From: Pseudomonadota bacterium | GTDB lineage: Bacteria > Pseudomonadota > Gammaproteobacteria > Burkholderiales > Burkholderiaceae_E | Reading direction: 5' to 3' | Assembly: GCA_029779435.1 (NCBI GenBank) | Contig: JAKPAM010000036.1 | Location: forward strand, 62,001-126,000 | Length of the DNA: 64,000 bases | Shown: positions 1 to 64,000 of the stretch, piece after piece | How the letters are laid out: every line of letters begins with the position of its first letter | Numbering within the stretch: position 1 is the stretch's first letter | Notes under the pieces: model-generated | Seen by the model: only the letters and a program-made list of their open reading frames with translations | The model's database searches: none | What the model was told of the DNA's origin: nothing | Position numbers and translations under genes: made by a program

Positions 1-2296
1 AAGCGTCCATGCTCGATGCCGACAGCGCCTCCGCCGCATCGAGGAACGCCGTCGGCGCGGACCGCGCGGGCGCCAGCAGCGTCGCTTCGAGCATCGCGGC
101 GACCAGCGTTTCGAGATTGCGCCGGCCGATCTCGGGGTTCGCGTACTTGCTGCCGATGATTTCGCCCTGCTCGGTCAGGCGGATCTGCCCGTTCACGGTG
201 CCGGGCGGCTGCGCGAGGATCGCCTGGTAGCTCGGGCCGCCGCCCCGGCCGACGGTGCCGCCGCGGCCATGGAACAGCCGCAGCGTGATGCCGTCGAGGC
301 CGTCGAACATCCGCGCCAGCGTGGTCGACGATCGGTACAGCTCCCAGTTGCTGGTGAAGAAGCCGCCGTCCTTGTTGCTGTCCGAATAGCCGAGCATGAT
401 GTCCTGCTGCGCGCCCGAGCGCCGGATCAGCGCCTCGATGCCTGGCAACGCATAGAACGCCTTCATGATCGGCTCGGCGTTGCGCAGGTCGGTGATCGTC
501 TCGAACAGCGGCACGACGATGAGCGCCGCCGTCGACGTCGGGGCGTCGAGGCAGCCGCGCATCAGCCCGGTCTCCTTCTGGAGCAGCAGCACTTCCAGCA
601 GGTCGCTGACGGTTTCGGTGTGGCTGATGATGTAGTGGCGGATCGTCTCGCGGCCGAACGCGGCGCGCACGCGCGCGGCCATCTCGAAGACCGCCAGTTC
701 CTGGTTCGCCAGCGCCGAATACGCGTGGTCGCGCACGCGCAGCGGCCGCGCGTCGCGCAGCAGCCCGAGCAGCAGCGCCTGCCGTTCTTCCTCGCCGAGC
801 GACGCGTAGTCCGGATGCAGGCGCGCCGCCGCCAGCAGCTCGGCCACCACCGCCTCGTGCTGATCGGAACTTTGGCGCAGGTCCACGGTCGCCAGGTGGA
901 AGCCGAACACCTGCACCGCGCGGATCAACGGTGCCAGCCGGGGCGCGATCAACGCGCTGCCATGGTGCGCGCGCAGCGACGACTCGATCGTGCGCAGGTC
1001 CGCCAGGAACGCGTCGGCGTCGTCATAAGGATCGGCAGGCTCGACCGCATGGCGCAGCGCCTCGGTGCCGGTCAGGTGCCTGAGCGTGGCTGCCAGCCGC
1101 GCGTAGACGCCGACCAGCGCGCGGCGATAAGGCTCGTCCTGACGATGGCCGTGCGTGTCGTGCGCGCGATCCGCCAGCGCCATCGCCTCGTCGCTGACGC
1201 CGACGAGCAGCCGCGACATCGACAGCTCGGCACCGAGCTGGTGCACCTCGGTCAGGTAATGGCGCAGCACCGTCTCGCCATGGCGCATCACCGCCAGCTC
1301 GAGCGTCTGCGCGTTGACATTGGGATTGCCGTCGCGATCGCCGCCGATCCAGTTGCCCATCCGCAGGAACGGGGCGACCGCCGCGCCGCCCAGCCGCGAT
1401 TCGAGTTCGGCATAGACGCGGGGCACCTGCGTCAGGAACGTCGTCCGGTAGTAGCTGAGCGCGTTTTCGATCTCGTCGGCGACCGTCAGCTTCGTGAAGC
1501 GCAGCATCCGCGTCTGCCACAACTGCGTGACGCACGAGCGGAGCAGCGCCTCGTTTTCCGCGCGCTCGGTGTCCGAGGCCAGTGATTCGCGCTGCGCGAG
1601 CAGGTCGGCGATCGTTCGCTCGGTGTCCAGGATGCTGCGCCGCTGCACCTCGGTCGGGTGAGCGGTCAGCACCGGCGAGACATAGGCGCCGGCCAGCATC
1701 CGCGCGACCTCGCCGGGTCGCACCCGGGCGTCGGCCAGCCGCTCGAACGACCGCGCGAGCGAGCCGTCCTGCGACGCGGGCGGCTTGGCGCCGGCGTCTC
1801 GGCGGGCCATCGCCATCGCTTCGTGCGCCTTGCGCCGGCGGATGTGATGGCGGTCTTCGGCGATGTTGGCCAGGTGCGAGAAATAGCCGAACGCGCGGAT
1901 CACCGACACCGCCTGCTCGGGGCTCAATTCTTCGAGCAGCCGGTTCATCGCCTTGCCCGCCGTCGCGTCGTCCTTGCGGCGATAAGCGACGCTCAACTGG
2001 CGGGTCCGTTCGATCAGCTCGTACGCGTCCTCGCCTTCCTGGTCGCGGATCGTCTCGCCCAGGATGCGTCCGAGCAGCCGGATGTCCTCGATCAGCGGCA
2101 GGTCTTTCGCATCGGCGGCCGGTGCGTCGTTGCGTCCGGCTCTCGTACCGGTTCTTGCGCCGGCTTTTCCGTTGACCTTCGCGCTGGCTTTTGCCTCGGC
2201 CTCGGCCTTGGCCTTGGCGGCTGCCTTGGCGTTCGCCTTGACCTTACCGCCGCCCTTCGTCTTCGCGTTGCCGCGGGGTTTCGCCTGATCCGCCAT
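1..2296 (-). CDS. ppc: phosphoenolpyruvate carboxylase, C-terminus beyond window start
   Basis: Own translation of the minus strand from ATG at 2296: ...[21 protein letters not shown]..., [46 protein letters not shown] are PEPC signatures. Missing from the ORF track because the stop lies outside the window. Confidence 0.95.
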
Positions 2297-2308
2297 CGTT
2301 CGGTCCCT

Positions 2309-3811
2309 CTACAGCAACTGGTAGTCGAACTGCTCGAACACACCCTGGTTGGCCCACGCCGATGCCTCGGACCGGAGGCTGGCATCGGTCAACGGATGCT
2401 CGCGCGCCCACGCGGCCGGCATTTCGAGCCGCAGCTTGCCGCGCTTGAAGAACAAGGCCGGGACGACGACCGGATCGTCGTCGTCGCGCCGGCGATGCAT
2501 CGTCGTGGCCAGCCGCAGCGACAACGCCATCAGCCAGTCCAGTTCGCCGTGCAGCAGCGGCGCCAGCTTGCGCAGGCCCCCGGTCTGCCCGAGCACCAAT
2601 CGTGCCATCAGCGACTGCTCGTCCTGCGAGAAGCCCGGCATGTCGGCGTGATCGAGGATGTAGGCGCTGTGCTTGTGATGGTCCTGGTGCGAAATCGACA
2701 TGCCGATCTCGGCCAGGCGCGCGGCCCAGCCCAGCAGTTGGCCGCGCTGCTCCAGTTCTTCCTGCGGGCCGCGCGCGACCTGCCCGAACAGCACGGTGGC
2801 CGTGTGCGCGACGCGCTCGCCGTGCCGCGTGCCGCTGCCATAGCGCTGCACCATGCGCGCGACCGTCACCTCGCGCATGTCGGCGCCGTGGCCGCGGCCC
2901 AGCAGGTCGTACAGCACGCCCTGGCGCAGCGCGCCATTGCAGTAGGCCATCGACTCGATGCCCAGTTCCTCGAACACCGCGGTCATCACCGCCAGTCCGC
3001 CGGCCAGCACGGGCCGGCGCTCGGCCTTCAGGCCTTCGAGCTTGAGCCGGTCGGCGTGGCCGGCGCGTACCAGCACCTCGCCGAGCCAGGCCAGGCCGTC
3101 GCGCGTGATCCGCGATTCGCCGCGGTTGACCTGCAGCACCTGCCACAGTGACTTCGCGGTCCCCGACGAGCCGGCCGCGTATTCCCATCCCAGCTCGCGG
3201 TAAGCGCGCGAGATCGGCGCGATGACGTCGCGCGCCGCGAAGCATGCGCGCGCGAAGCTCTGGCGATCGACGCACCCGTCCGGAAAGAAGCGCTCGGACA
3301 GCGTGACGCAGCCGGCCGCCGTCGATTCGAGCGCCAGCGATTCATAGTCGCGGCCGATGACGCACTCGGTCGATCCGCCGCCGATGTCGATGACGATGCG
3401 GCGCCGGCCGTCGACGGCCATCGCGTGGGCGGCCCCCAGGTAGATCAGCCGCGCTTCCTCGTGTCCCGAGATGATTTCGATCGGAAACCCGAGCGCGGCC
3501 TGCGCGGTTTCGAGCAGGCGGCGCCCGTTGCGCGCGACGCGGAACGTGTTGGTCGCCACCGCGCGGACGGTGTCGGGACTGAACGAGCGCAGCCGCTCGC
3601 CGAAGCGGTGCAGCGATTCGATCGCCCGGCGCTGCGACGTGTCGTCGAGCATGCCTTCGACGCTCAGTCCGGCGGCCAGCCGCACCGATTCCTTGAGCGC
3701 GTCGATCGGGCGGATCTGTTCGCCGGCGCAGGAGGTTTCGACGCGTCCGATCAGCAGCCGAAAGCTGTTCGAACCCAGGTCAACGGCGGCAAGCAGGCGG
3801 CGGTCAGTCAT
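2309..3811 (-). CDS. ppx: Ppx/GppA family exopolyphosphatase
   Basis: ORF 2309..3898; likely start MTDRRLLAAVDLGSNSFRLLIGRVE; IDIGGGSTE and AAGSSGTAKS motifs of Ppx/GppA. Confidence 0.93.
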   Translation of the reverse strand: MTDRRLLAAVDLGSNSFRLLIGRVETSCAGEQIRPIDALKESVRLAAGLSVEGMLDDTSQRRAIESLHRFGERLRSFSPDTVRAVATNTFRVARNGRRLLETAQAALGFPIEIISGHEEARLIYLGAAHAMAVDGRRRIVIDIGGGSTECVIGRDYESLALESTAAGCVTLSERFFPDGCVDRQSFARACFAARDVIAPISRAYRELGWEYAAGSSGTAKSLWQVLQVNRGESRITRDGLAWLGEVLVRAGHADRLKLEGLKAERRPVLAGGLAVMTAVFEELGIESMAYCNGALRQGVLYDLLGRGHGADMREVTVARMVQRYGSGTRHGERVAHTATVLFGQVARGPQEELEQRGQLLGWAARLAEIGMSISHQDHHKHSAYILDHADMPGFSQDEQSLMARLVLGQTGGLRKLAPLLHGELDWLMALSLRLATTMHRRRDDDDPVVVPALFFKRGKLRLEMPAAWAREHPLTDASLRSEASAWANQGVFEQFDYQLL

Positions 3812-4024
3812 GGAGCGCGAGGGATGGAACGCGAGGAGAGTCGGTCGTCGGGCGCCTTGCCCTGCGGCGCCGCTCGATCGGGGCGCGTCGCAGCGCATCC
3901 CGAGGGGCGAGCGCGGCAGCCGGGTGGATGGGGTCGGCGCTTCCCATGGGACCCGCAGTATCGCAGAAGTGTGTGGCGGGCCGGCGTCATCGATTTTTCA
4001 TAATGCGGCGGTACACTTGATCGG

Positions 4025-6163
4025 ATGACCCGAGACGATTCGCGTACGTTCGATGTCGATCCCGATTCAGCGGCCGCGCCGGCGACGGATCCCGATCGGT
4101 ACCTGAACCGCGAACTGGGCATCCTCGCGTTCAACGAGCGCGTGCTCGCCCAGGCCGAGGATGCGGACGTGCCGTTGCTCGAACGGTTGCGCTTCCTGAC
4201 GATCGTATCGAGCAACCTCGACGAGTTCTACGAGGTGCGCGTCGCCGAGCTCAAGGAACTGGTCTACGCGGGCCTGGCCGATGCGCAGAACGCCCGCCAG
4301 ACGCTGATCGAGGTGTCGCGCCGCGCCGATCGGCTGGTCGGCCGCCAGTACCAGTTGCTCAACGGCGAACTGCTGCCGCTGCTCCAGCGCGAGGGGATCG
4401 CGCTGCACACGAGCCCGACCTGGGACGATGCCCAGGCGAACTGGGCCGAGCAGGTCTTCATGACCGAGATCGAGCCGCTGCTGACGCCGATCGCGCTCGA
4501 TCCGGCGCATCCGTTCCCGCGCATCCTGAACAAGAGCCTGAACTTCATCGTCGAGCTCGAAGGCCGGGACGCGTTCGGCCGCCGCGCGGGGATCGCCGTC
4601 GTCCAGGCGCCGCGGCTGCTACCCCGGTTGATCCGGATGCCCGCGGGCCTGTCCCCTTACCCTTATGGCGTGGTGCTGCTGACCTCGTTCGTGCAGAAGT
4701 TCGTCGATCGCCTGTTCCAGGGCATGCACGTGCGCTCGGTCCATCAGTTTCGCGTGACGCGCAACAGCGAACTGTTCGTCGACGACGAGGACATCACCGA
4801 TCTGCGCGTCGCGCTGCAGGGCGAACTGCCGCAGCGGCATTATGGCGACGCGGTACGGCTCGAAGTGTCGGCCGGCTGCCCCGAGTCGGTGATCGACCGG
4901 CTGCTGCGCGAGTTCGAGCTGAACAACGACGACTGCTTCCGCGTCGACGGGCCGGTCAACCTGAACCGCCTCGCGCAGGTCATCGACCTGGTCGATCGCC
5001 CGGATCTGAAGTTCCCGGTGCTCGAACCCGCGGTGCCGGCCGACCTGCGGGGCGACGACCTGTTCGCCGCGATCGCGAGGCGCGACATCCTGCTGCACCA
5101 TCCTTACCAGTCGTTCGAACCGGTGATGCGCTTCCTGGCCAGCGCCGCCAACGATCCGCGCGTCGTCGCGATCAAGCAGACCGTCTACCGGACCGGTGCC
5201 GATTCGGCATTGATGGAGTCGCTGGTCAGCGCGGCCGGGGCGGGCAAGGAGGTTACCGTCGTCGTCGAGCTGATGGCCCGCTTCGATGAAGAGACGAACA
5301 TCAACTGGGCCGCCCGGCTCGAACAGGTGGGCGCGCACGTCGTCTATGGCGTCGTCGGCCACAAGACGCACGCGAAGATGGCGATGGTGCTGCGGCGCGA
5401 GAAGCCGTCTCGGGGCGCGGGCGGCGGTACGGGGGAGGTGCTGCGCCGCTATGTGCACCTGGGTACCGGCAACTATCACCCGCGCACCGCCCGGCTCTAC
5501 GAGGACTTCGGGCTGCTGTCGGCGGATCCGGTGCTGTGCGCCGACGTCCATGAGGTGTTCCGCCGCCTGACCGGCGTCGGGCAGGCCGGCGCGCTCAAGG
5601 CGCTGCTGCAGGCACCGTTCACGCTGCACGATTCCGTGCTCGCGGCGATCCGCCGTGAACGGGATCACGCCGCTGCCGGCAAGAAGGCGTACGTGGCCGC
5701 CAAGCTCAATGCACTGCTCGAGCCGACGGTCATCGAAGCGCTGTACGAGGCGAGCCGGGCCGGTGTGCGGATCGACCTGATCGTGCGCGGCGTGTGCGCG
5801 CTGCGGCCGGGGATCGCCGGCCTGTCGGACAACATCCGCGTGCGTTCGATCGTCGGCCGGTTCCTCGAGCACAGCCGCGTTTATTACTTCTGGAACGACG
5901 GTGAGCGCGACGTCTGGCTGTCGTCGGCCGACTGGATGGACCGCAACCTGCTGAGGCGGGTCGAGGTCGCGTTTCCGGTGCGCGACCGGCGGCTCAAGAC
6001 CCGTGTGATCGACGAGGCGATCCAGCAGCACCTGGCCGACAACGTGTCGGCCTGGATCATGGATGGGGATGGCGGCTATACGCGCCGGCATCCCCGGCGG
6101 GGCTTGCCGCGCCAGTCGCAGCAGCGTTTGCTGCAGAAACTGGCGCCGGGTTCGAAGACTTGA
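4025..6163 (+). CDS. ppk1: polyphosphate kinase 1
   Basis: 712 aa; RYLNRELGILAFNERVL, VSSNLDEFYEVRVAELKE, VGHKTHAKMAMVLRRE, HLGTGNYHPRTARLYEDFGLL typical of PPK1. Confidence 0.96.
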   Translation: MTRDDSRTFDVDPDSAAAPATDPDRYLNRELGILAFNERVLAQAEDADVPLLERLRFLTIVSSNLDEFYEVRVAELKELVYAGLADAQNARQTLIEVSRRADRLVGRQYQLLNGELLPLLQREGIALHTSPTWDDAQANWAEQVFMTEIEPLLTPIALDPAHPFPRILNKSLNFIVELEGRDAFGRRAGIAVVQAPRLLPRLIRMPAGLSPYPYGVVLLTSFVQKFVDRLFQGMHVRSVHQFRVTRNSELFVDDEDITDLRVALQGELPQRHYGDAVRLEVSAGCPESVIDRLLREFELNNDDCFRVDGPVNLNRLAQVIDLVDRPDLKFPVLEPAVPADLRGDDLFAAIARRDILLHHPYQSFEPVMRFLASAANDPRVVAIKQTVYRTGADSALMESLVSAAGAGKEVTVVVELMARFDEETNINWAARLEQVGAHVVYGVVGHKTHAKMAMVLRREKPSRGAGGGTGEVLRRYVHLGTGNYHPRTARLYEDFGLLSADPVLCADVHEVFRRLTGVGQAGALKALLQAPFTLHDSVLAAIRRERDHAAAGKKAYVAAKLNALLEPTVIEALYEASRAGVRIDLIVRGVCALRPGIAGLSDNIRVRSIVGRFLEHSRVYYFWNDGERDVWLSSADWMDRNLLRRVEVAFPVRDRRLKTRVIDEAIQQHLADNVSAWIMDGDGGYTRRHPRRGLPRQSQQRLLQKLAPGSKT

Positions 6164-6191
6164 TGGAACGGGTCTTCGGTGCGCGTGATCG

Positions 6192-6464
6192 TTACCAGCG
6201 GCGCGGACCGTAGTAGGACCGGTACGGTCCGCCCCAGCCTGGGCGCGGCCCGCCGCCCCAACTGCGTCCGACCCAGACCGAGGCGCTGGGCACGATGACC
6301 GGCGCCGGCGCGACCACCGCGGGGCCGACATACGCGCCGCCGTAGCCATAACCGGGGGGCCCGGCGGGAACGACCGCGCAGGCGCCCAACGAGGCCAGCG
6401 CGCCTGCGGCTAGAATGGCTTTGATCGCGCCCTTCGAGCGGGTGTTCGCGGTACCGGTTTTCAT
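6192..6464 (-). CDS. small putative lipoprotein, Gly/Pro/Tyr-rich
   Basis: 90 aa with N-terminal hydrophobic segment and lipobox-like LASLGAC; GYGYGGAYVGP low-complexity body. Confidence 0.6.
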   Translation of the reverse strand: MKTGTANTRSKGAIKAILAAGALASLGACAVVPAGPPGYGYGGAYVGPAVVAPAPVIVPSASVWVGRSWGGGPRPGWGGPYRSYYGPRRW

Positions 6465-6599
6465 CGTCTGCTCCTTGAGGGGCTCCCGCCGTACCGGCGG
6501 ACCCCGAGCGACAGCAACGCCTGCTGCCGATCTACAAGATACGGAAAGCGGACCGGTTCAGGTGTATCGAGTTCAGACGAGTTGTATCAAGAGTTGACG

Positions 6600-7298
6600 A
6601 TGAACCTTCGCATCTACCCGTTGGGAGACCGCGCGCTGCTGTGCGAGACGGGCGGCGCGGCGTCGCTCGACGCGCAGCGCCGGATCTGGGCTCTCGCGCA
6701 GCAGGCGGCCGACTGGGACGAAGTGGCCGAGGCCGTGCCGGGGGTCAACAACCTGCTGCTGGTGTTCGACGCGTTGTCGGCCGATGCCGACGCGTTGCAC
6801 GCGCGCGTCGATCGCGCATGGTCGGGCCTGCGGATCGCCGTCGACGAGCCGGGACCGCTGATCGAGATCCCGGTCGTCTACGGCGGCGACGGCGGGCCGG
6901 ACCTGGACGACGTCGCGCACCACGCCGGGATGTCGGCCGACGAAGTGATCGAGCGGCATGCCGGCGCCGAATACACGGTGTTCTGCATGGGCTTCCAGCC
7001 GGGGTTCGCGTATCTCGGCGGCCTGGATCCGCGCCTGGCCACGCCCCGACGGGCCACGCCGCGCACCGACGTGCCGGCCGGCAGCGTCGCGATCGGCGGT
7101 GCGCAGACGACGATCTATCCGGCCCGCTCGCCGGGCGGATGGAATCTGATCGGCCGCTCGGATGCCGTCCTGTTCGCGCCCGACCGCGACCCGCCGACGC
7201 TGATGGCCGCCGGCTATCGCGTGCGCTTCGTGCCCGTCGATGCGTTGGGCGGGCCGGATGCGGGATCGGCCGATAGCCGCCATGGGGGCGCCGCATGA
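6600..7298 (+). CDS. pxpB: 5-oxoprolinase subunit B (KipI family)
   Basis: MNLRIYPLGDRALLCE...VPGVNNLLLVFD...YTVFCMGFQPGFAYLGGLDPRLATPRR...VPAGSVAIGGAQTTIYPARSPGGWNLIGRS. Confidence 0.93.
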   Translation: MNLRIYPLGDRALLCETGGAASLDAQRRIWALAQQAADWDEVAEAVPGVNNLLLVFDALSADADALHARVDRAWSGLRIAVDEPGPLIEIPVVYGGDGGPDLDDVAHHAGMSADEVIERHAGAEYTVFCMGFQPGFAYLGGLDPRLATPRRATPRTDVPAGSVAIGGAQTTIYPARSPGGWNLIGRSDAVLFAPDRDPPTLMAAGYRVRFVPVDALGGPDAGSADSRHGGAA

Positions 7299-8506
7299 TC
7301 GAGGTGCTGCGCGCGGGACCTATGACATCGGTCCAGGACGGCGGACGGTCCGGATGGCGGTCGATCGGGGTCACGGCGGCGGGGGCGCTCGACGGCACGT
7401 CGCTGGCCCTGGCCAACCTGCTGGTCGGTAATCGGCCGGATGCCGCCGTGCTCGAGATCAGCCTCGCGCCGGTGCGATTGCGCTTCGAGCGGTCCGTGCG
7501 CATCGCGCTGGCGGGCGCCGACCTGGACGGCCGGCTCGACGACGGGACGCCGGTCCGCTGCTGGTGGAGCTGCCGGATCGAGGCAGGCCGGACGCTGACG
7601 CTGAATCCGACGCGGCCGCTCGGCGACGTCGGCCTGCACACGTATCTGGCGGTGGCCGGCGGCATCGATGTGCCCGAGGTGCTCGGCTCGCGCAGCACGG
7701 ATCTGAAATCCGGCTTCGGCGGCATGCGCGGACGCCTGCTCGCCAACGGCGATCGATTGCCGATCGGCGTCGATGGGCTCGCCGATCGGCTCGCGCAGGA
7801 GCCGGACGCGTGCGATCGCGATGGCGTACCGCTCGGTAGGCCGTTCGGCATACGTGCGCCCGAATGGTTCTGGCCGAAGGCCGCGGCCGGCGAGTCGGCG
7901 CCGCCCGTGCCGGTGCGGTTCGTGCGGGGACCCGAATGGGAAGACTTCAGCCTGGTGTCGCGCCGGTTGTTTGCCCATGAGGATTGGGAGGTCAGCCCGC
8001 GCAGCAACCGGATGGGATACCGGCTCGGCGGAGCGACGCTCGTACGCCTGAAGGCGCGCTCGCGCGACCTGCTGTCGCACGGTGTGCTGCCCGGCGTCAT
8101 CCAGGTGCCGCCCGATGGCCAGCCGATCGTGCTGCTGGCGGATGCGCAGACGACGGGCGGCTACCCGAAGATCGGCGTCGTCATCACCGCCGACCTGCCG
8201 ATCATCGCGCAGGTGCGTTTCGGCGCCCGCGTTCGCTTCGTCGAATGCGATCTCGCGCAGGCGAGAACGGCGCTGGACCTTTCGCGGCGCTACCTGCGGG
8301 AGATGGCCGGCATCATCGATGCGCGGCTGGGGCGTGTGTCGCCGACTGGTTCGGCGGTCGGTTCGACGTCTGCTTCGGCGCTCGATGTAGTGTCCGATCC
8401 CGATCCTGATCCCGTGTCCGATTCCGTTTCGGACGCCGGATCGCCGTCCGCTTCGGCTGCTTCCAAACCCGAGGCCCTGCCGAACGACCATGGAGACCCG
8501 CCATGA
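7295..8506 (+). CDS. pxpC: 5-oxoprolinase subunit C (KipA family)
   Basis: [72 protein letters not shown]. Overlaps pxpB by 4 nt. Confidence 0.93.
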
Positions 8507-9348
8507 ACGCATCTTCTGCCGTTGCCCCGAACACGGACCCGAACGCCGGTTCGAGCGCCGGCCCGATCGTCGACCTGAACGCCGATCTCGGGGAGGGCTG
8601 TGATACCGACGAGGCGCTGCTGTCGCTCGTCACGTCCGCCAACATCGCGTGCGGCGGCCACGCGGGCGACGCCGTCACGATGCTGCGCACCGTCGACGGA
8701 GCGCTCGCTCGCGGCGTCGCGATCGGCGCGCATCCGAGCTTCGTCGATCGGGCCAACTTCGGGCGCAGCGAGAGGCAGTTGCCCGAGGAAGAGGTCTACG
8801 CGACGGTGCTGACCCAGATCGGCGCGCTCGACGCGATCGTCCGCGCCCGCGGCGGGCGGCTCGCGCACGTCAAGCCGCATGGCGCGCTGTACAACCAGTC
8901 GGCGCGCGATCCGGCGCTGGCGGCGACGATCGCGCGCGCGGTGCGCGATTTCGATCCGTCGCTGGCGTTGTTCGCGCTGGCCAACAGCGCCTCGGTGGCG
9001 GCTGCCCGCGAGGCGGGGTTGCGTGTCGTCGAAGAGGTCTTCGCCGACCGCGGCTACGAGCCGGACGGCAGCCTGGTCAAGCGCGGCACGCCGGGTGCGC
9101 TGATCGACGACGAGCAGCAGGCAGTGGACCAGACGCTGCGGATGGTGCGCGAGCGCAGCGTGCGTGCGATCGACGGGACGGTCGTGCCGATCAACGCGCA
9201 GACCGTGTGCCTGCATGGCGATGGCGCGCATGCGCTCGCGTTCGCGCGCCGGATCCGCGAGGGGCTGCGGGCTGCGGGCGTCACGGTGACGGCCGCCAGC
9301 GCGCGCGCAGCCGGTGCGCGGCCATCTTCGGGCGCCGGTCGCGCGTGA
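8503..9348 (+). CDS. pxpA: 5-oxoprolinase subunit A (LamB/YcsF family)
   Basis: [55 protein letters not shown]. Confidence 0.95.
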
Positions 9349-11518
9349 ACACGCCCTTGTGATTGAAGCCGCCGGGCCGGCCCAGCGCTTGGGCGGTCCG
9401 GAAGTCGGCCAGGTTCCATACGTGCATGCCGACGATCCATGGGCGCGCCTCGGCCATGTCCAGGTAGCGCTCGATCATCCGCATCTGGTATTCCTCGCTC
9501 CAGACGCTGTCGCCGATCGCATGCATGCCCGCGATCGCGTCGGCGCCGAACTCCGTCAGCATGATGGGTTTGCCGGTGCGCCGATGCAGCGCGTCGAGTT
9601 CGCTGGTGATGCCGGGCATCGCCTGGTCGAGGCGGCCGTGGTTGTCGTACCAGCCGCCATACCGGTTCAGGCACAGCACGTCCGAATGCTCTTGCCATGA
9701 ACCGTCGCTGAACGGCGCGTGCGCGATCGTCAGCGGTCGCGTGTCGTCCCGTGATCGCGCGTGCGCGAACAGCGCGTCGAAGAACCGACGGCCGCGCGCC
9801 TTGTAGCCGTCGGTGCCGTCGACCTTGCCGCGCATCGCGCCCGCGACGAAGCCGTCGTCCATCGGCTCGTTGGCGAGCGACCACAGGATCACGCACGCGC
9901 GGTTCTTGTCGCGGGCGATCAACTCGTCGACCTGGCGGCGTACCTGGGCGAGGCGCGCGTCGATCAGCGGTTGCGCGTCGGAGAAGAACAGGCCGACCGC
10001 CGGCACCTCGTCGATGACCAGCAAGCCTTCGCGATCGGCCAGGCGCATCGTTTCTTCCGAATACGGGTAATGGCTGGTCCGGAACGAGTTGCCGCCGACC
10101 CAGCGGATCAGCGCCAGGTCCTGGACCGCGACGGAAGTGTTCAAGCCGCGGCCATTGGCGGGAAAGTCCTCGTGCCGCCCGAAACCGCGCAACTGGATCG
10201 GTGAGCCGTTCAGCAGCAGGCGATCGCCGTGGACCGCGATCGTTCGCAGGCCGACCTCGTCTTCATAAGCGTCGACGGGCCGGCCGTCGTCGCCGAGCAG
10301 TTCGATCCGCAGACGGTACAGCGCCGGATCGCCGGGCGACCACCAGCGTGTGGCCGGCACGTCGAAAGTCCGGTCGGCGACGCCGTCGGTGAAGCGCAGC
10401 GGCACGTCGATGGCTGGTGTGCCGATGGCCGGCACATTGAAGGGCGGCTTGTTGCTGGCTGATCCGTTGCCGGCCGGCTCGTTGCCGGCTCGCGCGTCCA
10501 TGGTCGGCGCGTTGGGTGCTGGCGCGCCGGTGAACGGCGTCCGCACGGGGCCGGAGGCTAGCGCCGTGCCGAGCGCTGGTGGTGGTGCCCAGAGCCGGGC
10601 TCGGCCGTGGCCGGACCAGTCGGCGGGGGCGTCCACGCGCAGCGTCACGCGCGCGGTTGCCTGGTCTGCTCGATCTGCTCGATCTGCCCGGTCCGACTGG
10701 GTCGACTGATTCGATTGGCTCGATTGGCTCGATTGGCTCGGCGCGGCGATCCGCTGCGTCGTGATCCGGAAGTCCGCGATCGCGGGATCGGGCAGCGCCG
10801 TCAGCCACACCTGGCGGTGCAGGCCGGCATAAGGATAGAAGTCATAAGCGACATTCGGGTAATTGCCGCCGTCGCCGCCGATGGCACCGGGCGGCACGCG
10901 CGTCGGCGACGGCGTGTTATCGACTTCGACGGCCAGGATCCGGCGTACCGGTTCGTCCACGGCCGCGTCGGCGGCGAGCCTGCCCAGGTCGAACTCGAAC
11001 GGAAGGTGGCCGCCGCCGTGTTCGCCGAGCAGGCGTCCGTCGAGCCACACCCGCGCGCGCCAGGTCGCCGAACCGAAGCGCAGCCGCAGATGCCGGCCCG
11101 CCCAGTCGGCCGGCAGTTCGATTTCGCGCCAGTACCAGGCCGGGCCGAAGTAACCGTCCAGGTCCGGATACTGCTCGTTCCAACTGCCGGGGACGGCGAT
11201 CGCGCGCGGCGACGGCAGCCGATCGAACCAGCGCTCGTGCTCGCCGCGCTGTCCGGGGTCGATCTGGAACGCCCACAGGCCGGACAGGTCGAGCACGGCG
11301 CGGTGCCGGTTGGCCTGCGGGTAGAGCGGGGACAGCAGTGCCTGACGGGTATCCGCGCGGTCGATGGCGCCGCGGGCGCCGGTGGGCGTCGGGGTGGTAC
11401 GGGGATCGGGCCGGGCCAGCTGGCCGGAGGAGGGCGTCAGGGCGCTGGCCGCACCGACCCGCGTGCCGAGGGAAGCCACGGCGGCGCTGGCCACGCCCCG
11501 CAGGAAATCGCGTCTCAT
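9281..11518 (-). CDS. glycoside hydrolase family 2, beta-glucuronidase-like, Tat-type signal
   Basis: Start [26 protein letters not shown] (RRxFLR); GH2 acid/base LANEPMDDG; nucleophile TEFGAD; C-terminal [41 protein letters not shown] resembles UidA including an NxK motif. Confidence 0.88.
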
Positions 11519-11562
11519 CGAGGGCTCTCCGATCGCATCGCGCCGCACGTTATCATAGGCCG

Positions 11563-12429
11563 ATGCCTGAATCAGACCGCCTTCCCGGCCCCGGCGACGT
11601 CGCCGATTCGCCGCTGGGCAAGTCCAGCCCCTACATCGATCGATACGATGCGTCGCTGCTTTTCCCGATCGCACGCGAACCGCAGCGGCGCGCGTTGGGT
11701 ATCGACGGCACGCCGCCTTTTTTCGGCGCCGACCTGTGGACCGCTTATGACTTCGGCTGGCTGAACGCGCGCGGCCGGCCGCAGGTGATGCTGCTCGAAT
11801 GCGTCGTGCCGGCGGAGTCGCCGAACATCGTCGAGTCCAAGAGCTTCAAGCTCTACCTGAACAGCTTCAACGGCACGCGTTTCGCCGGTGCCGACGACGT
11901 TCGCGCGACGTTGCAGCGCGACCTGTCGGCGGCCTGCGGCAGTTCGATCGGCGTCGTGCTGCGGCCGCTGGCGGATCTGGATGGCGTCAAGCTGAGGGCG
12001 ATCGGCGGCGACGATGCGATTTCGCTCGACCGGCTCGACATCGAGTGCGACGCTTATGAGCCTGCGCCGGCGTTGCTGAAGGTCGATGACGATCTGATCG
12101 CGCCGCATGAAGAGACGTTGACCTCGGACCTGCTCAAGACCAATTGCCCGGTGACGGGCCAGCCCGATTGGGGCAGCGTCGCGATCCATTATTACGGACG
12201 GCCGATCGACCACGAACATCTGTTGAGATACCTGGTCAGCTTTCGGAACCACAACGAATTCCACGAGCACTGCGTCGAACGCATCCACATGGACATCATG
12301 GCGCGCTGCAAGCCGACTCGGTTATCGGTGTATGCGCGATACACGCGGCGCGGCGGGCTCGATATCAATCCGTTCCGCACCAACTATCCGTGCGCGCTGC
12401 CGCGCAGCACGCGCACGCCGCGGCAGTGA
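11563..12429 (+). CDS. queF: NADPH-dependent 7-cyano-7-deazaguanine reductase
   Basis: [63 protein letters not shown]. Confidence 0.95.
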
Positions 12430-12528
12430 CGTCGCGGACTGGGGTCCTGCGCCGGCCGATCGGAGTTTGACGCGGGCTCGAGCTTGGAGTGAACGGACCT
12501 CGGAGGGAGGGAGCACTAGACGCGTTGC

Positions 12529-15051
12529 CTAGTCGCGCTGGCGGACCAGCGACTGCACGCGCTGCGCGTCTTCGCTGATCTGTTCAGCCAATCGTTCGGC
12601 GAGCGCCAGCCGCCGAACGAGCCAGGGCGCCAGGTTGCGCTCGAACGGGTCGGGCAGGGAGGCGATGCCGGTCGACGGCAGGCTCGGCGACGGGCCAGGC
12701 GTGTTCGCCGCCGCCGGAGTCTCCGGGACGGTCGTTGCTTGGGTCGTCGTCGGAGCTGGCGCCGCCGTCGATACCATCGTCGGTGCCGTTGATGTCGTCG
12801 ATGTCGTCGATGTCGTCGATGTCGTCGATGTCGTCGATGTGGGGCGCTCCGCGTCGGTGCCAGTCTCCCCCTGCAGGATCTGTTCGATCCGCGCGCCGGC
12901 CTGTGCGAGCGCCGGCTCGACTTCGGCAGGCGTCAACCAGTCGCGGCGCAGCACCAGCATGCCCTTGATCGCGCTCATCTGTGCGAGGAACTGGTAGCAG
13001 TGCATCTGCAGCGCCTCGAGCTCGGTCAGCGGCGGCCGCACCGCGCGCGGCTCGACCAGCGAGCGCTGCGTGGCCAGCACCAGGGCCGACAGGCTGTCGA
13101 ACGCCTCGCGCCGCGCCAGCCGCCAGGCGAGGTCGTCCGCGCTGCCGATGTCGTGCAGCGGCTTGAGCGCCAGCGCCAGCCGCGCATGACGTGCCTGTGC
13201 GACCAGCACGCGTCGCACGAGCCCGGATAGCTGGAACCGCTCCCAGCTCGGCAGCACGAACGCGAACGCCCAGGCGACGCCGGCGCCGATCAGCGTGTCC
13301 GCGATGCGTTCGAACATCGCGAACTCCGGTGCCACGCCGCCGTGCAGCCCGTTGTTCAGCGTATGGGCCTGGATCAGGCCGAGCACCGTCGCACCGATCG
13401 ATGCGATCAGGTAGCGCCGCGCCGCGAAGCCGTGCGAGATCGCCTGGGCGATCGTGACCGTGACCAGCAGCTCATAAGGCGCGTGCAGGTTGGCCAGCAC
13501 GAGCAGCGCGACGACACAACCGACCAGCGTGCCCGCGACGCGGCTGTTGCGCCGTTCGAGCGTTTGCGCGAGGCTGCCTCGCAGCACGACGACGATCGAC
13601 AGCAGGATCCAGTATTCGTGCGAGCCCCAGGGCATCAGCACGGCGATCGCATAGCCGGTGGCCACGGCCAGCGCGGCCCGGATCGCATGACGCAGCGGCG
13701 GCGCGTCCCAGCGCCACAGCGTCAGGAACGGGGCGAGCGACCAAGACGTGGGGCTGACGAACAACTGCCAGCTCGCGCGTACGGCCGCCAGGTTGGGCGC
13801 CTGTTCGCCGCGCGCCAGTCGGTTCAACGCCAGCAGTTCGTCGTTCAGGTGGGTGAGCCGGTTGACCAGCCCGCGCAGCAGCATCGGCTGCGACGCGTCA
13901 TGGCCGAGCGCATCGAGCGGCGCGCTATGGTCGGTCTGCGGCGGCGGCACGCGGCCGCGCAGCAGCGCGTCGGCGATCGCCTCGGTCTCTCGCGCCATCT
14001 CGTCGAACAGCGCGCGCAGCGTGCGCAGCACCGGCGCCTGGGCGGGATCGCTGCGCAGCGTTTCGAGGTCCAGCTCGCTGGCCACCAGGTGGTCGCGCAG
14101 TTCGAGGATAGCGAGCAGCATGCCGGCCAGCCGCTGGCGGCGCGGTGTGCGCGGCGATTCGAGGACCAGGTCGCGCGTGGACTGCAACTGGTCGGCCAGC
14201 GCGGCTTGCGCGGCCAGCAGACGGCCCTGGACCGACGCGGGTACTTCGCGCACGTCGCCCAGCGGATCGATCGGCTCGAACTGCAGCGCCTGCGTGCGCA
14301 TCAGCGACGCCATCGCCAGCAGCAGGTCGACCATCGACAGCGTCCGGTAGCGCGCGTTCAGCACGAGGTTCGCCAGCACCGCGTAGACGACGTACAGCGC
14401 GGCGCCCAGCGCGAACCATGCGCTGCGCTCGACCGCGACCCTCCAGTCGGCGGTACCCGGCGCGGCCATCGCGAAGATCATCGCCAGCACCACCGCCATC
14501 GCGATCGGAATGCCGCGCTTGCCCCAGGCCATGCCCAGGAACGCGACGAACGTCGCGGGCACCAGCAGCAGCCCCAGTTCCCACGGATGGTCGCGCAGGT
14601 GCTGGACGCCGAGGAACAGCGGCAGGGCCAGCAGCGGCCCCGGCAGCATCTGCCGGAACTTGCCTCGTCGCGGCCAGGGTTGATCGCAGATCGATGCGAC
14701 GATGACGCCGACGCCGGCCGAGGCGCTGGCGACCTGGCCGAGCCAGGCGTGCAGACCGCCGGTGATCAGCAGGTAGCCGAACGCCACCGACAGGCCGTTC
14801 GTGAAATACGAGCTGAGCAGCACGCGCATCGCCGCGCGCAGCCTCGGCACGCGTGGCGGCGGGCCGACGGCGATCGGCGGCAGCGCCGTCGACGGGGATG
14901 CACGGCCGGCGGGATCGGCGGTGTCCCGTGATGCGGCGGGATCGACGGGCGCTGCTGAGGCGGCGGGCGGCGGCTGGGAGTCCGGCGGCATGCGGGGTGC
15001 GGTGGTCGAAATCGGCGTACGCAGTGTACTGAGAACCGGGAAGCGAATCAT
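12529..15051 (-). CDS. FUSC family / aromatic-acid exporter-like membrane protein
   Basis: C-terminal part of ORF 12529..16317; duplicated hydrophobic FUSC-like modules (AMRVLLSSYFTNGLSVAFGYLLITGG...; HAIRAALAVATGYAIAVLMPWGSHEYWILLSIVVVLRGSLAQTLERRNSRVAGTLVGCVVALL). Start uncertain: MIRFPVL at 15051 or MPPDSQ at 14991. Confidence 0.82.
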   Translation of the reverse strand: MIRFPVLSTLRTPISTTAPRMPPDSQPPPAASAAPVDPAASRDTADPAGRASPSTALPPIAVGPPPRVPRLRAAMRVLLSSYFTNGLSVAFGYLLITGGLHAWLGQVASASAGVGVIVASICDQPWPRRGKFRQMLPGPLLALPLFLGVQHLRDHPWELGLLLVPATFVAFLGMAWGKRGIPIAMAVVLAMIFAMAAPGTADWRVAVERSAWFALGAALYVVYAVLANLVLNARYRTLSMVDLLLAMASLMRTQALQFEPIDPLGDVREVPASVQGRLLAAQAALADQLQSTRDLVLESPRTPRRQRLAGMLLAILELRDHLVASELDLETLRSDPAQAPVLRTLRALFDEMARETEAIADALLRGRVPPPQTDHSAPLDALGHDASQPMLLRGLVNRLTHLNDELLALNRLARGEQAPNLAAVRASWQLFVSPTSWSLAPFLTLWRWDAPPLRHAIRAALAVATGYAIAVLMPWGSHEYWILLSIVVVLRGSLAQTLERRNSRVAGTLVGCVVALLVLANLHAPYELLVTVTIAQAISHGFAARRYLIASIGATVLGLIQAHTLNNGLHGGVAPEFAMFERIADTLIGAGVAWAFAFVLPSWERFQLSGLVRRVLVAQARHARLALALKPLHDIGSADDLAWRLARREAFDSLSALVLATQRSLVEPRAVRPPLTELEALQMHCYQFLAQMSAIKGMLVLRRDWLTPAEVEPALAQAGARIEQILQGETGTDAERPTSTTSTTSTTSTTSTTSTAPTMVSTAAPAPTTTQATTVPETPAAANTPGPSPSLPSTGIASLPDPFERNLAPWLVRRLALAERLAEQISEDAQRVQSLVRQRD
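12791..12840. repeat. 9-bp tandem repeat (gatgtcgtc, 5 full units plus a partial one) inside the FUSC gene
   Basis: Direct reading of sequence; encodes Thr-Ser-Thr repeats on the minus strand. Confidence 0.97.
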
Positions 15052-15138
15052 CCACGCCCGGACTCCGGGCAGGGAGGAGCGACCCCGGTCGCGCGCTAAG
15101 ATGGGCGGCATCGCATCACGACATCCAGGAGACCCGCG

Positions 15139-15855
15139 TTGAGTGCCGTTCCCGCTTCCGTTCCCGCCACCGAACCCATCGCCTACGACGACGTCGTGCT
15201 GGGCCGCCGCAGCATTCGCGGCTTTCTGCGTAAACCGGTGCCCAAGTCGGTCATCCAGGACGTGCTCGAACTGGCGATCCGGGCGCCATCGTCGTACAAC
15301 ACGCAGCCGTGGAACTTCTACGTGATCACCGGCGAACCGCTGGAGCGCATCCGCCGCGGCAACGTCGAGCGCAACCTGGCGGGCATCCCATCGTCGCGCG
15401 AGATCCGCAGCCACGGTGAGTACGGCGGCAAGCACCGCGATCGGCAGATCGACGTGGCCAAGCAGTTGTTCGGCGCGATGGGCATCGAGCGGCATGACAA
15501 GGCCGGTCGCGACGACTGGGTGCTGCGCGGGTTCCGCCAGTTCGACGCGCCGGTATCGATCGCGGTCACGTATGACCGCTCGATCCATGGCGGCGACATC
15601 GGCCCGTTCGACTGCGGCGGCGTGACCAACGCGCTGGTCAACGCCGCTTGGTCGCGCGGGCTGGGCTGCGTGATCAACAGCCAGGGCATCATGCAGACGC
15701 CGGTCGTCCGCGAACACGCGGGCATTCCCGAGGATCAGGTCATCATGATCTGCATCGCGATGGGGTACCCGGACGAGAGCTTTCCCGCCAACGCGGTCGT
15801 CTCCCGGCGCAAATCGATCGACGAAGCCGTGGTGTTCGTCGGATTCGAGGGGTAG
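15139..15855 (+). CDS. nitroreductase family protein
   Basis: YDDVVLGRRSIRGFLRKPVPKSVIQDVLELAIRAPSSYNTQPWNFYVITGE; GLGCVINSQGIMQTPVVREHAGIPEDQVIMICIAMGYPDESFPANAVVSRRKSIDEAVVFVGFEG. Start codon TTG. Confidence 0.92.
   Translation: MSAVPASVPATEPIAYDDVVLGRRSIRGFLRKPVPKSVIQDVLELAIRAPSSYNTQPWNFYVITGEPLERIRRGNVERNLAGIPSSREIRSHGEYGGKHRDRQIDVAKQLFGAMGIERHDKAGRDDWVLRGFRQFDAPVSIAVTYDRSIHGGDIGPFDCGGVTNALVNAAWSRGLGCVINSQGIMQTPVVREHAGIPEDQVIMICIAMGYPDESFPANAVVSRRKSIDEAVVFVGFEG
15809..15855. repeat. direct repeat copy 1 (native nitroreductase 3' end)
   Basis: gcaaatcgatcgacgaagccgtggtgttcgtcggattcgaggggtag; 45/47 identical to 16854-16900. Confidence 0.97.
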
Positions 15856-15890
15856 CAGGCAGCGTATCGAACACCATGCGGGTGCGGAGT

Positions 15891-16421
15891 CTACGGAAAC
15901 CGCAACCGCGAAAAGCTTCGCCCGGCGCTGATCGCCGCCTGCTCCACTTCGGTGGCGGACGCCAGCCAGCCCTTTTCCTCCAGGAAGATCAGGAAAGCGC
16001 GGGTGGATACCCGAAGCGTGCCTTCGGGAAGGAAGAACGACGTGCGCGCGATCCTGTGGTCCTCGAACAGCAGCACCGCCGGCTGCGGTGGTTCCTGCAA
16101 GGCCAACTGGTGGATGGCCTCTTGCATCGCCAGTTCGCCCAACCCGGCCTTGCGCGGCGCCGCGCCCGAAGCCATCCGCGCCTGATGATGGTGGAACGTC
16201 GTCGTCTCGATGACGGCCGGCTGGTGCTGTGCCACGAAGGCCGTGATGGCGGTGCGGCTGGGCGTGTCGCGACGAGTGACCTCGTGCAGCACCATGTCTA
16301 CCAGCCGCAGCGGCCAACCGGGGCGCAACAGCAGATCGAGCCGCTGCGCATACGCCAGCGTGATCAGCGGTCCGGCATCGGGCAGCAGCAGCGGTGCGGA
16401 GCGTGCTTGAACCGCGGGCAC
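15891..16421 (-). CDS. PIN-domain toxin-like protein
   Basis: LLLPDAGPLITLAYAQRLDLLL ... MVLHEVTRR ... AGLGELAMQEAIHQLA ... VLLFEDHRIA: acidic-residue pattern of PIN nucleases; directly follows an RHH-like ORF; GTG start. Confidence 0.78.
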   Translation of the reverse strand: MPAVQARSAPLLLPDAGPLITLAYAQRLDLLLRPGWPLRLVDMVLHEVTRRDTPSRTAITAFVAQHQPAVIETTTFHHHQARMASGAAPRKAGLGELAMQEAIHQLALQEPPQPAVLLFEDHRIARTSFFLPEGTLRVSTRAFLIFLEEKGWLASATEVEQAAISAGRSFSRLRFP

Positions 16422-16424
16422 TCG

Positions 16425-16772
16425 TCAGCTGCCCAATGCGTGCAGTGCTTTCACCATGCCGGCAGTTTCCGCTTCCGGCAGATGCGGCATCGGCAGACGG
16501 GCCTGCACCATCAGCAGGAACAGGTCTTCGTCATTGTCGAGGCCCAGCGCCCGCAGCGCGGCATCCGTGCCGAGCCGGCCCAGCGAGAAGGCCAGCAACG
16601 TGCCGTAGTTGGCGTTCCGACCCTCGTCGGCACTCTCGAAGGTTTCGACGAGATAGCGCAACTGGGCATTGAACAGGGCATTGACCGAGGTATCGCTCTT
16701 GGCGGCGATGACCTTGGCGCGCTTGAGCAGGTCGCGGTCCACGGCACCCGTGAAATTGACGGTTTTCGACAT
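16425..16772 (-). CDS. RHH-type antitoxin-like protein
   Basis: MSKTVNFTGAVDRDLLKRAKVIAAKSDTSVNALFNAQLRYLVETFE resembles short ribbon-helix-helix antitoxins; lies immediately upstream of the PIN ORF. Confidence 0.72.
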   Translation of the reverse strand: MSKTVNFTGAVDRDLLKRAKVIAAKSDTSVNALFNAQLRYLVETFESADEGRNANYGTLLAFSLGRLGTDAALRALGLDNDEDLFLLMVQARLPMPHLPEAETAGMVKALHALGS

Positions 16773-16853
16773 GCGAGGCTCCCGGTTAACACATAATAAA
16801 GTGTAGCGCATGATTACGTGTATCGTGATCTTGCGCTCGCGGCCTGTCGGTGT

Positions 16854-16900
16854 GCAAATCGATCAACGAAGCCGTGGTGTTCGTCGGATTCCAGGGGTAG
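16854..16900. repeat. direct repeat copy 2 (duplicated nitroreductase 3' end including its stop codon)
   Basis: gcaaatcgatcaacgaagccgtggtgttcgtcggattccaggggtag; 45/47 identical to 15809-15855. Confidence 0.97.
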
Positions 16901-16955
16901 CGCGAGGAGCGGTGCCGGCGCCGTAGTCGCTGCGGCCCCGCCGGGAATCGTGGGC

Positions 16956-17582
16956 TCAGGACGCCTGCGATTCGTCGTCGTGCAGTGCGGTGCGGCGGAT
17001 GATCGTGCCGGCGGGCAGCAGCGCGCCGGGCGCCACGACCGCATTGGCTCCGATCCGGCAATGGTCGCCGACCAGCGCGCCGAACTTGTCGCACCCGGTG
17101 CGATGCAGCGTCCGATCGATACGAACGCGGATTTCCTTGTCCGCGCGCTCGTTGCGGTAGTTGCAGACGATGCTGCCCGCTTCGAGGTTGACGTCGGAGC
17201 CCAGAATCGAATCGCCGACGAAGTTGAAGTGCGCGAGTTTGGTTCGATGAAAGACGAATGATGACTTCAACTCGGCCCCCGGCCCGATGATGCATCGTTC
17301 TCCGATCCAGTTTCCGCCCCGCAGGTAGGCGCCTGCGGCAACGAAGCAATCAGGCCCCAGGATCAATGGTCCTTTGACGATGGCGCCGTCCTCCACTGTT
17401 GCCGACGCGTGGATCGCAATCTCGTCCGCGATCCGGAATTCCGTGGGCCGCAGGTTTTCGAAAAGACGGCGGACGATCGATTCGGATTGGCTCGTCAGCT
17501 CCCACGGCGCGGCCGTTCGCCAGCGGGCGAGTGGAGAGGCGTCGATGCCCGCGATGAAGTCGATCAACGAAATGGTGGGCAT
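16956..17582 (-). CDS. left-handed beta-helix (hexapeptide) acyl/nucleotidyl-transferase-like protein
   Basis: Hexapeptide-type repeats: IHASATVEDGAIVKGPLILGPDCFVAAGAYLRGGNWIGERCIIGPGAELKSS...; resembles the C-terminal domain of GlmU-like enzymes. Confidence 0.8.
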   Translation of the reverse strand: MPTISLIDFIAGIDASPLARWRTAAPWELTSQSESIVRRLFENLRPTEFRIADEIAIHASATVEDGAIVKGPLILGPDCFVAAGAYLRGGNWIGERCIIGPGAELKSSFVFHRTKLAHFNFVGDSILGSDVNLEAGSIVCNYRNERADKEIRVRIDRTLHRTGCDKFGALVGDHCRIGANAVVAPGALLPAGTIIRRTALHDDESQAS

Positions 17583-17842
17583 GATCGGGCGCGGATTTCA
17601 GTGCTGCCAGCCTACGACGGGGGGCAGATCATGGCAACGATGACATCGCGACGGCGAGCTCGAATGATCTTGTGACTCGGCCTCTCTCGACGTCTGCGGA
17701 GCGCGGTAAAATGTAAATAAATGTGACTTAAAGGGCGAGACACGGCTGATCGGCGATGGATTTATCGGTTTGGATAAATCTCGGACCATCGGGTCGAAAT
17801 CGGCTTTCTAGAATTCGCCGATCGCATACAGACCCCTTCCGC

Positions 17843-18855
17843 ATGACGCTCATCGACGGCTGGTCGGACAACACGCCGCACGCCGGGACATCCCAGGGAA
17901 TCGGGCGCCGGGTGTTGATCGTCGGAGGAGGAGGCATCGTTGCAAGCCATCTCGTCGCGCTCGCGCCGGCCGACGTCATCCTGCATATCGGTTACGGAAC
18001 GCGCCGTCCCGGTTTCGATACGAATGCCCGGCTTCGTCGCATCGAGTCCGTTCGGCTCGATGATCTGCTGAGGCCTTCGCACTGATCGATCGCGCCCGGC
18101 CCGACGTCGTGATCAACGCCGCCGGCATGAACGCCGTCGACGAATGCGAGCGCGACCCGCAACGCTGCCGCCTGATGAACGTCGATTCGACCGCCAATCT
18201 GCTGGCGGCGCGGCATCGTCATCCGTTCAAGCTCGTGCAGTTGTCCAGCAATGCCGTCTATGGCCGAGGATCCGCCCCATACGCGCCGTCCGACCGCCGC
18301 GAGCCGGTCAACGCTTACGGCCGCAGCAAGCGCGACGCCGAGGATCTGGTGCGCGCCGATACCGCGCGCCGGCCGTCGCCGCCGAGCCTGGCTTCGATGA
18401 TCGTGCGGCTCAGCCCGCTCTATGGTTGGTCGCCGCCCTGGTCCCGGCTCAATCCGATGCCGTGGATCCATCGCTCCCTGTCACGCAGGACCCCGCTGGA
18501 CCTGTGCAACGACGTATTCGATTCGCCGCTGGCCGCCGACCGGGCCGCTGGCATCCTGTGGCGATTGATCGGCGCCGGGGCCGCTGGCGAATTCAATCTC
18601 GGTGGGCGCGACACCGTCAGCCGGCACGGGTTCGGGCTGGCGTTGGCGTCCGCGTTCGGGCTGTCGGTCGCGCGGCTGCGCAGCGTGCGGCTCGACAGCT
18701 TCGCGTGGCTCGCGCCGCGTGCGGCCGACACCAGCCTGCGTGATCCTCGCCTGCTCGCTGAATTCGGCATCGAAAGCGAGCCGCTGCGGGCAGGACTGGC
18801 GCGTCAGCGGGATGCGGTCGCCGCGTATGACGTGGCGCGGGCGCCGGCAGCCTGA
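17843..18855 (+). pseudogene. NAD-dependent epimerase/dehydratase-like (SDR) gene interrupted by a frameshift
   Basis: Frame A: GRRVLIVGGGGIVASHLVALAPADVILHIGYGTRR...RLDDLLRPSH*; frame B: AEAFALIDRARPDVVINAAGMNAVDECERDPQRCRLMNVDSTANLLAA...LVQLSSNAVYG...VNAYGRSKRDAE. The halves form one SDR with the frame change near 18063-18080. Confidence 0.75.
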
Positions 18856-19487
18856 TGCAGGACGCCGCGCATCACGGCGAGCGCTATCGGCATGACACCG
18901 CCGGTGCAGCGGCTTGTCATCCCTACCTGTTGCCGGCGATCCTCGGCGAACTGTCGCGGCTGGGTGCGCATGGGCCCGTCTTCGATCTGGGGTGCGGCGC
19001 CGGTTATCTGGCGAACGCGCTGACCTTGCGCGGCTATGCGATCACCGGCGTCGATCCCTCGTCGTCGGCGATCGCGCTGGCGCGCGGCGCCTATCCCTCG
19101 CTGGATCTGCACCAGGCCAGCGCTTATGACGATCTGGCCGGGCGCTTCGGACAGTTCGGCACCGTGATCAGCATCGAGGTCATCGAACATCTGTACGACC
19201 CGCGCGCTTATGCACGTACGCTGCGTGGATTGCTGCGTCCCGGCGGTGTCGCGCTGGTATCGACGCCGTTTCATGGCTACTGGAAGAATCTCGCGATCGC
19301 GCTGTCCGGCGCCACCGACAAGCATGTCGACCCGTTGTGGGATGGCGGGCACATCAAGTTCTGGTCGCCCGCCACGCTGACGGCACTGATGGTCGAAGCC
19401 GGGCTGCGCGTCACAGCGATCCGCCGCGTCGGCCGGATTCCTCCGTTGGCCAAGTCGATGATCGCGATCGTCGAGCGGCCGGCATGA
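18855..19487 (+). CDS. class I SAM-dependent methyltransferase
   Basis: VFDLGCGAGYLANALTLRGYAITGVDPSSSAIALAR; VISIEVIEHLYDPRAYARTLRGLLRPGGVALVSTPFHGY. Confidence 0.9.
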   Translation: MQDAAHHGERYRHDTAGAAACHPYLLPAILGELSRLGAHGPVFDLGCGAGYLANALTLRGYAITGVDPSSSAIALARGAYPSLDLHQASAYDDLAGRFGQFGTVISIEVIEHLYDPRAYARTLRGLLRPGGVALVSTPFHGYWKNLAIALSGATDKHVDPLWDGGHIKFWSPATLTALMVEAGLRVTAIRRVGRIPPLAKSMIAIVERPA

Positions 19488-20824
19488 ATCCGACGCCTGT
19501 ACATCCCGCGCTTGTGCATCCCGCGCCTGTGCGTTCATCGCCTGCCACGCCAACGCCAACGCCAACGCCAACGCAGCCCATGCACGTCACTCATAAGCGC
19601 CGTGATCCGGTGCTGACGATCTTCTACCACTTCGACCCGTGGGCCAGCGGCGTCGGCGGTATCGACACGATGATCCGCCACTGGGTGCGCCACACGCCGC
19701 CGCGGCTGGCCGTGCGCATGGTCGGCGTCGGCGGGGAGGGCGATCGGCCCGGGCGCTGGCGTGACGCGGAGTTCGGCGGCCGCGCGATCCGCTTCCTGCC
19801 GGTGGTCACGCAGACGGACCTCAACCTGCGCCGGCGCATTCCGCATACGCTGCGCTACACCTGGGCACTGGCCCGCCATGGCGCGACGCTGGCGTCGGAT
19901 TTCATGCATTTCCATAGGATCGAGCCCGCGGTGGCCATGCGCGGCTGGCCCGGCCACAAGACGCTGTTCTTCCATCTCGACCTGCCGCGCCAGCTCAGCG
20001 CGCCGCGCGCCGTCAACGAGTACGGGTGGCGCCGTTGTCCGGCCGCTTACCATGCGATGGAGCGCAGCCTGATCGGACGCTTCGACGAAGTGGTCGACTG
20101 CAACCGTGCGTCACTCGCGTTCCACCAGCAACGTCATCCGCACCTGATGGATCGGCTGCGCTTCATGCGCAATTGCGTCGATACCGATATCTGGCAAGCA
20201 TTGCCGCCGGCCGCGCGCGATGCGCGTCGCCGCGAACTGGCCGAGCGGCTGCGGCTGCCGTCGGGCACGCGCTTCGTGCTGTTCGCCGGCCGGCTGCAAC
20301 GGACCAAGAATCCGCTGCTCGCGTTGCGCGCGTTCGCGGCGTTGGGGCGTGCCGGCGTCCACCTGCTGTGCGTGGGCGACGGCAACCTGCGCGACGCGGT
20401 GATCGCCGACCTGCGGCGGCTCGGCCTGCAAGGGCGGGTATGGCTGCCCGGCGCGCTGCCTCAGGACCAGGTGCGTGAACTGCAACGGGTCAGCGACGTC
20501 TCGCTGATGACCAGCAGCCAGGAAGGTTTTCCGCTGGCCGCACTGGAATCGCTCGCGTGCGGCACGCCGCTGGTCACGACGCGCGTCGGCGAGGTGCCGG
20601 CCTTCCTTCCGGACGACGCCGGCATCGTTTGCGACGATGCGCGGCCGGAAGCGATCGCCGCCGCGCTGCGCCGCGTGCTCGACGATCGGCACGCGTATCC
20701 CGCGCGAGCCTGCGTGCGCGTCGCCGTCCCTTACGCGGCCGGACAGGTGATCGGCGATGCCTGGCAGCGGTGGCTCGCTCCATGGTCTCCACGCCGCGAT
20801 ATCCTCGCCGGGACGACCGCATGA
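19484..20824 (+). CDS. glycosyltransferase family 4 (GT-B)
   Basis: FVLFAGRLQRTKNPLLALRAFAAL; LLCVGDGNLRDAV; VSLMTSSQEGFPLAALESLACGTPLVTTRVGEVPAFL. Start at 19484 or MHVTHK at 19580. Confidence 0.9.
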   Translation: MNPTPVHPALVHPAPVRSSPATPTPTPTPTQPMHVTHKRRDPVLTIFYHFDPWASGVGGIDTMIRHWVRHTPPRLAVRMVGVGGEGDRPGRWRDAEFGGRAIRFLPVVTQTDLNLRRRIPHTLRYTWALARHGATLASDFMHFHRIEPAVAMRGWPGHKTLFFHLDLPRQLSAPRAVNEYGWRRCPAAYHAMERSLIGRFDEVVDCNRASLAFHQQRHPHLMDRLRFMRNCVDTDIWQALPPAARDARRRELAERLRLPSGTRFVLFAGRLQRTKNPLLALRAFAALGRAGVHLLCVGDGNLRDAVIADLRRLGLQGRVWLPGALPQDQVRELQRVSDVSLMTSSQEGFPLAALESLACGTPLVTTRVGEVPAFLPDDAGIVCDDARPEAIAAALRRVLDDRHAYPARACVRVAVPYAAGQVIGDAWQRWLAPWSPRRDILAGTTA

Positions 20825-20866
20825 GACATCCCGGCTCATGCCGCAAGTGGAAGGAGGCGTAGCCCG

Positions 20867-21664
20867 GTGAGCGAGCGCCCCATCATGGCGGAAGGTTCTT
20901 CGCTACAGCAGGTCGATGTGCTCGGCGTGCCGGTGCACTGCGGCGATCTGGCGCGACTGATGTCGGAACTAAGCACCGGCCTGGCGCGCGACGAACGGCG
21001 CGTCGTCGTGTTCCTGAACCTGTTCTGCGCGATGCAGCAGCGGCGCGATCCCGGTTACCGCGAGGCGCTGCGGGCCGCCGATTGGCGATTGCCCGATGGC
21101 ATGCCGGTGGCTTGGGCCGCGCGTTGGCTCGGCGGCCGGGGCGTGCGGCGCGTGCCCGGTCCCGACGTGTTCGATGCGCTCAACGCGCATGCGGCGCGGG
21201 CCGGATTGTCGGTCTATTTCCTCGGCGGCGCGATTCCACGCAACGCCGAGCGCGTCGCCGAGGCTGCACGGCGCGCATTCCCGGGGCTGCGCGTCGCCGG
21301 CACCTGGTCGCCGCCAACAGGCCCCGTCGACGGCGAGCTTGCCGAACGGATCATCGCCGACATCGCGCGTTGCCGGCCCGACATCCTGTGGGTCGGCCTG
21401 GGATCGCCCCGGCAGGAGGCCTGGATCCACCGCTACCGCGAGCGCCTGGCCGCGCGTCTGACGCTGGCCGTGGGCGGGACATTCAACTACTACAACGGCA
21501 CCCGCACCCGCGCGCCGCGCTGGATGTGCCGCTGGGGATTGGAGTGGGCGCACCGCGTCATCCAGGATCCGGCGCTGTTCCGCCAGAAGCGCTTCTTCGC
21601 GTTCGGCCACGAGTTCCTGTGGCCGGTGGGGCGGCAGGTCGTGCAGCGGTGGATGCGCTGGTGA
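20867..21664 (+). CDS. WecG/TagA/CpsF family glycosyltransferase
   Basis: FLNLFCAMQQRRDPGYREALRAADWRLPDGMPVAWAARWLGG; RCRPDILWVGLGSPRQEAWIHRYRERLAARLTLAVGGTFNYYNGTRTRAPRWM. Confidence 0.92.
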   Translation: MSERPIMAEGSSLQQVDVLGVPVHCGDLARLMSELSTGLARDERRVVVFLNLFCAMQQRRDPGYREALRAADWRLPDGMPVAWAARWLGGRGVRRVPGPDVFDALNAHAARAGLSVYFLGGAIPRNAERVAEAARRAFPGLRVAGTWSPPTGPVDGELAERIIADIARCRPDILWVGLGSPRQEAWIHRYRERLAARLTLAVGGTFNYYNGTRTRAPRWMCRWGLEWAHRVIQDPALFRQKRFFAFGHEFLWPVGRQVVQRWMRW

Positions 21665-21806
21665 GCGAGGCATCGCCGTTTCGATGAGGGGGCCCCGATT
21701 CCGCATGCCGAATCCGGGATAGCCCTGATCCCGGGATGCCGTCATGCGGAGAAGAATGCCTCGATAACGACTCGAAACGCCCGTGATCGGCACCGAAGGA
21801 AATCCG

Positions 21807-22781
21807 ATGAAGACTTTGCTCGCCGCCTGTCTGCTCGCCGCCCCGCTGCTGGCCGCACCCCTTGCCGCCCAGGCGCAACCTGCTCCCTGGCCGGCCAAAG
21901 CGGTGCGCTGGGTGGTGCCGTATCCGGCCGGCGGCGGCTCGGATTTCCTCGCCCGCAACATCGGGCAGCAATTGTCGACGCAGGCCAGCCAGCCGGTCGT
22001 GGTCGAGAACAAGCCGGGCGGCAACACCGCCATCGCGGCATCGGACGTGGCGCGGTCCGCGCCGGATGGCTACACGATGCTGTCGGCCGACAACGGCACG
22101 CTGGTCTACAACCCCGCGTTGTACAAGCACCTGCCGTACGACCCGTCGAAGGATCTGGCGCCCGTCACGCTGATGGGCCGGTTCCCGATGATCCTGGTCG
22201 TCGGCCCGAACGTGATCGCCCCCGACGTCAAGGCCTTCGTCGCCAGCATCAAGGCGATGCCGGAAGGGCTCAACTACGCATCGGCCGGCGCCGGCAGCCC
22301 GCACCACCTGGCGATGGAGTTGTTCAAGACCGTGGCCGGCCTGAAGATGACGCATGCCGCTTATCGCGGCGCCGCGCCCGCGCTGGCCGACGTGGCCGGT
22401 GGCCAGGTGCCGGCGATGATGGTGGACCTGGCGGCCGGCGCCGGCTTCATCAAGGGCGGCAAGGTGCGGGCGTTGGCGGTCGCCCATGCCAAGCGCTTGC
22501 CGCAACTGCCGGACGTGCCGACGTTCGCCGAAATGGGCTACGACGTCGAGGCGGCCGCGCTGGTCGGTCTGGTCGTTCCGTCCGCGACGCCGCCGGACGT
22601 GATCGCCGCGATCAACAAGCAGGTCGTCACGGCGATCCATGCGCCGGACGTGCACAAGAAGCTTGTCGATTTCGGCATCGAGCCGGTCGCCAACTCGCCC
22701 GCGCAGTTCGCCGATCTGCTCAAGAGCGAGACCACGCGCTGGCACAAGCTGATTCGCGACCTGCAGATCACGCTGGACTAA
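21807..22781 (+). CDS. Bug-family (tripartite tricarboxylate transporter) substrate-binding protein
   Basis: Signal peptide MKTLLAACLLAAPLLAAPLAAQAQ; VRWVVPYPAGGGSDFLARNIGQQLS...VVENKPGGNTAIAASDVARSAPDGYTMLSADNGTLVYNP. Confidence 0.93.
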   Translation: MKTLLAACLLAAPLLAAPLAAQAQPAPWPAKAVRWVVPYPAGGGSDFLARNIGQQLSTQASQPVVVENKPGGNTAIAASDVARSAPDGYTMLSADNGTLVYNPALYKHLPYDPSKDLAPVTLMGRFPMILVVGPNVIAPDVKAFVASIKAMPEGLNYASAGAGSPHHLAMELFKTVAGLKMTHAAYRGAAPALADVAGGQVPAMMVDLAAGAGFIKGGKVRALAVAHAKRLPQLPDVPTFAEMGYDVEAAALVGLVVPSATPPDVIAAINKQVVTAIHAPDVHKKLVDFGIEPVANSPAQFADLLKSETTRWHKLIRDLQITLD

Positions 22782-22785
22782 GCGC

Positions 22786-25254
22786 GTGGACACGAACGAT
22801 TCCACCGCCGCGACGGGGGCCGCCGAAGCGTCTGCCGCCGGCTCGCCGCTCGCCGGAACGATCGTCGCCGGAGCGCCGGTCGCTGGAACGCCGGCCGCCG
22901 GGGCGCCGGCCGCTCGGACGTCTGCTGGCGAAGAGGCCCGCTGCCCGTTCGCCGATCGCGCCGCCGGGCCGCGATCGCCGAACGGCTGCCCGGTCAGCGC
23001 GAACGCCGCCGCCTTCGATCCGTTCAGCGATCCTTACCAGCAGGACCCGCCCGACTACGTACGCTGGGCGCGCGAGCAGGAGCCGGTGTTCTACAGCCCG
23101 GTGCTCGGTTATTGGATCGTCGCGCGCTACGACGACATCAAGGCGATCTTCCGCGACAATCTGACGTTCAGCCCGTCGATCGCACTCGAGAAGATCACGC
23201 CGACCGGTCCCGAAGCCAACGCCGTGCTCGAAAGCTACGGCTTCGCGTTGAACCGCACGCTGGTCAACGAGGACGAACCCGCGCACATGCCGCGCCGTCG
23301 CGCGCTGATGGAGCCGTTCACGCCCGAGCATTTGACGCATCACGAGCCGCTGGTGCGCCGGCTCGCGCGCGAGTACGTCGACCGCTTCATCGACGATGGC
23401 CGCGCCGACCTCGTCGACCAGATGCTGTGGGAAGGGCCGCTGACCGTGGCGCTGCATTTCCTGGGCGTGCCCGAGGAGGACATGGACACGCTGCGTCGCT
23501 ATAGCATCGCGCATACGGTCAATACCTGGGGCCGCCCCGGGCCCGACGAGCAGGTGGCGGTCGCGCATGCGGTCGGCAACTTCTGGCAGTACGCCGGCAA
23601 GGTGCTCGACAAGATGCGACAGGATCCCGACGCGCCGGGATGGATGCAGTACGGCATCCGCAAGCAGAAGCTGCTGCCCGAGGTCGTCACCGACTCGTAC
23701 CTGCATTCGATGATGATGGCCGGCATCGTGGCCGCGCACGAGACGACGGCCAATGCCGCGGCCAACGCGATGAAGCTGCTGCTGCAGCACCCGACCGCGT
23801 GGCGCGACCTGTGCGACGACCCGGCGCTGATCCCGAATGCCGTCGAGGAATGCCTGCGCCACAACGGCTCGGTGGCCGCATGGCGGCGGCTGGCGACCCG
23901 GGACGTGACGATCGGCGGCGTCGCGGTCCCCGCCGGCGCCAAGCTGCTGATCGTCACGTCGTCGGCCAACCATGACGAACGCCACTTCGCCGACGCCGAC
24001 CTGTTCGACATCCGCCGCGCCAACGCCAGCGATCACCTGACGTTCGGCTATGGTTCGCACCAGTGCATGGGTAAGAACCTGGCGCGCATGGAGATCCAGG
24101 TCTTCCTCGAGGAATTCACGCGCCGGCTGCCGCACATGAAGCTGGCGCCGCAGCGATTCACTTATGTGCCGAACACGTCGTTTCGCGGGCCCGAGCACCT
24201 GTGGATCGAATGGGATCCGGCGCTGAATCCCGAGCGGCGCGACCGGTCGCTGCGCGAGCGCGCGCGCGGCGTGGTACGGATCGGCGAGCCGTCGGCTCAT
24301 GCGATCACGCGGCCGATGATCGTCGACAGCGTGACCGAGGTCGCGCCGGGCATCGTCGGGCTGCGACTGGTGGCCGCGGATGGCCGTCCGGTGCCGCGCT
24401 GGTCGCCGGGATCGCATATCGACGTCGAATGCGGCGACACCAGGCTGTCTCGCCAATACTCGTTGTGCGGCGACCCGGCCGACACGCAGGCGTTGGAGAT
24501 CGCCGTGCTGCGCGAGGCGCGCAGCCGCGGCGGTTCGGCCTGGGTGCATGCGCAGGTGAAGGTGGGCGACCGGCTGCGCATCCGCGGACCGCGCAATCAT
24601 TTCCGGCTCGACGAAGAATCGCGGCGATTGGTGTTCATCGCCGGCGGCATCGGCATCACGCCGGTCATGGCGATGGCGCGCCGTGCGCGCGAACGGGACA
24701 TCGACTACGCGCTGCACTACTGCGGCCGCAACCGCGACGCGCTGGCTTTCGTGCCGGCGCTGGCCGCGCTGCACGGCGACCGCCTTCATTTGCACGTCAG
24801 CGACGAAGGCTCTCGCCTGGATGTCGGGACGCTATTGGCCACGCCCGAGGCGGGCGTGCGCGTCTATGCGTGCGGACCGTCGCGATTGCTCGATGCGCTG
24901 GAGGCCGCTTGTGCCCATTGGCCGCCCGACACGCTGCGCGTCGAACACTTCGAATCGACGCTGGGTACGCTGGATCCGAGCCGGGAGCATGCGTTCGAGG
25001 TCGAACTGAAGGATTCGGGACTGATGGTGCCGGTGCGCGCCGATCAGACGCTGCTGGCCGCGCTGCTGGCCGCGAACATCGACGTGCAGAGCGACTGCGA
25101 AGAGGGGTTGTGCGGTTCCTGCGAGGTCGGCGTGCTGGCCGGCGACATCGATCATCGCGACAGGGTGCTGACGCATGGCGAACGCGAAGCGGGGCAGCGG
25201 ATGATGAGTTGCTGTTCGCGTGCCAGGGGAGGCAGGCTGGTGCTGGCATTGTAG
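22786..25254 (+). CDS. self-sufficient cytochrome P450 fused to phthalate-dioxygenase-reductase-like domain (CYP116B type)
   Basis: AGIVAAHETTANA I-helix; FGYGSHQCMGKNLARME heme loop; reductase SPGSHIDVECGDTRLSRQYSLCG, FIAGGIGITPVMAM; 2Fe-2S motif DCEEGLCGSCEVGV...MMSCCSRA. GTG start. Confidence 0.94.
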   Translation: MDTNDSTAATGAAEASAAGSPLAGTIVAGAPVAGTPAAGAPAARTSAGEEARCPFADRAAGPRSPNGCPVSANAAAFDPFSDPYQQDPPDYVRWAREQEPVFYSPVLGYWIVARYDDIKAIFRDNLTFSPSIALEKITPTGPEANAVLESYGFALNRTLVNEDEPAHMPRRRALMEPFTPEHLTHHEPLVRRLAREYVDRFIDDGRADLVDQMLWEGPLTVALHFLGVPEEDMDTLRRYSIAHTVNTWGRPGPDEQVAVAHAVGNFWQYAGKVLDKMRQDPDAPGWMQYGIRKQKLLPEVVTDSYLHSMMMAGIVAAHETTANAAANAMKLLLQHPTAWRDLCDDPALIPNAVEECLRHNGSVAAWRRLATRDVTIGGVAVPAGAKLLIVTSSANHDERHFADADLFDIRRANASDHLTFGYGSHQCMGKNLARMEIQVFLEEFTRRLPHMKLAPQRFTYVPNTSFRGPEHLWIEWDPALNPERRDRSLRERARGVVRIGEPSAHAITRPMIVDSVTEVAPGIVGLRLVAADGRPVPRWSPGSHIDVECGDTRLSRQYSLCGDPADTQALEIAVLREARSRGGSAWVHAQVKVGDRLRIRGPRNHFRLDEESRRLVFIAGGIGITPVMAMARRARERDIDYALHYCGRNRDALAFVPALAALHGDRLHLHVSDEGSRLDVGTLLATPEAGVRVYACGPSRLLDALEAACAHWPPDTLRVEHFESTLGTLDPSREHAFEVELKDSGLMVPVRADQTLLAALLAANIDVQSDCEEGLCGSCEVGVLAGDIDHRDRVLTHGEREAGQRMMSCCSRARGGRLVLAL

Positions 25255-25421
25255 GTTCGCGATCGCGCCGATCGTGCCGATCGGGGTAAGGGCGGGATCG
25301 TCGATCCTGGTCGACGACGATGTCGGCATTGCCTTTCATCCGTTCGGCTGTGAAAGAAATTGGCAGCGGTGGTGAGGTTTATTCGTTTGGCACGGTGAAG
25401 GCCGATGAATAGAGTCGGCGT

Positions 25422-26666
25422 GTGCAATTCCAAGCGAAATTCCAGATGCCTGCTGACCCACCGCCTCTCACCATCGAGGCCGATTCGAACGGCATGTTCG
25501 GCGCCTTCGGTGGCGCCTACATGCCGGAAACGCTGATGCCCGCAGTGGCGGAACTGGCTGCCTGCTATGCCGAGGCACGTCGCGCACCCGATTTCTGGCA
25601 CGAGTACCGTCAACTGCTGCAAGACTATGTCGGCCGTCCGTCGCCGTTGTTCCTGGCTCGCCGGCTTAGCGCGGAATCGGGCGGGGCAAGGATCTTCCTG
25701 AAGCGGGAAGACCTCAACCACACGGGTGCCCACAAGATCAACAACTGCATCGGCCAGATCCTGCTGGCCCGCCGCATGGGCAAGCGCCGCGTCATCGCCG
25801 AAACCGGAGCGGGTCAGCATGGCGTGGCGACGGCGAGCGTGTGCGCGCTGTTCGGCATGCCCTGTTCGATCTATATGGGGCGCCGCGACATGGAGCGCCA
25901 GTTGCCGAACGTTAAGCGCATGGAACTGCTGGGGGCACGGGTGCGGCCGGTCGATGCGGGCAGCGCCACCCTCAAGGACGCGATGAACGAGGCCTTGCGC
26001 GACTGGATCACCCATGTGGAGGACACCTATTACCTGCTCGGAACGGGGGCCGGCCCGCATCCTTATCCGCAGATGGTGTGCGACTTCCAGCAGGTGATCG
26101 GCCGGGAGGCGAGGGAACAGTTTCTGCACCTGACCGGCACACTGCCCGACGCCCTCGTGGCCTGTGTCGGCGGGGGATCGAACGCCGCGGGCTTGTTCAT
26201 CCCCTTCCTTGCAGACAGCAGCGTGAAGATGTATGGCGTCGAAGCCGCCGGTCGCGGCCTGGATAGCGGAGAGCATGCCGCATCCCTGCAACGGGGCCGG
26301 CCAGGGGTGTTGCATGGCAACCGGACTTATTTTCTTCAGGATGACGACGGACAGATCCTGACCGCGCACTCGGTGTCGGCCGGTCTCGACTACCCGGGAA
26401 TCGGCCCTCTCCATGCGCAGTGGTTCGAGTCGGGGCGTGTCAGCTATGGCAGTGCGACGGACGACGAGGCGGTAGCGGCCTACCACTGGTCAAGTCGCCG
26501 CGAGGGCATCGTTCCGGCGCTGGAAAGCGCTCATGCGCTGGCCTTCGCTCGCCGCCTGGCGGCGACGCTGTCGCCGGAAGCCTCGGTCATCGTCAATCTC
26601 AGCGGACGCGGCGACAAGGACATGGAAACTGTTCTTGGTTTCGGTGCCATGGAGGGTAAGCAATGA
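25422..26666 (+). CDS. trpB: tryptophan synthase beta subunit
   Basis: [84 protein letters not shown]. Confidence 0.95.
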
Positions 26667-27484
26667 AGCCGCTTGCACAGCGTATCGAATCCACCGTGGC
26701 GCGGCTGCGCCGCGAGGGGCGTACCGGCCTGGTCGCCTATCTGTGCGCCGGAGACCCGGATTTCGACACCTCGCTGGCCTTGCTCGACGCGGCGGGGGAC
26801 GCGGATATGGTGGAGATCGGGCTGCCTTTCTCCGATCCCGTCGCTGATGGGCCGGTCCTGCAAAAGGCCCATATGCGGGCTCTCGCGGGCGGCCAGACGG
26901 TGGTCGAGACGCTACGTTTGCTGAAAGCGTGGCGCTTGCGCCGCCCCGACGTGCCGGCGATCCTGATGGGCTACGTCAACCCGGTACTCGCCTACGGGGG
27001 CGAGCGTTTCATGCGCGATGCCGCCGACGCGGGCGCCGATGCGCTGATCCTGGTGGATCTGCCTTACGAACATGCGTGTACGTTGCGGCGGCAAGCGCAG
27101 GCAAGCGGCTTGAGCCTGATTCAGATGGTGGCGCAGACCACGGACGAAGCCCGCCGTGCCAAGATGTTGGCGCAGGCGGAGGGTTTCGTTTACCAGGTAA
27201 TGCTCAATGGTACGACCGGAGGCCGGCAGGAACAGCCAGCGTTGCAGATAAGGGCGCTGAGCGAGTTGCGAGCGTGCACGGCATTGCCCATCGTGGCCGG
27301 CTTCGGCATCCAGACACCGCAGCAGGCCCGGATAGTGGCGCCGATGGCGGATTTCATCGCCGTCGGGTCGGCGCTGGTGCAGGCGGTTCATGATGGCCCC
27401 GCGGAGGCCGCGGTGGCGCGTTGCCGGGCAACCATCCGAGCCTTCCTCGACGTCATGGGCGCCGATGCGGGAGACGGAGATTGA
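26663..27484 (+). CDS. trpA: tryptophan synthase alpha subunit
   Basis: [65 protein letters not shown]. Confidence 0.95.
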
Positions 27485-27518
27485 GGTCGTCAGGGTCTGT
27501 CGACAGATAAACCGATAC

Positions 27519-28388
27519 ATGCGTAGATTGCCGCCCCTGCGGGCTTTGCAGGTTTTCGAGACCACCGCGGGTTTCGACAGTTTCACCAAGGCGGCGGAGG
27601 CGCTGTGCGTGACGCATGGCGCGGTCAGCCATCAGATTCGCGCATTGGAGGCGTGGCTGGACGAGGAACTGTTCGTGCGGCAGGCCGACGGCATTCGTCT
27701 GACCGAGGCGGGTGTGGCGTTGCGCGCCGTCTGCACGGAGGTATTCGGCACACTGGAGGCGGAGTGCCAGCGCATTCGTAGTGGGGCCGCCGATGGGCGG
27801 GTGCGGGTCGGGTGCTCGGGCAGTTTCATCGGGCACTGGCTGATCGCTTGCCTGGAGCGCTTCGAGCAGGCCCACCCGGAAGTCACGCTCGATCTGCGTG
27901 TCGCGGATGATCTGGCCGAACTGGCATCACGTAACGTGGACGTGATGATCGTCAGTGGGGCGGATCCCCGATCGGCAGGCGTGACGGCGATTCGCCTCGC
28001 CCGCGACATCATCGGCCCGGTGTGCGCGGCGAACCGGACGCCGCCACCCCGCAGTGCGCGTGATCTGGAAGGAGCCTTGCTTCACACGACGTCACGACCG
28101 CTGGCATGGCAGGACTGGGCCCGGGCTTCCAACGAAACCCTTGCGCTGGAAAGCGGTCGCCGTTTCGACAGCCTGACGCTGACACTGGAAGCCGCGCGGC
28201 ACGGTTTGGGTTTCGCGATCGCGCCGCGATTGCTCGTGCGGCGGGAGTTGGAGACAGGGGTGCTGGTCGCCCCCTTCGGCTTCCACGATACCGGCGAGGC
28301 GATCTACTTCTGTACCCGCGCTGGCGGCGAGCCTCCGGTGCCGATCCGCTGCTTGTTCGAATGGCTGTCCCAGGAGATCGGCGACTGA
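27519..28388 (+). CDS. LysR-type transcriptional regulator (GcvA/TrpI-like)
   Basis: MRRLPPLRALQVFETTAGFDSFTKAAEALCVTHGAVSHQIRALEAWLDEELFVRQADGIRLTEAG. Confidence 0.92.
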   Translation: MRRLPPLRALQVFETTAGFDSFTKAAEALCVTHGAVSHQIRALEAWLDEELFVRQADGIRLTEAGVALRAVCTEVFGTLEAECQRIRSGAADGRVRVGCSGSFIGHWLIACLERFEQAHPEVTLDLRVADDLAELASRNVDVMIVSGADPRSAGVTAIRLARDIIGPVCAANRTPPPRSARDLEGALLHTTSRPLAWQDWARASNETLALESGRRFDSLTLTLEAARHGLGFAIAPRLLVRRELETGVLVAPFGFHDTGEAIYFCTRAGGEPPVPIRCLFEWLSQEIGD

Positions 28389-28401
28389 TACTGCCGCGCT
28401 T

Positions 28402-29298
28402 TCAGTCCCGCCGCTCCATGGCTCGGATCAGTTGCCGCGCTTCGTCGGCCTCCGGGATCGGACGGCCGCTGTCCCGCCATTCGACGGCAGACTTGAATCC
28501 GTGGGTCTGCGCGTGCCGGCGGAACCACAGCCCCTCCGGGTTGTGGCGCGTGATGCCGTCGAAGATCGTCGCCAGCGACTGGGTCTGTTCGAGTCCCATC
28601 GTCTGCATCACCTGATTGACGACCATCTTGTGCATCGCCAGGTGTCCGCGCGGCACGCCGGCGATGCGCTCGGCGAGCGCGAAAGTGGCGGCCTCCAGTT
28701 CTTCGATCGGTACCGACAGGTTGGCCAGCCCCCATTGCGCGGCCGTCGCGCCGTCGATGACGTTGCCGGTGAACATCAGCTCCTTGGCGCGGGTCGGGCC
28801 GAGACGGTAGGTCCACATGGCGGTCGTCGGGCAGCCCCACACACGCGTCGGCATGTAGCCGATGCGCGCATCGTCGGCCATTACCAGCAGATCGCAGCAC
28901 AGCGCGATGTCGCTCCCCCCCGCCACCGCGGCGCCGTGGACCTTGGCGATCGTCGGTTTGGGGCTTCGCCACAGCGCCATGAAGTCCTCGGTGTTCCGCT
29001 TCATGTATGCGTAGTCGACCATCGGATCCCACGGCGTTGTTTCCTGCTGGCACGGGTGCTCGCGGTCGAGCCCCGCCGAAGCCGCCAGGTCGTAGCCGCC
29101 GCAGAATCCCTTGCCGGCGCCTTCGACGACGATGACGTGAACGTCGTCATCGGCATTCGCCCATTCGACGGCGGCACGGATGTCGCGCGGCATCGCGTCG
29201 CTGATCGCGTTGTAGCGCTCCGGCCGGTTCAACACCAGCCGGGCGATGCGCGGGTTCGTCGGATCCTTGTCGATGGTCAGCGTGTCGAAGGTCGGCAT
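28402..29298 (-). CDS. enoyl-CoA hydratase/isomerase (crotonase) family protein
   Basis: [77 protein letters not shown]. Confidence 0.92.
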
Positions 29299-29459
29299 GG
29301 CGGTTCCCTGGTTGTTCTCGATCGAGCGAAACCCGCGACTCTAAGTCCGCGTCGCGGTGACCGTCAACGCGCGCCGACGCCGGCAGCGCCGCCATGGCAG
29401 ACTGTCGCCTTTCCATCGATCGATGACCCGATGACGATACCCTCCGCCGCGGAGCAGGC

Positions 29460-30371
29460 ATGATCATCCGGCCGCGCCCGCACTGGCTGCGCATGCTGTT
29501 CGTCGTGCGCGGCTCGGTACTGCCCGACATCCTTCCGCAGTTGGCGGCCGCGACGCTGTTCGCGATGCTGGTGACCCACCTCCACGGGCAGGTACTGCAG
29601 TGGAAGGTGCCGCTGAACTTCGTGCCGTTCTCGCTGGCCGGCCTGACGCTGGCGATCTTCCTGGGTTTTCGCAACAGCACCAGCTACGCGCGCTACTGGG
29701 AAGCGCGCACGCACTGGGGCACGCTGCTGAACGAGTCGCGCTCGCTGGTCCGCCAGGCGTCGACGCTGGTCGATGCGCCGGAGCGGGTGCGCGAGCTGAC
29801 GATGCTGCTGGCCGCTTTCGTCCACGCGCTGCGCCACCAGTTGCGCGGCACGGCCGCCGATGACGATCTGCGCCGGCTGCTGGGGGCCGACCTGGCCGCC
29901 GGGCTGGCGTCCGTCCGCTACAAGCCGGCGATGCTGCTGATGATGGCAGGCCGCTGGATCGGCGATCGCCGCCGCGAAGGCGCGCTGGCGACGGTGCTGG
30001 TGCCCGCGATGGAGGCGCCGCTGGGGCGGCTGACCGAAGCGCTCGGCGGCTGCGAGCGGATCGCGTCGACGCCGATCCCGTTCACTTATGTGCTGATGAT
30101 CCATCGCACGATCTACGTGTACTGTCTGCTGCTGCCATTCGGCCTCGTCGACGCGATCGGCACGATGACGCCGCTGATCGTCGCGTTCATCGCCTATACG
30201 TTCTTCGCGCTCGAAGCGATCGCGCAGGAGATCGAAGAGCCGTTCGGCATCGCGCCCAACGATCTGGCGCTCGACGCGATGTCGGCGATGATCGAAGCGG
30301 CGCTGCGCGAATCGATCGGCGAGACGCTGCCCGAACCGCCGCATGATCCCGACAGGATCCTGCTGACTTGA
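29460..30371 (+). CDS. bestrophin family ion channel protein
   Basis: PFSLAGLTLAIFLGFRNSTSYARYWEARTHWGTLLNESRSLVRQ; LPFGLVDAIGTMTPLIVAFIAYTFFALEAIAQEIEEPFG. Confidence 0.92.
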   Translation: MIIRPRPHWLRMLFVVRGSVLPDILPQLAAATLFAMLVTHLHGQVLQWKVPLNFVPFSLAGLTLAIFLGFRNSTSYARYWEARTHWGTLLNESRSLVRQASTLVDAPERVRELTMLLAAFVHALRHQLRGTAADDDLRRLLGADLAAGLASVRYKPAMLLMMAGRWIGDRRREGALATVLVPAMEAPLGRLTEALGGCERIASTPIPFTYVLMIHRTIYVYCLLLPFGLVDAIGTMTPLIVAFIAYTFFALEAIAQEIEEPFGIAPNDLALDAMSAMIEAALRESIGETLPEPPHDPDRILLT

Positions 30372-30390
30372 CGCTCCTTTGTCCGACACC

Positions 30391-31578
30391 ATGACGACCA
30401 GCGAGATCTTCCTCATCGCGATGCTGATGATTTTCAGCGTCCCCTACCTGATCTGGCGGCTGGGCCGCACCGACTACTTCGCGCCGCTGGTCGTCGTGCA
30501 GATCCTGGCCGGCATCGCGCTCGGTCCCGGGGTGCTGGGGGCGGCGTTTCCCGACTATTACCGCTTCGTCTTTCGTGCCGAGGTCACGCAGGCGCTGTCC
30601 GGCGTCGCCCAGTGGGGCGTCATGATCTTCGTGTGGGTTGCGGGCGTCGAACTGGACCTGCGCCAGGCCTGGCGTCATCGGCGCGAGAGCGGCATCACGG
30701 CCGGGTTGGCGCTGGGCGTTCCGTTGGCATTCGGCACGCTGGCCGCCACGTTGCTGTTGGCCTGGCCCGGCTGGATCGGGCCGAACGCGCAGTCGTGGCA
30801 ATTCCTGCTGGGCATCGGCATGTCGTGCGCGGTGACGGCACTGCCGATCCTGATCCTGCTGATGGAAAAGCTGCGGATGCTGCGCGAGCCGCTGGGCCAG
30901 CGGATCCTGCGCTATGCGAGCCTGGACGACATCGCGATCTGGGGCGTGCTCGCGGTGATCCTCACCGATTGGGCGCGCGTCGGCAAGCAGGCCGGCTTCC
31001 TGGCCGCGTTCGCGATCGTGACGCTGCTGTTCCGTCGATTGATGCGCGCGATTCCGCCGGCGGATCGCTGGTACGCGAGCCTGATCTGGCTGACGGCCTG
31101 CGGCCTGGGCTCGGATTGGGCAGGGTTGCACTACATGGTGGGCGCGTTTCTCGCTGGCGCGGTGATCGACGCCGACTGGCTGGACCAGGAGCAGATGGAC
31201 GGGTTGCGCCACTTCCTGCTGCTGACCGTGATGCCGGTCTTCTTCCTGAGCACCGGCCTGCGGACCGATTGGCAGACCGGTGGTGTCGCGGTGCTGGGCG
31301 CGGCGGCGCTGCTGCTCGCGGCCTCGGTGGGCGGCAAGCTGCTCGGCCTGCGGCTCGCGGGCCGGTTGCTGGGCTGGTCGACCCGCGAGGCGAAGGTGAT
31401 CGGCTGGCTGCTGCAGACCAAGGCGCTGATCATGATCATCTTTTCGAACGTGCTGCTCGACAAGGGGCTGATCACCAACGCGACCTTCACCGCGCTGCTG
31501 CTGATGGCGGTCGCCAGCACGATGTTGACGATTCCCAAGGTAAGCGCGGATCTGAAGCGCCTGGGTGTCGGGGGATAG
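30391..31578 (+). CDS. CPA2-type cation:proton antiporter
   Basis: MTTSEIFLIAMLMIFSVPYLIWRLGRTDYFAPLVVVQILAGIALGPGVLG; Na+/H+ exchanger-type membrane pattern throughout. Confidence 0.88.
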   Translation: MTTSEIFLIAMLMIFSVPYLIWRLGRTDYFAPLVVVQILAGIALGPGVLGAAFPDYYRFVFRAEVTQALSGVAQWGVMIFVWVAGVELDLRQAWRHRRESGITAGLALGVPLAFGTLAATLLLAWPGWIGPNAQSWQFLLGIGMSCAVTALPILILLMEKLRMLREPLGQRILRYASLDDIAIWGVLAVILTDWARVGKQAGFLAAFAIVTLLFRRLMRAIPPADRWYASLIWLTACGLGSDWAGLHYMVGAFLAGAVIDADWLDQEQMDGLRHFLLLTVMPVFFLSTGLRTDWQTGGVAVLGAAALLLAASVGGKLLGLRLAGRLLGWSTREAKVIGWLLQTKALIMIIFSNVLLDKGLITNATFTALLLMAVASTMLTIPKVSADLKRLGVGG

Positions 31579-31709
31579 GCGCAGGCGCGCACGCGCGCTT
31601 AGCGCGGCCCGTCCTGTCCGATGACAACCCAGGTTGTCAACTTACTGACGATTGGGCAAACTGGTCGCAGGCGCTCGTCCGCCATCCGACAACCAAGGAG
31701 ACATTTCCC

Positions 31710-33005
31710 ATGAAGCTCGCCCGTATCGTGGCAGCCGGCCTGGCGTTGGCCAGCGGCCTGGTTCTCGCGCAGGACAAGCCCGGCGAACTGAAGATCGGCA
31801 TCTCGACGTTCACGTCCGGGGCGGCTTCGGTGTTCGGCGTGCCGGCCAAGGCGGCGGCCGAACTGCTGATCGAGGAGATGAACGCGGGCGGCGGCATCGG
31901 CGGCGTCAAGGTCGCGCCGGTGTTCATCGATGAAGGCATCGGCGGCGACAAGCTGCTCAGCGAATACCGGCGCCTGGTGCAGGAGCAGGGCGTCAGGACG
32001 ATGCTGTCGGCGATCTCCAGCGGCAACTGCAACATCATCGCGCCGGTGGCCGAGGACCTGAAGGTGCTCAACGTCATGTGGGACTGCGGCACCGAAAAGG
32101 TCCTCGAGCAGCGCCGCTACAAGTACGTGGTGCGCACGCAGGCCAACGCGACCACCGAGATGGTCGCCACCGTGCTGTACCTGCTCAAGACCCGGCCCGA
32201 CTTCAAGACCGTCGCCGTGGTCAACCAGGACTATGCGTGGGGACGCGATTCGTGGGAGATCTTCCTGAACGCGCTCAAGGTGTTCAAGCCCGACGTCAAG
32301 GTCGTCGCCGAGATGTTCCCGAAGATGGGCGCCTCGGACTTCTCGACCGAGATCAGCCGCCTGCAGGCGCTCAAGCCCGACGTGGTGCTGAACACGTCCT
32401 GGGGAGGCGACCTGGACACGTTCGTTCGTCAGGCGTCGCAGCGCGGTCTGCTGACGCAGAAGACCCTGTTCGTCCTGCCGCTGGCCGAAAGCTCGCTCGA
32501 ACGGCTGGGCAGCGCGCTGCCCGACGGCGTGATCGTCGGCGCGCGCGGTGAACACTACTGGCTGCACCCGGAGACCAAGGACGATCCGAAGCACAAGGAC
32601 TTCATCGCGAAGTTCAAGGCCAAGACCGGCGCTTATCCGATCTATCCGACCTACCACATGGCGCAGGCGCTGGCCGGCCTGAAGCAGGGGTATGAAAGCG
32701 CGATCCAGGCCAATGGCGGCAAGTGGCCGTCGCCTGAACAGGTCGCCGACGCGATGCGCAAGCTGGAGTTCAAGGCCTATGGCCGCCCGATCAAGATGCG
32801 CGAGGACGGCCAGGGACTCGAAGACCAGTTGCTGGGCGTCAGCAAGCGCGTGCCTCAGTATCCGTTCGCGGTCATGGACAAGATGATGCTGGTGCCGGCG
32901 GACCTGGTGACGACGCCTGTCGGTCAGCATTCACCCGAATGGGTCAAGAAGATCGACCCGGCCGTGCTCAACAGCGATCGGCTCAAGTCCTACGATTTCA
33001 AGTAG
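31710..33005 (+). CDS. Liv-type ABC transporter substrate-binding protein
   Basis: Signal peptide MKLARIVAAGLALASGLVLAQ; KIGISTFTSGAASVFGVPAKAAAELLIEEMNAGGGIGGVKV; VNQDYAWGRDSWEIF. Confidence 0.92.
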   Translation: MKLARIVAAGLALASGLVLAQDKPGELKIGISTFTSGAASVFGVPAKAAAELLIEEMNAGGGIGGVKVAPVFIDEGIGGDKLLSEYRRLVQEQGVRTMLSAISSGNCNIIAPVAEDLKVLNVMWDCGTEKVLEQRRYKYVVRTQANATTEMVATVLYLLKTRPDFKTVAVVNQDYAWGRDSWEIFLNALKVFKPDVKVVAEMFPKMGASDFSTEISRLQALKPDVVLNTSWGGDLDTFVRQASQRGLLTQKTLFVLPLAESSLERLGSALPDGVIVGARGEHYWLHPETKDDPKHKDFIAKFKAKTGAYPIYPTYHMAQALAGLKQGYESAIQANGGKWPSPEQVADAMRKLEFKAYGRPIKMREDGQGLEDQLLGVSKRVPQYPFAVMDKMMLVPADLVTTPVGQHSPEWVKKIDPAVLNSDRLKSYDFK

Positions 33006-33054
33006 GCGCGCATCGGGGTAAGGAGAACACGAAACCAGGAAACCCGAGAGGACG

Positions 33055-33960
33055 ATGGACGCGAGCCTGTTCGTGCTGGCGCTGATGGACGGCGTGTCGT
33101 ACGCGGCGCTGCTGTTCCTGGTCGCGTTGGGCCTGACGCTGATCTTCGGCGTCATGCGCATCCTGAACATCGCGCACGGCAGCCTGTATGCGTGGGGCGG
33201 CTACTTCGCCGCTACGCTGGGCATCGCGATCGCGCGCTACGGGCTGCCGGAATGGCTCGCGCTGCCCGCGTTGTTCGCCGCCGCGCTGATCATCGGCGGG
33301 TTGCTCGGCACGGTGCTCGAATTCGCGCTGCTGCGACGGATCCTCGACAAGGATCCGATCCTGCAGTTGCTCGTCACGTTCGCCGCGTTCATGGTGCTCG
33401 AGGATTTGCAGCGGCTGATCTGGGGCGTGCAGCCGGTGTTCGTCTCCGACGTCGTCAATCAGCTCGGCACGCTCAGCGTCGCCGACGTCACGTACACGCG
33501 TTACCAGTTGCTGGTCCTGCCGGCGGTCGCGATCGTCGCGTTCTTCGCGTTGCGCTGGTTCCTGGGCGGCACGTCGCTGGGGCGGCAGGTCACCGCCGTT
33601 ACGCATCACCGCGAGGTCGCCACCGCGATGGGCGTCAATACCGATCGCGTCACCTGGCTGACGATCGCGGTCGGCGGCGCGCTCGGCGCGCTGGGCGGCG
33701 CGCTCGCTTCGCCGACGACGTCGTTCACGCCGGGTATCGGTGCCGACATGATGGTGTTGTCGTTCGCGGTCGTGGCCACCGCCGGCCTGGGCCAGATCGG
33801 CGGCGCCGCGCTGGCGGCGCTGATGATCGGGCTCGCGCGTTCGTTCGCGATCTATCTGATGCCCGAAATCGAGGTGCTGATGCCCTACCTGATCATGGTC
33901 GCGGTGCTGCTGCTGCGGCCCGAAGGCCTGTTCTCGACGACCGCGGCGCGCCGGATCTGA
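33055..33960 (+). CDS. Liv-type ABC transporter permease (LivH-like)
   Basis: LMDGVSYAALLFLVALGLTLIFGVMRILNIAHGSLYAWGGYFAATLG. Confidence 0.93.
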   Translation: MDASLFVLALMDGVSYAALLFLVALGLTLIFGVMRILNIAHGSLYAWGGYFAATLGIAIARYGLPEWLALPALFAAALIIGGLLGTVLEFALLRRILDKDPILQLLVTFAAFMVLEDLQRLIWGVQPVFVSDVVNQLGTLSVADVTYTRYQLLVLPAVAIVAFFALRWFLGGTSLGRQVTAVTHHREVATAMGVNTDRVTWLTIAVGGALGALGGALASPTTSFTPGIGADMMVLSFAVVATAGLGQIGGAALAALMIGLARSFAIYLMPEIEVLMPYLIMVAVLLLRPEGLFSTTAARRI

Positions 33961-34937
33961 TGACGTCGCGCCTTCACACCGTCGCCGTCACGCTGATCGT
34001 CCTCGTCGCGCTGCTGTGCGCCGCGATGCCGTGGTTGAAGACGCCGGTGTTGCTGGCGTTGTCCAACGGCCTGGCCGTGCTGGGCGTCATCGTGCTGATC
34101 CGCGCCGGGCAGGTCTCGTTCGGGCATGCGATGTACGCGTGCCTGTCCGGCTACACGGTCGCGTTCGTCGGCCGCGCATGGCACCTGGACGCGCTGCTGC
34201 AGATCGCGATCGGCACGATCGGCGCCGCGGTGGCCGGCGCATTGATCGGCCTGTTCATGGTCCGCTATCGCGGCATCTTCTTCGGCATGCTGAACCTGGC
34301 GTTCTCGATGGTGCTGTTCTCGGTGCTGGGCAAGTTCGGCGGCGTCACGGGCGGCACCGACGGATTGCGCTTCGATCGTCCGTCGTTCGGTTTCGTCCAC
34401 CTGGAGCGCGAGGGCTTCGAGACCGCGCTGCTGGCGCTCGCGCTGGGCCTGGCGGTGGTGGCGGGCTGGCTCGTGCAGCGGTATTTCGCCAGCGTCGACG
34501 GGCAGGCGCTGGCCGCGATCAAGAGCAACGAGACACGGCTCGAATACCTGGGCATCTCGGCCAAGCGCGTGTTCTGGGGCGGCTACGTGCTGTCGGCCGC
34601 GTTGTGCGGGCTGGGCGGCAGCGTGTTCGCGCTGACGCAGGGACTCGTCACGCCCGAGATGGGATATTGGGTGCGCTCTGGCGAGATCGTCTTCATCGCG
34701 ATCCTGGGCGGTTCGGGCCACGCGCTGGGTGCGTTCATCGGCGCGTTCGTGTTCGAGTTCATCAAGCTGTACGCCGCGGCGCTGCTGACCGGCGCATGGC
34801 AACTGGCGCTCGGCCTGATCCTGATCGTCATGGTGTTCGCCGCGCCGCGCGGGCTGTTCGGCCTGGTCGAGCCGATGCTCGGAGGGCGGGCCGCGCGCCG
34901 CGCGGGCGATGCCCGCTCGACCGGAGAGACGGCGTGA
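33960..34937 (+). CDS. Liv-type ABC transporter permease (LivM-like)
   Basis: LSNGLAVLGVIVLIRAGQVSFGHAMYACLSGY; RYRGIFFGMLNLAFSMVLFSVLGKFGGVTGGTDGL. Start overlaps LivH stop. Confidence 0.92.
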   Translation: MTSRLHTVAVTLIVLVALLCAAMPWLKTPVLLALSNGLAVLGVIVLIRAGQVSFGHAMYACLSGYTVAFVGRAWHLDALLQIAIGTIGAAVAGALIGLFMVRYRGIFFGMLNLAFSMVLFSVLGKFGGVTGGTDGLRFDRPSFGFVHLEREGFETALLALALGLAVVAGWLVQRYFASVDGQALAAIKSNETRLEYLGISAKRVFWGGYVLSAALCGLGGSVFALTQGLVTPEMGYWVRSGEIVFIAILGGSGHALGAFIGAFVFEFIKLYAAALLTGAWQLALGLILIVMVFAAPRGLFGLVEPMLGGRAARRAGDARSTGETA

Positions 34938-35734
34938 GCGGCTCGTCATCGTCTGCGCGCGAGGGTTCGTTGCTGTCCACGCGCGATCTGTCGCTGTCGT
35001 TCGGCGGTGTCGTGGCCGCGGACGCGATCGACTTCGACCTGCTGCCCGGGGAGCGCCTGGCCGTCGTCGGCCAGAACGGTGCCGGCAAGACCACGTTCAT
35101 CAATATCTGCACCGGCTACCTGAAACCGACCCGCGGCATCGTGCGCTTCGACGGTGTCGACATCACCGGTCACACTCCGCGCTCGATCACGCGCCGCGGA
35201 CTCGGCCGATCGTTCCAGTTGCCGCAGATCTTCACCGAGCACACGGTGCGCGAATGCCTGCTGCTGGCAGCCTCGGCGCCGATCGACGCGCGGCCCGGCG
35301 AACCGGCGCGGCCACGGCGGCGCGGCGGCTTCTGGCCGGCATTGGACCAGGCCGTCGACAGCGCCGAGGTCGACGACACGCTGGCGCTGCTGCAGTTGTC
35401 GTCGCGGGCCGGCGACCTGGCCGGCGCGCTGCCCGAGGGACAACGCAAGCTGCTCGACGTCGCGATGGCGCTGGTGCTCCGGCCCCGCCTGATGATCATG
35501 GACGAGCCGACCAGCGGCGTGTCCAGCGACGAGAAGCACGGCCTGATGGCGGTGCTGATGCGCGCGCTCGACGAGCGGCGGATCACCAGCATCTTCGTCG
35601 AGCACGACATCGACATCGTGCGGCGCTATTCGACGCGGCTGGCGGCATGGATCGCCGGGCGCATCGCGGCCGACGGCGCGCCGGACGAGGTGCTGCGCGA
35701 CCCGTTGATCATCCGCAACGTGATTGGAGGGTGA
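34934..35734 (+). CDS. Liv-type ABC transporter ATPase (LivG-like)
   Basis: VVGQNGAGKTTFINICTGYLKPTRG; LPEGQRKLLDVAMALVLRPRLMIMDEPTSGVS. GTG start overlapping livM stop. Confidence 0.92.
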   Translation: MSGSSSSAREGSLLSTRDLSLSFGGVVAADAIDFDLLPGERLAVVGQNGAGKTTFINICTGYLKPTRGIVRFDGVDITGHTPRSITRRGLGRSFQLPQIFTEHTVRECLLLAASAPIDARPGEPARPRRRGGFWPALDQAVDSAEVDDTLALLQLSSRAGDLAGALPEGQRKLLDVAMALVLRPRLMIMDEPTSGVSSDEKHGLMAVLMRALDERRITSIFVEHDIDIVRRYSTRLAAWIAGRIAADGAPDEVLRDPLIIRNVIGG

Positions 35735-35735
35735 C

Positions 35736-36404
35736 GTGCTCGAGCTGAACGCCGTGTCGGCACGGATCGCCGGCATTCCCGTATTGCGCGGGATCAGCGC
35801 GCGATTCGATGCGGGCGGGACAATCGCGGTCGTCGGGCGCAACGGCGCGGGCAAGACGACGCTGTTGCGCCTGATCATGGGGTTCGTGCCGCTGTTGCAG
35901 GGCAACGCGGCGTTCGACGGCCGCGACCTGGCCACCGTACCGGCGCGCGATCGCGTGCGCCTGGGCATCGGCTATGCGCCCGAGGATCGCGTGATGTTCC
36001 CGACGTTCAGCGTCGAGGAGAATCTGCGTTTTCCGTGCGAGGTCATCGGACTGTCGCGCCGGGACGTCGACGACCGTCTCGCGCAGACGCTGGACATCGT
36101 GCCCGAACTCAAGCCGATGCTGCCGCGGTCCGGCGCCGCGTTATCGGGCGGCCAGGGCAAGATGGCGGCGCTCGGGCGCGCGATCATGGCCGGCGAACGG
36201 CTGGTGCTGCTCGACGAACCGTTCCAGGGACTGGCACCGGTGCTCGCGCAGCAGTATTCGGCGTCGCTGCAACGGTTGATCGCCGCGCGGCCCCGTTCGT
36301 GCGTCGTCATCACCGAATCGAACCGCAGCCTGCTCGGCGACGTGCCGACGCGGACGCTGGTGCTCGAGCGGGGCGAGTTGTCGCAGGAGGCCGCGCCGGC
36401 CTGA
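35736..36404 (+). CDS. Liv-type ABC transporter ATPase (LivF-like)
   Basis: VVGRNGAGKTTLLRLIMGFVPLLQG; LSGGQGKMAALGRAIMAGERLVLLDEPFQGLAPVLA. Confidence 0.92.
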   Translation: MLELNAVSARIAGIPVLRGISARFDAGGTIAVVGRNGAGKTTLLRLIMGFVPLLQGNAAFDGRDLATVPARDRVRLGIGYAPEDRVMFPTFSVEENLRFPCEVIGLSRRDVDDRLAQTLDIVPELKPMLPRSGAALSGGQGKMAALGRAIMAGERLVLLDEPFQGLAPVLAQQYSASLQRLIAARPRSCVVITESNRSLLGDVPTRTLVLERGELSQEAAPA

Positions 36405-36520
36405 CGGTGATCGCCGGGTCGCGCGGGCGGCTTCGATCCTGGCGTCAATCTTGGTGTCAATAGGCGCCAAGGTCTGTTCTCGCCAGGATCGAGCCCAGGC
36501 CGAGGGCGCCGAGCCCGTCG

Positions 36521-36739
36521 TCAGGGTGACGGCACCGCGACGATGTCGGCGGCCGATTGGAGCTGCCTGTCCAGCGTGGCCAAGGGCAGGCCTCGCCGTT
36601 GCGCGAGTTCGAGATAAGCGGCGTCATGAAGTGTCAATCCCAGGCGATCGGCCAGGCGAAGGGTCGTCGTCCAGGCGAACTGATCCGTATCGGGATCGAT
36701 GCGAATGTTCAATTGCGCGAGATCGGCCAGCGAAGTTTG
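36521..36739 (-). pseudogene. truncated VapC-like PIN protein (C-terminal portion)
   Basis: Minus-strand reading SLADLAQLNIRIDPDTDQFAWTTTLRLADRLGLTLHDAAYLELAQRRGLPLATLDRQLQSAADIVAVPSP matches a VapC C-terminal half; the N-terminal half is absent. Confidence 0.7.
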
Positions 36740-36786
36740 ATGTCCTCTTTCGAGATTTTCCTCATCGCGATGCCGGTGATCTTCAA
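36740..36786 (+). pseudogene. remnant of an antiporter 5' end
   Basis: MSSFEIFLIAMPVIF versus MTTSEIFLIAMLMIF at 30391; nucleotides about 36751-36785 closely match 30401-30435. Confidence 0.55.
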
Positions 36787-36793
36787 CCCGGGA

Positions 36794-37495
36794 TTATCGC
36801 TCGTCCCCTGCGCTTAGCGCGTCCATCGCCGGGCGGAACTGGTATTCGGGCACGATCAGCACCGCGTCGCGCGACGCGAGCCGCACGTAGCGGCCATACC
36901 CGTCGGGCGTACGGGCACCGACGGTGACACGCGTTAGCGGTCGACCCTCGCGTCCGATGACGTCGATGCGCAGCGCGGGCGACGCCAGACCATACGGATC
37001 CCCGGCGGGGGAAGCATCGACCCCGTCGGCATCGTCGGCATTGGCGGCACCGGCGCTACCGGCCCGGCCCGTATCCGGAGTGCGGCCGGCCACGTCGGCG
37101 GCGTCGGCCGACGGCACGGTCGTCTTCAGTACGCGATCGGCCCGCGCCTGCGAGAACAGCGACAGATAGGCGGCCGCATCGAACGCGGGCGTGCCGGGCG
37201 CCTCGGGGACGGGCGCGCCGGCGGCGTCGACCTCGCGCCAGGCGCGCGCATCGGCGACGAAGCGGCGCGAACGCTCGCCGCGGTCGATCGTCAGCGCGGC
37301 GACATCGGGTACGTCCCAGGTGAACAGCCGCGCCGGACGATGCGTGTCGTCATGCGCATGGCCGAGAGCCCCGGCGGGGCCCTTATCCCCATCATGGGCA
37401 TCTGGCGCATGCGGATCGTCCCACTGCGCGACCGTCGCGCCGATGCCGGCAACGAGCACCAGCAGCCAGACGATCGTCCACAGGCGTTCGCTCAT
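36794..37495 (-). CDS. DUF4340-like membrane-anchored protein
   Basis: N-terminal TM MSERLWTIVWLLVLVAGIGATVAQ; FTWDVPDVAALTIDRG...SRRFVADARAWREV; downstream of Gld-like ABC genes, the usual context. Confidence 0.75.
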   Translation of the reverse strand: MSERLWTIVWLLVLVAGIGATVAQWDDPHAPDAHDGDKGPAGALGHAHDDTHRPARLFTWDVPDVAALTIDRGERSRRFVADARAWREVDAAGAPVPEAPGTPAFDAAAYLSLFSQARADRVLKTTVPSADAADVAGRTPDTGRAGSAGAANADDADGVDASPAGDPYGLASPALRIDVIGREGRPLTRVTVGARTPDGYGRYVRLASRDAVLIVPEYQFRPAMDALSAGDER

Positions 37496-37635
37496 CGCAG
37501 GCTCCGCGCGATCATGCCGAACGGCAAGCCGTTCGGCAAGCCGGTCGGCGCGCCGTTCGACGTGTCGTTTGCCGTGCCATTCGGCGAGCCGTTCGGCGAA
37601 CCATTCGGCGAACCATTCGGCATGTCATCCTTCAT
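37492..37635 (-). CDS. 47-aa PNGS-repeat mini-ORF, overlapping start/stop with both neighbours
   Basis: Own translation: MKDDMPNGSPNGSPNGSPNGTANDTSNGAPTGLPNGLPFGMIARSLR; ATGA overlaps at both 37632-37635 and 37492-37495. Confidence 0.5.
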   Translation of the reverse strand: MKDDMPNGSPNGSPNGSPNGTANDTSNGAPTGLPNGLPFGMIARSLR

Positions 37636-39014
37636 CGCCGCCGCCACCACGTCCACGCGCCGAACGCGAGCGCCAGCGCCGGCAGCAGCACCGAGCTGAC
37701 GATGAACACGGTCCGCATCTGGCGATTGGTCAACTGCACGCTGCGTGTCTCGTAGTGGCGCGGACGGATGTCGATCAGCGCGTCCTGCTGCGCGAGGGCG
37801 TTGATCGCGTTGACGAACAGCATGCCGTTGCCCACCAGCGCGAATTGGCTGTTGTTCGCGAAATCGGCGTCGCCGGCCAGCAGCAGGCGCGACTGGCGTC
37901 CGCCCTCGGGTACCGGCACGTCGCCGATGTGGCGCGTGGCCAGCAGCATCAGCGTGCGCGTGCCGACGTCGTCCGGCTGCCCGCGCAGGTGCGACCGGTC
38001 GCTGCTGAGCACCAGCGGCGTCACCGTCACGCCGTCCGCCAGTCCGTCCGGCGCCGGCGTGAACGAGCCGACGCCGGGAAAGAACGTCAGCGGCAGGCCG
38101 CGCGTGATGCGATGCCGCGGGTAGTCGCTGACGGCGGGCGACGACGGGTCGCTGCGGTAATGATGGCCTTCATCGATCACCTCGCGCGCGTGCCAGGCGA
38201 TGCCATGGCGATCCAGGACCGGCTGGAGGCCGTGCGGCCACTGCGGTTCGAGCAGCGCGAACACGCTGCCGCCCCGGTCCAGGTAAGCGAGCAGCCGATG
38301 CGTTTCGGCACCATCCAGCGCGCGCCGCGGGCCGGCGACGATGACGACGTCGCAGCCTTCGAGTGTTTCGGCGTCCTTGACGAGCAGCACCGGGCGGATC
38401 CGATAGCCGAGTGTCTCGAGCGCGTCGCGCGCCATGCCCAGCCCATGGCGCTCGTGGACTTCGACGCGGGCGACGAGGTTGTCGTCCTTGTCGTGGTCTT
38501 CGGGGTCGTCCAGATCCTTGAGGCTGAACGGGTTGGCCTCGCCGTGGCCGTGCGTGAAGCACAGCGTCTGCACGATGCGCGACGTGACGCGGATCAGCGC
38601 GTTGGTGAAATCCGTCTCGGTCCCGCCGTGGATGGTCAGCCGCCGCTGGCCGCTAGTGACGACCGCGCTGCCGGCGAACTGGATGTCGTGGCGGCGCGCC
38701 TCGGCCGGATGCACGGACGGGTCGATCGCGCGCACCTGGATCAGCGGATTGGCCTGCGCGTACTGGTCGAGCAGCGCGAGCGCATCGACCATGCTCTTGT
38801 TGCGCAGGTCGTAGAACCATGTGACGTGCACGGGTGCATCGATGCCGGCCAGCACGCGGCGCGTGTCGTCGCTGATCGTATAGACGCCGGCGCGCGTCAG
38901 GTCGATGCGGCCCAGATGGCGGTAGCTCCACAGATTGACGGCGAGCAGCACGCTGGCGATCGCCGCGACCGGCAGCAACACCCGGAGCCCTTTCCATCCC
39001 GATCGACCGCGCAT
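37632..39014 (-). CDS. GldG-like ABC-transporter auxiliary protein
   Basis: SYRHLGRIDLTRAGVYTISDDTRRVLAGIDAPVHVTWFYD; VVIVAGPRRALDGAETHRLLAYLDRGGSVFALLEP; C-terminal TM. Confidence 0.85.
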   Translation of the reverse strand: MRGRSGWKGLRVLLPVAAIASVLLAVNLWSYRHLGRIDLTRAGVYTISDDTRRVLAGIDAPVHVTWFYDLRNKSMVDALALLDQYAQANPLIQVRAIDPSVHPAEARRHDIQFAGSAVVTSGQRRLTIHGGTETDFTNALIRVTSRIVQTLCFTHGHGEANPFSLKDLDDPEDHDKDDNLVARVEVHERHGLGMARDALETLGYRIRPVLLVKDAETLEGCDVVIVAGPRRALDGAETHRLLAYLDRGGSVFALLEPQWPHGLQPVLDRHGIAWHAREVIDEGHHYRSDPSSPAVSDYPRHRITRGLPLTFFPGVGSFTPAPDGLADGVTVTPLVLSSDRSHLRGQPDDVGTRTLMLLATRHIGDVPVPEGGRQSRLLLAGDADFANNSQFALVGNGMLFVNAINALAQQDALIDIRPRHYETRSVQLTNRQMRTVFIVSSVLLPALALAFGAWTWWRRR

Positions 39015-39039
39015 CGTGCCTGCCCATCCTCTCCGGCGT

Positions 39040-39753
39040 TCAACGCAACCTGCGCAGGCGCAACATCTGCGTCGCGACGGCCAGCGACAGCACGATCACG
39101 CTGGCGAAGTACGCGAGCGCGCTGCCCGACAGCACGCCGCGGATCAGGTCGACGTGCTGCGCCGACAGCGACAGGTGCAGCAGCGCGGCCGACAGCGCCG
39201 GCATGAGGTCCAGCGCGGCGGGGTAGTCGATGAACCACAGCAGCACGAGCAGCGTCCACGTGATCAACGCGGCGACGATCTGGTTCGAGCAGCCGCTGGA
39301 TACCGCCATGCCGATCGCCAGGAACATCGCGCCGAACGCGAACGTGCCGAGGTAGCCGCCGACGATGGGGCCATAGTCGGGATCGCCGTACAACGCCAGC
39401 GGGATCACGGCGGTGGCGGTGCCGGCGAGCATCAACGCGAGGACCAGCAGGCCGGCCAGGTACTTGCCGATGACGGTGGCCGCGTCCGACAGCGGCAGCG
39501 TCAGCAGCAGTTCGATCGTGCCGGTCTTGTTCTCCTCGGCGAAGATGCGCATCGTCAGCAGCGGCATCACGAGCAGCAGCAGGATCATCATGTTGTGGAA
39601 CGAGCCGACCATCTGTGTCGTGCTGACGAAGAACAGCGCGAAGCTGAACAGGTAGCCGCACAGCGCCCAGAACGTCGCGACGACGACCAGGGCGATCGGC
39701 GTCGCGAAGTACTCGCGCAGCTCCTTCTGGACGACGGCGCCGAGGCCCTTCAC
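39040..39753 (-). CDS. ABC-2 type permease (GldF-like)
   Basis: VQKELREYFATPIALVVVATFWALCGYLFSFALFF; MRIFAEENKTGTIELLLTLPLSDAATVIGKYLAGL. GTG start overlapping ATPase stop. Confidence 0.9.
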   Translation of the reverse strand: MKGLGAVVQKELREYFATPIALVVVATFWALCGYLFSFALFFVSTTQMVGSFHNMMILLLLVMPLLTMRIFAEENKTGTIELLLTLPLSDAATVIGKYLAGLLVLALMLAGTATAVIPLALYGDPDYGPIVGGYLGTFAFGAMFLAIGMAVSSGCSNQIVAALITWTLLVLLWFIDYPAALDLMPALSAALLHLSLSAQHVDLIRGVLSGSALAYFASVIVLSLAVATQMLRLRRLR

Positions 39754-40901
39754 GCGATCGGCTCCGCGCCCGCGTCGCTGCGCCGCACGGCCTCGATCAG
39801 CAGGTCTTCGACGCTCGTCGACAGCGGGCGGGCTTCGGCGACGTGGCCGTGCGCGAGCGCGGCGCGCAGCAGCGCGTCCAGGTGCGCGGGGGCCGTCGCA
39901 TAGCGGACGACGAGCCGGCGGACGCCGGGGAGGAGGGCGCCGTACGCGGCGCGATGGCCGCTGCCGGCGATGCCGCCGGAGTGCCCCCGATCGGTCCCGC
40001 GATCGGCATCGTGATTGACGCTTTCCTCGTCGACCGTCACCTCCGTCACGCCTTCGACGGCGCCGATCGCCGCGACCACGGCGCGCAGCGCGGCCTCGTC
40101 CGCGCCTTGCCAGCGCAACGCGATCCGCGCGCCGCCGCCCGCCTGGCCGCCGGCAGCCAGCGGCACATCGGCGATCAACCGTCCGTGGCGCAGGATCAGC
40201 GCGCGCGTGCACAGCGCCTGCACCTCCTGCATCAGGTGGCTGCTGAAGACGACCGCGCGGCCGCGCGCCACCTCGCGGATCATCCGGCGCGCCTCGACGA
40301 TCTGCATCGGATCCAGGCCGTTGGTCGCTTCGTCGAGCAGCAGCACCGATGGATCGCCGAGGATCGCCTGCGCGAGGCCGACGCGCTGCCGGAAGCCCTT
40401 CGACAGGCGGCCGATCGCGCTGCGCCGCACGCCGTCCAGGTCGAACGCGCGCACCGCGCGATCGATGTCGGCCTGCATCGCGGCGCCGCGCAGGCCCTTG
40501 CATCGGGCGACGAACTGCAGGTAATGGTCGACGGTGAGCGCGTCGTACAGCGGGGCGCGCTCGGGCAGATAGCCGATCGCGCGGCCTGCCGCGGCCTTGT
40601 TTGCCGCGGACCGGTCTGTCGCGGTCCCGGCTGTCGCGGTCCGGTCACCGTGGCCGCCACGGATCCCGGATTCCGCCTCCACGCGCGGCGTGGTCGTGAT
40701 CGCCACTCGGCCCGCGTCGGGCTGGTAGAAGCCGGCGATCAGCCGCAGCGTGGTCGTCTTGCCGCTGCCGTTCGGGCCCAGCAGCCCGACGATCTCGCCG
40801 GGCTCGACGCGAAAATCCAACTCGTGCAGGACCCGGCGCGACCCGAACGACTTGCCGACGCGCTCGAAAACGATCGCCGTCATCGGGTCCCGGGGCGTCA
40901 C
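39750..40901 (-). CDS. ABC transporter ATPase (GldA-like)
   Basis: GLLGPNGSGKTTTLRLIAGFYQPDAG; RLSKGFRQRVGLAQAILGDPSVLLLDEATNGLDP; C-terminal ACT/sensor-like extension. Confidence 0.92.
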   Translation of the reverse strand: MTPRDPMTAIVFERVGKSFGSRRVLHELDFRVEPGEIVGLLGPNGSGKTTTLRLIAGFYQPDAGRVAITTTPRVEAESGIRGGHGDRTATAGTATDRSAANKAAAGRAIGYLPERAPLYDALTVDHYLQFVARCKGLRGAAMQADIDRAVRAFDLDGVRRSAIGRLSKGFRQRVGLAQAILGDPSVLLLDEATNGLDPMQIVEARRMIREVARGRAVVFSSHLMQEVQALCTRALILRHGRLIADVPLAAGGQAGGGARIALRWQGADEAALRAVVAAIGAVEGVTEVTVDEESVNHDADRGTDRGHSGGIAGSGHRAAYGALLPGVRRLVVRYATAPAHLDALLRAALAHGHVAEARPLSTSVEDLLIEAVRRSDAGAEPIA

Positions 40902-40929
40902 GCGGGTTCGATCGGAATACGGACGGGCC

Positions 40930-41787
40930 TCAGTCGTACGCGCGGTCGTGCGCGTGCTCCCCGAACTGCTTGGCGTCGTGGCTGTACCAGATCTGGCCGC
41001 GCTTGGCGTCGCGGATCTGCTTGAGCCGGTCGATCGATTGCATCGACAGGTTGGTGTTCCACGTGATGCCGGGAATCACACCGGCTTCGTTCTCGGCCGT
41101 GTAGATCGCATCGGCGGCCAGCAGCAGCACGCCCGTGTTCTTCAGCGTGACCTGCAGCGACTGGTGGCCCTGCGTATGGCCCTTGGTGTCCAGCGCGACC
41201 AGCGAGCCGTCGCCGAACAGGTCGAAATCGCCGTTCAACTGGAGGAAATCGTAGTCGCGCGTGCCTTCATAGTCCTTGAGCACGTAGGCGGCGCGCTGGA
41301 ATTTCTCGGGCCACCACGCCGCGCGCAGCTCTTCCTTCTGCACGACGTGCTTGGCCTTGGGGAACAGCTTGATGTTGCCCGCATGGTCCAGGTGGAAGTG
41401 CGAGTAGACGACGTGCGTGACGTCCTCGGGCCGGAAGCCGAGCTTGGCGAGCTGGCGGTCGATCACCTCGTCGCGCGTCTGTTGCGCGTTGAACGCGCCG
41501 CACAAGCCCTCGCCCCAATAGTTCGCGCACTTGCCGTCGGACACCGCGACGTTGTTACCGGTGTCGAACAGCACGAGGCCGCGCGGATGCTTGATCACGT
41601 ACATCGCGACCGGCACCTTGATCTTGGTGCCGACGCCGGACATCGCGGTCAGCCAGCCCTTGTCGAGTTCGAGCAGTCCGCTGGACACCTGCCACAGGCG
41701 GACATCCTGCGCGTGAGCGTTGAAGGAGGCGGCGCACAGCAGGCCGATGGCGCCAGCGGCGAGCCGGCGAAGACGCTTGAGGATCAC
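40930..41787 (-). CDS. exported metallo-beta-lactamase-fold hydrolase, N-acyl homoserine lactonase-like
   Basis: Signal peptide MILKRLRRLAAGAIGLLCAASFNAHAQ; HPRGLVLFDTGNN; VVYSHFHLDHAGNI; ALDTKGHTQGHQSL. Confidence 0.85.
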   Translation of the reverse strand: MILKRLRRLAAGAIGLLCAASFNAHAQDVRLWQVSSGLLELDKGWLTAMSGVGTKIKVPVAMYVIKHPRGLVLFDTGNNVAVSDGKCANYWGEGLCGAFNAQQTRDEVIDRQLAKLGFRPEDVTHVVYSHFHLDHAGNIKLFPKAKHVVQKEELRAAWWPEKFQRAAYVLKDYEGTRDYDFLQLNGDFDLFGDGSLVALDTKGHTQGHQSLQVTLKNTGVLLLAADAIYTAENEAGVIPGITWNTNLSMQSIDRLKQIRDAKRGQIWYSHDAKQFGEHAHDRAYD

Positions 41788-41986
41788 GGTGGTCTCCTGG
41801 ATGGTTCTGTTCGTGTCGCTGGCGCCCTGCCGGTCCTCGGGGCGCGAGGACGGGCCGGCCAGATCCCGTGATGCTAACCGGGCGTCGCGGCGAGTACCAG
41901 CATGCCGTCCCGAAATCGTCGGCCCCAGGCTCGCCTCCGCGGCGATGCGCCGACCGCGGACATGCCCGGGCCCGCGGCCAGGACGA

Positions 41987-42979
41987 TCACTCGACCTTGA
42001 TGCCCGTCTCGGCGGACATCTTCTTCCACTTGGCCTGCTCGCGAGCGACGAGCTTGGCGAAGTCGTCCGGATTCAGCGGCTCGTAGAGGCCGCCCAGGCT
42101 CTTGAGCAGTTCGGTCAACTCGGGGCGCTGCATCGCCTGGATCGTCGCGGCGTTCAGCTTGTCGATGATCGGGCGCGGCGTGCCGACCGGGGCGAAGAAG
42201 CCGCTGAACGCGACCAGATCCAGCCCCGGATAGCCGGCTTCGGCCAGCGTTGGCGCCGACGGGTACTTCGGCATGCGATTGGGTGACAGCGCGGCGATGG
42301 CCACGAGCTTGCCGGGCGTCGTCAGCGGTTCGAGTTCGGACGCATAGCCGATCGCGATCTGGACCGCGCCATTGGCCGTATCGAGCAGCGCGGCCGAGCT
42401 GCCCTTGTAAGGCACGGTCCGCAACTTGATGCCGAGCATCTTTTCGAGGTACACGCACGCGAAGTGCTGCAGCCCGGCGTGTCCCGCCGTGCCGCAGATC
42501 AGTTCATCGGGTTTGGCCTTGGCCTGGGCGATCAGGTCGGCGACCGTCTTGATGCCGGCGCCGCTGTAGGCGACCAGCATCGGGTAGCCCATCGTGCCGA
42601 CACCGATCGGCGCGAAGTCCTTGGTCGGATCGTAGCGGACCTGGCCGCCCGCACCCGGAAACGCGACCAGCGGATTCATGCCGCCGAAGAAGATCGTATA
42701 GCCGTCGGGGGCCGACCGCGCCAGCGCTTCGGCGGCGATCGAGCCCGATGCGCCGGGGCGGTTGTCGACGACGACGGGCTGGCCCAGCGTTTCGCTCATG
42801 CGCTGCCCATAGCGGCGCGCCCAGATGTCGTTGACGCCGCCGGCCGGGCCGTCGACGAGCAGGCGGATCGGGCGGCTCGGATAGTCCTGGGCGGTTGCGG
42901 CGAGAGGAACGGTGAGGGCGGCAAGACCGATGGCGGCGACACTAAGCGCGACCAGACGGCGTCTGAGACTGACGAACAA
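41987..42979 (-). CDS. Bug-family (TTT) substrate-binding protein
   Basis: Signal peptide; YPSRPIRLLVDGPAGGVNDIWARRYGQRMSETLGQPVVVDNRPGASGSIAAEALARSAPDGYTIFFGG. Confidence 0.93.
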   Translation of the reverse strand: MFVSLRRRLVALSVAAIGLAALTVPLAATAQDYPSRPIRLLVDGPAGGVNDIWARRYGQRMSETLGQPVVVDNRPGASGSIAAEALARSAPDGYTIFFGGMNPLVAFPGAGGQVRYDPTKDFAPIGVGTMGYPMLVAYSGAGIKTVADLIAQAKAKPDELICGTAGHAGLQHFACVYLEKMLGIKLRTVPYKGSSAALLDTANGAVQIAIGYASELEPLTTPGKLVAIAALSPNRMPKYPSAPTLAEAGYPGLDLVAFSGFFAPVGTPRPIIDKLNAATIQAMQRPELTELLKSLGGLYEPLNPDDFAKLVAREQAKWKKMSAETGIKVE

Positions 42980-43197
42980 GATGATGTCTCCCGGCAGTGA
43001 TGTGGGTGTTCAAGGAAAGTGCTTTCCTCGGCGGCCGTTCGCCCCGCGACGATCACGAGGTCTTTCGATGGCTGTCGATGAGCTGACGCGCTGGCCGCCG
43101 GCTATTGAGCCAGAATCTCCGGCGGAAGACAATCTCGACGATCGTGGCGTTGCCACTCTCGGGCTTCGTCGGGTGAAGAGGGCCGAAGGAGGGGGAT

Positions 43198-44040
43198 GTG
43201 AGCGAACGAATCTGGCTGGAAGTCGCGTTGAATGGTCCTTGGGGGAAGCGGGGCCAGCCGCTTTGTCCGACGTCCGTATCGGAAATCGTCGCCGAGGGCG
43301 TCGCTTGCGTGCAGGAAGGCGCGAGCATCGTCCACATGCACGCTTTCGACGTGGAGGCGGACCGTCAGCTCGATTGCGCCGACACGTATACGAGAATCAT
43401 CGAGGGTATCCGGGAAAGGGTGGACGCGATCGTCTATCCGACCATCGCCATCGGCGAGGATCGCTTCGCCGTCGTGGAGCAGCTCACCAAGCGCAAGCTG
43501 CTCGAATGGATGGCGCTCGATTCGGGCAGCGTCAACATCGAGCCGCTCGATGGGCCGATCCGCTCTTCGCACTCGGTCTACGCGAATCCGCCACGGGCGA
43601 TCCAGCGCGGTTTTTCGATCGCCGCCGAGTACGGAATCCATCCGGCCATCGCGGCCTACGAGCCGGGCTTCGTGCGTTCGACCTGTTCGTGGACGAAGCG
43701 GTTGTCGTCCTGCCCGGCGCCGATATTCCGGGTGATGTTCTCGAACGAGTACACGTTCGGCCTGCCGCCGGCCGATTACGCGTTCCGCGCGTGGCGCCAG
43801 ATCATCGATGATCTGGCGCCGGGGGCGCCGCTGATGGTTGCCGGACTCGGCATCGATACGTTCGAGCTGCTACCGCAGACCCTGGACATCGATGCCCACA
43901 TCCGGGTCGGGCTCGAGGACATGCCGCGCGGCTGCCGGATGTCGAACGTGTCGCAGGTGCGGCGGATGGCCGAGGCGATACGCGCGCGGGGGAAAACGTT
44001 GGCGAGCGTCGACGAGGTTCGCGCGGGGCTGGCCCGATGA
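43198..44040 (+). CDS. BKACE family (3-keto-5-aminohexanoate cleavage enzyme-like)
   Basis: WLEVALNGPWGKRGQPLCPTSVSEIVAEGVACVQEGASIVHMHAFD; AHIRVGLEDMPRG; beta-keto acid cleavage enzyme layout. Confidence 0.85.
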   Translation: MSERIWLEVALNGPWGKRGQPLCPTSVSEIVAEGVACVQEGASIVHMHAFDVEADRQLDCADTYTRIIEGIRERVDAIVYPTIAIGEDRFAVVEQLTKRKLLEWMALDSGSVNIEPLDGPIRSSHSVYANPPRAIQRGFSIAAEYGIHPAIAAYEPGFVRSTCSWTKRLSSCPAPIFRVMFSNEYTFGLPPADYAFRAWRQIIDDLAPGAPLMVAGLGIDTFELLPQTLDIDAHIRVGLEDMPRGCRMSNVSQVRRMAEAIRARGKTLASVDEVRAGLAR

Positions 44041-44105
44041 GTCGGTGAATCCATCCGGTACTGGTGTTGCGGATCGCCAGCATCGGTTTGCCGTGGTTCA
44101 GCGGC

Positions 44106-44672
44106 TCATCCAGCGAAGCCGCCGGCATCCAGGAACGCCTGTTCCTTGGCGGTCGAGTCGCGTGCCAGCATCCGGTTGCGGTGCGGAAAGCGGCCGAAGC
44201 GCGCGACGATGTCGCGATGGTGCCGCGCGTAGCGCGCCGACTCCTCGCCCAGCGCCGTGCACAGTTCGACGCAGCGCTGCTGGTCCGCGAGCTCTTCCGA
44301 ATGCATGAACGGCAGGTAGAAGAACTGGCGCAGCGCTTCGTCGGTGGATGCGTCGAAGCCGCGCAGCACCGCCTGGCGCGCATAGCGGCGGGCCAGCGGA
44401 TCCGTCGCGTACATATGGGCGGTGCCGCGCCATGCGTTGCGCGGGAACTGGTCGAGCAGGATCATCAGTGCCAGCGATCCGTCGGCCGAATCGTTCCAGT
44501 GCTCGAGCTCGCGCCGGGCCGCGCGCAGATGCCAACCGCCCAGCCGTTTGCGACAGGTCTCATCGAACGCGTCGTCCTTGTCGAACCATTTCTCGCGGCC
44601 CGCGTCGCGCCAGAAATCGACGATCGCGACGGCGTCGGAAAGCGGTGCGGGGCTGGCTTGAGGGGTATCCAT
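44106..44672 (-). CDS. DUF924 family protein
   Basis: IVDFWRDAGREKWFDKDDAFDETCRKR; ALMILLDQFPRNAWRGTAHMYATDPLARRYA; QFFYLPFMHSEELADQQRCV. Confidence 0.9.
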   Translation of the reverse strand: MDTPQASPAPLSDAVAIVDFWRDAGREKWFDKDDAFDETCRKRLGGWHLRAARRELEHWNDSADGSLALMILLDQFPRNAWRGTAHMYATDPLARRYARQAVLRGFDASTDEALRQFFYLPFMHSEELADQQRCVELCTALGEESARYARHHRDIVARFGRFPHRNRMLARDSTAKEQAFLDAGGFAG

Positions 44673-44785
44673 GCTCGAAGAAAAGGTGAGGCTGAGGGAA
44701 CGAGGCCCGTGATTTGACCACGAGCCAAAGCGCAAGTCTCGTCCATACTACTGTGGCCGCGGGGACGCATGGGATACTGGACGCC

Positions 44786-46408
44786 ATGATGCGGACCGGA
44801 TCTGGCGCGACCGACGGCGAATCCACGTTTCGGCTGCGGCCGGCGGTTCGGCGCCTGTTCGCAGCTGATGCGCTGCTGCCCGACGGCTGGGCGCGCGACG
44901 TGATGCTCGAATGGAACGACGCCGGCGTGTTGACGCGCGTCGCTGCCGGGGTCGACGCATCGCGGTTCGACGCATCCCGGGTCCATCTGTCACGGGCCCA
45001 CGGCGAAGCCCCCGTATCGGTCCGCGCGCAAACCGACGCCATCGACGCCGCCGACGTACATCCGGCGCCTCGCTACGAGACGGCGGCCGGGCCGTTGTTG
45101 CCGGGCATGCCCAACCTGCATTCGCAGGCGTTCCAACGTGCGTTCGCCGGCCAGGGCGGGTGCCGGATCGACGCCGGCGGCCGACGCTGGCGCATGGCGA
45201 TGTACCGGGCCGCAGCCGCGATCTCGCCCGCGCAGCTCGAAGCGGTCGCGACGTTCTTGTACCTGGAGATGCTCGAGGCCGGCTACACGTCGGTCTGCGA
45301 GTTCCCTGTCCTGCACGACGAGGTCGAGGAGCGTCCGGGCGCCTGGCGGGGGCAGGGGGGCGCCGCGATGGCGATGGGCCTGATGCGCGCCGCCGAAGAG
45401 GTCGGCATCGGCTTGACGCTACTGCCGGTGCTGTACCAGACGATGGATTTCGGCGGCCGGCCCGCGCCGCGTGAACGGCGGCGCCTGGTCCGGTCGACCG
45501 ATTCGATGGTCGGGCTGCTGGCGGGCTTGAAGCCGGTGTGCGATCCGCGCCGCATCCGCCTGGGCCTCGGACTGCATTCGCTGCGTGCCGTGCCGCCCGA
45601 CAGCCTGCGCGAGGCGTTGGCGGGCCTGCATTCGATCGACGCGAGCGCGCCGATCCACCTGCGCATCGCCGAGCGGGGCGGAGACGTCGATGACTGTGTC
45701 GTGCATCGGGGCCAGCGTCCGGTCCGGTGGCTGCTCGACCACGTCGGCGTCGATGCGCGCTGGTGCCTCGTGCATGCGACGCATCTGGATGCCGGCGAGG
45801 TCGCGTGCGCGGCGCGTAGCGGCACCGTGGCCGGCCCATGTCCGACGGCCGAGGCCGATCGCGGCGATGGCTTGTTCGATCTCGTCCGCTGGCGCGCGGC
45901 CGGCGGCTCCTGGGGCATCGGGTCGGACAACCAGGTGCGCGTCGATCCGGCCGAGGAGCTGATGCGGCTCGCATACGGCCGGCGCCTGGTGCGTGGGCAA
46001 CGCGATATCGCGGCGAGCCTGAGGAAAGGCACGAGCGTGAAACCCGGGGCGGAGGAGACGGATGACGGGTCGAATCCGATGGAGAACCTCGGGCCCGATG
46101 CCGCGGCCTCGCTATGGTCGTCGGCGGTGGCAGGGGGAGCGAGGGCTGCCGCGCGGCCGATCGCCGGCCTGTCGGTCGGCCAGCAAGCCGATTTCGTCGT
46201 GCTCGATGCCGGACATCCACGAATCGCAGGACTGTCCGCGCCCGCCATGTTGTCCGCGCATCTGTGCGCCGACGATCGTCGCTCGGCGATCGCCGAGGTC
46301 TGGACCGCCGGCCGTCCGCGCGTCACCGCGTCCCGCCACGATTTGCACGAGCTGGCCGCGGCGGCCTTCGCGCAGGCCAGGATGGCGCTGATCGAGGCGT
46401 GCCGGTAG
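44786..46408 (+). CDS. formimidoylglutamate deiminase (HutF)-like amidohydrolase with altered metal-site residues
   Basis: LLPGMPNLHSQAFQRAFAGQGG; GIGLTLLPVLY; GLHSLRAVPP; IHLRIAERGGDVDDC; VDARWCLVHATHL; WGIGSDNQVRVDPAEEL align with HutF landmarks. Start uncertain (ORF begins at 44714). Confidence 0.85.
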   Translation: MMRTGSGATDGESTFRLRPAVRRLFAADALLPDGWARDVMLEWNDAGVLTRVAAGVDASRFDASRVHLSRAHGEAPVSVRAQTDAIDAADVHPAPRYETAAGPLLPGMPNLHSQAFQRAFAGQGGCRIDAGGRRWRMAMYRAAAAISPAQLEAVATFLYLEMLEAGYTSVCEFPVLHDEVEERPGAWRGQGGAAMAMGLMRAAEEVGIGLTLLPVLYQTMDFGGRPAPRERRRLVRSTDSMVGLLAGLKPVCDPRRIRLGLGLHSLRAVPPDSLREALAGLHSIDASAPIHLRIAERGGDVDDCVVHRGQRPVRWLLDHVGVDARWCLVHATHLDAGEVACAARSGTVAGPCPTAEADRGDGLFDLVRWRAAGGSWGIGSDNQVRVDPAEELMRLAYGRRLVRGQRDIAASLRKGTSVKPGAEETDDGSNPMENLGPDAAASLWSSAVAGGARAAARPIAGLSVGQQADFVVLDAGHPRIAGLSAPAMLSAHLCADDRRSAIAEVWTAGRPRVTASRHDLHELAAAAFAQARMALIEACR

Positions 46409-46410
46409 TC

Positions 46411-46528
46411 GGGTGTACCGCTGGTTCGGTGTGGTGCTTGGTCGGTATGGTGCTTAGTCGGTGTGACGCTGGTTCGGCGTGGCGCTCGGTCGGTCGTGCC
46501 GCTTGGTCGGTCGTGACACTCGGTCCGG
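46411..46528. repeat. degenerate ~16-18-bp intergenic tandem repeat, about 7 units, consensus near GTGTGGCGCTTGGTCG
   Basis: Units read directly: ggtgtaccgctggttcg / gtgtggtgcttggtcg / gtatggtgcttagtcg / gtgtgacgctggttcg / gcgtggcgctcggtcg / gtcgtgccgcttggtcg / gtcgtgacactcggtccg. Confidence 0.85.
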
Positions 46529-46556
46529 CGTCGCCGTCCCCTGGCTGCGGCGCTGC

Positions 46557-47843
46557 TCAGTGCGGCCGCGATCCGCTCGCGCCGACCGGCCCGAAGCGGT
46601 CGAACAGGCCGCGCAGCACGTTCTTGCGCCCGGACAGGCGTTCGATCCGCTGCTGCAGCGCCATCGCGTCGTCGAGCACCTCGACGACGTCGGGGTTCTC
46701 GCTCAGGCCATAGGCCTGGTGCAGGCCGTCGACCAGCAGGCGCGATTGTTCGTAGTCGTGCAGATCGCAGAACGCTTCGGCCGAGTGCAGCAGTGCCAGG
46801 CCGACCTGGCGGACCATCGATTCGTGCAGCCGCGCATCCCAGCCGTCGCGCGGGTCGCCGTCGAAGCGCAGCGGCGTGTCGCCGAAGCGGTCGACGACCT
46901 GGCGATAGCACCGGATCGCCGCGTGAGGGTCGTTGAAATCCGCCTCGAGTCCGCGTCCCTTGCGAACGAGCGCGGTCGCAAGGCTCACTTTCGCGACCGC
47001 GCAAGCGTGTCCGTCCATCCGCGCCACCAGATCGTCGAGCGTCGATTGCTCGCGCTCGTGCCGGCCCTGGTTGTCGTAGATCCGAGCAGCACCGAACAGT
47101 GCGCGCGCGACCTGGTCCAGCAGGCCGGGGTAAGCGCTGCCGTCGGCGACCCTCAGCACCGCGTCCGCGTGCGGCAACGCGGCGACGAAATCACCTTCGC
47201 GCAGGCGGTTGAACAGCAGGTTCACGTGCGCCTTGCACACTTGTACGCGGCTCGCCTCATTGGTTTCATCGCTCATTCGCTCGATCAACCACCGGTAGCT
47301 CGCGTCCTCGGCGATGCGGTCGCCAAGCTGATCCTCGGTGACGGCCTTGTCGAACACCGACGCCGCGACCAGTTCGCGGACCCGGTCGTCGCGGTCGTCC
47401 GCGAAGCAGCCGATGATTTCGTCGTAGACCTGCAGCTCGGCCCGGTGCTGGCGCTGGTCGCTCAGGTACGACGCATAGCTGATCAGCGTGCGCAGCACTT
47501 GGCGCCGCACGCGGCTGTCCGGGTGGCAGATGAACGCGCGCGCGCGCCGGTTGAAGGCCTCGGCCTGCGGCAGCTCGTCACGCCGGTAATGATTGATCGC
47601 CGCCGATCGTAGCGCCATGCAGACCGACAACGCGGTATCCGGATGAGAGTCGTGCTCGAACGTATCGACGATCTGTTCGAGCATCGCCTGTTCGCGACCC
47701 GTGTCGCCGAGTTCGTCCCAGGTCCGGGCGATCTGCAGCATCAGGCCGGCCGCTTCGGCCCGGTTGGCCGCGGTGCCGTTCTGGGGGAGCGCGTCGAGCG
47801 ATTCGTGCAGGCGGGTCAGGCGGTCGCGCAGTGCTTGGCTCAT
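46557..47843 (-). CDS. TPR-like hypothetical protein
   Basis: Start MSQALRDRLTRLHESLDALPQNG; repeated helical segments with TPR-like spacing (AAGLMLQIARTWDELGDTGREQAMLEQIVDTF; ALFGAARIYDNQGRHEREQSTLDDLV; AIRCYRQVVDRFGD). Confidence 0.6.
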   Translation of the reverse strand: MSQALRDRLTRLHESLDALPQNGTAANRAEAAGLMLQIARTWDELGDTGREQAMLEQIVDTFEHDSHPDTALSVCMALRSAAINHYRRDELPQAEAFNRRARAFICHPDSRVRRQVLRTLISYASYLSDQRQHRAELQVYDEIIGCFADDRDDRVRELVAASVFDKAVTEDQLGDRIAEDASYRWLIERMSDETNEASRVQVCKAHVNLLFNRLREGDFVAALPHADAVLRVADGSAYPGLLDQVARALFGAARIYDNQGRHEREQSTLDDLVARMDGHACAVAKVSLATALVRKGRGLEADFNDPHAAIRCYRQVVDRFGDTPLRFDGDPRDGWDARLHESMVRQVGLALLHSAEAFCDLHDYEQSRLLVDGLHQAYGLSENPDVVEVLDDAMALQQRIERLSGRKNVLRGLFDRFGPVGASGSRPH

Positions 47844-48009
47844 GTCGGGCCCAGGTTCGGACGGAATGGCATGCGTCCGATCTTCTGGCCTGGTGAGCGG
47901 GGCGAACAGCGCGACCCGCGCTTGCGGCGGGCCCGATCCGATGGATGGCCTCAGGTTTCGGCCGGGCGCCCCACCGGGTCGTGCCGCGACCGGCCGCCCC
48001 GCCCGGCGT

Positions 48010-49107
48010 TCACGCCGCCCATCGATCGGGCGATTTGCCCGCATCACGGGCGGCGACCAGTTCGCGTGTCAGCGGAATCAACCGCCGGCCGTAGTCGATC
48101 GTGTCCTCGAGCGGATCGAAGCCGCGGATCAGGAACGTCGTGACGCCCAGGTCGTAATAATCGAGCAGCGCGTGCGCGACCTGCTCGGGCGTGCCGACCA
48201 GCGCGGTCGAGTTGTGGCGCGCGCCGGTCTCCTTGGCGATCGCGGTCCACAGCCGGCCGTCGATGCGCTCGCCGCGTTCGGCCGCGGCCAGCAGGCGCCG
48301 TGCGCCTTCGCTCTGCAACGGGACGCCCTGGCCCAGGCCGGCGGCCTGGCGCAGCGCGCGCGTGCGGGTAAGGATCTGCTCGGCCCGCGCCCAGGCGGCG
48401 TCCTCGCTGGCAGCCAGGATCGGCCGGAACGACACCGAGAAGCGGACGGTGCGGCCGTAGCGTGCCGCCGAGGCGCGGATGCGCGTCGTCAGTTCTCTGA
48501 CCTGGTCCAGCGATTCGCCCCATAGCGCATAGACGTCGGCATGCCGGCCGGCGACGTCGATCGCCGCTTCGGACGCACCGCCGAAGTAGATCGGCACGTG
48601 CGGCTTCTGGACGGGCTTGACCTCGGAGAAGCCCGCGGTGAAACGGTAGTGTTCGCCTTCATGATCGAACGGCTCGTCGCTGGTCCAGATCCGCTTGAGG
48701 ATCGATAGATATTCATCGGTGCGCGCATAGCGCTGATCGTGATCGAGATAATCGCCGTCGCGCTGCTGCTCGGCGTCCGAGCCTCCGGAGATGAAGTGCA
48801 CGCCGAGACGCCCGCCGCTGAACTGGTCCAGCGTGGCGATCTGGCGCGCGGCCAGCGTCGGCGACGTGAAGCCGGGCCGATGCGCGAGCATGAAGTGGAT
48901 CCTGTCGGTGACCGATGCGGCATAAGCGATCGTCAGCGTCGCCGAAGGGCCGGTCGAATGGTGCGGTACCAGGATGCGATCGAAGCCGGCCTGCTCGTGC
49001 GCCTGAGCGAACGCCCGGGTGTAGTCGCGATCGACGACCGGCCCTTCGGCCGGATGGATCTCCGATTGCTTCTGGCTCTGGATCATGCCGATGAATTCGA
49101 CGCTCAT
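48010..49107 (-). CDS. LLM-class flavin-dependent monooxygenase (alkanesulfonate monooxygenase/SsuD-like)
   Basis: MSVEFIGMIQSQKQSEIHP; FDRILVPHHSTGPSATLTIAYAASVTDRIHFMLAHRPGFTSPTLAARQIATLDQFSGGRLGVHFISGGSDAEQQRDGDYLDHDQRYARTDEYL. Confidence 0.92.
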   Translation of the reverse strand: MSVEFIGMIQSQKQSEIHPAEGPVVDRDYTRAFAQAHEQAGFDRILVPHHSTGPSATLTIAYAASVTDRIHFMLAHRPGFTSPTLAARQIATLDQFSGGRLGVHFISGGSDAEQQRDGDYLDHDQRYARTDEYLSILKRIWTSDEPFDHEGEHYRFTAGFSEVKPVQKPHVPIYFGGASEAAIDVAGRHADVYALWGESLDQVRELTTRIRASAARYGRTVRFSVSFRPILAASEDAAWARAEQILTRTRALRQAAGLGQGVPLQSEGARRLLAAAERGERIDGRLWTAIAKETGARHNSTALVGTPEQVAHALLDYYDLGVTTFLIRGFDPLEDTIDYGRRLIPLTRELVAARDAGKSPDRWAA

Positions 49108-49264
49108 GTCTCGGGCTCCGATGATGGAAAGGAATCCCTCGAACCTTAGCGACGGCGGTGCGACCGCCCAACCAAGAAAAACGACTTTGGTTATTCGATA
49201 TTCGTCGTTCGCGCGAGGCGATGCGCTCGCTACAGTCCTAAGCCTCTCATTCAGATGGATCGCC

Positions 49265-50533
49265 ATGAACGCACTGGCCCTCCGACGGATCATCGGTACC
49301 GAGCACCCGTTCGTCCCCATCCGCGGCGAAGGTTTGCCCGTCGCAGTCTCGCCCGACGCCGCGCCGCTCGCCGATTCTTCCGACGCCACGTTGCGGGCGC
49401 TGACCGATCGTTTCGCGCAGCGCGCCGGCGAGTTCGATCGCGACGGTCGATTTCCTCACGCCAACTTCGCCGACCTGCATCGGCACGGCCTGGTCGGCAT
49501 GGTGGCCGCCGGCGGATTCGGTGGTGGCCAGGCGTCGCTGGCCGACGCACGTCGCGTCATCGCCGCGGTGTCCGCGGGCGATGCGGCCACCGGGCTCGTG
49601 CTGACGATGACTTATCTGCAGCACTACGCGATCGCGCGGCCCGGAAGCCGTTGGCCGGCGGTGCCGCGCGATGCGGTGCTGGGCAGCGGCCTCGAACGCG
49701 GCGCGTTGATCAACGCGCTGCGCGTCGAGCCGGAACTCGGTTCGCCAGCGCGCGGCGGCCTGCCGGCGACGATCGCACGACGCGGCGCCGATGGCGGGTG
49801 GCGCCTGTCGGGGCACAAGACCTATTCGACCGGCATCCCGGCGTTGTCATGGCTGGCGGTCTGGGCGAGAACCGACGAGGACGCGCCGCGCGTCGGCATG
49901 TTCCTGGTACCGCGCGACGCCGGGGGCATCCGTGTCGTCGAGACCTGGGACCATCTGGGGTTGCGGGCCAGCTGCAGCCACGACGTGCTGTTCGACGACG
50001 TTGCGTTGCCGGGCGATCACGCGGTCGACGTTCGGCTGCCGGCCGACTGGGCGCCGATCGACGGCTCGCCGGCGGCTCGCGAACTGGCCGCGCAGACCGC
50101 CTGGATGGTCGTGCTGCTGGGCAGCTTGTACGATGCGGTCGCCCGTTCGGCGGCCACCTGGCTGAAGGACTTCTTGAGGAGCCGCGTGCCGGCCAGTCTC
50201 GGCAAGCCGCTGGCCAGCCTGCCGCGGATGCAGGAAGCCGTCGGCCAGATCGAAGCGCTGCTGTGGGCGAACCGGATCCTGCTCGACCAGGCGGCAGCCG
50301 GTGTCGACGCCGGACAGGGGCCGGGCCTCGTCGAAAGCGGGCTGCTGAAGCACCAGGTCACCGGGAACGCGATCGCCGTCGTCGAACACGCGCTGCAATT
50401 GACCGGCAATCACGGCCTGTCGCGCCGCAATCCGCTCGAACGGCATCATCGCGACGTGCTGTGCAGCCGGATCCACACGCCGCAGAACGACGTCATCCTG
50501 GCGAGCGCGGGCCGTGCGGCGTTGGGTCTTTGA
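49265..50533 (+). CDS. acyl-CoA dehydrogenase-fold flavoprotein (SfnB/DszC-like)
   Basis: LHRHGLVGMVAAGGFGGGQASLADARRVIAAVSAGDAATGLVLTMTY; LSGHKTYSTGIPALSWLAVWART; C-terminal NHGLSRRNPLERHHRDVLCSRIHTPQND. Confidence 0.88.
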   Translation: MNALALRRIIGTEHPFVPIRGEGLPVAVSPDAAPLADSSDATLRALTDRFAQRAGEFDRDGRFPHANFADLHRHGLVGMVAAGGFGGGQASLADARRVIAAVSAGDAATGLVLTMTYLQHYAIARPGSRWPAVPRDAVLGSGLERGALINALRVEPELGSPARGGLPATIARRGADGGWRLSGHKTYSTGIPALSWLAVWARTDEDAPRVGMFLVPRDAGGIRVVETWDHLGLRASCSHDVLFDDVALPGDHAVDVRLPADWAPIDGSPAARELAAQTAWMVVLLGSLYDAVARSAATWLKDFLRSRVPASLGKPLASLPRMQEAVGQIEALLWANRILLDQAAAGVDAGQGPGLVESGLLKHQVTGNAIAVVEHALQLTGNHGLSRRNPLERHHRDVLCSRIHTPQNDVILASAGRAALGL

Positions 50534-50614
50534 TCGGACCTTCGGCCCGTTCGGTGCGACGGCTTGGATAGGGGCGCTCGGCGCTCGCCCGGTTCAGTAG
50601 TCGCCGGGGGGGCT

Positions 50615-51304
50615 TCAGCGCACCATCGCGTCGAGCACCTGCGTCGTTCGCGTGAACGCCAGCGCCGATGCGGCTTCATCGAACGGCGGATGGCCGTTGC
50701 GATCGAAGCCATGGCCCGCCTGCGGGTAGTCATGGATCGCGACGTTGGCGCGCCCGGCCAGCGTCTTCTTGACCGCATCGACCGTTTCAGCCGGTACCCA
50801 CGGATCCCGGCCGCCGAAATGGAACAGCGCCGGCTTGTCGAGCCGGGCCAGTTCGTCCAGGTGCTGGTCGAACTTGACGCCGTAGTACGACACGACCGCG
50901 TCGACGGGTTCGCGCACGCCGGCCAGCATCGCGAGCCGGCCGCCCAGGCAGTAGCCGATGACGCCGACGACCGCTCGATCGCCGAGGGTACGGCGCAGCG
51001 TCCGGGCCAGTTGTCCGATGTCGCCGACGACCGCGTCGACGTCGATCGCCTCGCCCTGCGCGCGCGCAGGGTCCGGCTGGTCGTACTCGTAGTGCGCGCC
51101 GGGCCGCTGGCGCCAGAACAGGTCGGGAACCAGGACCGTGTAGCCGCGCGCCGCATGCCGCCGCGCGACGCCGCGCACCCACTGGTTGACGTTGTAGACC
51201 TCGGGCAGGACGATCAGGCCCCGCCCGTTCGGCGCTGCCGGGTCGGCCCGACAGGCCGAGAACGTCCGGCCGTCGAGCGCCTCGATCGACACGTCATCGG
51301 TCAT
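50615..51304 (-). CDS. dienelactone hydrolase family protein
   Basis: GRGLIVLPEVYNVNQWVRGVARRHAARGYTVLVPDLFWRQ; VIGYCLGGRLAMLAG; ALFHFGGRDPWVP. Confidence 0.92.
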   Translation of the reverse strand: MTDDVSIEALDGRTFSACRADPAAPNGRGLIVLPEVYNVNQWVRGVARRHAARGYTVLVPDLFWRQRPGAHYEYDQPDPARAQGEAIDVDAVVGDIGQLARTLRRTLGDRAVVGVIGYCLGGRLAMLAGVREPVDAVVSYYGVKFDQHLDELARLDKPALFHFGGRDPWVPAETVDAVKKTLAGRANVAIHDYPQAGHGFDRNGHPPFDEAASALAFTRTTQVLDAMVR

Positions 51305-51322
51305 CGGCGGACGCTCCGGCGA

Positions 51323-52750
51323 TCAGGCGCCGTAGCCGGCGATGGCCTTGACTTCCAGGTACTCGTCGAGACCGAACTTGCCCCACTCGCGGCCGTTGCC
51401 CGACTGCTTGTAGCCGCCGAAAGGCGCGGTGCGCTCGTTGGGCATGCCGTTCAGGTTGACGTTGCCGGCGCGGATCCGGCGCGCGACCTTGCGGGCGCGG
51501 TCGATCGAGCCGCTCGACACGTAGCCGGCCAGGCCGTACGGCGTGTCGTTGGCGATGCGCACCGCCTCGTCCTCGTCCGAGTAGCCGATGATCGTCAGCA
51601 CCGGGCCGAAGATCTCCTCGCGCGCGATCGCCATCTCGTTGGTGACGTTCGCGAACACCGTCGGCTGCACGTAGAAGCCTTTTTCGACGCCTTGCGGACG
51701 ACCGGGACCACCGGTGACCAGCGTCGCGCCTTCCTCGACGCCTTTCTTGAGCAGCGTCTGGATCTTGTTCCACTGGATCTCGTTGACGACCGGGCCGATG
51801 TTGGTGTCGGCCGCGCGCGGATCGCCGGCACGGGTCTGGACGGCGACGGCCTTGGCGATCTCCATCGCTTCGTTCATCCGGGCTTTCGGCACCAGCATCC
51901 GGGTCGGCGCGTTGCACGACTGGCCGGAGTTCATGAACACGTGGGCGACACCGCCGCTGACCGCCTTCTGCAGATCGGCGTCGTCGAGGATGATGTTGGG
52001 CGACTTGCCGCCCAGTTCCTGGCTGACGCGCTTGACCGTCGTGGCCGCGCGCTGCGCGACGTCGATGCCGGCGCGGGTCGAGCCGGTGAACGAAATCATG
52101 TCGATGTCCGGGTGCGAGCTCATCGCGGCGCCCACTTCCGGGCCCAGACCGTTGATCAGGTTGAACACGCCCTTGGGCACGCCGGCTTCTTCCAGGATCT
52201 CGGCGAAGATCAGCGCGGACGTGGGCGTGTATTCGGACGGCTTCAGGACCATCGTGCAACCGGCGGCCAGCGCGGGCGCGACCTTGCACGAGATCTGGTT
52301 CAGCGGCCAGTTCCACGGCGTGACCATGCCGATGACGCCGATCGGCTCGCGCGTGACGATCGCCGAGCCCACCGGCTCGTCGAACTGGTAGGCTTTCAGC
52401 GCTTCGATCGTCGACATGATGTGGCCCAGACCGGCACCGACCTGCGCTTTCTCGGCGAGCGGCATCGGCGCGCCCATTTCGTCGGAGATCGCGACGGCCA
52501 GATCCTTGGCGCGCGTCTTGTAGACCTCGGCGATCTTCTGCAGCAGCGCCAGCCGCTCTTCGCGGGTGGTTTGCGAGAACGATTCGAATGCGTTGCGAGC
52601 GGCCTTGACGGCCTTGTCGACGTCGGCTGCCGAACCGAGCGCGACCTCGTACAGCGGCTGCTCGGTGGCGGGGTTGATGACCTGGCGGGTTTTGGGCGTG
52701 ACTGGGTCGACCCAGGCGCCATCGATGTAGAACTGCGTGCGCTTGACCAT
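51323..52750 (-). CDS. NAD(P)-dependent aldehyde dehydrogenase
   Basis: MVTPWNWPLNQISCKVAPALAAGCTMVLKPSEYTPTSA; ISFTGSTRAGIDVAQ; QELGGKSPNIILDDADL; FMNSGQSCNAPTRM. Confidence 0.95.
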   Translation of the reverse strand: MVKRTQFYIDGAWVDPVTPKTRQVINPATEQPLYEVALGSAADVDKAVKAARNAFESFSQTTREERLALLQKIAEVYKTRAKDLAVAISDEMGAPMPLAEKAQVGAGLGHIMSTIEALKAYQFDEPVGSAIVTREPIGVIGMVTPWNWPLNQISCKVAPALAAGCTMVLKPSEYTPTSALIFAEILEEAGVPKGVFNLINGLGPEVGAAMSSHPDIDMISFTGSTRAGIDVAQRAATTVKRVSQELGGKSPNIILDDADLQKAVSGGVAHVFMNSGQSCNAPTRMLVPKARMNEAMEIAKAVAVQTRAGDPRAADTNIGPVVNEIQWNKIQTLLKKGVEEGATLVTGGPGRPQGVEKGFYVQPTVFANVTNEMAIAREEIFGPVLTIIGYSDEDEAVRIANDTPYGLAGYVSSGSIDRARKVARRIRAGNVNLNGMPNERTAPFGGYKQSGNGREWGKFGLDEYLEVKAIAGYGA

Positions 52751-52928
52751 CTCGATCATGTCCTTGAACGTTGTCGACAATCGCACAGTATATCCAGGCG
52801 TTCGGCCACGCGCTTTCAGCCGGTCACCGGCCGGCGTGCGGGGCGCCGGCCGGTCCGCGCGGCTGTTCCCCGCTGGGAGCGGCGTCCTTCGCCGGCTTCG
52901 CCGCCGGTCGCGGGGACGCGGAGGAGCG

Positions 52929-54653
52929 TCAGAACAGGTTGACGCTCGCCGGCGCGGGGGCGGTCGCCGCGTCGTCGAACCAGTCGCGGACCCAGGCCGG
53001 CTCGGCGTCCAGCGAGCCGATCAGGTCGCTCGGCAGCACGCGCTGGAGCAGTACGGCCTGTGCGAGCTGCATCCGGCGGCCCGAGCCGATACGGCCCGCT
53101 TCCCATGCCATCGCCACCGCCGTCGTCACGTGATACAGGCTGGCGCCGGTCTGGCGCGCGAACACGTCGCCGGCCGCCTTCAGGTCGGCGACGTGCCGCG
53201 CGCGCGCGACGACCCGATCCAGCGTCGCCGTGAATACCGCGCGCGCATTCGCGTGCAGTTCCGTCTGTTCGAGCAGGCCGCGCAGATGGCTGTCGAGCGC
53301 TTCGAGCGAGCCTTCGCGCCGGATCGCGCGCAGCACGTCGAGCGCGACGATGTTGCTGGTGCCCTCCCAGATCGAACCCAGGTGCGCGTCGCGGACCAGC
53401 CGCGGATCGGTCCAGTCCTCGATGTAGCCGCAGCCGCCGCGTACTTCCATCGCGTCGGCCGTGACCTTGCGGGCATCACGGCACGCGCGGAACTTGATCA
53501 TCGGCGTCAGGATGCGCGCCAGCGGATAGCAGCCGGCCTCGCCGGTGTCGGAGCGCCGTAGCGCCTCGGCGGTCTGGAACACCATCGTGCGCGCCTGTTC
53601 GGCCGGCAGCAGCAGCTTCAGCAACTGGCGGCGCATCAGCGGCATCTCGATCAGCCGCTTGCCGAACGCCTGCCGTTCGCGCGCGATGAACGACGCCTCG
53701 CTGCATGCGCGGCGCATCAGGCCGGCGGCGCGCACACCGTTCGACAGCCGCGAATTGTTGACCATGTCGGCCATCTGCACGAAGCCGCGGCCCGCCTCGC
53801 CGACCAGCCAGGCGCGCGCGCCTTCGAGCCGGATCTCGCCGCTGGCCATCGACCGCGTGCCCAGCTTGTCCTTCAGGCGGATGATCCGGTAGGCGTTGGC
53901 CGAGCCGTCGGGCAATCGGCGCGGCAGCAGGAACAGCGACACGCCCTGCATGCCGGCCGGTGCACCGTCGATGCGCGCCAGCACCATCGCGAGGTCCGCA
54001 TCGGGGTTCGAGCAGAACCACTTGTCGCCATGCAGCAGGTAGCTGTCGCCATCGGGCACCGCGCGGGTCGCGGTGGCGGCCACGTCGGAGCCGGCGCCCT
54101 GCTCGGTCATGAACATCGCGCCCTGGTACAGCGTGTCGAAGTCCTGCGTCGTCAACTGCTCGATGTAGCGCGCCACCAGCGCGTCGTCCCCGAACTTGCG
54201 CAGCGTGCGCGTCAGCGAGTCGGTCATCGACAACGGGCAGCACAGTCCGAATTCGGCTTGCACCAGCAGATAGGTCAGCGCGTACTTGGCGATGGCCGGC
54301 AGCGGTGCGTTCCAGCCGAGCACGCCGCCGCGGTGCGACATCGCCGCCAGTCCGTACTGGCTGAACGCGACCTTCTCGAGCTCGACGTAGGCCGGATGCT
54401 TGATGACGCGCTGCTGGTCGATGCCCTGGCGATTGCGGTGCTCGAGCACCGGCGGGTGCTTGTCGGCGGTGTGGGCCAGCGTATCGAGTTCGCCGCCGGC
54501 CTGCGCGCCGAGCCGTTCCAGGTGCGGCGCCAGATGGGCCAGCAGGCCGGCCGGCAGGTAGACGGCCAGCAGCCGGGCCAGCTCCGGGTCGCTGGTGTAC
54601 AGGTTGACGCCGTGCTGGTCGGGTACCGGATGTTCGTTAGCGGCCGTTGCCAT
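52929..54653 (-). CDS. acyl-CoA dehydrogenase, AidB-like
   Basis: CCPLSMTDSLTRTLRKFGDD; GAMFMTEQGAGSDVAATATRA; LHGDKWFCSNPDADLAMVLARIDGAPAGMQGVSLFLLPR; GGCGYIEDWTDPRLVRDAHLGSIWEGTSNIVALDVLRAI. Confidence 0.92.
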   Translation of the reverse strand: MATAANEHPVPDQHGVNLYTSDPELARLLAVYLPAGLLAHLAPHLERLGAQAGGELDTLAHTADKHPPVLEHRNRQGIDQQRVIKHPAYVELEKVAFSQYGLAAMSHRGGVLGWNAPLPAIAKYALTYLLVQAEFGLCCPLSMTDSLTRTLRKFGDDALVARYIEQLTTQDFDTLYQGAMFMTEQGAGSDVAATATRAVPDGDSYLLHGDKWFCSNPDADLAMVLARIDGAPAGMQGVSLFLLPRRLPDGSANAYRIIRLKDKLGTRSMASGEIRLEGARAWLVGEAGRGFVQMADMVNNSRLSNGVRAAGLMRRACSEASFIARERQAFGKRLIEMPLMRRQLLKLLLPAEQARTMVFQTAEALRRSDTGEAGCYPLARILTPMIKFRACRDARKVTADAMEVRGGCGYIEDWTDPRLVRDAHLGSIWEGTSNIVALDVLRAIRREGSLEALDSHLRGLLEQTELHANARAVFTATLDRVVARARHVADLKAAGDVFARQTGASLYHVTTAVAMAWEAGRIGSGRRMQLAQAVLLQRVLPSDLIGSLDAEPAWVRDWFDDAATAPAPASVNLF

Positions 54654-54911
54654 GATGTCCCTCCGTCGGTGGATCGCGATTCGGGTGTGCGCTGATCGAT
54701 CCGCCCGGAAAATGCCGGGAATCGGAAGCCGCGGGATCGGTCGACGCGCTGTCGAGGCGGGCCGATGCCCCCTCGAGGTGGATCAGCGCCCTGTCGAGGC
54801 GAGAGCATCGGCAAAAACCCGCTCGCCGTCCAATTCGGATTTCGGCTCGGTCGATAGGGCAGGCATATGGCGCGTGGGCGGGCCCCCGTGTATCGCTCGG
54901 CGTCGTCGCGC

Positions 54912-55619
54912 CTATGCGCCAGTCGGGTGCGGCGCGGTGCCGTGCGGGCGCCCCGGGCCGCTCGACAGGATCGCCAGCGCGCCCAGCAGCGCGCCGCCCG
55001 CGACGTCGATCAGCAGATGCTGGCGCGTGGCCATCGTCGAATAGACGATCGCGACCGCCCAGACCGCGTTGACGGCCTGCGGCCACCACGGCGTGCCGAT
55101 CCGGCGCAGCTCGATCGCGATCCACGCCGCGGTGAACACCGCGAAGGCCACGTGCATCGACGGCAGCGCGTTGCCCGAGACGTCGGCGGTTTTCAGGAAG
55201 GCCAGCTTCGGATAGCGGTGCCAGTCGATCGGCAGATCGGGGACCGCGGTCGGATATAGCCAGAAGATCGCCAGGCCGATCATCGACATGCTCATCGCGC
55301 TGAACCAGTAGCGGCGCAGCACGCGCATGTCGCGCGCCAGCGCGGGCGCGCACGGGATGTAGGCCCATAGCGATGCGTACACGTACAGAGCCGGTTCGCT
55401 GATCGGGATCAGGTAGTCCCAGCGCGTCACCGGCACGATCGCCGGCGGATTGTCCGGCGTGCGCATCACCGCGAAGTACGCCCACAGGAACAGCGCGGTG
55501 CCGGCGATCACCGAAGTGCTCTTGATCGGCATGCGCGTGCACACCCGGCGTTTGATCGCGGCCGGCCACGCGTCGCGGGAATCCGCCGGCGCGCCGTTGG
55601 CTGTCACGGTGGTCTGCAT
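54912..55619 (-). CDS. PAP2 superfamily membrane phosphatase-like protein
   Basis: YLIPISEPALYVYASLWAYIP; GNALPSMHVAFAVFTAAWIAI; STMATRQHLLIDVAGGALLGALA. Confidence 0.88.
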   Translation of the reverse strand: MQTTVTANGAPADSRDAWPAAIKRRVCTRMPIKSTSVIAGTALFLWAYFAVMRTPDNPPAIVPVTRWDYLIPISEPALYVYASLWAYIPCAPALARDMRVLRRYWFSAMSMSMIGLAIFWLYPTAVPDLPIDWHRYPKLAFLKTADVSGNALPSMHVAFAVFTAAWIAIELRRIGTPWWPQAVNAVWAVAIVYSTMATRQHLLIDVAGGALLGALAILSSGPGRPHGTAPHPTGA

Positions 55620-55778
55620 GGTCCGGATGGGAGGGGCGGTGCCTGACTGTAGCAGGCTTGCCGACCATGCGGCGGGCCGGGGCGGCTGGTCCGGTTGCCC
55701 GCGGAGCGCGTCGTCGTGCGTCGTCGACAGCTGCCCGTCGATCAGGCGCTGATCGAGCGCGCCGATCGAGCGCGCCGG

Positions 55779-56111
55779 TCAAGCGCCGATCAGGGCGGCC
55801 AGCACGGCTGTCGCCAACGCGGTTCCCGCCAGCATGGGCAGCGCGCGGGGGCGGTAGGTCAGGGCCAAGCCGACCGCCATGGCCGCGAAGGTGGCGATGC
55901 CGAGGCAGGCAGCGATCGCGATCGACGTGTTCCATCGCACCAGGCAGACGGCCAGCGCGGCGGCCAGCAGCAGCCAGCCGGCAGCGCGCCAGCCCAGTGC
56001 GGCGCGACGGCCGACCTCGCGCCCCAGGACCTGGAGCTGATGCCGGGGCATGGCGAGGCTCAATGCGCAGAACGCGGCGAAGCCGAGGGCCGAAGCGGTC
56101 CAGATCGTCAT
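55779..56111 (-). CDS. DUF3325-like small membrane protein
   Basis: MTIWTASALGFAAFCALSLAMPRHQLQVLGREVGRRAALGWRAAGWLLLAAALAVCLVRW; terminal position in a PepSY/TonB receptor operon. Confidence 0.8.
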   Translation of the reverse strand: MTIWTASALGFAAFCALSLAMPRHQLQVLGREVGRRAALGWRAAGWLLLAAALAVCLVRWNTSIAIAACLGIATFAAMAVGLALTYRPRALPMLAGTALATAVLAALIGA

Positions 56112-57784
56112 GTCGGTCGGACCTGTGCGGCGCCACGGGGCGCGGTGCGGGCAAGCGGCTGCGAAGGACGCAGCAGCCGCCACGCGATGAATCCGTGCAC
56201 GGCGCCGAGCGCCAGCATCGCCAGGTCGAAGCCGGCGATCGCCCATTGGCCCCGCATCAACGTCACGGATAGTCCGGCCCCTCCGGTAGCGACGTTCAGC
56301 AGCGGCAGCGTCGCGAACAGCACGGCGGCCAAGCCGAGCTGCTCGATCCAGGCCGAGCGGTGCGCGCGCAGCCCGGCGTGCACGAGGCTGGCCAGCCATG
56401 CGGCAAAGAACACGTGGATCTCCCAATCGCTGCGGTCGGCCAGCTCGGCGGGTAGCAGCCGGTTGCTCCAGAAATACGCGGCGACCGCCAGCGACAGGCC
56501 GGCGATGCCGGCGACGTTCAGCACCTCGACGAGACGGTGTCCGCGCGGCGTGCGGCCGAGCTTGCGGCGTTCGGGAAGCCGCTTGACGACCCACAGCACC
56601 ATGCCGGTGCCGACCATCAGCGTGCCCGCGACGCCCGACAGGAACAGCAGCCAGCGCACGGCCGGGCCGGCGAAGCGGCCGAGATGGGCGGCGCTCGTGA
56701 CGTTGTAGATGGCAGTGGAAACCGATGGAGTCGGTGCGTCGGAGCCCGGCCGCGGTTGGCCGCTGCCGGCATCGAAGACCAGGCGCTGGGGGGCGCCGCG
56801 CTGGACGAGGCTGTTGCCTTCGTCGCTGCGCAGCTCGATGCTGGCCCGGGCGGTATTCGGTTGCTGCACGACGATCGTACCGACCCGAGTCCCGTCCCAT
56901 TGCGCCTGTGCCGCGGCGATCATCGGACCGATCGGTGCCATCGGCGCGATCCGCGCTTTTTCGTTGTCGTTGTCGTTGCCGGTACGGCGCCCACCTCGTT
57001 CGCCCGCCTCTCCGGCGGGCCGGGCCGTCGCTTGCGGCGACCCGGCCGGCGCGGCGTTGGCCGTGCCGCGCCGTTCGGCCAGGTAGCGCTGCGTATCGCC
57101 CTGGTAGACGCTGTCGACGCCCCACGGCATCAGCATCAACATCAGCAGCAGCAGGCCGCTGAACGTGATGACGATGTGGAACGGCAGCGCGAGGACGGCC
57201 AGCGCGTTGTGCGCATCCAGCCATGAGCGCTGTCCCTTTCGCGGGCGGAACGTGAAGAAGTCGGTGAAGATCTTCTTATGCGTGATGACGCCGCTGATGA
57301 TGGCGACGAGCATCGCCATCGTCGCGATCCCAACGATCCAGCGACCCCAGATCCTCGGCATGCCGTGCAGCTCGAAGTGGAAGCGGTACAGGAAGCTGCC
57401 GCCGCGCGTGGCCCGCGTTTCGATCGGATCGCCGGTCGCCGCGTCCAGGTCGGCTCGCTTGGTGCCCGCGCGTCCCGCCGGTGCGTCGGCTGGTCGCCAA
57501 CTGGCGCCGACGAAGGTCTGGCGCGGACCGGGCAGCGACAGCGTCCAGTTCGAGGCGTCTGGCGCCAGCCGCTGCATGCCGTCGATCGCGCGCTGCGGGG
57601 TGTCGGGCATGGGCACCGATCGATGCGATTCGGGCTTCATCCATGCGTTGACTTCGTCGACGAAGTAGCTGAGCGTGCCGGTGAAGAACACGGCGTAGAG
57701 CAGCCAGCCGAGCAGCAGGCTGCTCCAGGTGTGCAGCCAGGACATGGACTGGCGCACGCCCTCGGGTTTGCCGTCCGGTCTCAT
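56108..57784 (-). CDS. PepSY-associated TM helix domain protein
   Basis: SMSWLHTWSSLLLGWLLYAVFFTGTLSYFVDEVNAWMKPE; FHFELHG; SWLDAHNALAVLALPFHIVITFSGLLLL. Confidence 0.92.
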   Translation of the reverse strand: MRPDGKPEGVRQSMSWLHTWSSLLLGWLLYAVFFTGTLSYFVDEVNAWMKPESHRSVPMPDTPQRAIDGMQRLAPDASNWTLSLPGPRQTFVGASWRPADAPAGRAGTKRADLDAATGDPIETRATRGGSFLYRFHFELHGMPRIWGRWIVGIATMAMLVAIISGVITHKKIFTDFFTFRPRKGQRSWLDAHNALAVLALPFHIVITFSGLLLLMLMLMPWGVDSVYQGDTQRYLAERRGTANAAPAGSPQATARPAGEAGERGGRRTGNDNDNEKARIAPMAPIGPMIAAAQAQWDGTRVGTIVVQQPNTARASIELRSDEGNSLVQRGAPQRLVFDAGSGQPRPGSDAPTPSVSTAIYNVTSAAHLGRFAGPAVRWLLFLSGVAGTLMVGTGMVLWVVKRLPERRKLGRTPRGHRLVEVLNVAGIAGLSLAVAAYFWSNRLLPAELADRSDWEIHVFFAAWLASLVHAGLRAHRSAWIEQLGLAAVLFATLPLLNVATGGAGLSVTLMRGQWAIAGFDLAMLALGAVHGFIAWRLLRPSQPLARTAPRGAAQVRPT

Positions 57785-58140
57785 GCAAGCCCTCCGCGAG
57801 ACCAGACCGCCCATGCGGCGAGGGGCGCCGCGGGCAGCACGATGCCCAGCCAGGCGCGCCATGCCGTGGCGCAGCCGAAGGCCCATAGTACGGCCACCGC
57901 ATGGACGACGAAGCTGAGCATGGTCGCGGCCAGTACCGCGTCGGCCCGGGCCATGTCGGCTTGCGCGAGCATCAGGCCGAGTCCGGCGGCCGTCGCGGCG
58001 GCCAGCGCATAGCCGCCGCCCACCGCGGCCAGCGCGCGCGAGGCGACGGCCCAGCGGTAGCGGGACGGCGGCACGGTGACCTTGGCCGTGCGCCCGCCGG
58101 TGGCGCGGCCGGCGGCTTGGGGAGGCGATGTCGGATTCAT
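57781..58140 (-). CDS. DUF3649-like membrane protein
   Basis: SRYRWAVASRALAAVGGGYALAAATAAGLGLML; between TonB receptor and PepSY gene, 4-nt overlap with the latter. Confidence 0.82.
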   Translation of the reverse strand: MNPTSPPQAAGRATGGRTAKVTVPPSRYRWAVASRALAAVGGGYALAAATAAGLGLMLAQADMARADAVLAATMLSFVVHAVAVLWAFGCATAWRAWLGIVLPAAPLAAWAVWSRGGLA

Positions 58141-58186
58141 TCGTTCTCCTGTCTCGAAGGTGGGGCGATGCTATGCGTCGATTCGC

Positions 58187-60817
58187 TTAGAACGTGATCT
58201 GCGCGGTCAGCACCACGCGTCGGCCCGGACCGTAGATCAGCGTGCCGGTCGGCGGCGCGGTGCTGCCGACATAAGTGGTGCGGTCCATCACGTTGGCCAC
58301 ATTCAGGTTCACGTTCAGGTCATTGCCGTTGACCCGGTACCGCCAGAACAGCCCCAGGTCGAGGACGCCGTAGCCGGCGATCCAGTCGGCGCCGCTGGCC
58401 GTGTAGGTCGTGTGCATCCTGCTCTGCGCGCGCAGGCCGACGCCCAGCGACAGCGATCCCCACGGCGAGCCCTGCACCAGCGAGACGCGATTCCACAGTG
58501 ACAGGCCGTGCCTGGGGATCGATGCGAACGATCGCCCGCGCTGGAACGTGTCCTGGGTCTCGACGATCTCGGTGTCCAGATAGGTATAGGCGAGCGACGC
58601 CTGCCAGCCGCGCAGGATCTCGCCCGACAGCGTCACTTCGACACCCTGCGAGCGCTGCAGGCCGTCGAGCGTGTACGCGCAGTAGAACGGGTCGGCCGGG
58701 TCGGTCACCGTGCTGTCGCAGGTGGTCGCGTTCTCGGCCCGCGCGATGTTCTTCTTGTCGATGCGGAACAGCGCCAGAGTGAACAGGCCCGCACCGTCGT
58801 TCAGATCCTGCTTGTAGCCGATCTCGTACTGCACACCCTGTTCGGGCTTGAGCAGCGCATTGCCCGATGCGTCGCGCCGCGTCAGCGACGGCTGCGGCGC
58901 GAACGACTGCCCATAGCTGGCGTATAGCGTCGCGTGCGGCGTGATGTCGTGCATCGCCGCCACGCGCGGTGTCCAGCGCTGGGTCTTGAATGGCGTGTCG
59001 TCGGCGCGCACGCCGGTGTTCCAGTTGTAACTGCCGCGCGCCAGGTTGTCGTACTGCGACCAGCCGGCTCCGATCATCAATCGCGTGCGGCCATCGGGCA
59101 GATGGATCAGGTCCTGCAGGTAGAAGTTGGTATCGCGGCGCTCGGCCCACGGCACCATGAATGCCGATTGCGACATCACGACGTCGCGCCACGGCCAGAC
59201 GCCGTTGTCCAGCGTGTCGATGTCGAGCGGTAGCGCGCCATAGCGTCCGGGTCGCACGACGGCGCCAGTCCGCGGGTTGACGTAGCCGCCCGTATCGAAC
59301 TCGCCGCTGACGGTGGGCCGGCTCATGCTGCGCGTGCGGCTGATGCCGTAGCCGATGCCGGCGAGCCAGTCGTGGCGCAGGCCTCCGGTGCGCAGCTTGC
59401 CCGATACGTCGACGCCTCCGGACAGGCTTTCCCATTGCGACGGCGGCGAGAAGCTTACCGAGCGGGGGATGCGGCCGTCGATCGGATCCGGCGGCGTGCC
59501 GCCGCCGCCCGAGCCCGAGGGGCGCGTCACCTGGTACCACTGCTCGGAGCGCTGCCAGCTCAGGTTCGCGGCGATCTTCAGATCGTCCGCGGGTCGCCAC
59601 AGCGCGTTCCACAGCAGCGTATCGGCTTCGCGGCGCGCGCGATCGTTCAGGTGACCGAGAAACGACTGGTCGCGCGGGATCGGATAGTACTCGCCGTTGA
59701 CCGTCTTCTTGTTGTTCTCCTTTTCGGGGACGGCGCGCACGTCGGTGCGTTCATAAGTGAGCGTGCTGTCGAAGCGCGGCGACGGATTCCAGCGCAACGC
59801 GGCGAGGAAGCTGTTGGGCTTGGACCAGACGTGCGCCTGGTCGTCCTCGTAGCGCGACAGGCTGCCCACCAGCCGGTATTGCACCGTCTTGTCCGCATTG
59901 AGCGGTCCGGTCAGGTCGGCCATCGTCGCGATGCTGCCTTCGCTGTCGGTGCGCGCGCGCAGCACGTAGCGCGCGTCGGCGCGAGGGCGTTTGTAGTTGT
60001 AGTTGAAGACGCCGCCGGGCTGCGCGGCCCCGTAGTACAGCGAGGCGGGCCCGCGCAGCAACTCGACCGATTCCAGGCTGTCCGTGCCGCGCATGCCGGC
60101 GCCGCCGCCGTAGATGCGGTTGCCGTTGATCAGCATCTGGCCGTCGTTGCCGCTGGCGTTGCTGAACCCGCGCACGCTCAGGTAGCGGTCCATGCCGATG
60201 CCGATGTCCGATTGGCCGTTGTTGGCCGTCACGCCGGTGAAGCGTTCGATCGTGTCGTAGATGTTCTGATCGCCGCGCTCGACGATCAGCGTCTCGCTGG
60301 CCTGGAAGACGCTGAAAGGCGTCATGCGGGGCGGCAGGTCGATCTTGGTCGCCACGCTGCTGAGCCGGTCGGCGACATAAGGCGATGCCGGTTCGCGCGA
60401 GGCGGATACCGTGATCGCCGGCAGTGTCTGCGACGTCCCCGCGGAAGCGGGCGGTGCGGAGGCGGCGGGTGCCGCCGCTGCCTGGCGAACGCTGAGCGCG
60501 CCGCTGGCGGTCGTCATCAGTTCGAGGCCGGTGCCGCGCAACGCTTGGCGGATGGCATCGGTCGCGCGCATCGTGCCCTCGACCGGCGATGCGCGCTTGC
60601 CTTCGAGCAGCACCGGCTCGGCGACGAGGCTGCGGCCGGATTGACGGGCGATGCGCCGCAGCGCGTCGCCCAGGTCTCCCGCCGGAATCGTGTAGTGCTG
60701 GACGTCGTCGGCCGCCTCGGAGGGCGTGGACGGGGATTGCGCGTTCACGGGTGACGCGAAGGACAGGACGGCCAGGGCGGCAAGCGCCAGCGCCGTGGGG
60801 CGGCAAGACAACGACAT
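58187..60817 (-). CDS. TonB-dependent siderophore receptor with N-terminal signalling (STN) domain
   Basis: Signal peptide; STN HYTIPAGDLGDALRRIARQSGRSLVAEPVLLEGKRASPVEGTMRATDAIRQALRGTGLEL; plug TPFSVFQASETLIVERGDQNIYDTIERFTGV; C-terminal LIYGPGRRVVLTAQITF. Confidence 0.96.
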   Translation of the reverse strand: MSLSCRPTALALAALAVLSFASPVNAQSPSTPSEAADDVQHYTIPAGDLGDALRRIARQSGRSLVAEPVLLEGKRASPVEGTMRATDAIRQALRGTGLELMTTASGALSVRQAAAAPAASAPPASAGTSQTLPAITVSASREPASPYVADRLSSVATKIDLPPRMTPFSVFQASETLIVERGDQNIYDTIERFTGVTANNGQSDIGIGMDRYLSVRGFSNASGNDGQMLINGNRIYGGGAGMRGTDSLESVELLRGPASLYYGAAQPGGVFNYNYKRPRADARYVLRARTDSEGSIATMADLTGPLNADKTVQYRLVGSLSRYEDDQAHVWSKPNSFLAALRWNPSPRFDSTLTYERTDVRAVPEKENNKKTVNGEYYPIPRDQSFLGHLNDRARREADTLLWNALWRPADDLKIAANLSWQRSEQWYQVTRPSGSGGGGTPPDPIDGRIPRSVSFSPPSQWESLSGGVDVSGKLRTGGLRHDWLAGIGYGISRTRSMSRPTVSGEFDTGGYVNPRTGAVVRPGRYGALPLDIDTLDNGVWPWRDVVMSQSAFMVPWAERRDTNFYLQDLIHLPDGRTRLMIGAGWSQYDNLARGSYNWNTGVRADDTPFKTQRWTPRVAAMHDITPHATLYASYGQSFAPQPSLTRRDASGNALLKPEQGVQYEIGYKQDLNDGAGLFTLALFRIDKKNIARAENATTCDSTVTDPADPFYCAYTLDGLQRSQGVEVTLSGEILRGWQASLAYTYLDTEIVETQDTFQRGRSFASIPRHGLSLWNRVSLVQGSPWGSLSLGVGLRAQSRMHTTYTASGADWIAGYGVLDLGLFWRYRVNGNDLNVNLNVANVMDRTTYVGSTAPPTGTLIYGPGRRVVLTAQITF

Positions 60818-60862
60818 CGACGGAAATCTCTCCAGGGCAGGCCGCATCGCGCGGCAATGCCA

Positions 60863-60893
60863 GGAAGACGCACGACGCGGGCAAAACCCCTCA
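60863..60893 (-). promoter_or_regulatory. candidate FecI-type ECF promoter upstream of the TonB receptor
   Basis: Minus strand tgaggggttttgcccgcgtcgtgcgtcttcc contains a GGGGTTTT block followed by CGTC; pattern judgement only. Confidence 0.3.
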
Positions 60894-60914
60894 TCGCGCG
60901 GGAAAGATGTCCGG

Positions 60915-62249
60915 TCATCGGGCGTCGATCCACGTGATCCATCCGCTGAAGCGCCTCACGGCGATCGGCAGCGCATCGGCCAACATGCGCAACGCCCGCT
61001 GAGGTTCGTCGAGCGGGAACACGCCGAATACCCGCAGGGCCGCCGCCTGGGTGCTGATCCGTATCAGTCCGTGCTGATAGGGCCGCAGCGCCGCCACGAC
61101 CTCGCCGAGCGGCGCATCGCGGACGTCGAGCACGCCATCGGTCCAGGCCGCCTGCGCGTCGCTGCTGGTGCCGATCTCGATATGGGCGTCGCCGTGCCGC
61201 CATGCGAGCGACTGCCCGACGGCCAGCGCATGCGGCATCCCGGACGGATCGAACCACCGCGCATGGCCGGTGAGCAGGGCGATCGACGTGTCCGACTCGC
61301 CCCGCCTGGCCAGGATCCGTGCCGGCGCATCGCCGGATGCCTGCAAACGTGCCGGACCCGACCGCAACACGAACGGTTGGGGCCGGGCGTCGACCTCGAT
61401 CATGCATTGGCCGCCGAGCAGCGTCAGTTCGCGTGCGCTGGCGCTTATCCGGTAATTGGCGCCCGATCGCGCATCGAGCGTCAGCACCGAGCCATCGGCG
61501 AGGGCGATCCGCCGGCGCTCGGCGGTGCGCGTATGCCAGTCCGCCAGCAGCGAGCGCGGCGGCAGTTGCTCGTTGAGCACGATCCCGCCGCTGCCGAGGA
61601 CCAGCATCGCCAGGCCGCCCTGCAACGCGCGGCGCCGGGCCCGCGACGGCGATGTCTTGCGCTCCGTCAGCACCTGATAGCTGGCTTGGCGGATGCCTTC
61701 GTGGCGTGCATCGATGTCGCGGATCCGCGCCACCGGCGCGGCCGCGTCGCCGACCTGGCAATGCAGGCCTGCCCGCCGGACATCGCGTTCCACCGTCGCG
61801 AGGGACACGCCCATGTGCGCGGCGATCGCGGTGTGCGCCATGCCTTCGAGCCGATTGAGCAGGAATGCTTGCCGACAGCGCAGCGGCAGGCCGTCCAGCA
61901 TCCGGTCGATGCTCTCGATCGCCTCGCGCAGCAGCGCTTCGTCCTCGGCCGACGGCGCCACGGCGAGGGGTTGCCGGGCCAGCACGTCGAGCCAGCTCGC
62001 TTCGAGCGCCCGCCGCCGCCAGAAGCTGGACAGCAGGCGCCGTGCCAACGTCGCCAGATAGGCTTTCGGTTCGTCGATCGTCCGGGCGTCGCTGAACGTC
62101 AGCACGCGAACGAAGGTGTCCTGCGACAGATCCGCGGCATCGTCGACGCTGCCGAGCCTCCGGCGCAGCCAGTCCTGCAGCCATTCTCGATGTTCGGCGT
62201 ACAGGGTGTGGACGGCTTGCTCGTTGGTGATCGGATCGGCGGCACCCAT
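60915..62249 (-). CDS. hybrid FecI-like ECF sigma factor / FecR-like anti-sigma transmembrane regulator in a single ORF
   Basis: Residues 1-164 sigma2/sigma4-like (LYAEHREWLQDWLRRRLGSVDDAADLSQDTFVRVL...LPLRCRQAFLLNRLEGMAHTAIAAHMGVSLATVERDVRRAGLHC); residues ~209-225 TM (LQGGLAMLVLGSGGIVL); then FecR-like DWHTRTAERRRIALADGSVLTLDARSGANYRISASARELTLLGGQCMIEV and a C-terminal STN-like region. Confidence 0.9.
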   Translation of the reverse strand: MGAADPITNEQAVHTLYAEHREWLQDWLRRRLGSVDDAADLSQDTFVRVLTFSDARTIDEPKAYLATLARRLLSSFWRRRALEASWLDVLARQPLAVAPSAEDEALLREAIESIDRMLDGLPLRCRQAFLLNRLEGMAHTAIAAHMGVSLATVERDVRRAGLHCQVGDAAAPVARIRDIDARHEGIRQASYQVLTERKTSPSRARRRALQGGLAMLVLGSGGIVLNEQLPPRSLLADWHTRTAERRRIALADGSVLTLDARSGANYRISASARELTLLGGQCMIEVDARPQPFVLRSGPARLQASGDAPARILARRGESDTSIALLTGHARWFDPSGMPHALAVGQSLAWRHGDAHIEIGTSSDAQAAWTDGVLDVRDAPLGEVVAALRPYQHGLIRISTQAAALRVFGVFPLDEPQRALRMLADALPIAVRRFSGWITWIDAR

Positions 62250-62267
62250 GGTTGCGGCGCGTTATTG

Positions 62268-62286
62268 TTTAATGCAAATGATTCCG
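62268..62286. promoter_or_regulatory. candidate Fur box upstream of the sigma/anti-sigma hybrid
   Basis: tttaatgcaaatgattccg matches 11 of 19 positions of GATAATGATAATCATTATC, 19 nt upstream of the ATG at 62249. Confidence 0.5.
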
Positions 62287-62417
62287 ATTCTACATCATCG
62301 ATCTTTGAGCAAGCCCTCGCGCATCGTCGAACCTTTCCAGGACCTGTCGGTCTTGCCGACGCGGCACGGCGCACAATGCGCAGATCCGCGCACCGACCCG
62401 AACGACGAGGAGACCCC

Positions 62418-63518
62418 GTGCCCGAACTGCTGTCCGCCGAACTGATCGCCCTGCGTGAGCGCACCGCCGCACTGGCCCGCGGCCCGCTGGCCGCGCTGCG
62501 CGACGACGCGTCGCTGACCGACGCCGAGCGGGGCGCCCGCGTGCGCGCCGCCAGCAAGGAAGCCGGCCTGTACGGACTGACGCAGCGCGACGACACGCCG
62601 GCATTGGCGCTGCTGGTGGCGCGCGAGACGCTGGCGATCCACGGCGTCTCGATGCTGCGGGGCCTGTTCGGCGCCGGCGGCGGCGTGCTGGCGGCGGTTG
62701 GCGAGCCGCTGCGCTCGACGCACCTGCTGCCGATGCTGGCGGGCGACAAGGTCGCCGGTTTCGCGATCACCGAGCCTCGCGACACGCCCCTGCCTACCCA
62801 TGCGACCGTCGACGGCGATGATCTCGTGGTCACGGGCCGCAAGTCCTACGTCACCGGCGGCGCCGATGCGGATTTCCTGACCGCGCTGGTCGACGTCGAC
62901 GGGCTGGGCCCCTCGATGGTCGTCATCGATACCGATCGGCCGGGCGTGCGCGTGACGCGCCGGTTTTCGTCGCTCGACGGCAGCCACCATGCGGCGTTCG
63001 CGTTCGAGCAGGTGCGCGTGCCGCGCGCCCACGTGATCGGCGCCCCGGGCGACGGGCGCTCGCGGGCGTTGGACAAGATCAGCGCGGTACGCCGGGCCGT
63101 GGCGGCCGACTGCGTGGGAACGATGGCCTGGCTGCTGGATGTGGTCGCGGGCGAGCTTCAGCGCGAGCGCAAGGGCGGCGCCAAGGGGGCGCAGGATCGC
63201 ATCCGGCTGCGGTACGGCGAACTGCGCGCGGCCGCGTATGCGGCCCGCTCGATGCTGTACCGGACGGCGAGGCTGGCCGATGCCGGCGAGAACGTCGTCA
63301 ACGAGACGATCGCGTCCAAGGTGTTCGCCAGCGAACTGGCGAACCGCATCGCCGACGAGTCGGTGCAATTGATCGGCGGCGAGGCACTGGTCGTCGGGCA
63401 CCCGGTGGAGCGGGCGCTGCGACGCGTGCGGGCTTATCGGCTGGCCGAAGGCGACAGCGACACGCTGTACGTGAACCTGTCGCGCGGGTTTCTCGACTAC
63501 GGGCTCGGTCGGATCTGA
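62418..63518 (+). CDS. acyl-CoA dehydrogenase family protein
   Basis: C-terminal part of ORF 60726..63518; VPELLSAELIALRERTAALARGPLAALRDD; AGFAITEPRDTPLPTHATVDGDDLVVTGRKSYVTGGADADFLTALVDVD; DESVQLIGGEALVVGHPVERALRRVRAYRLAEGDSD. GTG start. Confidence 0.88.
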   Translation: MPELLSAELIALRERTAALARGPLAALRDDASLTDAERGARVRAASKEAGLYGLTQRDDTPALALLVARETLAIHGVSMLRGLFGAGGGVLAAVGEPLRSTHLLPMLAGDKVAGFAITEPRDTPLPTHATVDGDDLVVTGRKSYVTGGADADFLTALVDVDGLGPSMVVIDTDRPGVRVTRRFSSLDGSHHAAFAFEQVRVPRAHVIGAPGDGRSRALDKISAVRRAVAADCVGTMAWLLDVVAGELQRERKGGAKGAQDRIRLRYGELRAAAYAARSMLYRTARLADAGENVVNETIASKVFASELANRIADESVQLIGGEALVVGHPVERALRRVRAYRLAEGDSDTLYVNLSRGFLDYGLGRI

Positions 63519-63562
63519 AGGCTCGGCCGGATCCGACGACGCCGCCTTGGCGTCGACAGATC

Positions 63563-64000
63563 CTAGTTCGCCTGGCGCGTCGGGATCTTGTTGAACGGGA
63601 TCCCGCGGTCGGCGCGCATGTCGGCCGGCAGGCCCAGCACGCGTTCGGCAATGATGTTGCGCAGGATCTCGTCGGTTCCTCCTTCGATCCGCGTCGCGGG
63701 CGAGCGCAGCAGCATCGCCTGGAAGCGGCCGGACGCCTCGACGCGGGCCGGATCCATCGCGATGCCGGCCTGGCCCTGCAGGTCGAGCGCGAACGTCGCG
63801 ATCTCCTGCAGCGTCTGGCCGGCCACCAGCTTGCCGATCGAGTTCTCCGGGCCGGGCGTCTGACCCTTGGACAGCGCCGAGATGCTGCGGTACGCGGTGT
63901 AGCGCAGACCGCTGGTGCGCACGGCCCAGGTCGCCAGCCGGGAGCGCACGGCCGGATCGTCGACCGCCAGGCCGCCGCCGGTGTCGAACGTGCAGCACAG
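63563..64000 (-). CDS. acyl-CoA dehydrogenase, C-terminal portion, continues beyond window
   Basis: QTPGPENSIGKLVAGQTLQEIATFALDLQGQAGI...RFQAMLLRSPATRIEGGTDEILRNIIAERVLGLPADMRADRGIPFNKIP. Confidence 0.9.
   Translation of the reverse strand: MCCTFDTGGGLAVDDPAVRSRLATWAVRTSGLRYTAYRSISALSKGQTPGPENSIGKLVAGQTLQEIATFALDLQGQAGIAMDPARVEASGRFQAMLLRSPATRIEGGTDEILRNIIAERVLGLPADMRADRGIPFNKIPTRQAN

Follow-up and report, generated by a model that had tools for sequence, protein, structure and literature searches.

The window, i.e. the whole 64,000-nt stretch of DNA that was analysed, contains at positions 60,915–62,249 of the minus strand one reading frame of 444 codons that runs from an ATG start to a TGA stop with neither an internal stop codon nor a frameshift. 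An earlier sequence-only reading had described this ORF as a single-polypeptide FecI-FecR hybrid consisting of a sigma domain up to about residue 164, one transmembrane helix and a FecR-like periplasmic region. The open frame, the domain matches in Pfam and NCBIfam and the hydropathy profile bear this description out, to which we add the strand. Among the four Pfam domains considered in that reading, sigma70_r2, sigma70_r4 and FecR gave matches and DUF4880 is absent. Sigma70 region 2 covers residues 16–81 (62,007–62,204; PF04542, E 3e-9; AlphaFold2 pLDDT mostly >90) and region 4 covers residues 112–160 (61,770–61,916; PF08281, Sigma70_r4_2, E 1.2e-12). The AlphaFold2 model is confident over the sigma half, where the positions invariant in the FecI alignment are retained, and the FecI-family models of NCBIfam cover residues 6–165 with E values of 1e-46 to 1e-51 that lie below the equivalog and subfamily cut-offs. 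Residues 1–164, with complete regions 2 and 4 of the FecI type in Pfam, represent a FecI-type iron-starvation ECF sigma factor (ECF243) and are followed by about 40 cytoplasmic residues before the transmembrane helix. This helix is predicted at residues ~208–226 (61,572–61,628), the hydropathy maximum (mean 1.45) and sole hydrophobic segment of the hybrid, which aligns with the transmembrane helix of FecR. The remaining residues 227–444 (60,918–61,571) form a complete FecR/PupR-type periplasmic domain, in which Pfam FecR matches residues 237–330 (E 1e-9). This half matches PupR (6ovk) in sequence (E 7e-14), and its predicted fold is similar to the same structure (Foldseek TM-score of 0.87 on the target, E 9e-18). 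A second ORF of 479 codons (60,745–62,184), which overlaps the hybrid in another minus-strand frame, carries no domain and was rejected as spurious, since many long spurious frames are expected in high-GC DNA.

Downstream of the hybrid, and also on the minus strand, the gene of a TonB-dependent siderophore-type receptor of 886 aa begins after 67 nt (58,187–60,847). Its plug and barrel are recognized by Pfam, and TIGR01783 matches with E 9e-58, below the cut-off. The receptor N-terminus (60,470–60,739) matches the signalling domains of FemA, FoxA, PupA, PupB and FecA in the PDB (E 2e-8 to 3e-3), while Pfam STN reaches only E 0.03. By these PDB matches the neighbouring receptor indeed bears a FecA/PupB-type STN domain, as had been proposed from the sequence. 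The next two genes encode a small DUF3649-like membrane protein (57,781–58,140; Pfam E 3e-4, just below the cut-off) and a PepSY_TM membrane protein (56,108–57,886; PF03929, E 1e-66), which is likely an iron-siderophore accessory protein. Genes of both types often accompany siderophore receptors. On the other side, an acyl-CoA dehydrogenase gene (62,418–63,515, plus strand) diverges from the hybrid, and a convergent ORF that leaves the window (63,563–64,000, minus strand) resembles by eye an acyl-CoA dehydrogenase C-terminus; neither has an apparent link to iron. Upstream of the hybrid, TAGAATCGGAATCATTTGC (62,274–62,292) resembles a Fur box and also TAGAATACGAATCAATCTC, which lies upstream of a fecI of the same genome (L003), and both may possibly constitute a shared iron operator or promoter. 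This best Fur-box match comprises 12 of 19 positions and is equalled by ~2% of random 130-nt stretches, and we do not claim a Fur box here. A scan for sigma-70 promoters returned no candidate.

The junction between both halves can be read residue by residue. The FecI part ends with LHC164, after which the six residues QVGDAA (165–170; 61,740–61,757) lead into APVARIRDIDARHEGIRQASYQVL...RARRR, the cytoplasmic juxtamembrane part of FecR (residues 171–207; 61,629–61,739), which is partly helical by prediction. When aligned with the FecR proteins of eight split pairs, half of which belong to the genome of the hybrid, and with nine further proteins, this part falls between DUF4880 and the transmembrane helix of split FecR, its equivalent in the pair L107 being EPVRQIHRIDQHHPGQLPAVHRSL...GRQRRR. 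Since residues 171–207 align with the juxtamembrane tail of split FecR proteins, they represent inherited FecR sequence and no new linker. The Arg-rich linker of the sequence-only reading is thus a remnant of FecR. By Pfam, all eight FecR proteins from split pairs, including the four from the same genome, possess both DUF4880 and FecR, whereas DUF4880 was not detected in the hybrid. Likewise, the E. coli FecR model of NCBIfam aligns to residues 190–437 and is entered only at model position 64, so that the hybrid has no counterpart of the first 63 residues of FecR, and the loss of DUF4880 suggested by the sequence-only reading is confirmed. A DUF4880 hidden in another frame was rejected as well, because the other reading frames of the locus contain no Pfam domain. 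The hybrid hence possesses the FecR/PupR periplasmic domain, but not the organization of a classical FecR as a separate protein with an N-terminal DUF4880.

Compared to its split relatives, the hybrid is shorter at the junction by 173–224 nt (n = 11 measured). The gap length is 2 mod 3 in all 11, with fecR and fecI in different frames, and in most split relatives the two genes overlap by ATGA. At the sequence level, the ORF is best described as a FecI-FecR pair minus ~173–224 nt comprising the fecI stop, the fecR start and DUF4880. The GC content at the three codon positions is 0.73/0.53/0.85 over the whole hybrid and 0.76/0.57/0.86 in the linker, and as this register continues unbroken across the junction, there is no frame switch. 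Neither a frameshift nor an overlooked stop codon can account for the junction, given the additional ~173–224 nt and the different frames in the relatives. For the same reasons, a single-base sequencing error, which had been named as a possible refutation of the fusion, is excluded as its cause: where fecI and fecR occupy different frames, neither a stop-codon error nor any other single-base error can create the fusion. A deletion of ~180 nt could yield it, be it real or introduced during assembly.

As the source genome is fragmented into 289 contigs and 84% complete, the deletion could stem from faulty assembly, with ~180 nt of an ordinary split fecI/fecR pair dropped at 61,740–61,757. Exactly this piece would have to be restored to give an ordinary locus, and all homologues found are split. 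We nevertheless consider such an artefact unlikely, because the open frame was left despite the different frames of fecI and fecR in 11/11 relatives, a one-in-three event, and because DUF4880 was removed yet the whole juxtamembrane tail kept, an arrangement close to that of the working hybrid IutY of Pseudomonas putida.

To what extent relatives share the fusion was addressed by searching the hybrid in genomes of its own family (n = 74), its order (n = 399) and its class (n = 143 and n = 370), as well as in the family (n = 81) and genus (n = 17) of genome G439 and the genus of genome G208 (n = 43), both of which carry similar split pairs. In these ~1,190 genome searches of overlapping sets, neither a match spanning both halves nor a second fused copy was obtained; since scoring in the large sets covered only the top few candidates of each genome, a rare fusion may have escaped detection. 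No fused homologue was obtained from plasmids or named genome contigs either, the plasmids yielding split pairs only, and matches in Pseudochrobactrum that appeared as one piece are annotated as two genes and were discarded. Every homologue found is split, including the other four systems of the same genome, and none is a close orthologue: the nearest are ~55% (sigma) and 43% (FecR) identical, and their receptors only ~26%. Uniformly split homologues in close relatives had been named as a possible refutation; such uniformity is seen here, but at this distance it does not decide against the fusion. Close orthologues of the hybrid or its receptor were absent from the genome contigs, and for the receptor no close relative was found in plasmids, the scanned genome contigs or 300 genomes of the order, where it matched only itself. 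The fragmented assembly together with the absence of a second copy limits our confidence.

We further compared the periplasmic half with IutY, for which mutations at D210, R231, F251, V253, W301 and L313/317/320 deregulate the protein and make it constitutive (PMC5411451). D210, R231, F251 and V253 correspond with identical spacing to D252, R273, F293 and L295 of the hybrid, and W301 and L313/317/320 to W369 and L381/V385/L388, the leucine positions being read by eye. The signalling residues D252, R273, F293 and W369 are thus conserved, and both halves of the hybrid look intact. The Gly-Thr self-cleavage site of the FoxR/FecR type is absent, as the hybrid reads ASGDAPARIL where others have ALGTRF, which indicates a processing different from that of classical FecR proteins; the motif is likewise absent from the cluster of the G208 genus. 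In the FecR tree, no end branch is longer than that of the FecR half (1.25, median 0.26), and it also exceeds the end branch of the sigma half in its own tree (0.45, median 0.098). The FecR half hence shows the faster change of the two, which could mean relaxed constraint.

The intactness of the protein bears on the question of whether the locus is decaying, i.e. whether a recent and real chance deletion has left a non-functional product or a constitutively inactive sigma factor. The fusion is a singleton in the searched sets, the branch of its FecR half is long, and E. coli FecI requires the region lost here for its activity. Set against this are the lack of any stop codon or frameshift in the hybrid ORF, the retained conserved sigma and signalling residues, the intact receptor and promoter motif (see below) and the fact that IutY, which combines a cytosolic sigma and a periplasmic anti-sigma domain, works. 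Decay hence appears to us quite improbable, even more so than an error of assembly.

Between the hybrid and the receptor gene, just upstream of the latter, lies a putative target promoter of the sigma domain (60,867–60,893, minus strand), TGAGGGGTTTTGCCCGCGTCGTGCGTC, which has the form TGAGGGGTTTTGCCCG-N2-TCGTGCGTC. Its core TGAGGGGWTTT occurs once in the window, but in none of 100 shuffles (0 expected). The shorter motif TGAGGGGWTT is found between fecR and the receptor gene in 18/21 split members of the sigma clade of the hybrid vs 1/60 others (Fisher p 5e-14, uncorrected for relatedness), and it is absent from the four split FecI/FecR systems of the same genome. Since the receptors are only ~26% identical, recent common ancestry of the DNA is unlikely as the reason for the shared motif. 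We thus read the motif as a candidate target promoter of the sigma subgroup to which the hybrid belongs, and its retention in front of the receptor gene argues for the hybrid being functional.

The closest split systems that we found are the FecI/FecR pair of G439 (L107) and the cluster of the G208 genus (L097–L106), with identities of 51–58% for sigma and 37–43% for FecR. They have the receptor-promoter motif in common with the hybrid, but are organized as two overlapping genes (most with ATGA), contain DUF4880 and are accompanied by receptors that are ~26% identical. E. coli FecI/FecR and Pseudomonas PupI/PupR belong to the same domain families and share the periplasmic fold, but they are separate proteins, and FecR residues 1–59, which bind and activate FecI, are absent from the hybrid. 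ECF52 and other extended ECF sigma factors resemble the hybrid in their membrane-anchored C-terminal extension, for which proteolysis has been proposed (PMC8999054), but these extensions are unrelated to that of the hybrid, as they are not FecR and act without a TonB-dependent receptor.

The best precedent remains IutY (ECF243, aerobactin system), the only hybrid of such design that has been studied (PMC5411451, PMC9249621), and its citation in the sequence-only reading is well founded in this published work. Both proteins combine a FecI-type sigma domain, one transmembrane helix and a FecR-type periplasmic domain in one polypeptide beside a TonB-dependent transducer, and the signalling residues of IutY are kept in the hybrid (PMC5411451). 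All structural features of the IutY type that could be compared are present, namely an ECF sigma factor and FecR in one frame, a single transmembrane helix, no separate DUF4880 (which IutY lacks according to the descriptions in these papers) and an adjacent receptor with a signalling domain. By its published description, IutY is shorter (374 aa compared to 444 aa), its sigma domain ends at ~164, the transmembrane helix seems to follow almost directly and the periplasmic part begins at ~187 (PMC5411451). A 168-residue IutY variant comprises sigma only. The hybrid, by contrast, keeps the ~40-residue juxtamembrane tail of FecR. The two also differ in receptor and lineage. That the IutY architecture arose a second time and independently, in a different lineage and FecI subgroup, by an excision of DUF4880 that left a longer tail, is in our view about as probable as not.

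Taken together, we regard the ORF as probably encoding a functional one-protein regulator of cell-surface signalling of the IutY type, which would have arisen by deletion from a fecI-fecR pair and be released by RseP after periplasmic trimming. In its origin, the stop of fecI, the start of fecR and DUF4880 would have been deleted, which joined the sigma factor to the juxtamembrane tail, transmembrane helix and periplasmic domain of FecR. By analogy with IutY, the sigma domain would, without a signal, be held inactive at the membrane and not be clamped by a DUF4880. Upon binding of a ferric ligand by the neighbouring receptor, the receptor signalling domain may contact the periplasmic FecR domain, which a periplasmic protease would trim before RseP cuts within the membrane; the freed sigma domain with its short FecR tail would then drive the receptor promoter at 60,867–60,893. 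For IutY, an experimentally proven hybrid, it is known that release involves trimming of the periplasmic domain by Prc and intramembrane cleavage by RseP (PMC5411451, PMC9249621). RseP (M50 and two PDZ domains, L120) and a CtpA-type S41 protease (L121) are encoded in the genome of the hybrid, and a Tsp-type Prc was not recognised in this 84% complete genome.

Classical FecR residues 1–59 bind FecI and convert it to the active form, and in E. coli they are required for FecI activity (PMC9249621, PMC7406223). As the hybrid lacks these residues, tethering would have to replace binding, and the sigma domain would have to be active alone; with the DUF4880 clasp missing, it is probably the cut in the membrane that switches the sigma factor on. 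Lacking DUF4880, the sigma domain might be inactive, but IutY is a counterexample, since its 168-residue fragment is active on its own. A route without proteolysis can also be envisaged, in which the helix at ~174–197 folds onto sigma region 4 in cis as an anti-sigma segment and release follows from partial unfolding of the periplasmic domain. The retained FecR tail is predicted to be helical and the hybrid has no FoxR-type Gly-Thr autocleavage site, but model confidence is low for the tail and gives no packing information, and both IutY and FecR depend on RseP (PMC5411451, PMC8144685). We consider this route very improbable and favour release by RseP.

IutY has been described as unique. Another natural hybrid, whose junction can be read and whose ancestor can be recognised, would reveal what cell-surface signalling can lose without breaking, in this case the DUF4880 clamp, to which FecI binds in E. 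coli and by which it is activated. If the second origin holds true, membrane tethering and intramembrane proteolysis suffice, and DUF4880 is evolutionarily dispensable in fused proteins; if the fusion is an assembly error, the locus is an ordinary FecI/FecR system. As the target promoter motif is common to the split relatives, the function of the hybrid is testable in a simple reporter strain. Apart from the hybrid, the candidate ECF motif TGAGGGGWTT...CGT precedes the receptor genes of one FecI subgroup (L097–L109) and is useful for regulon prediction.
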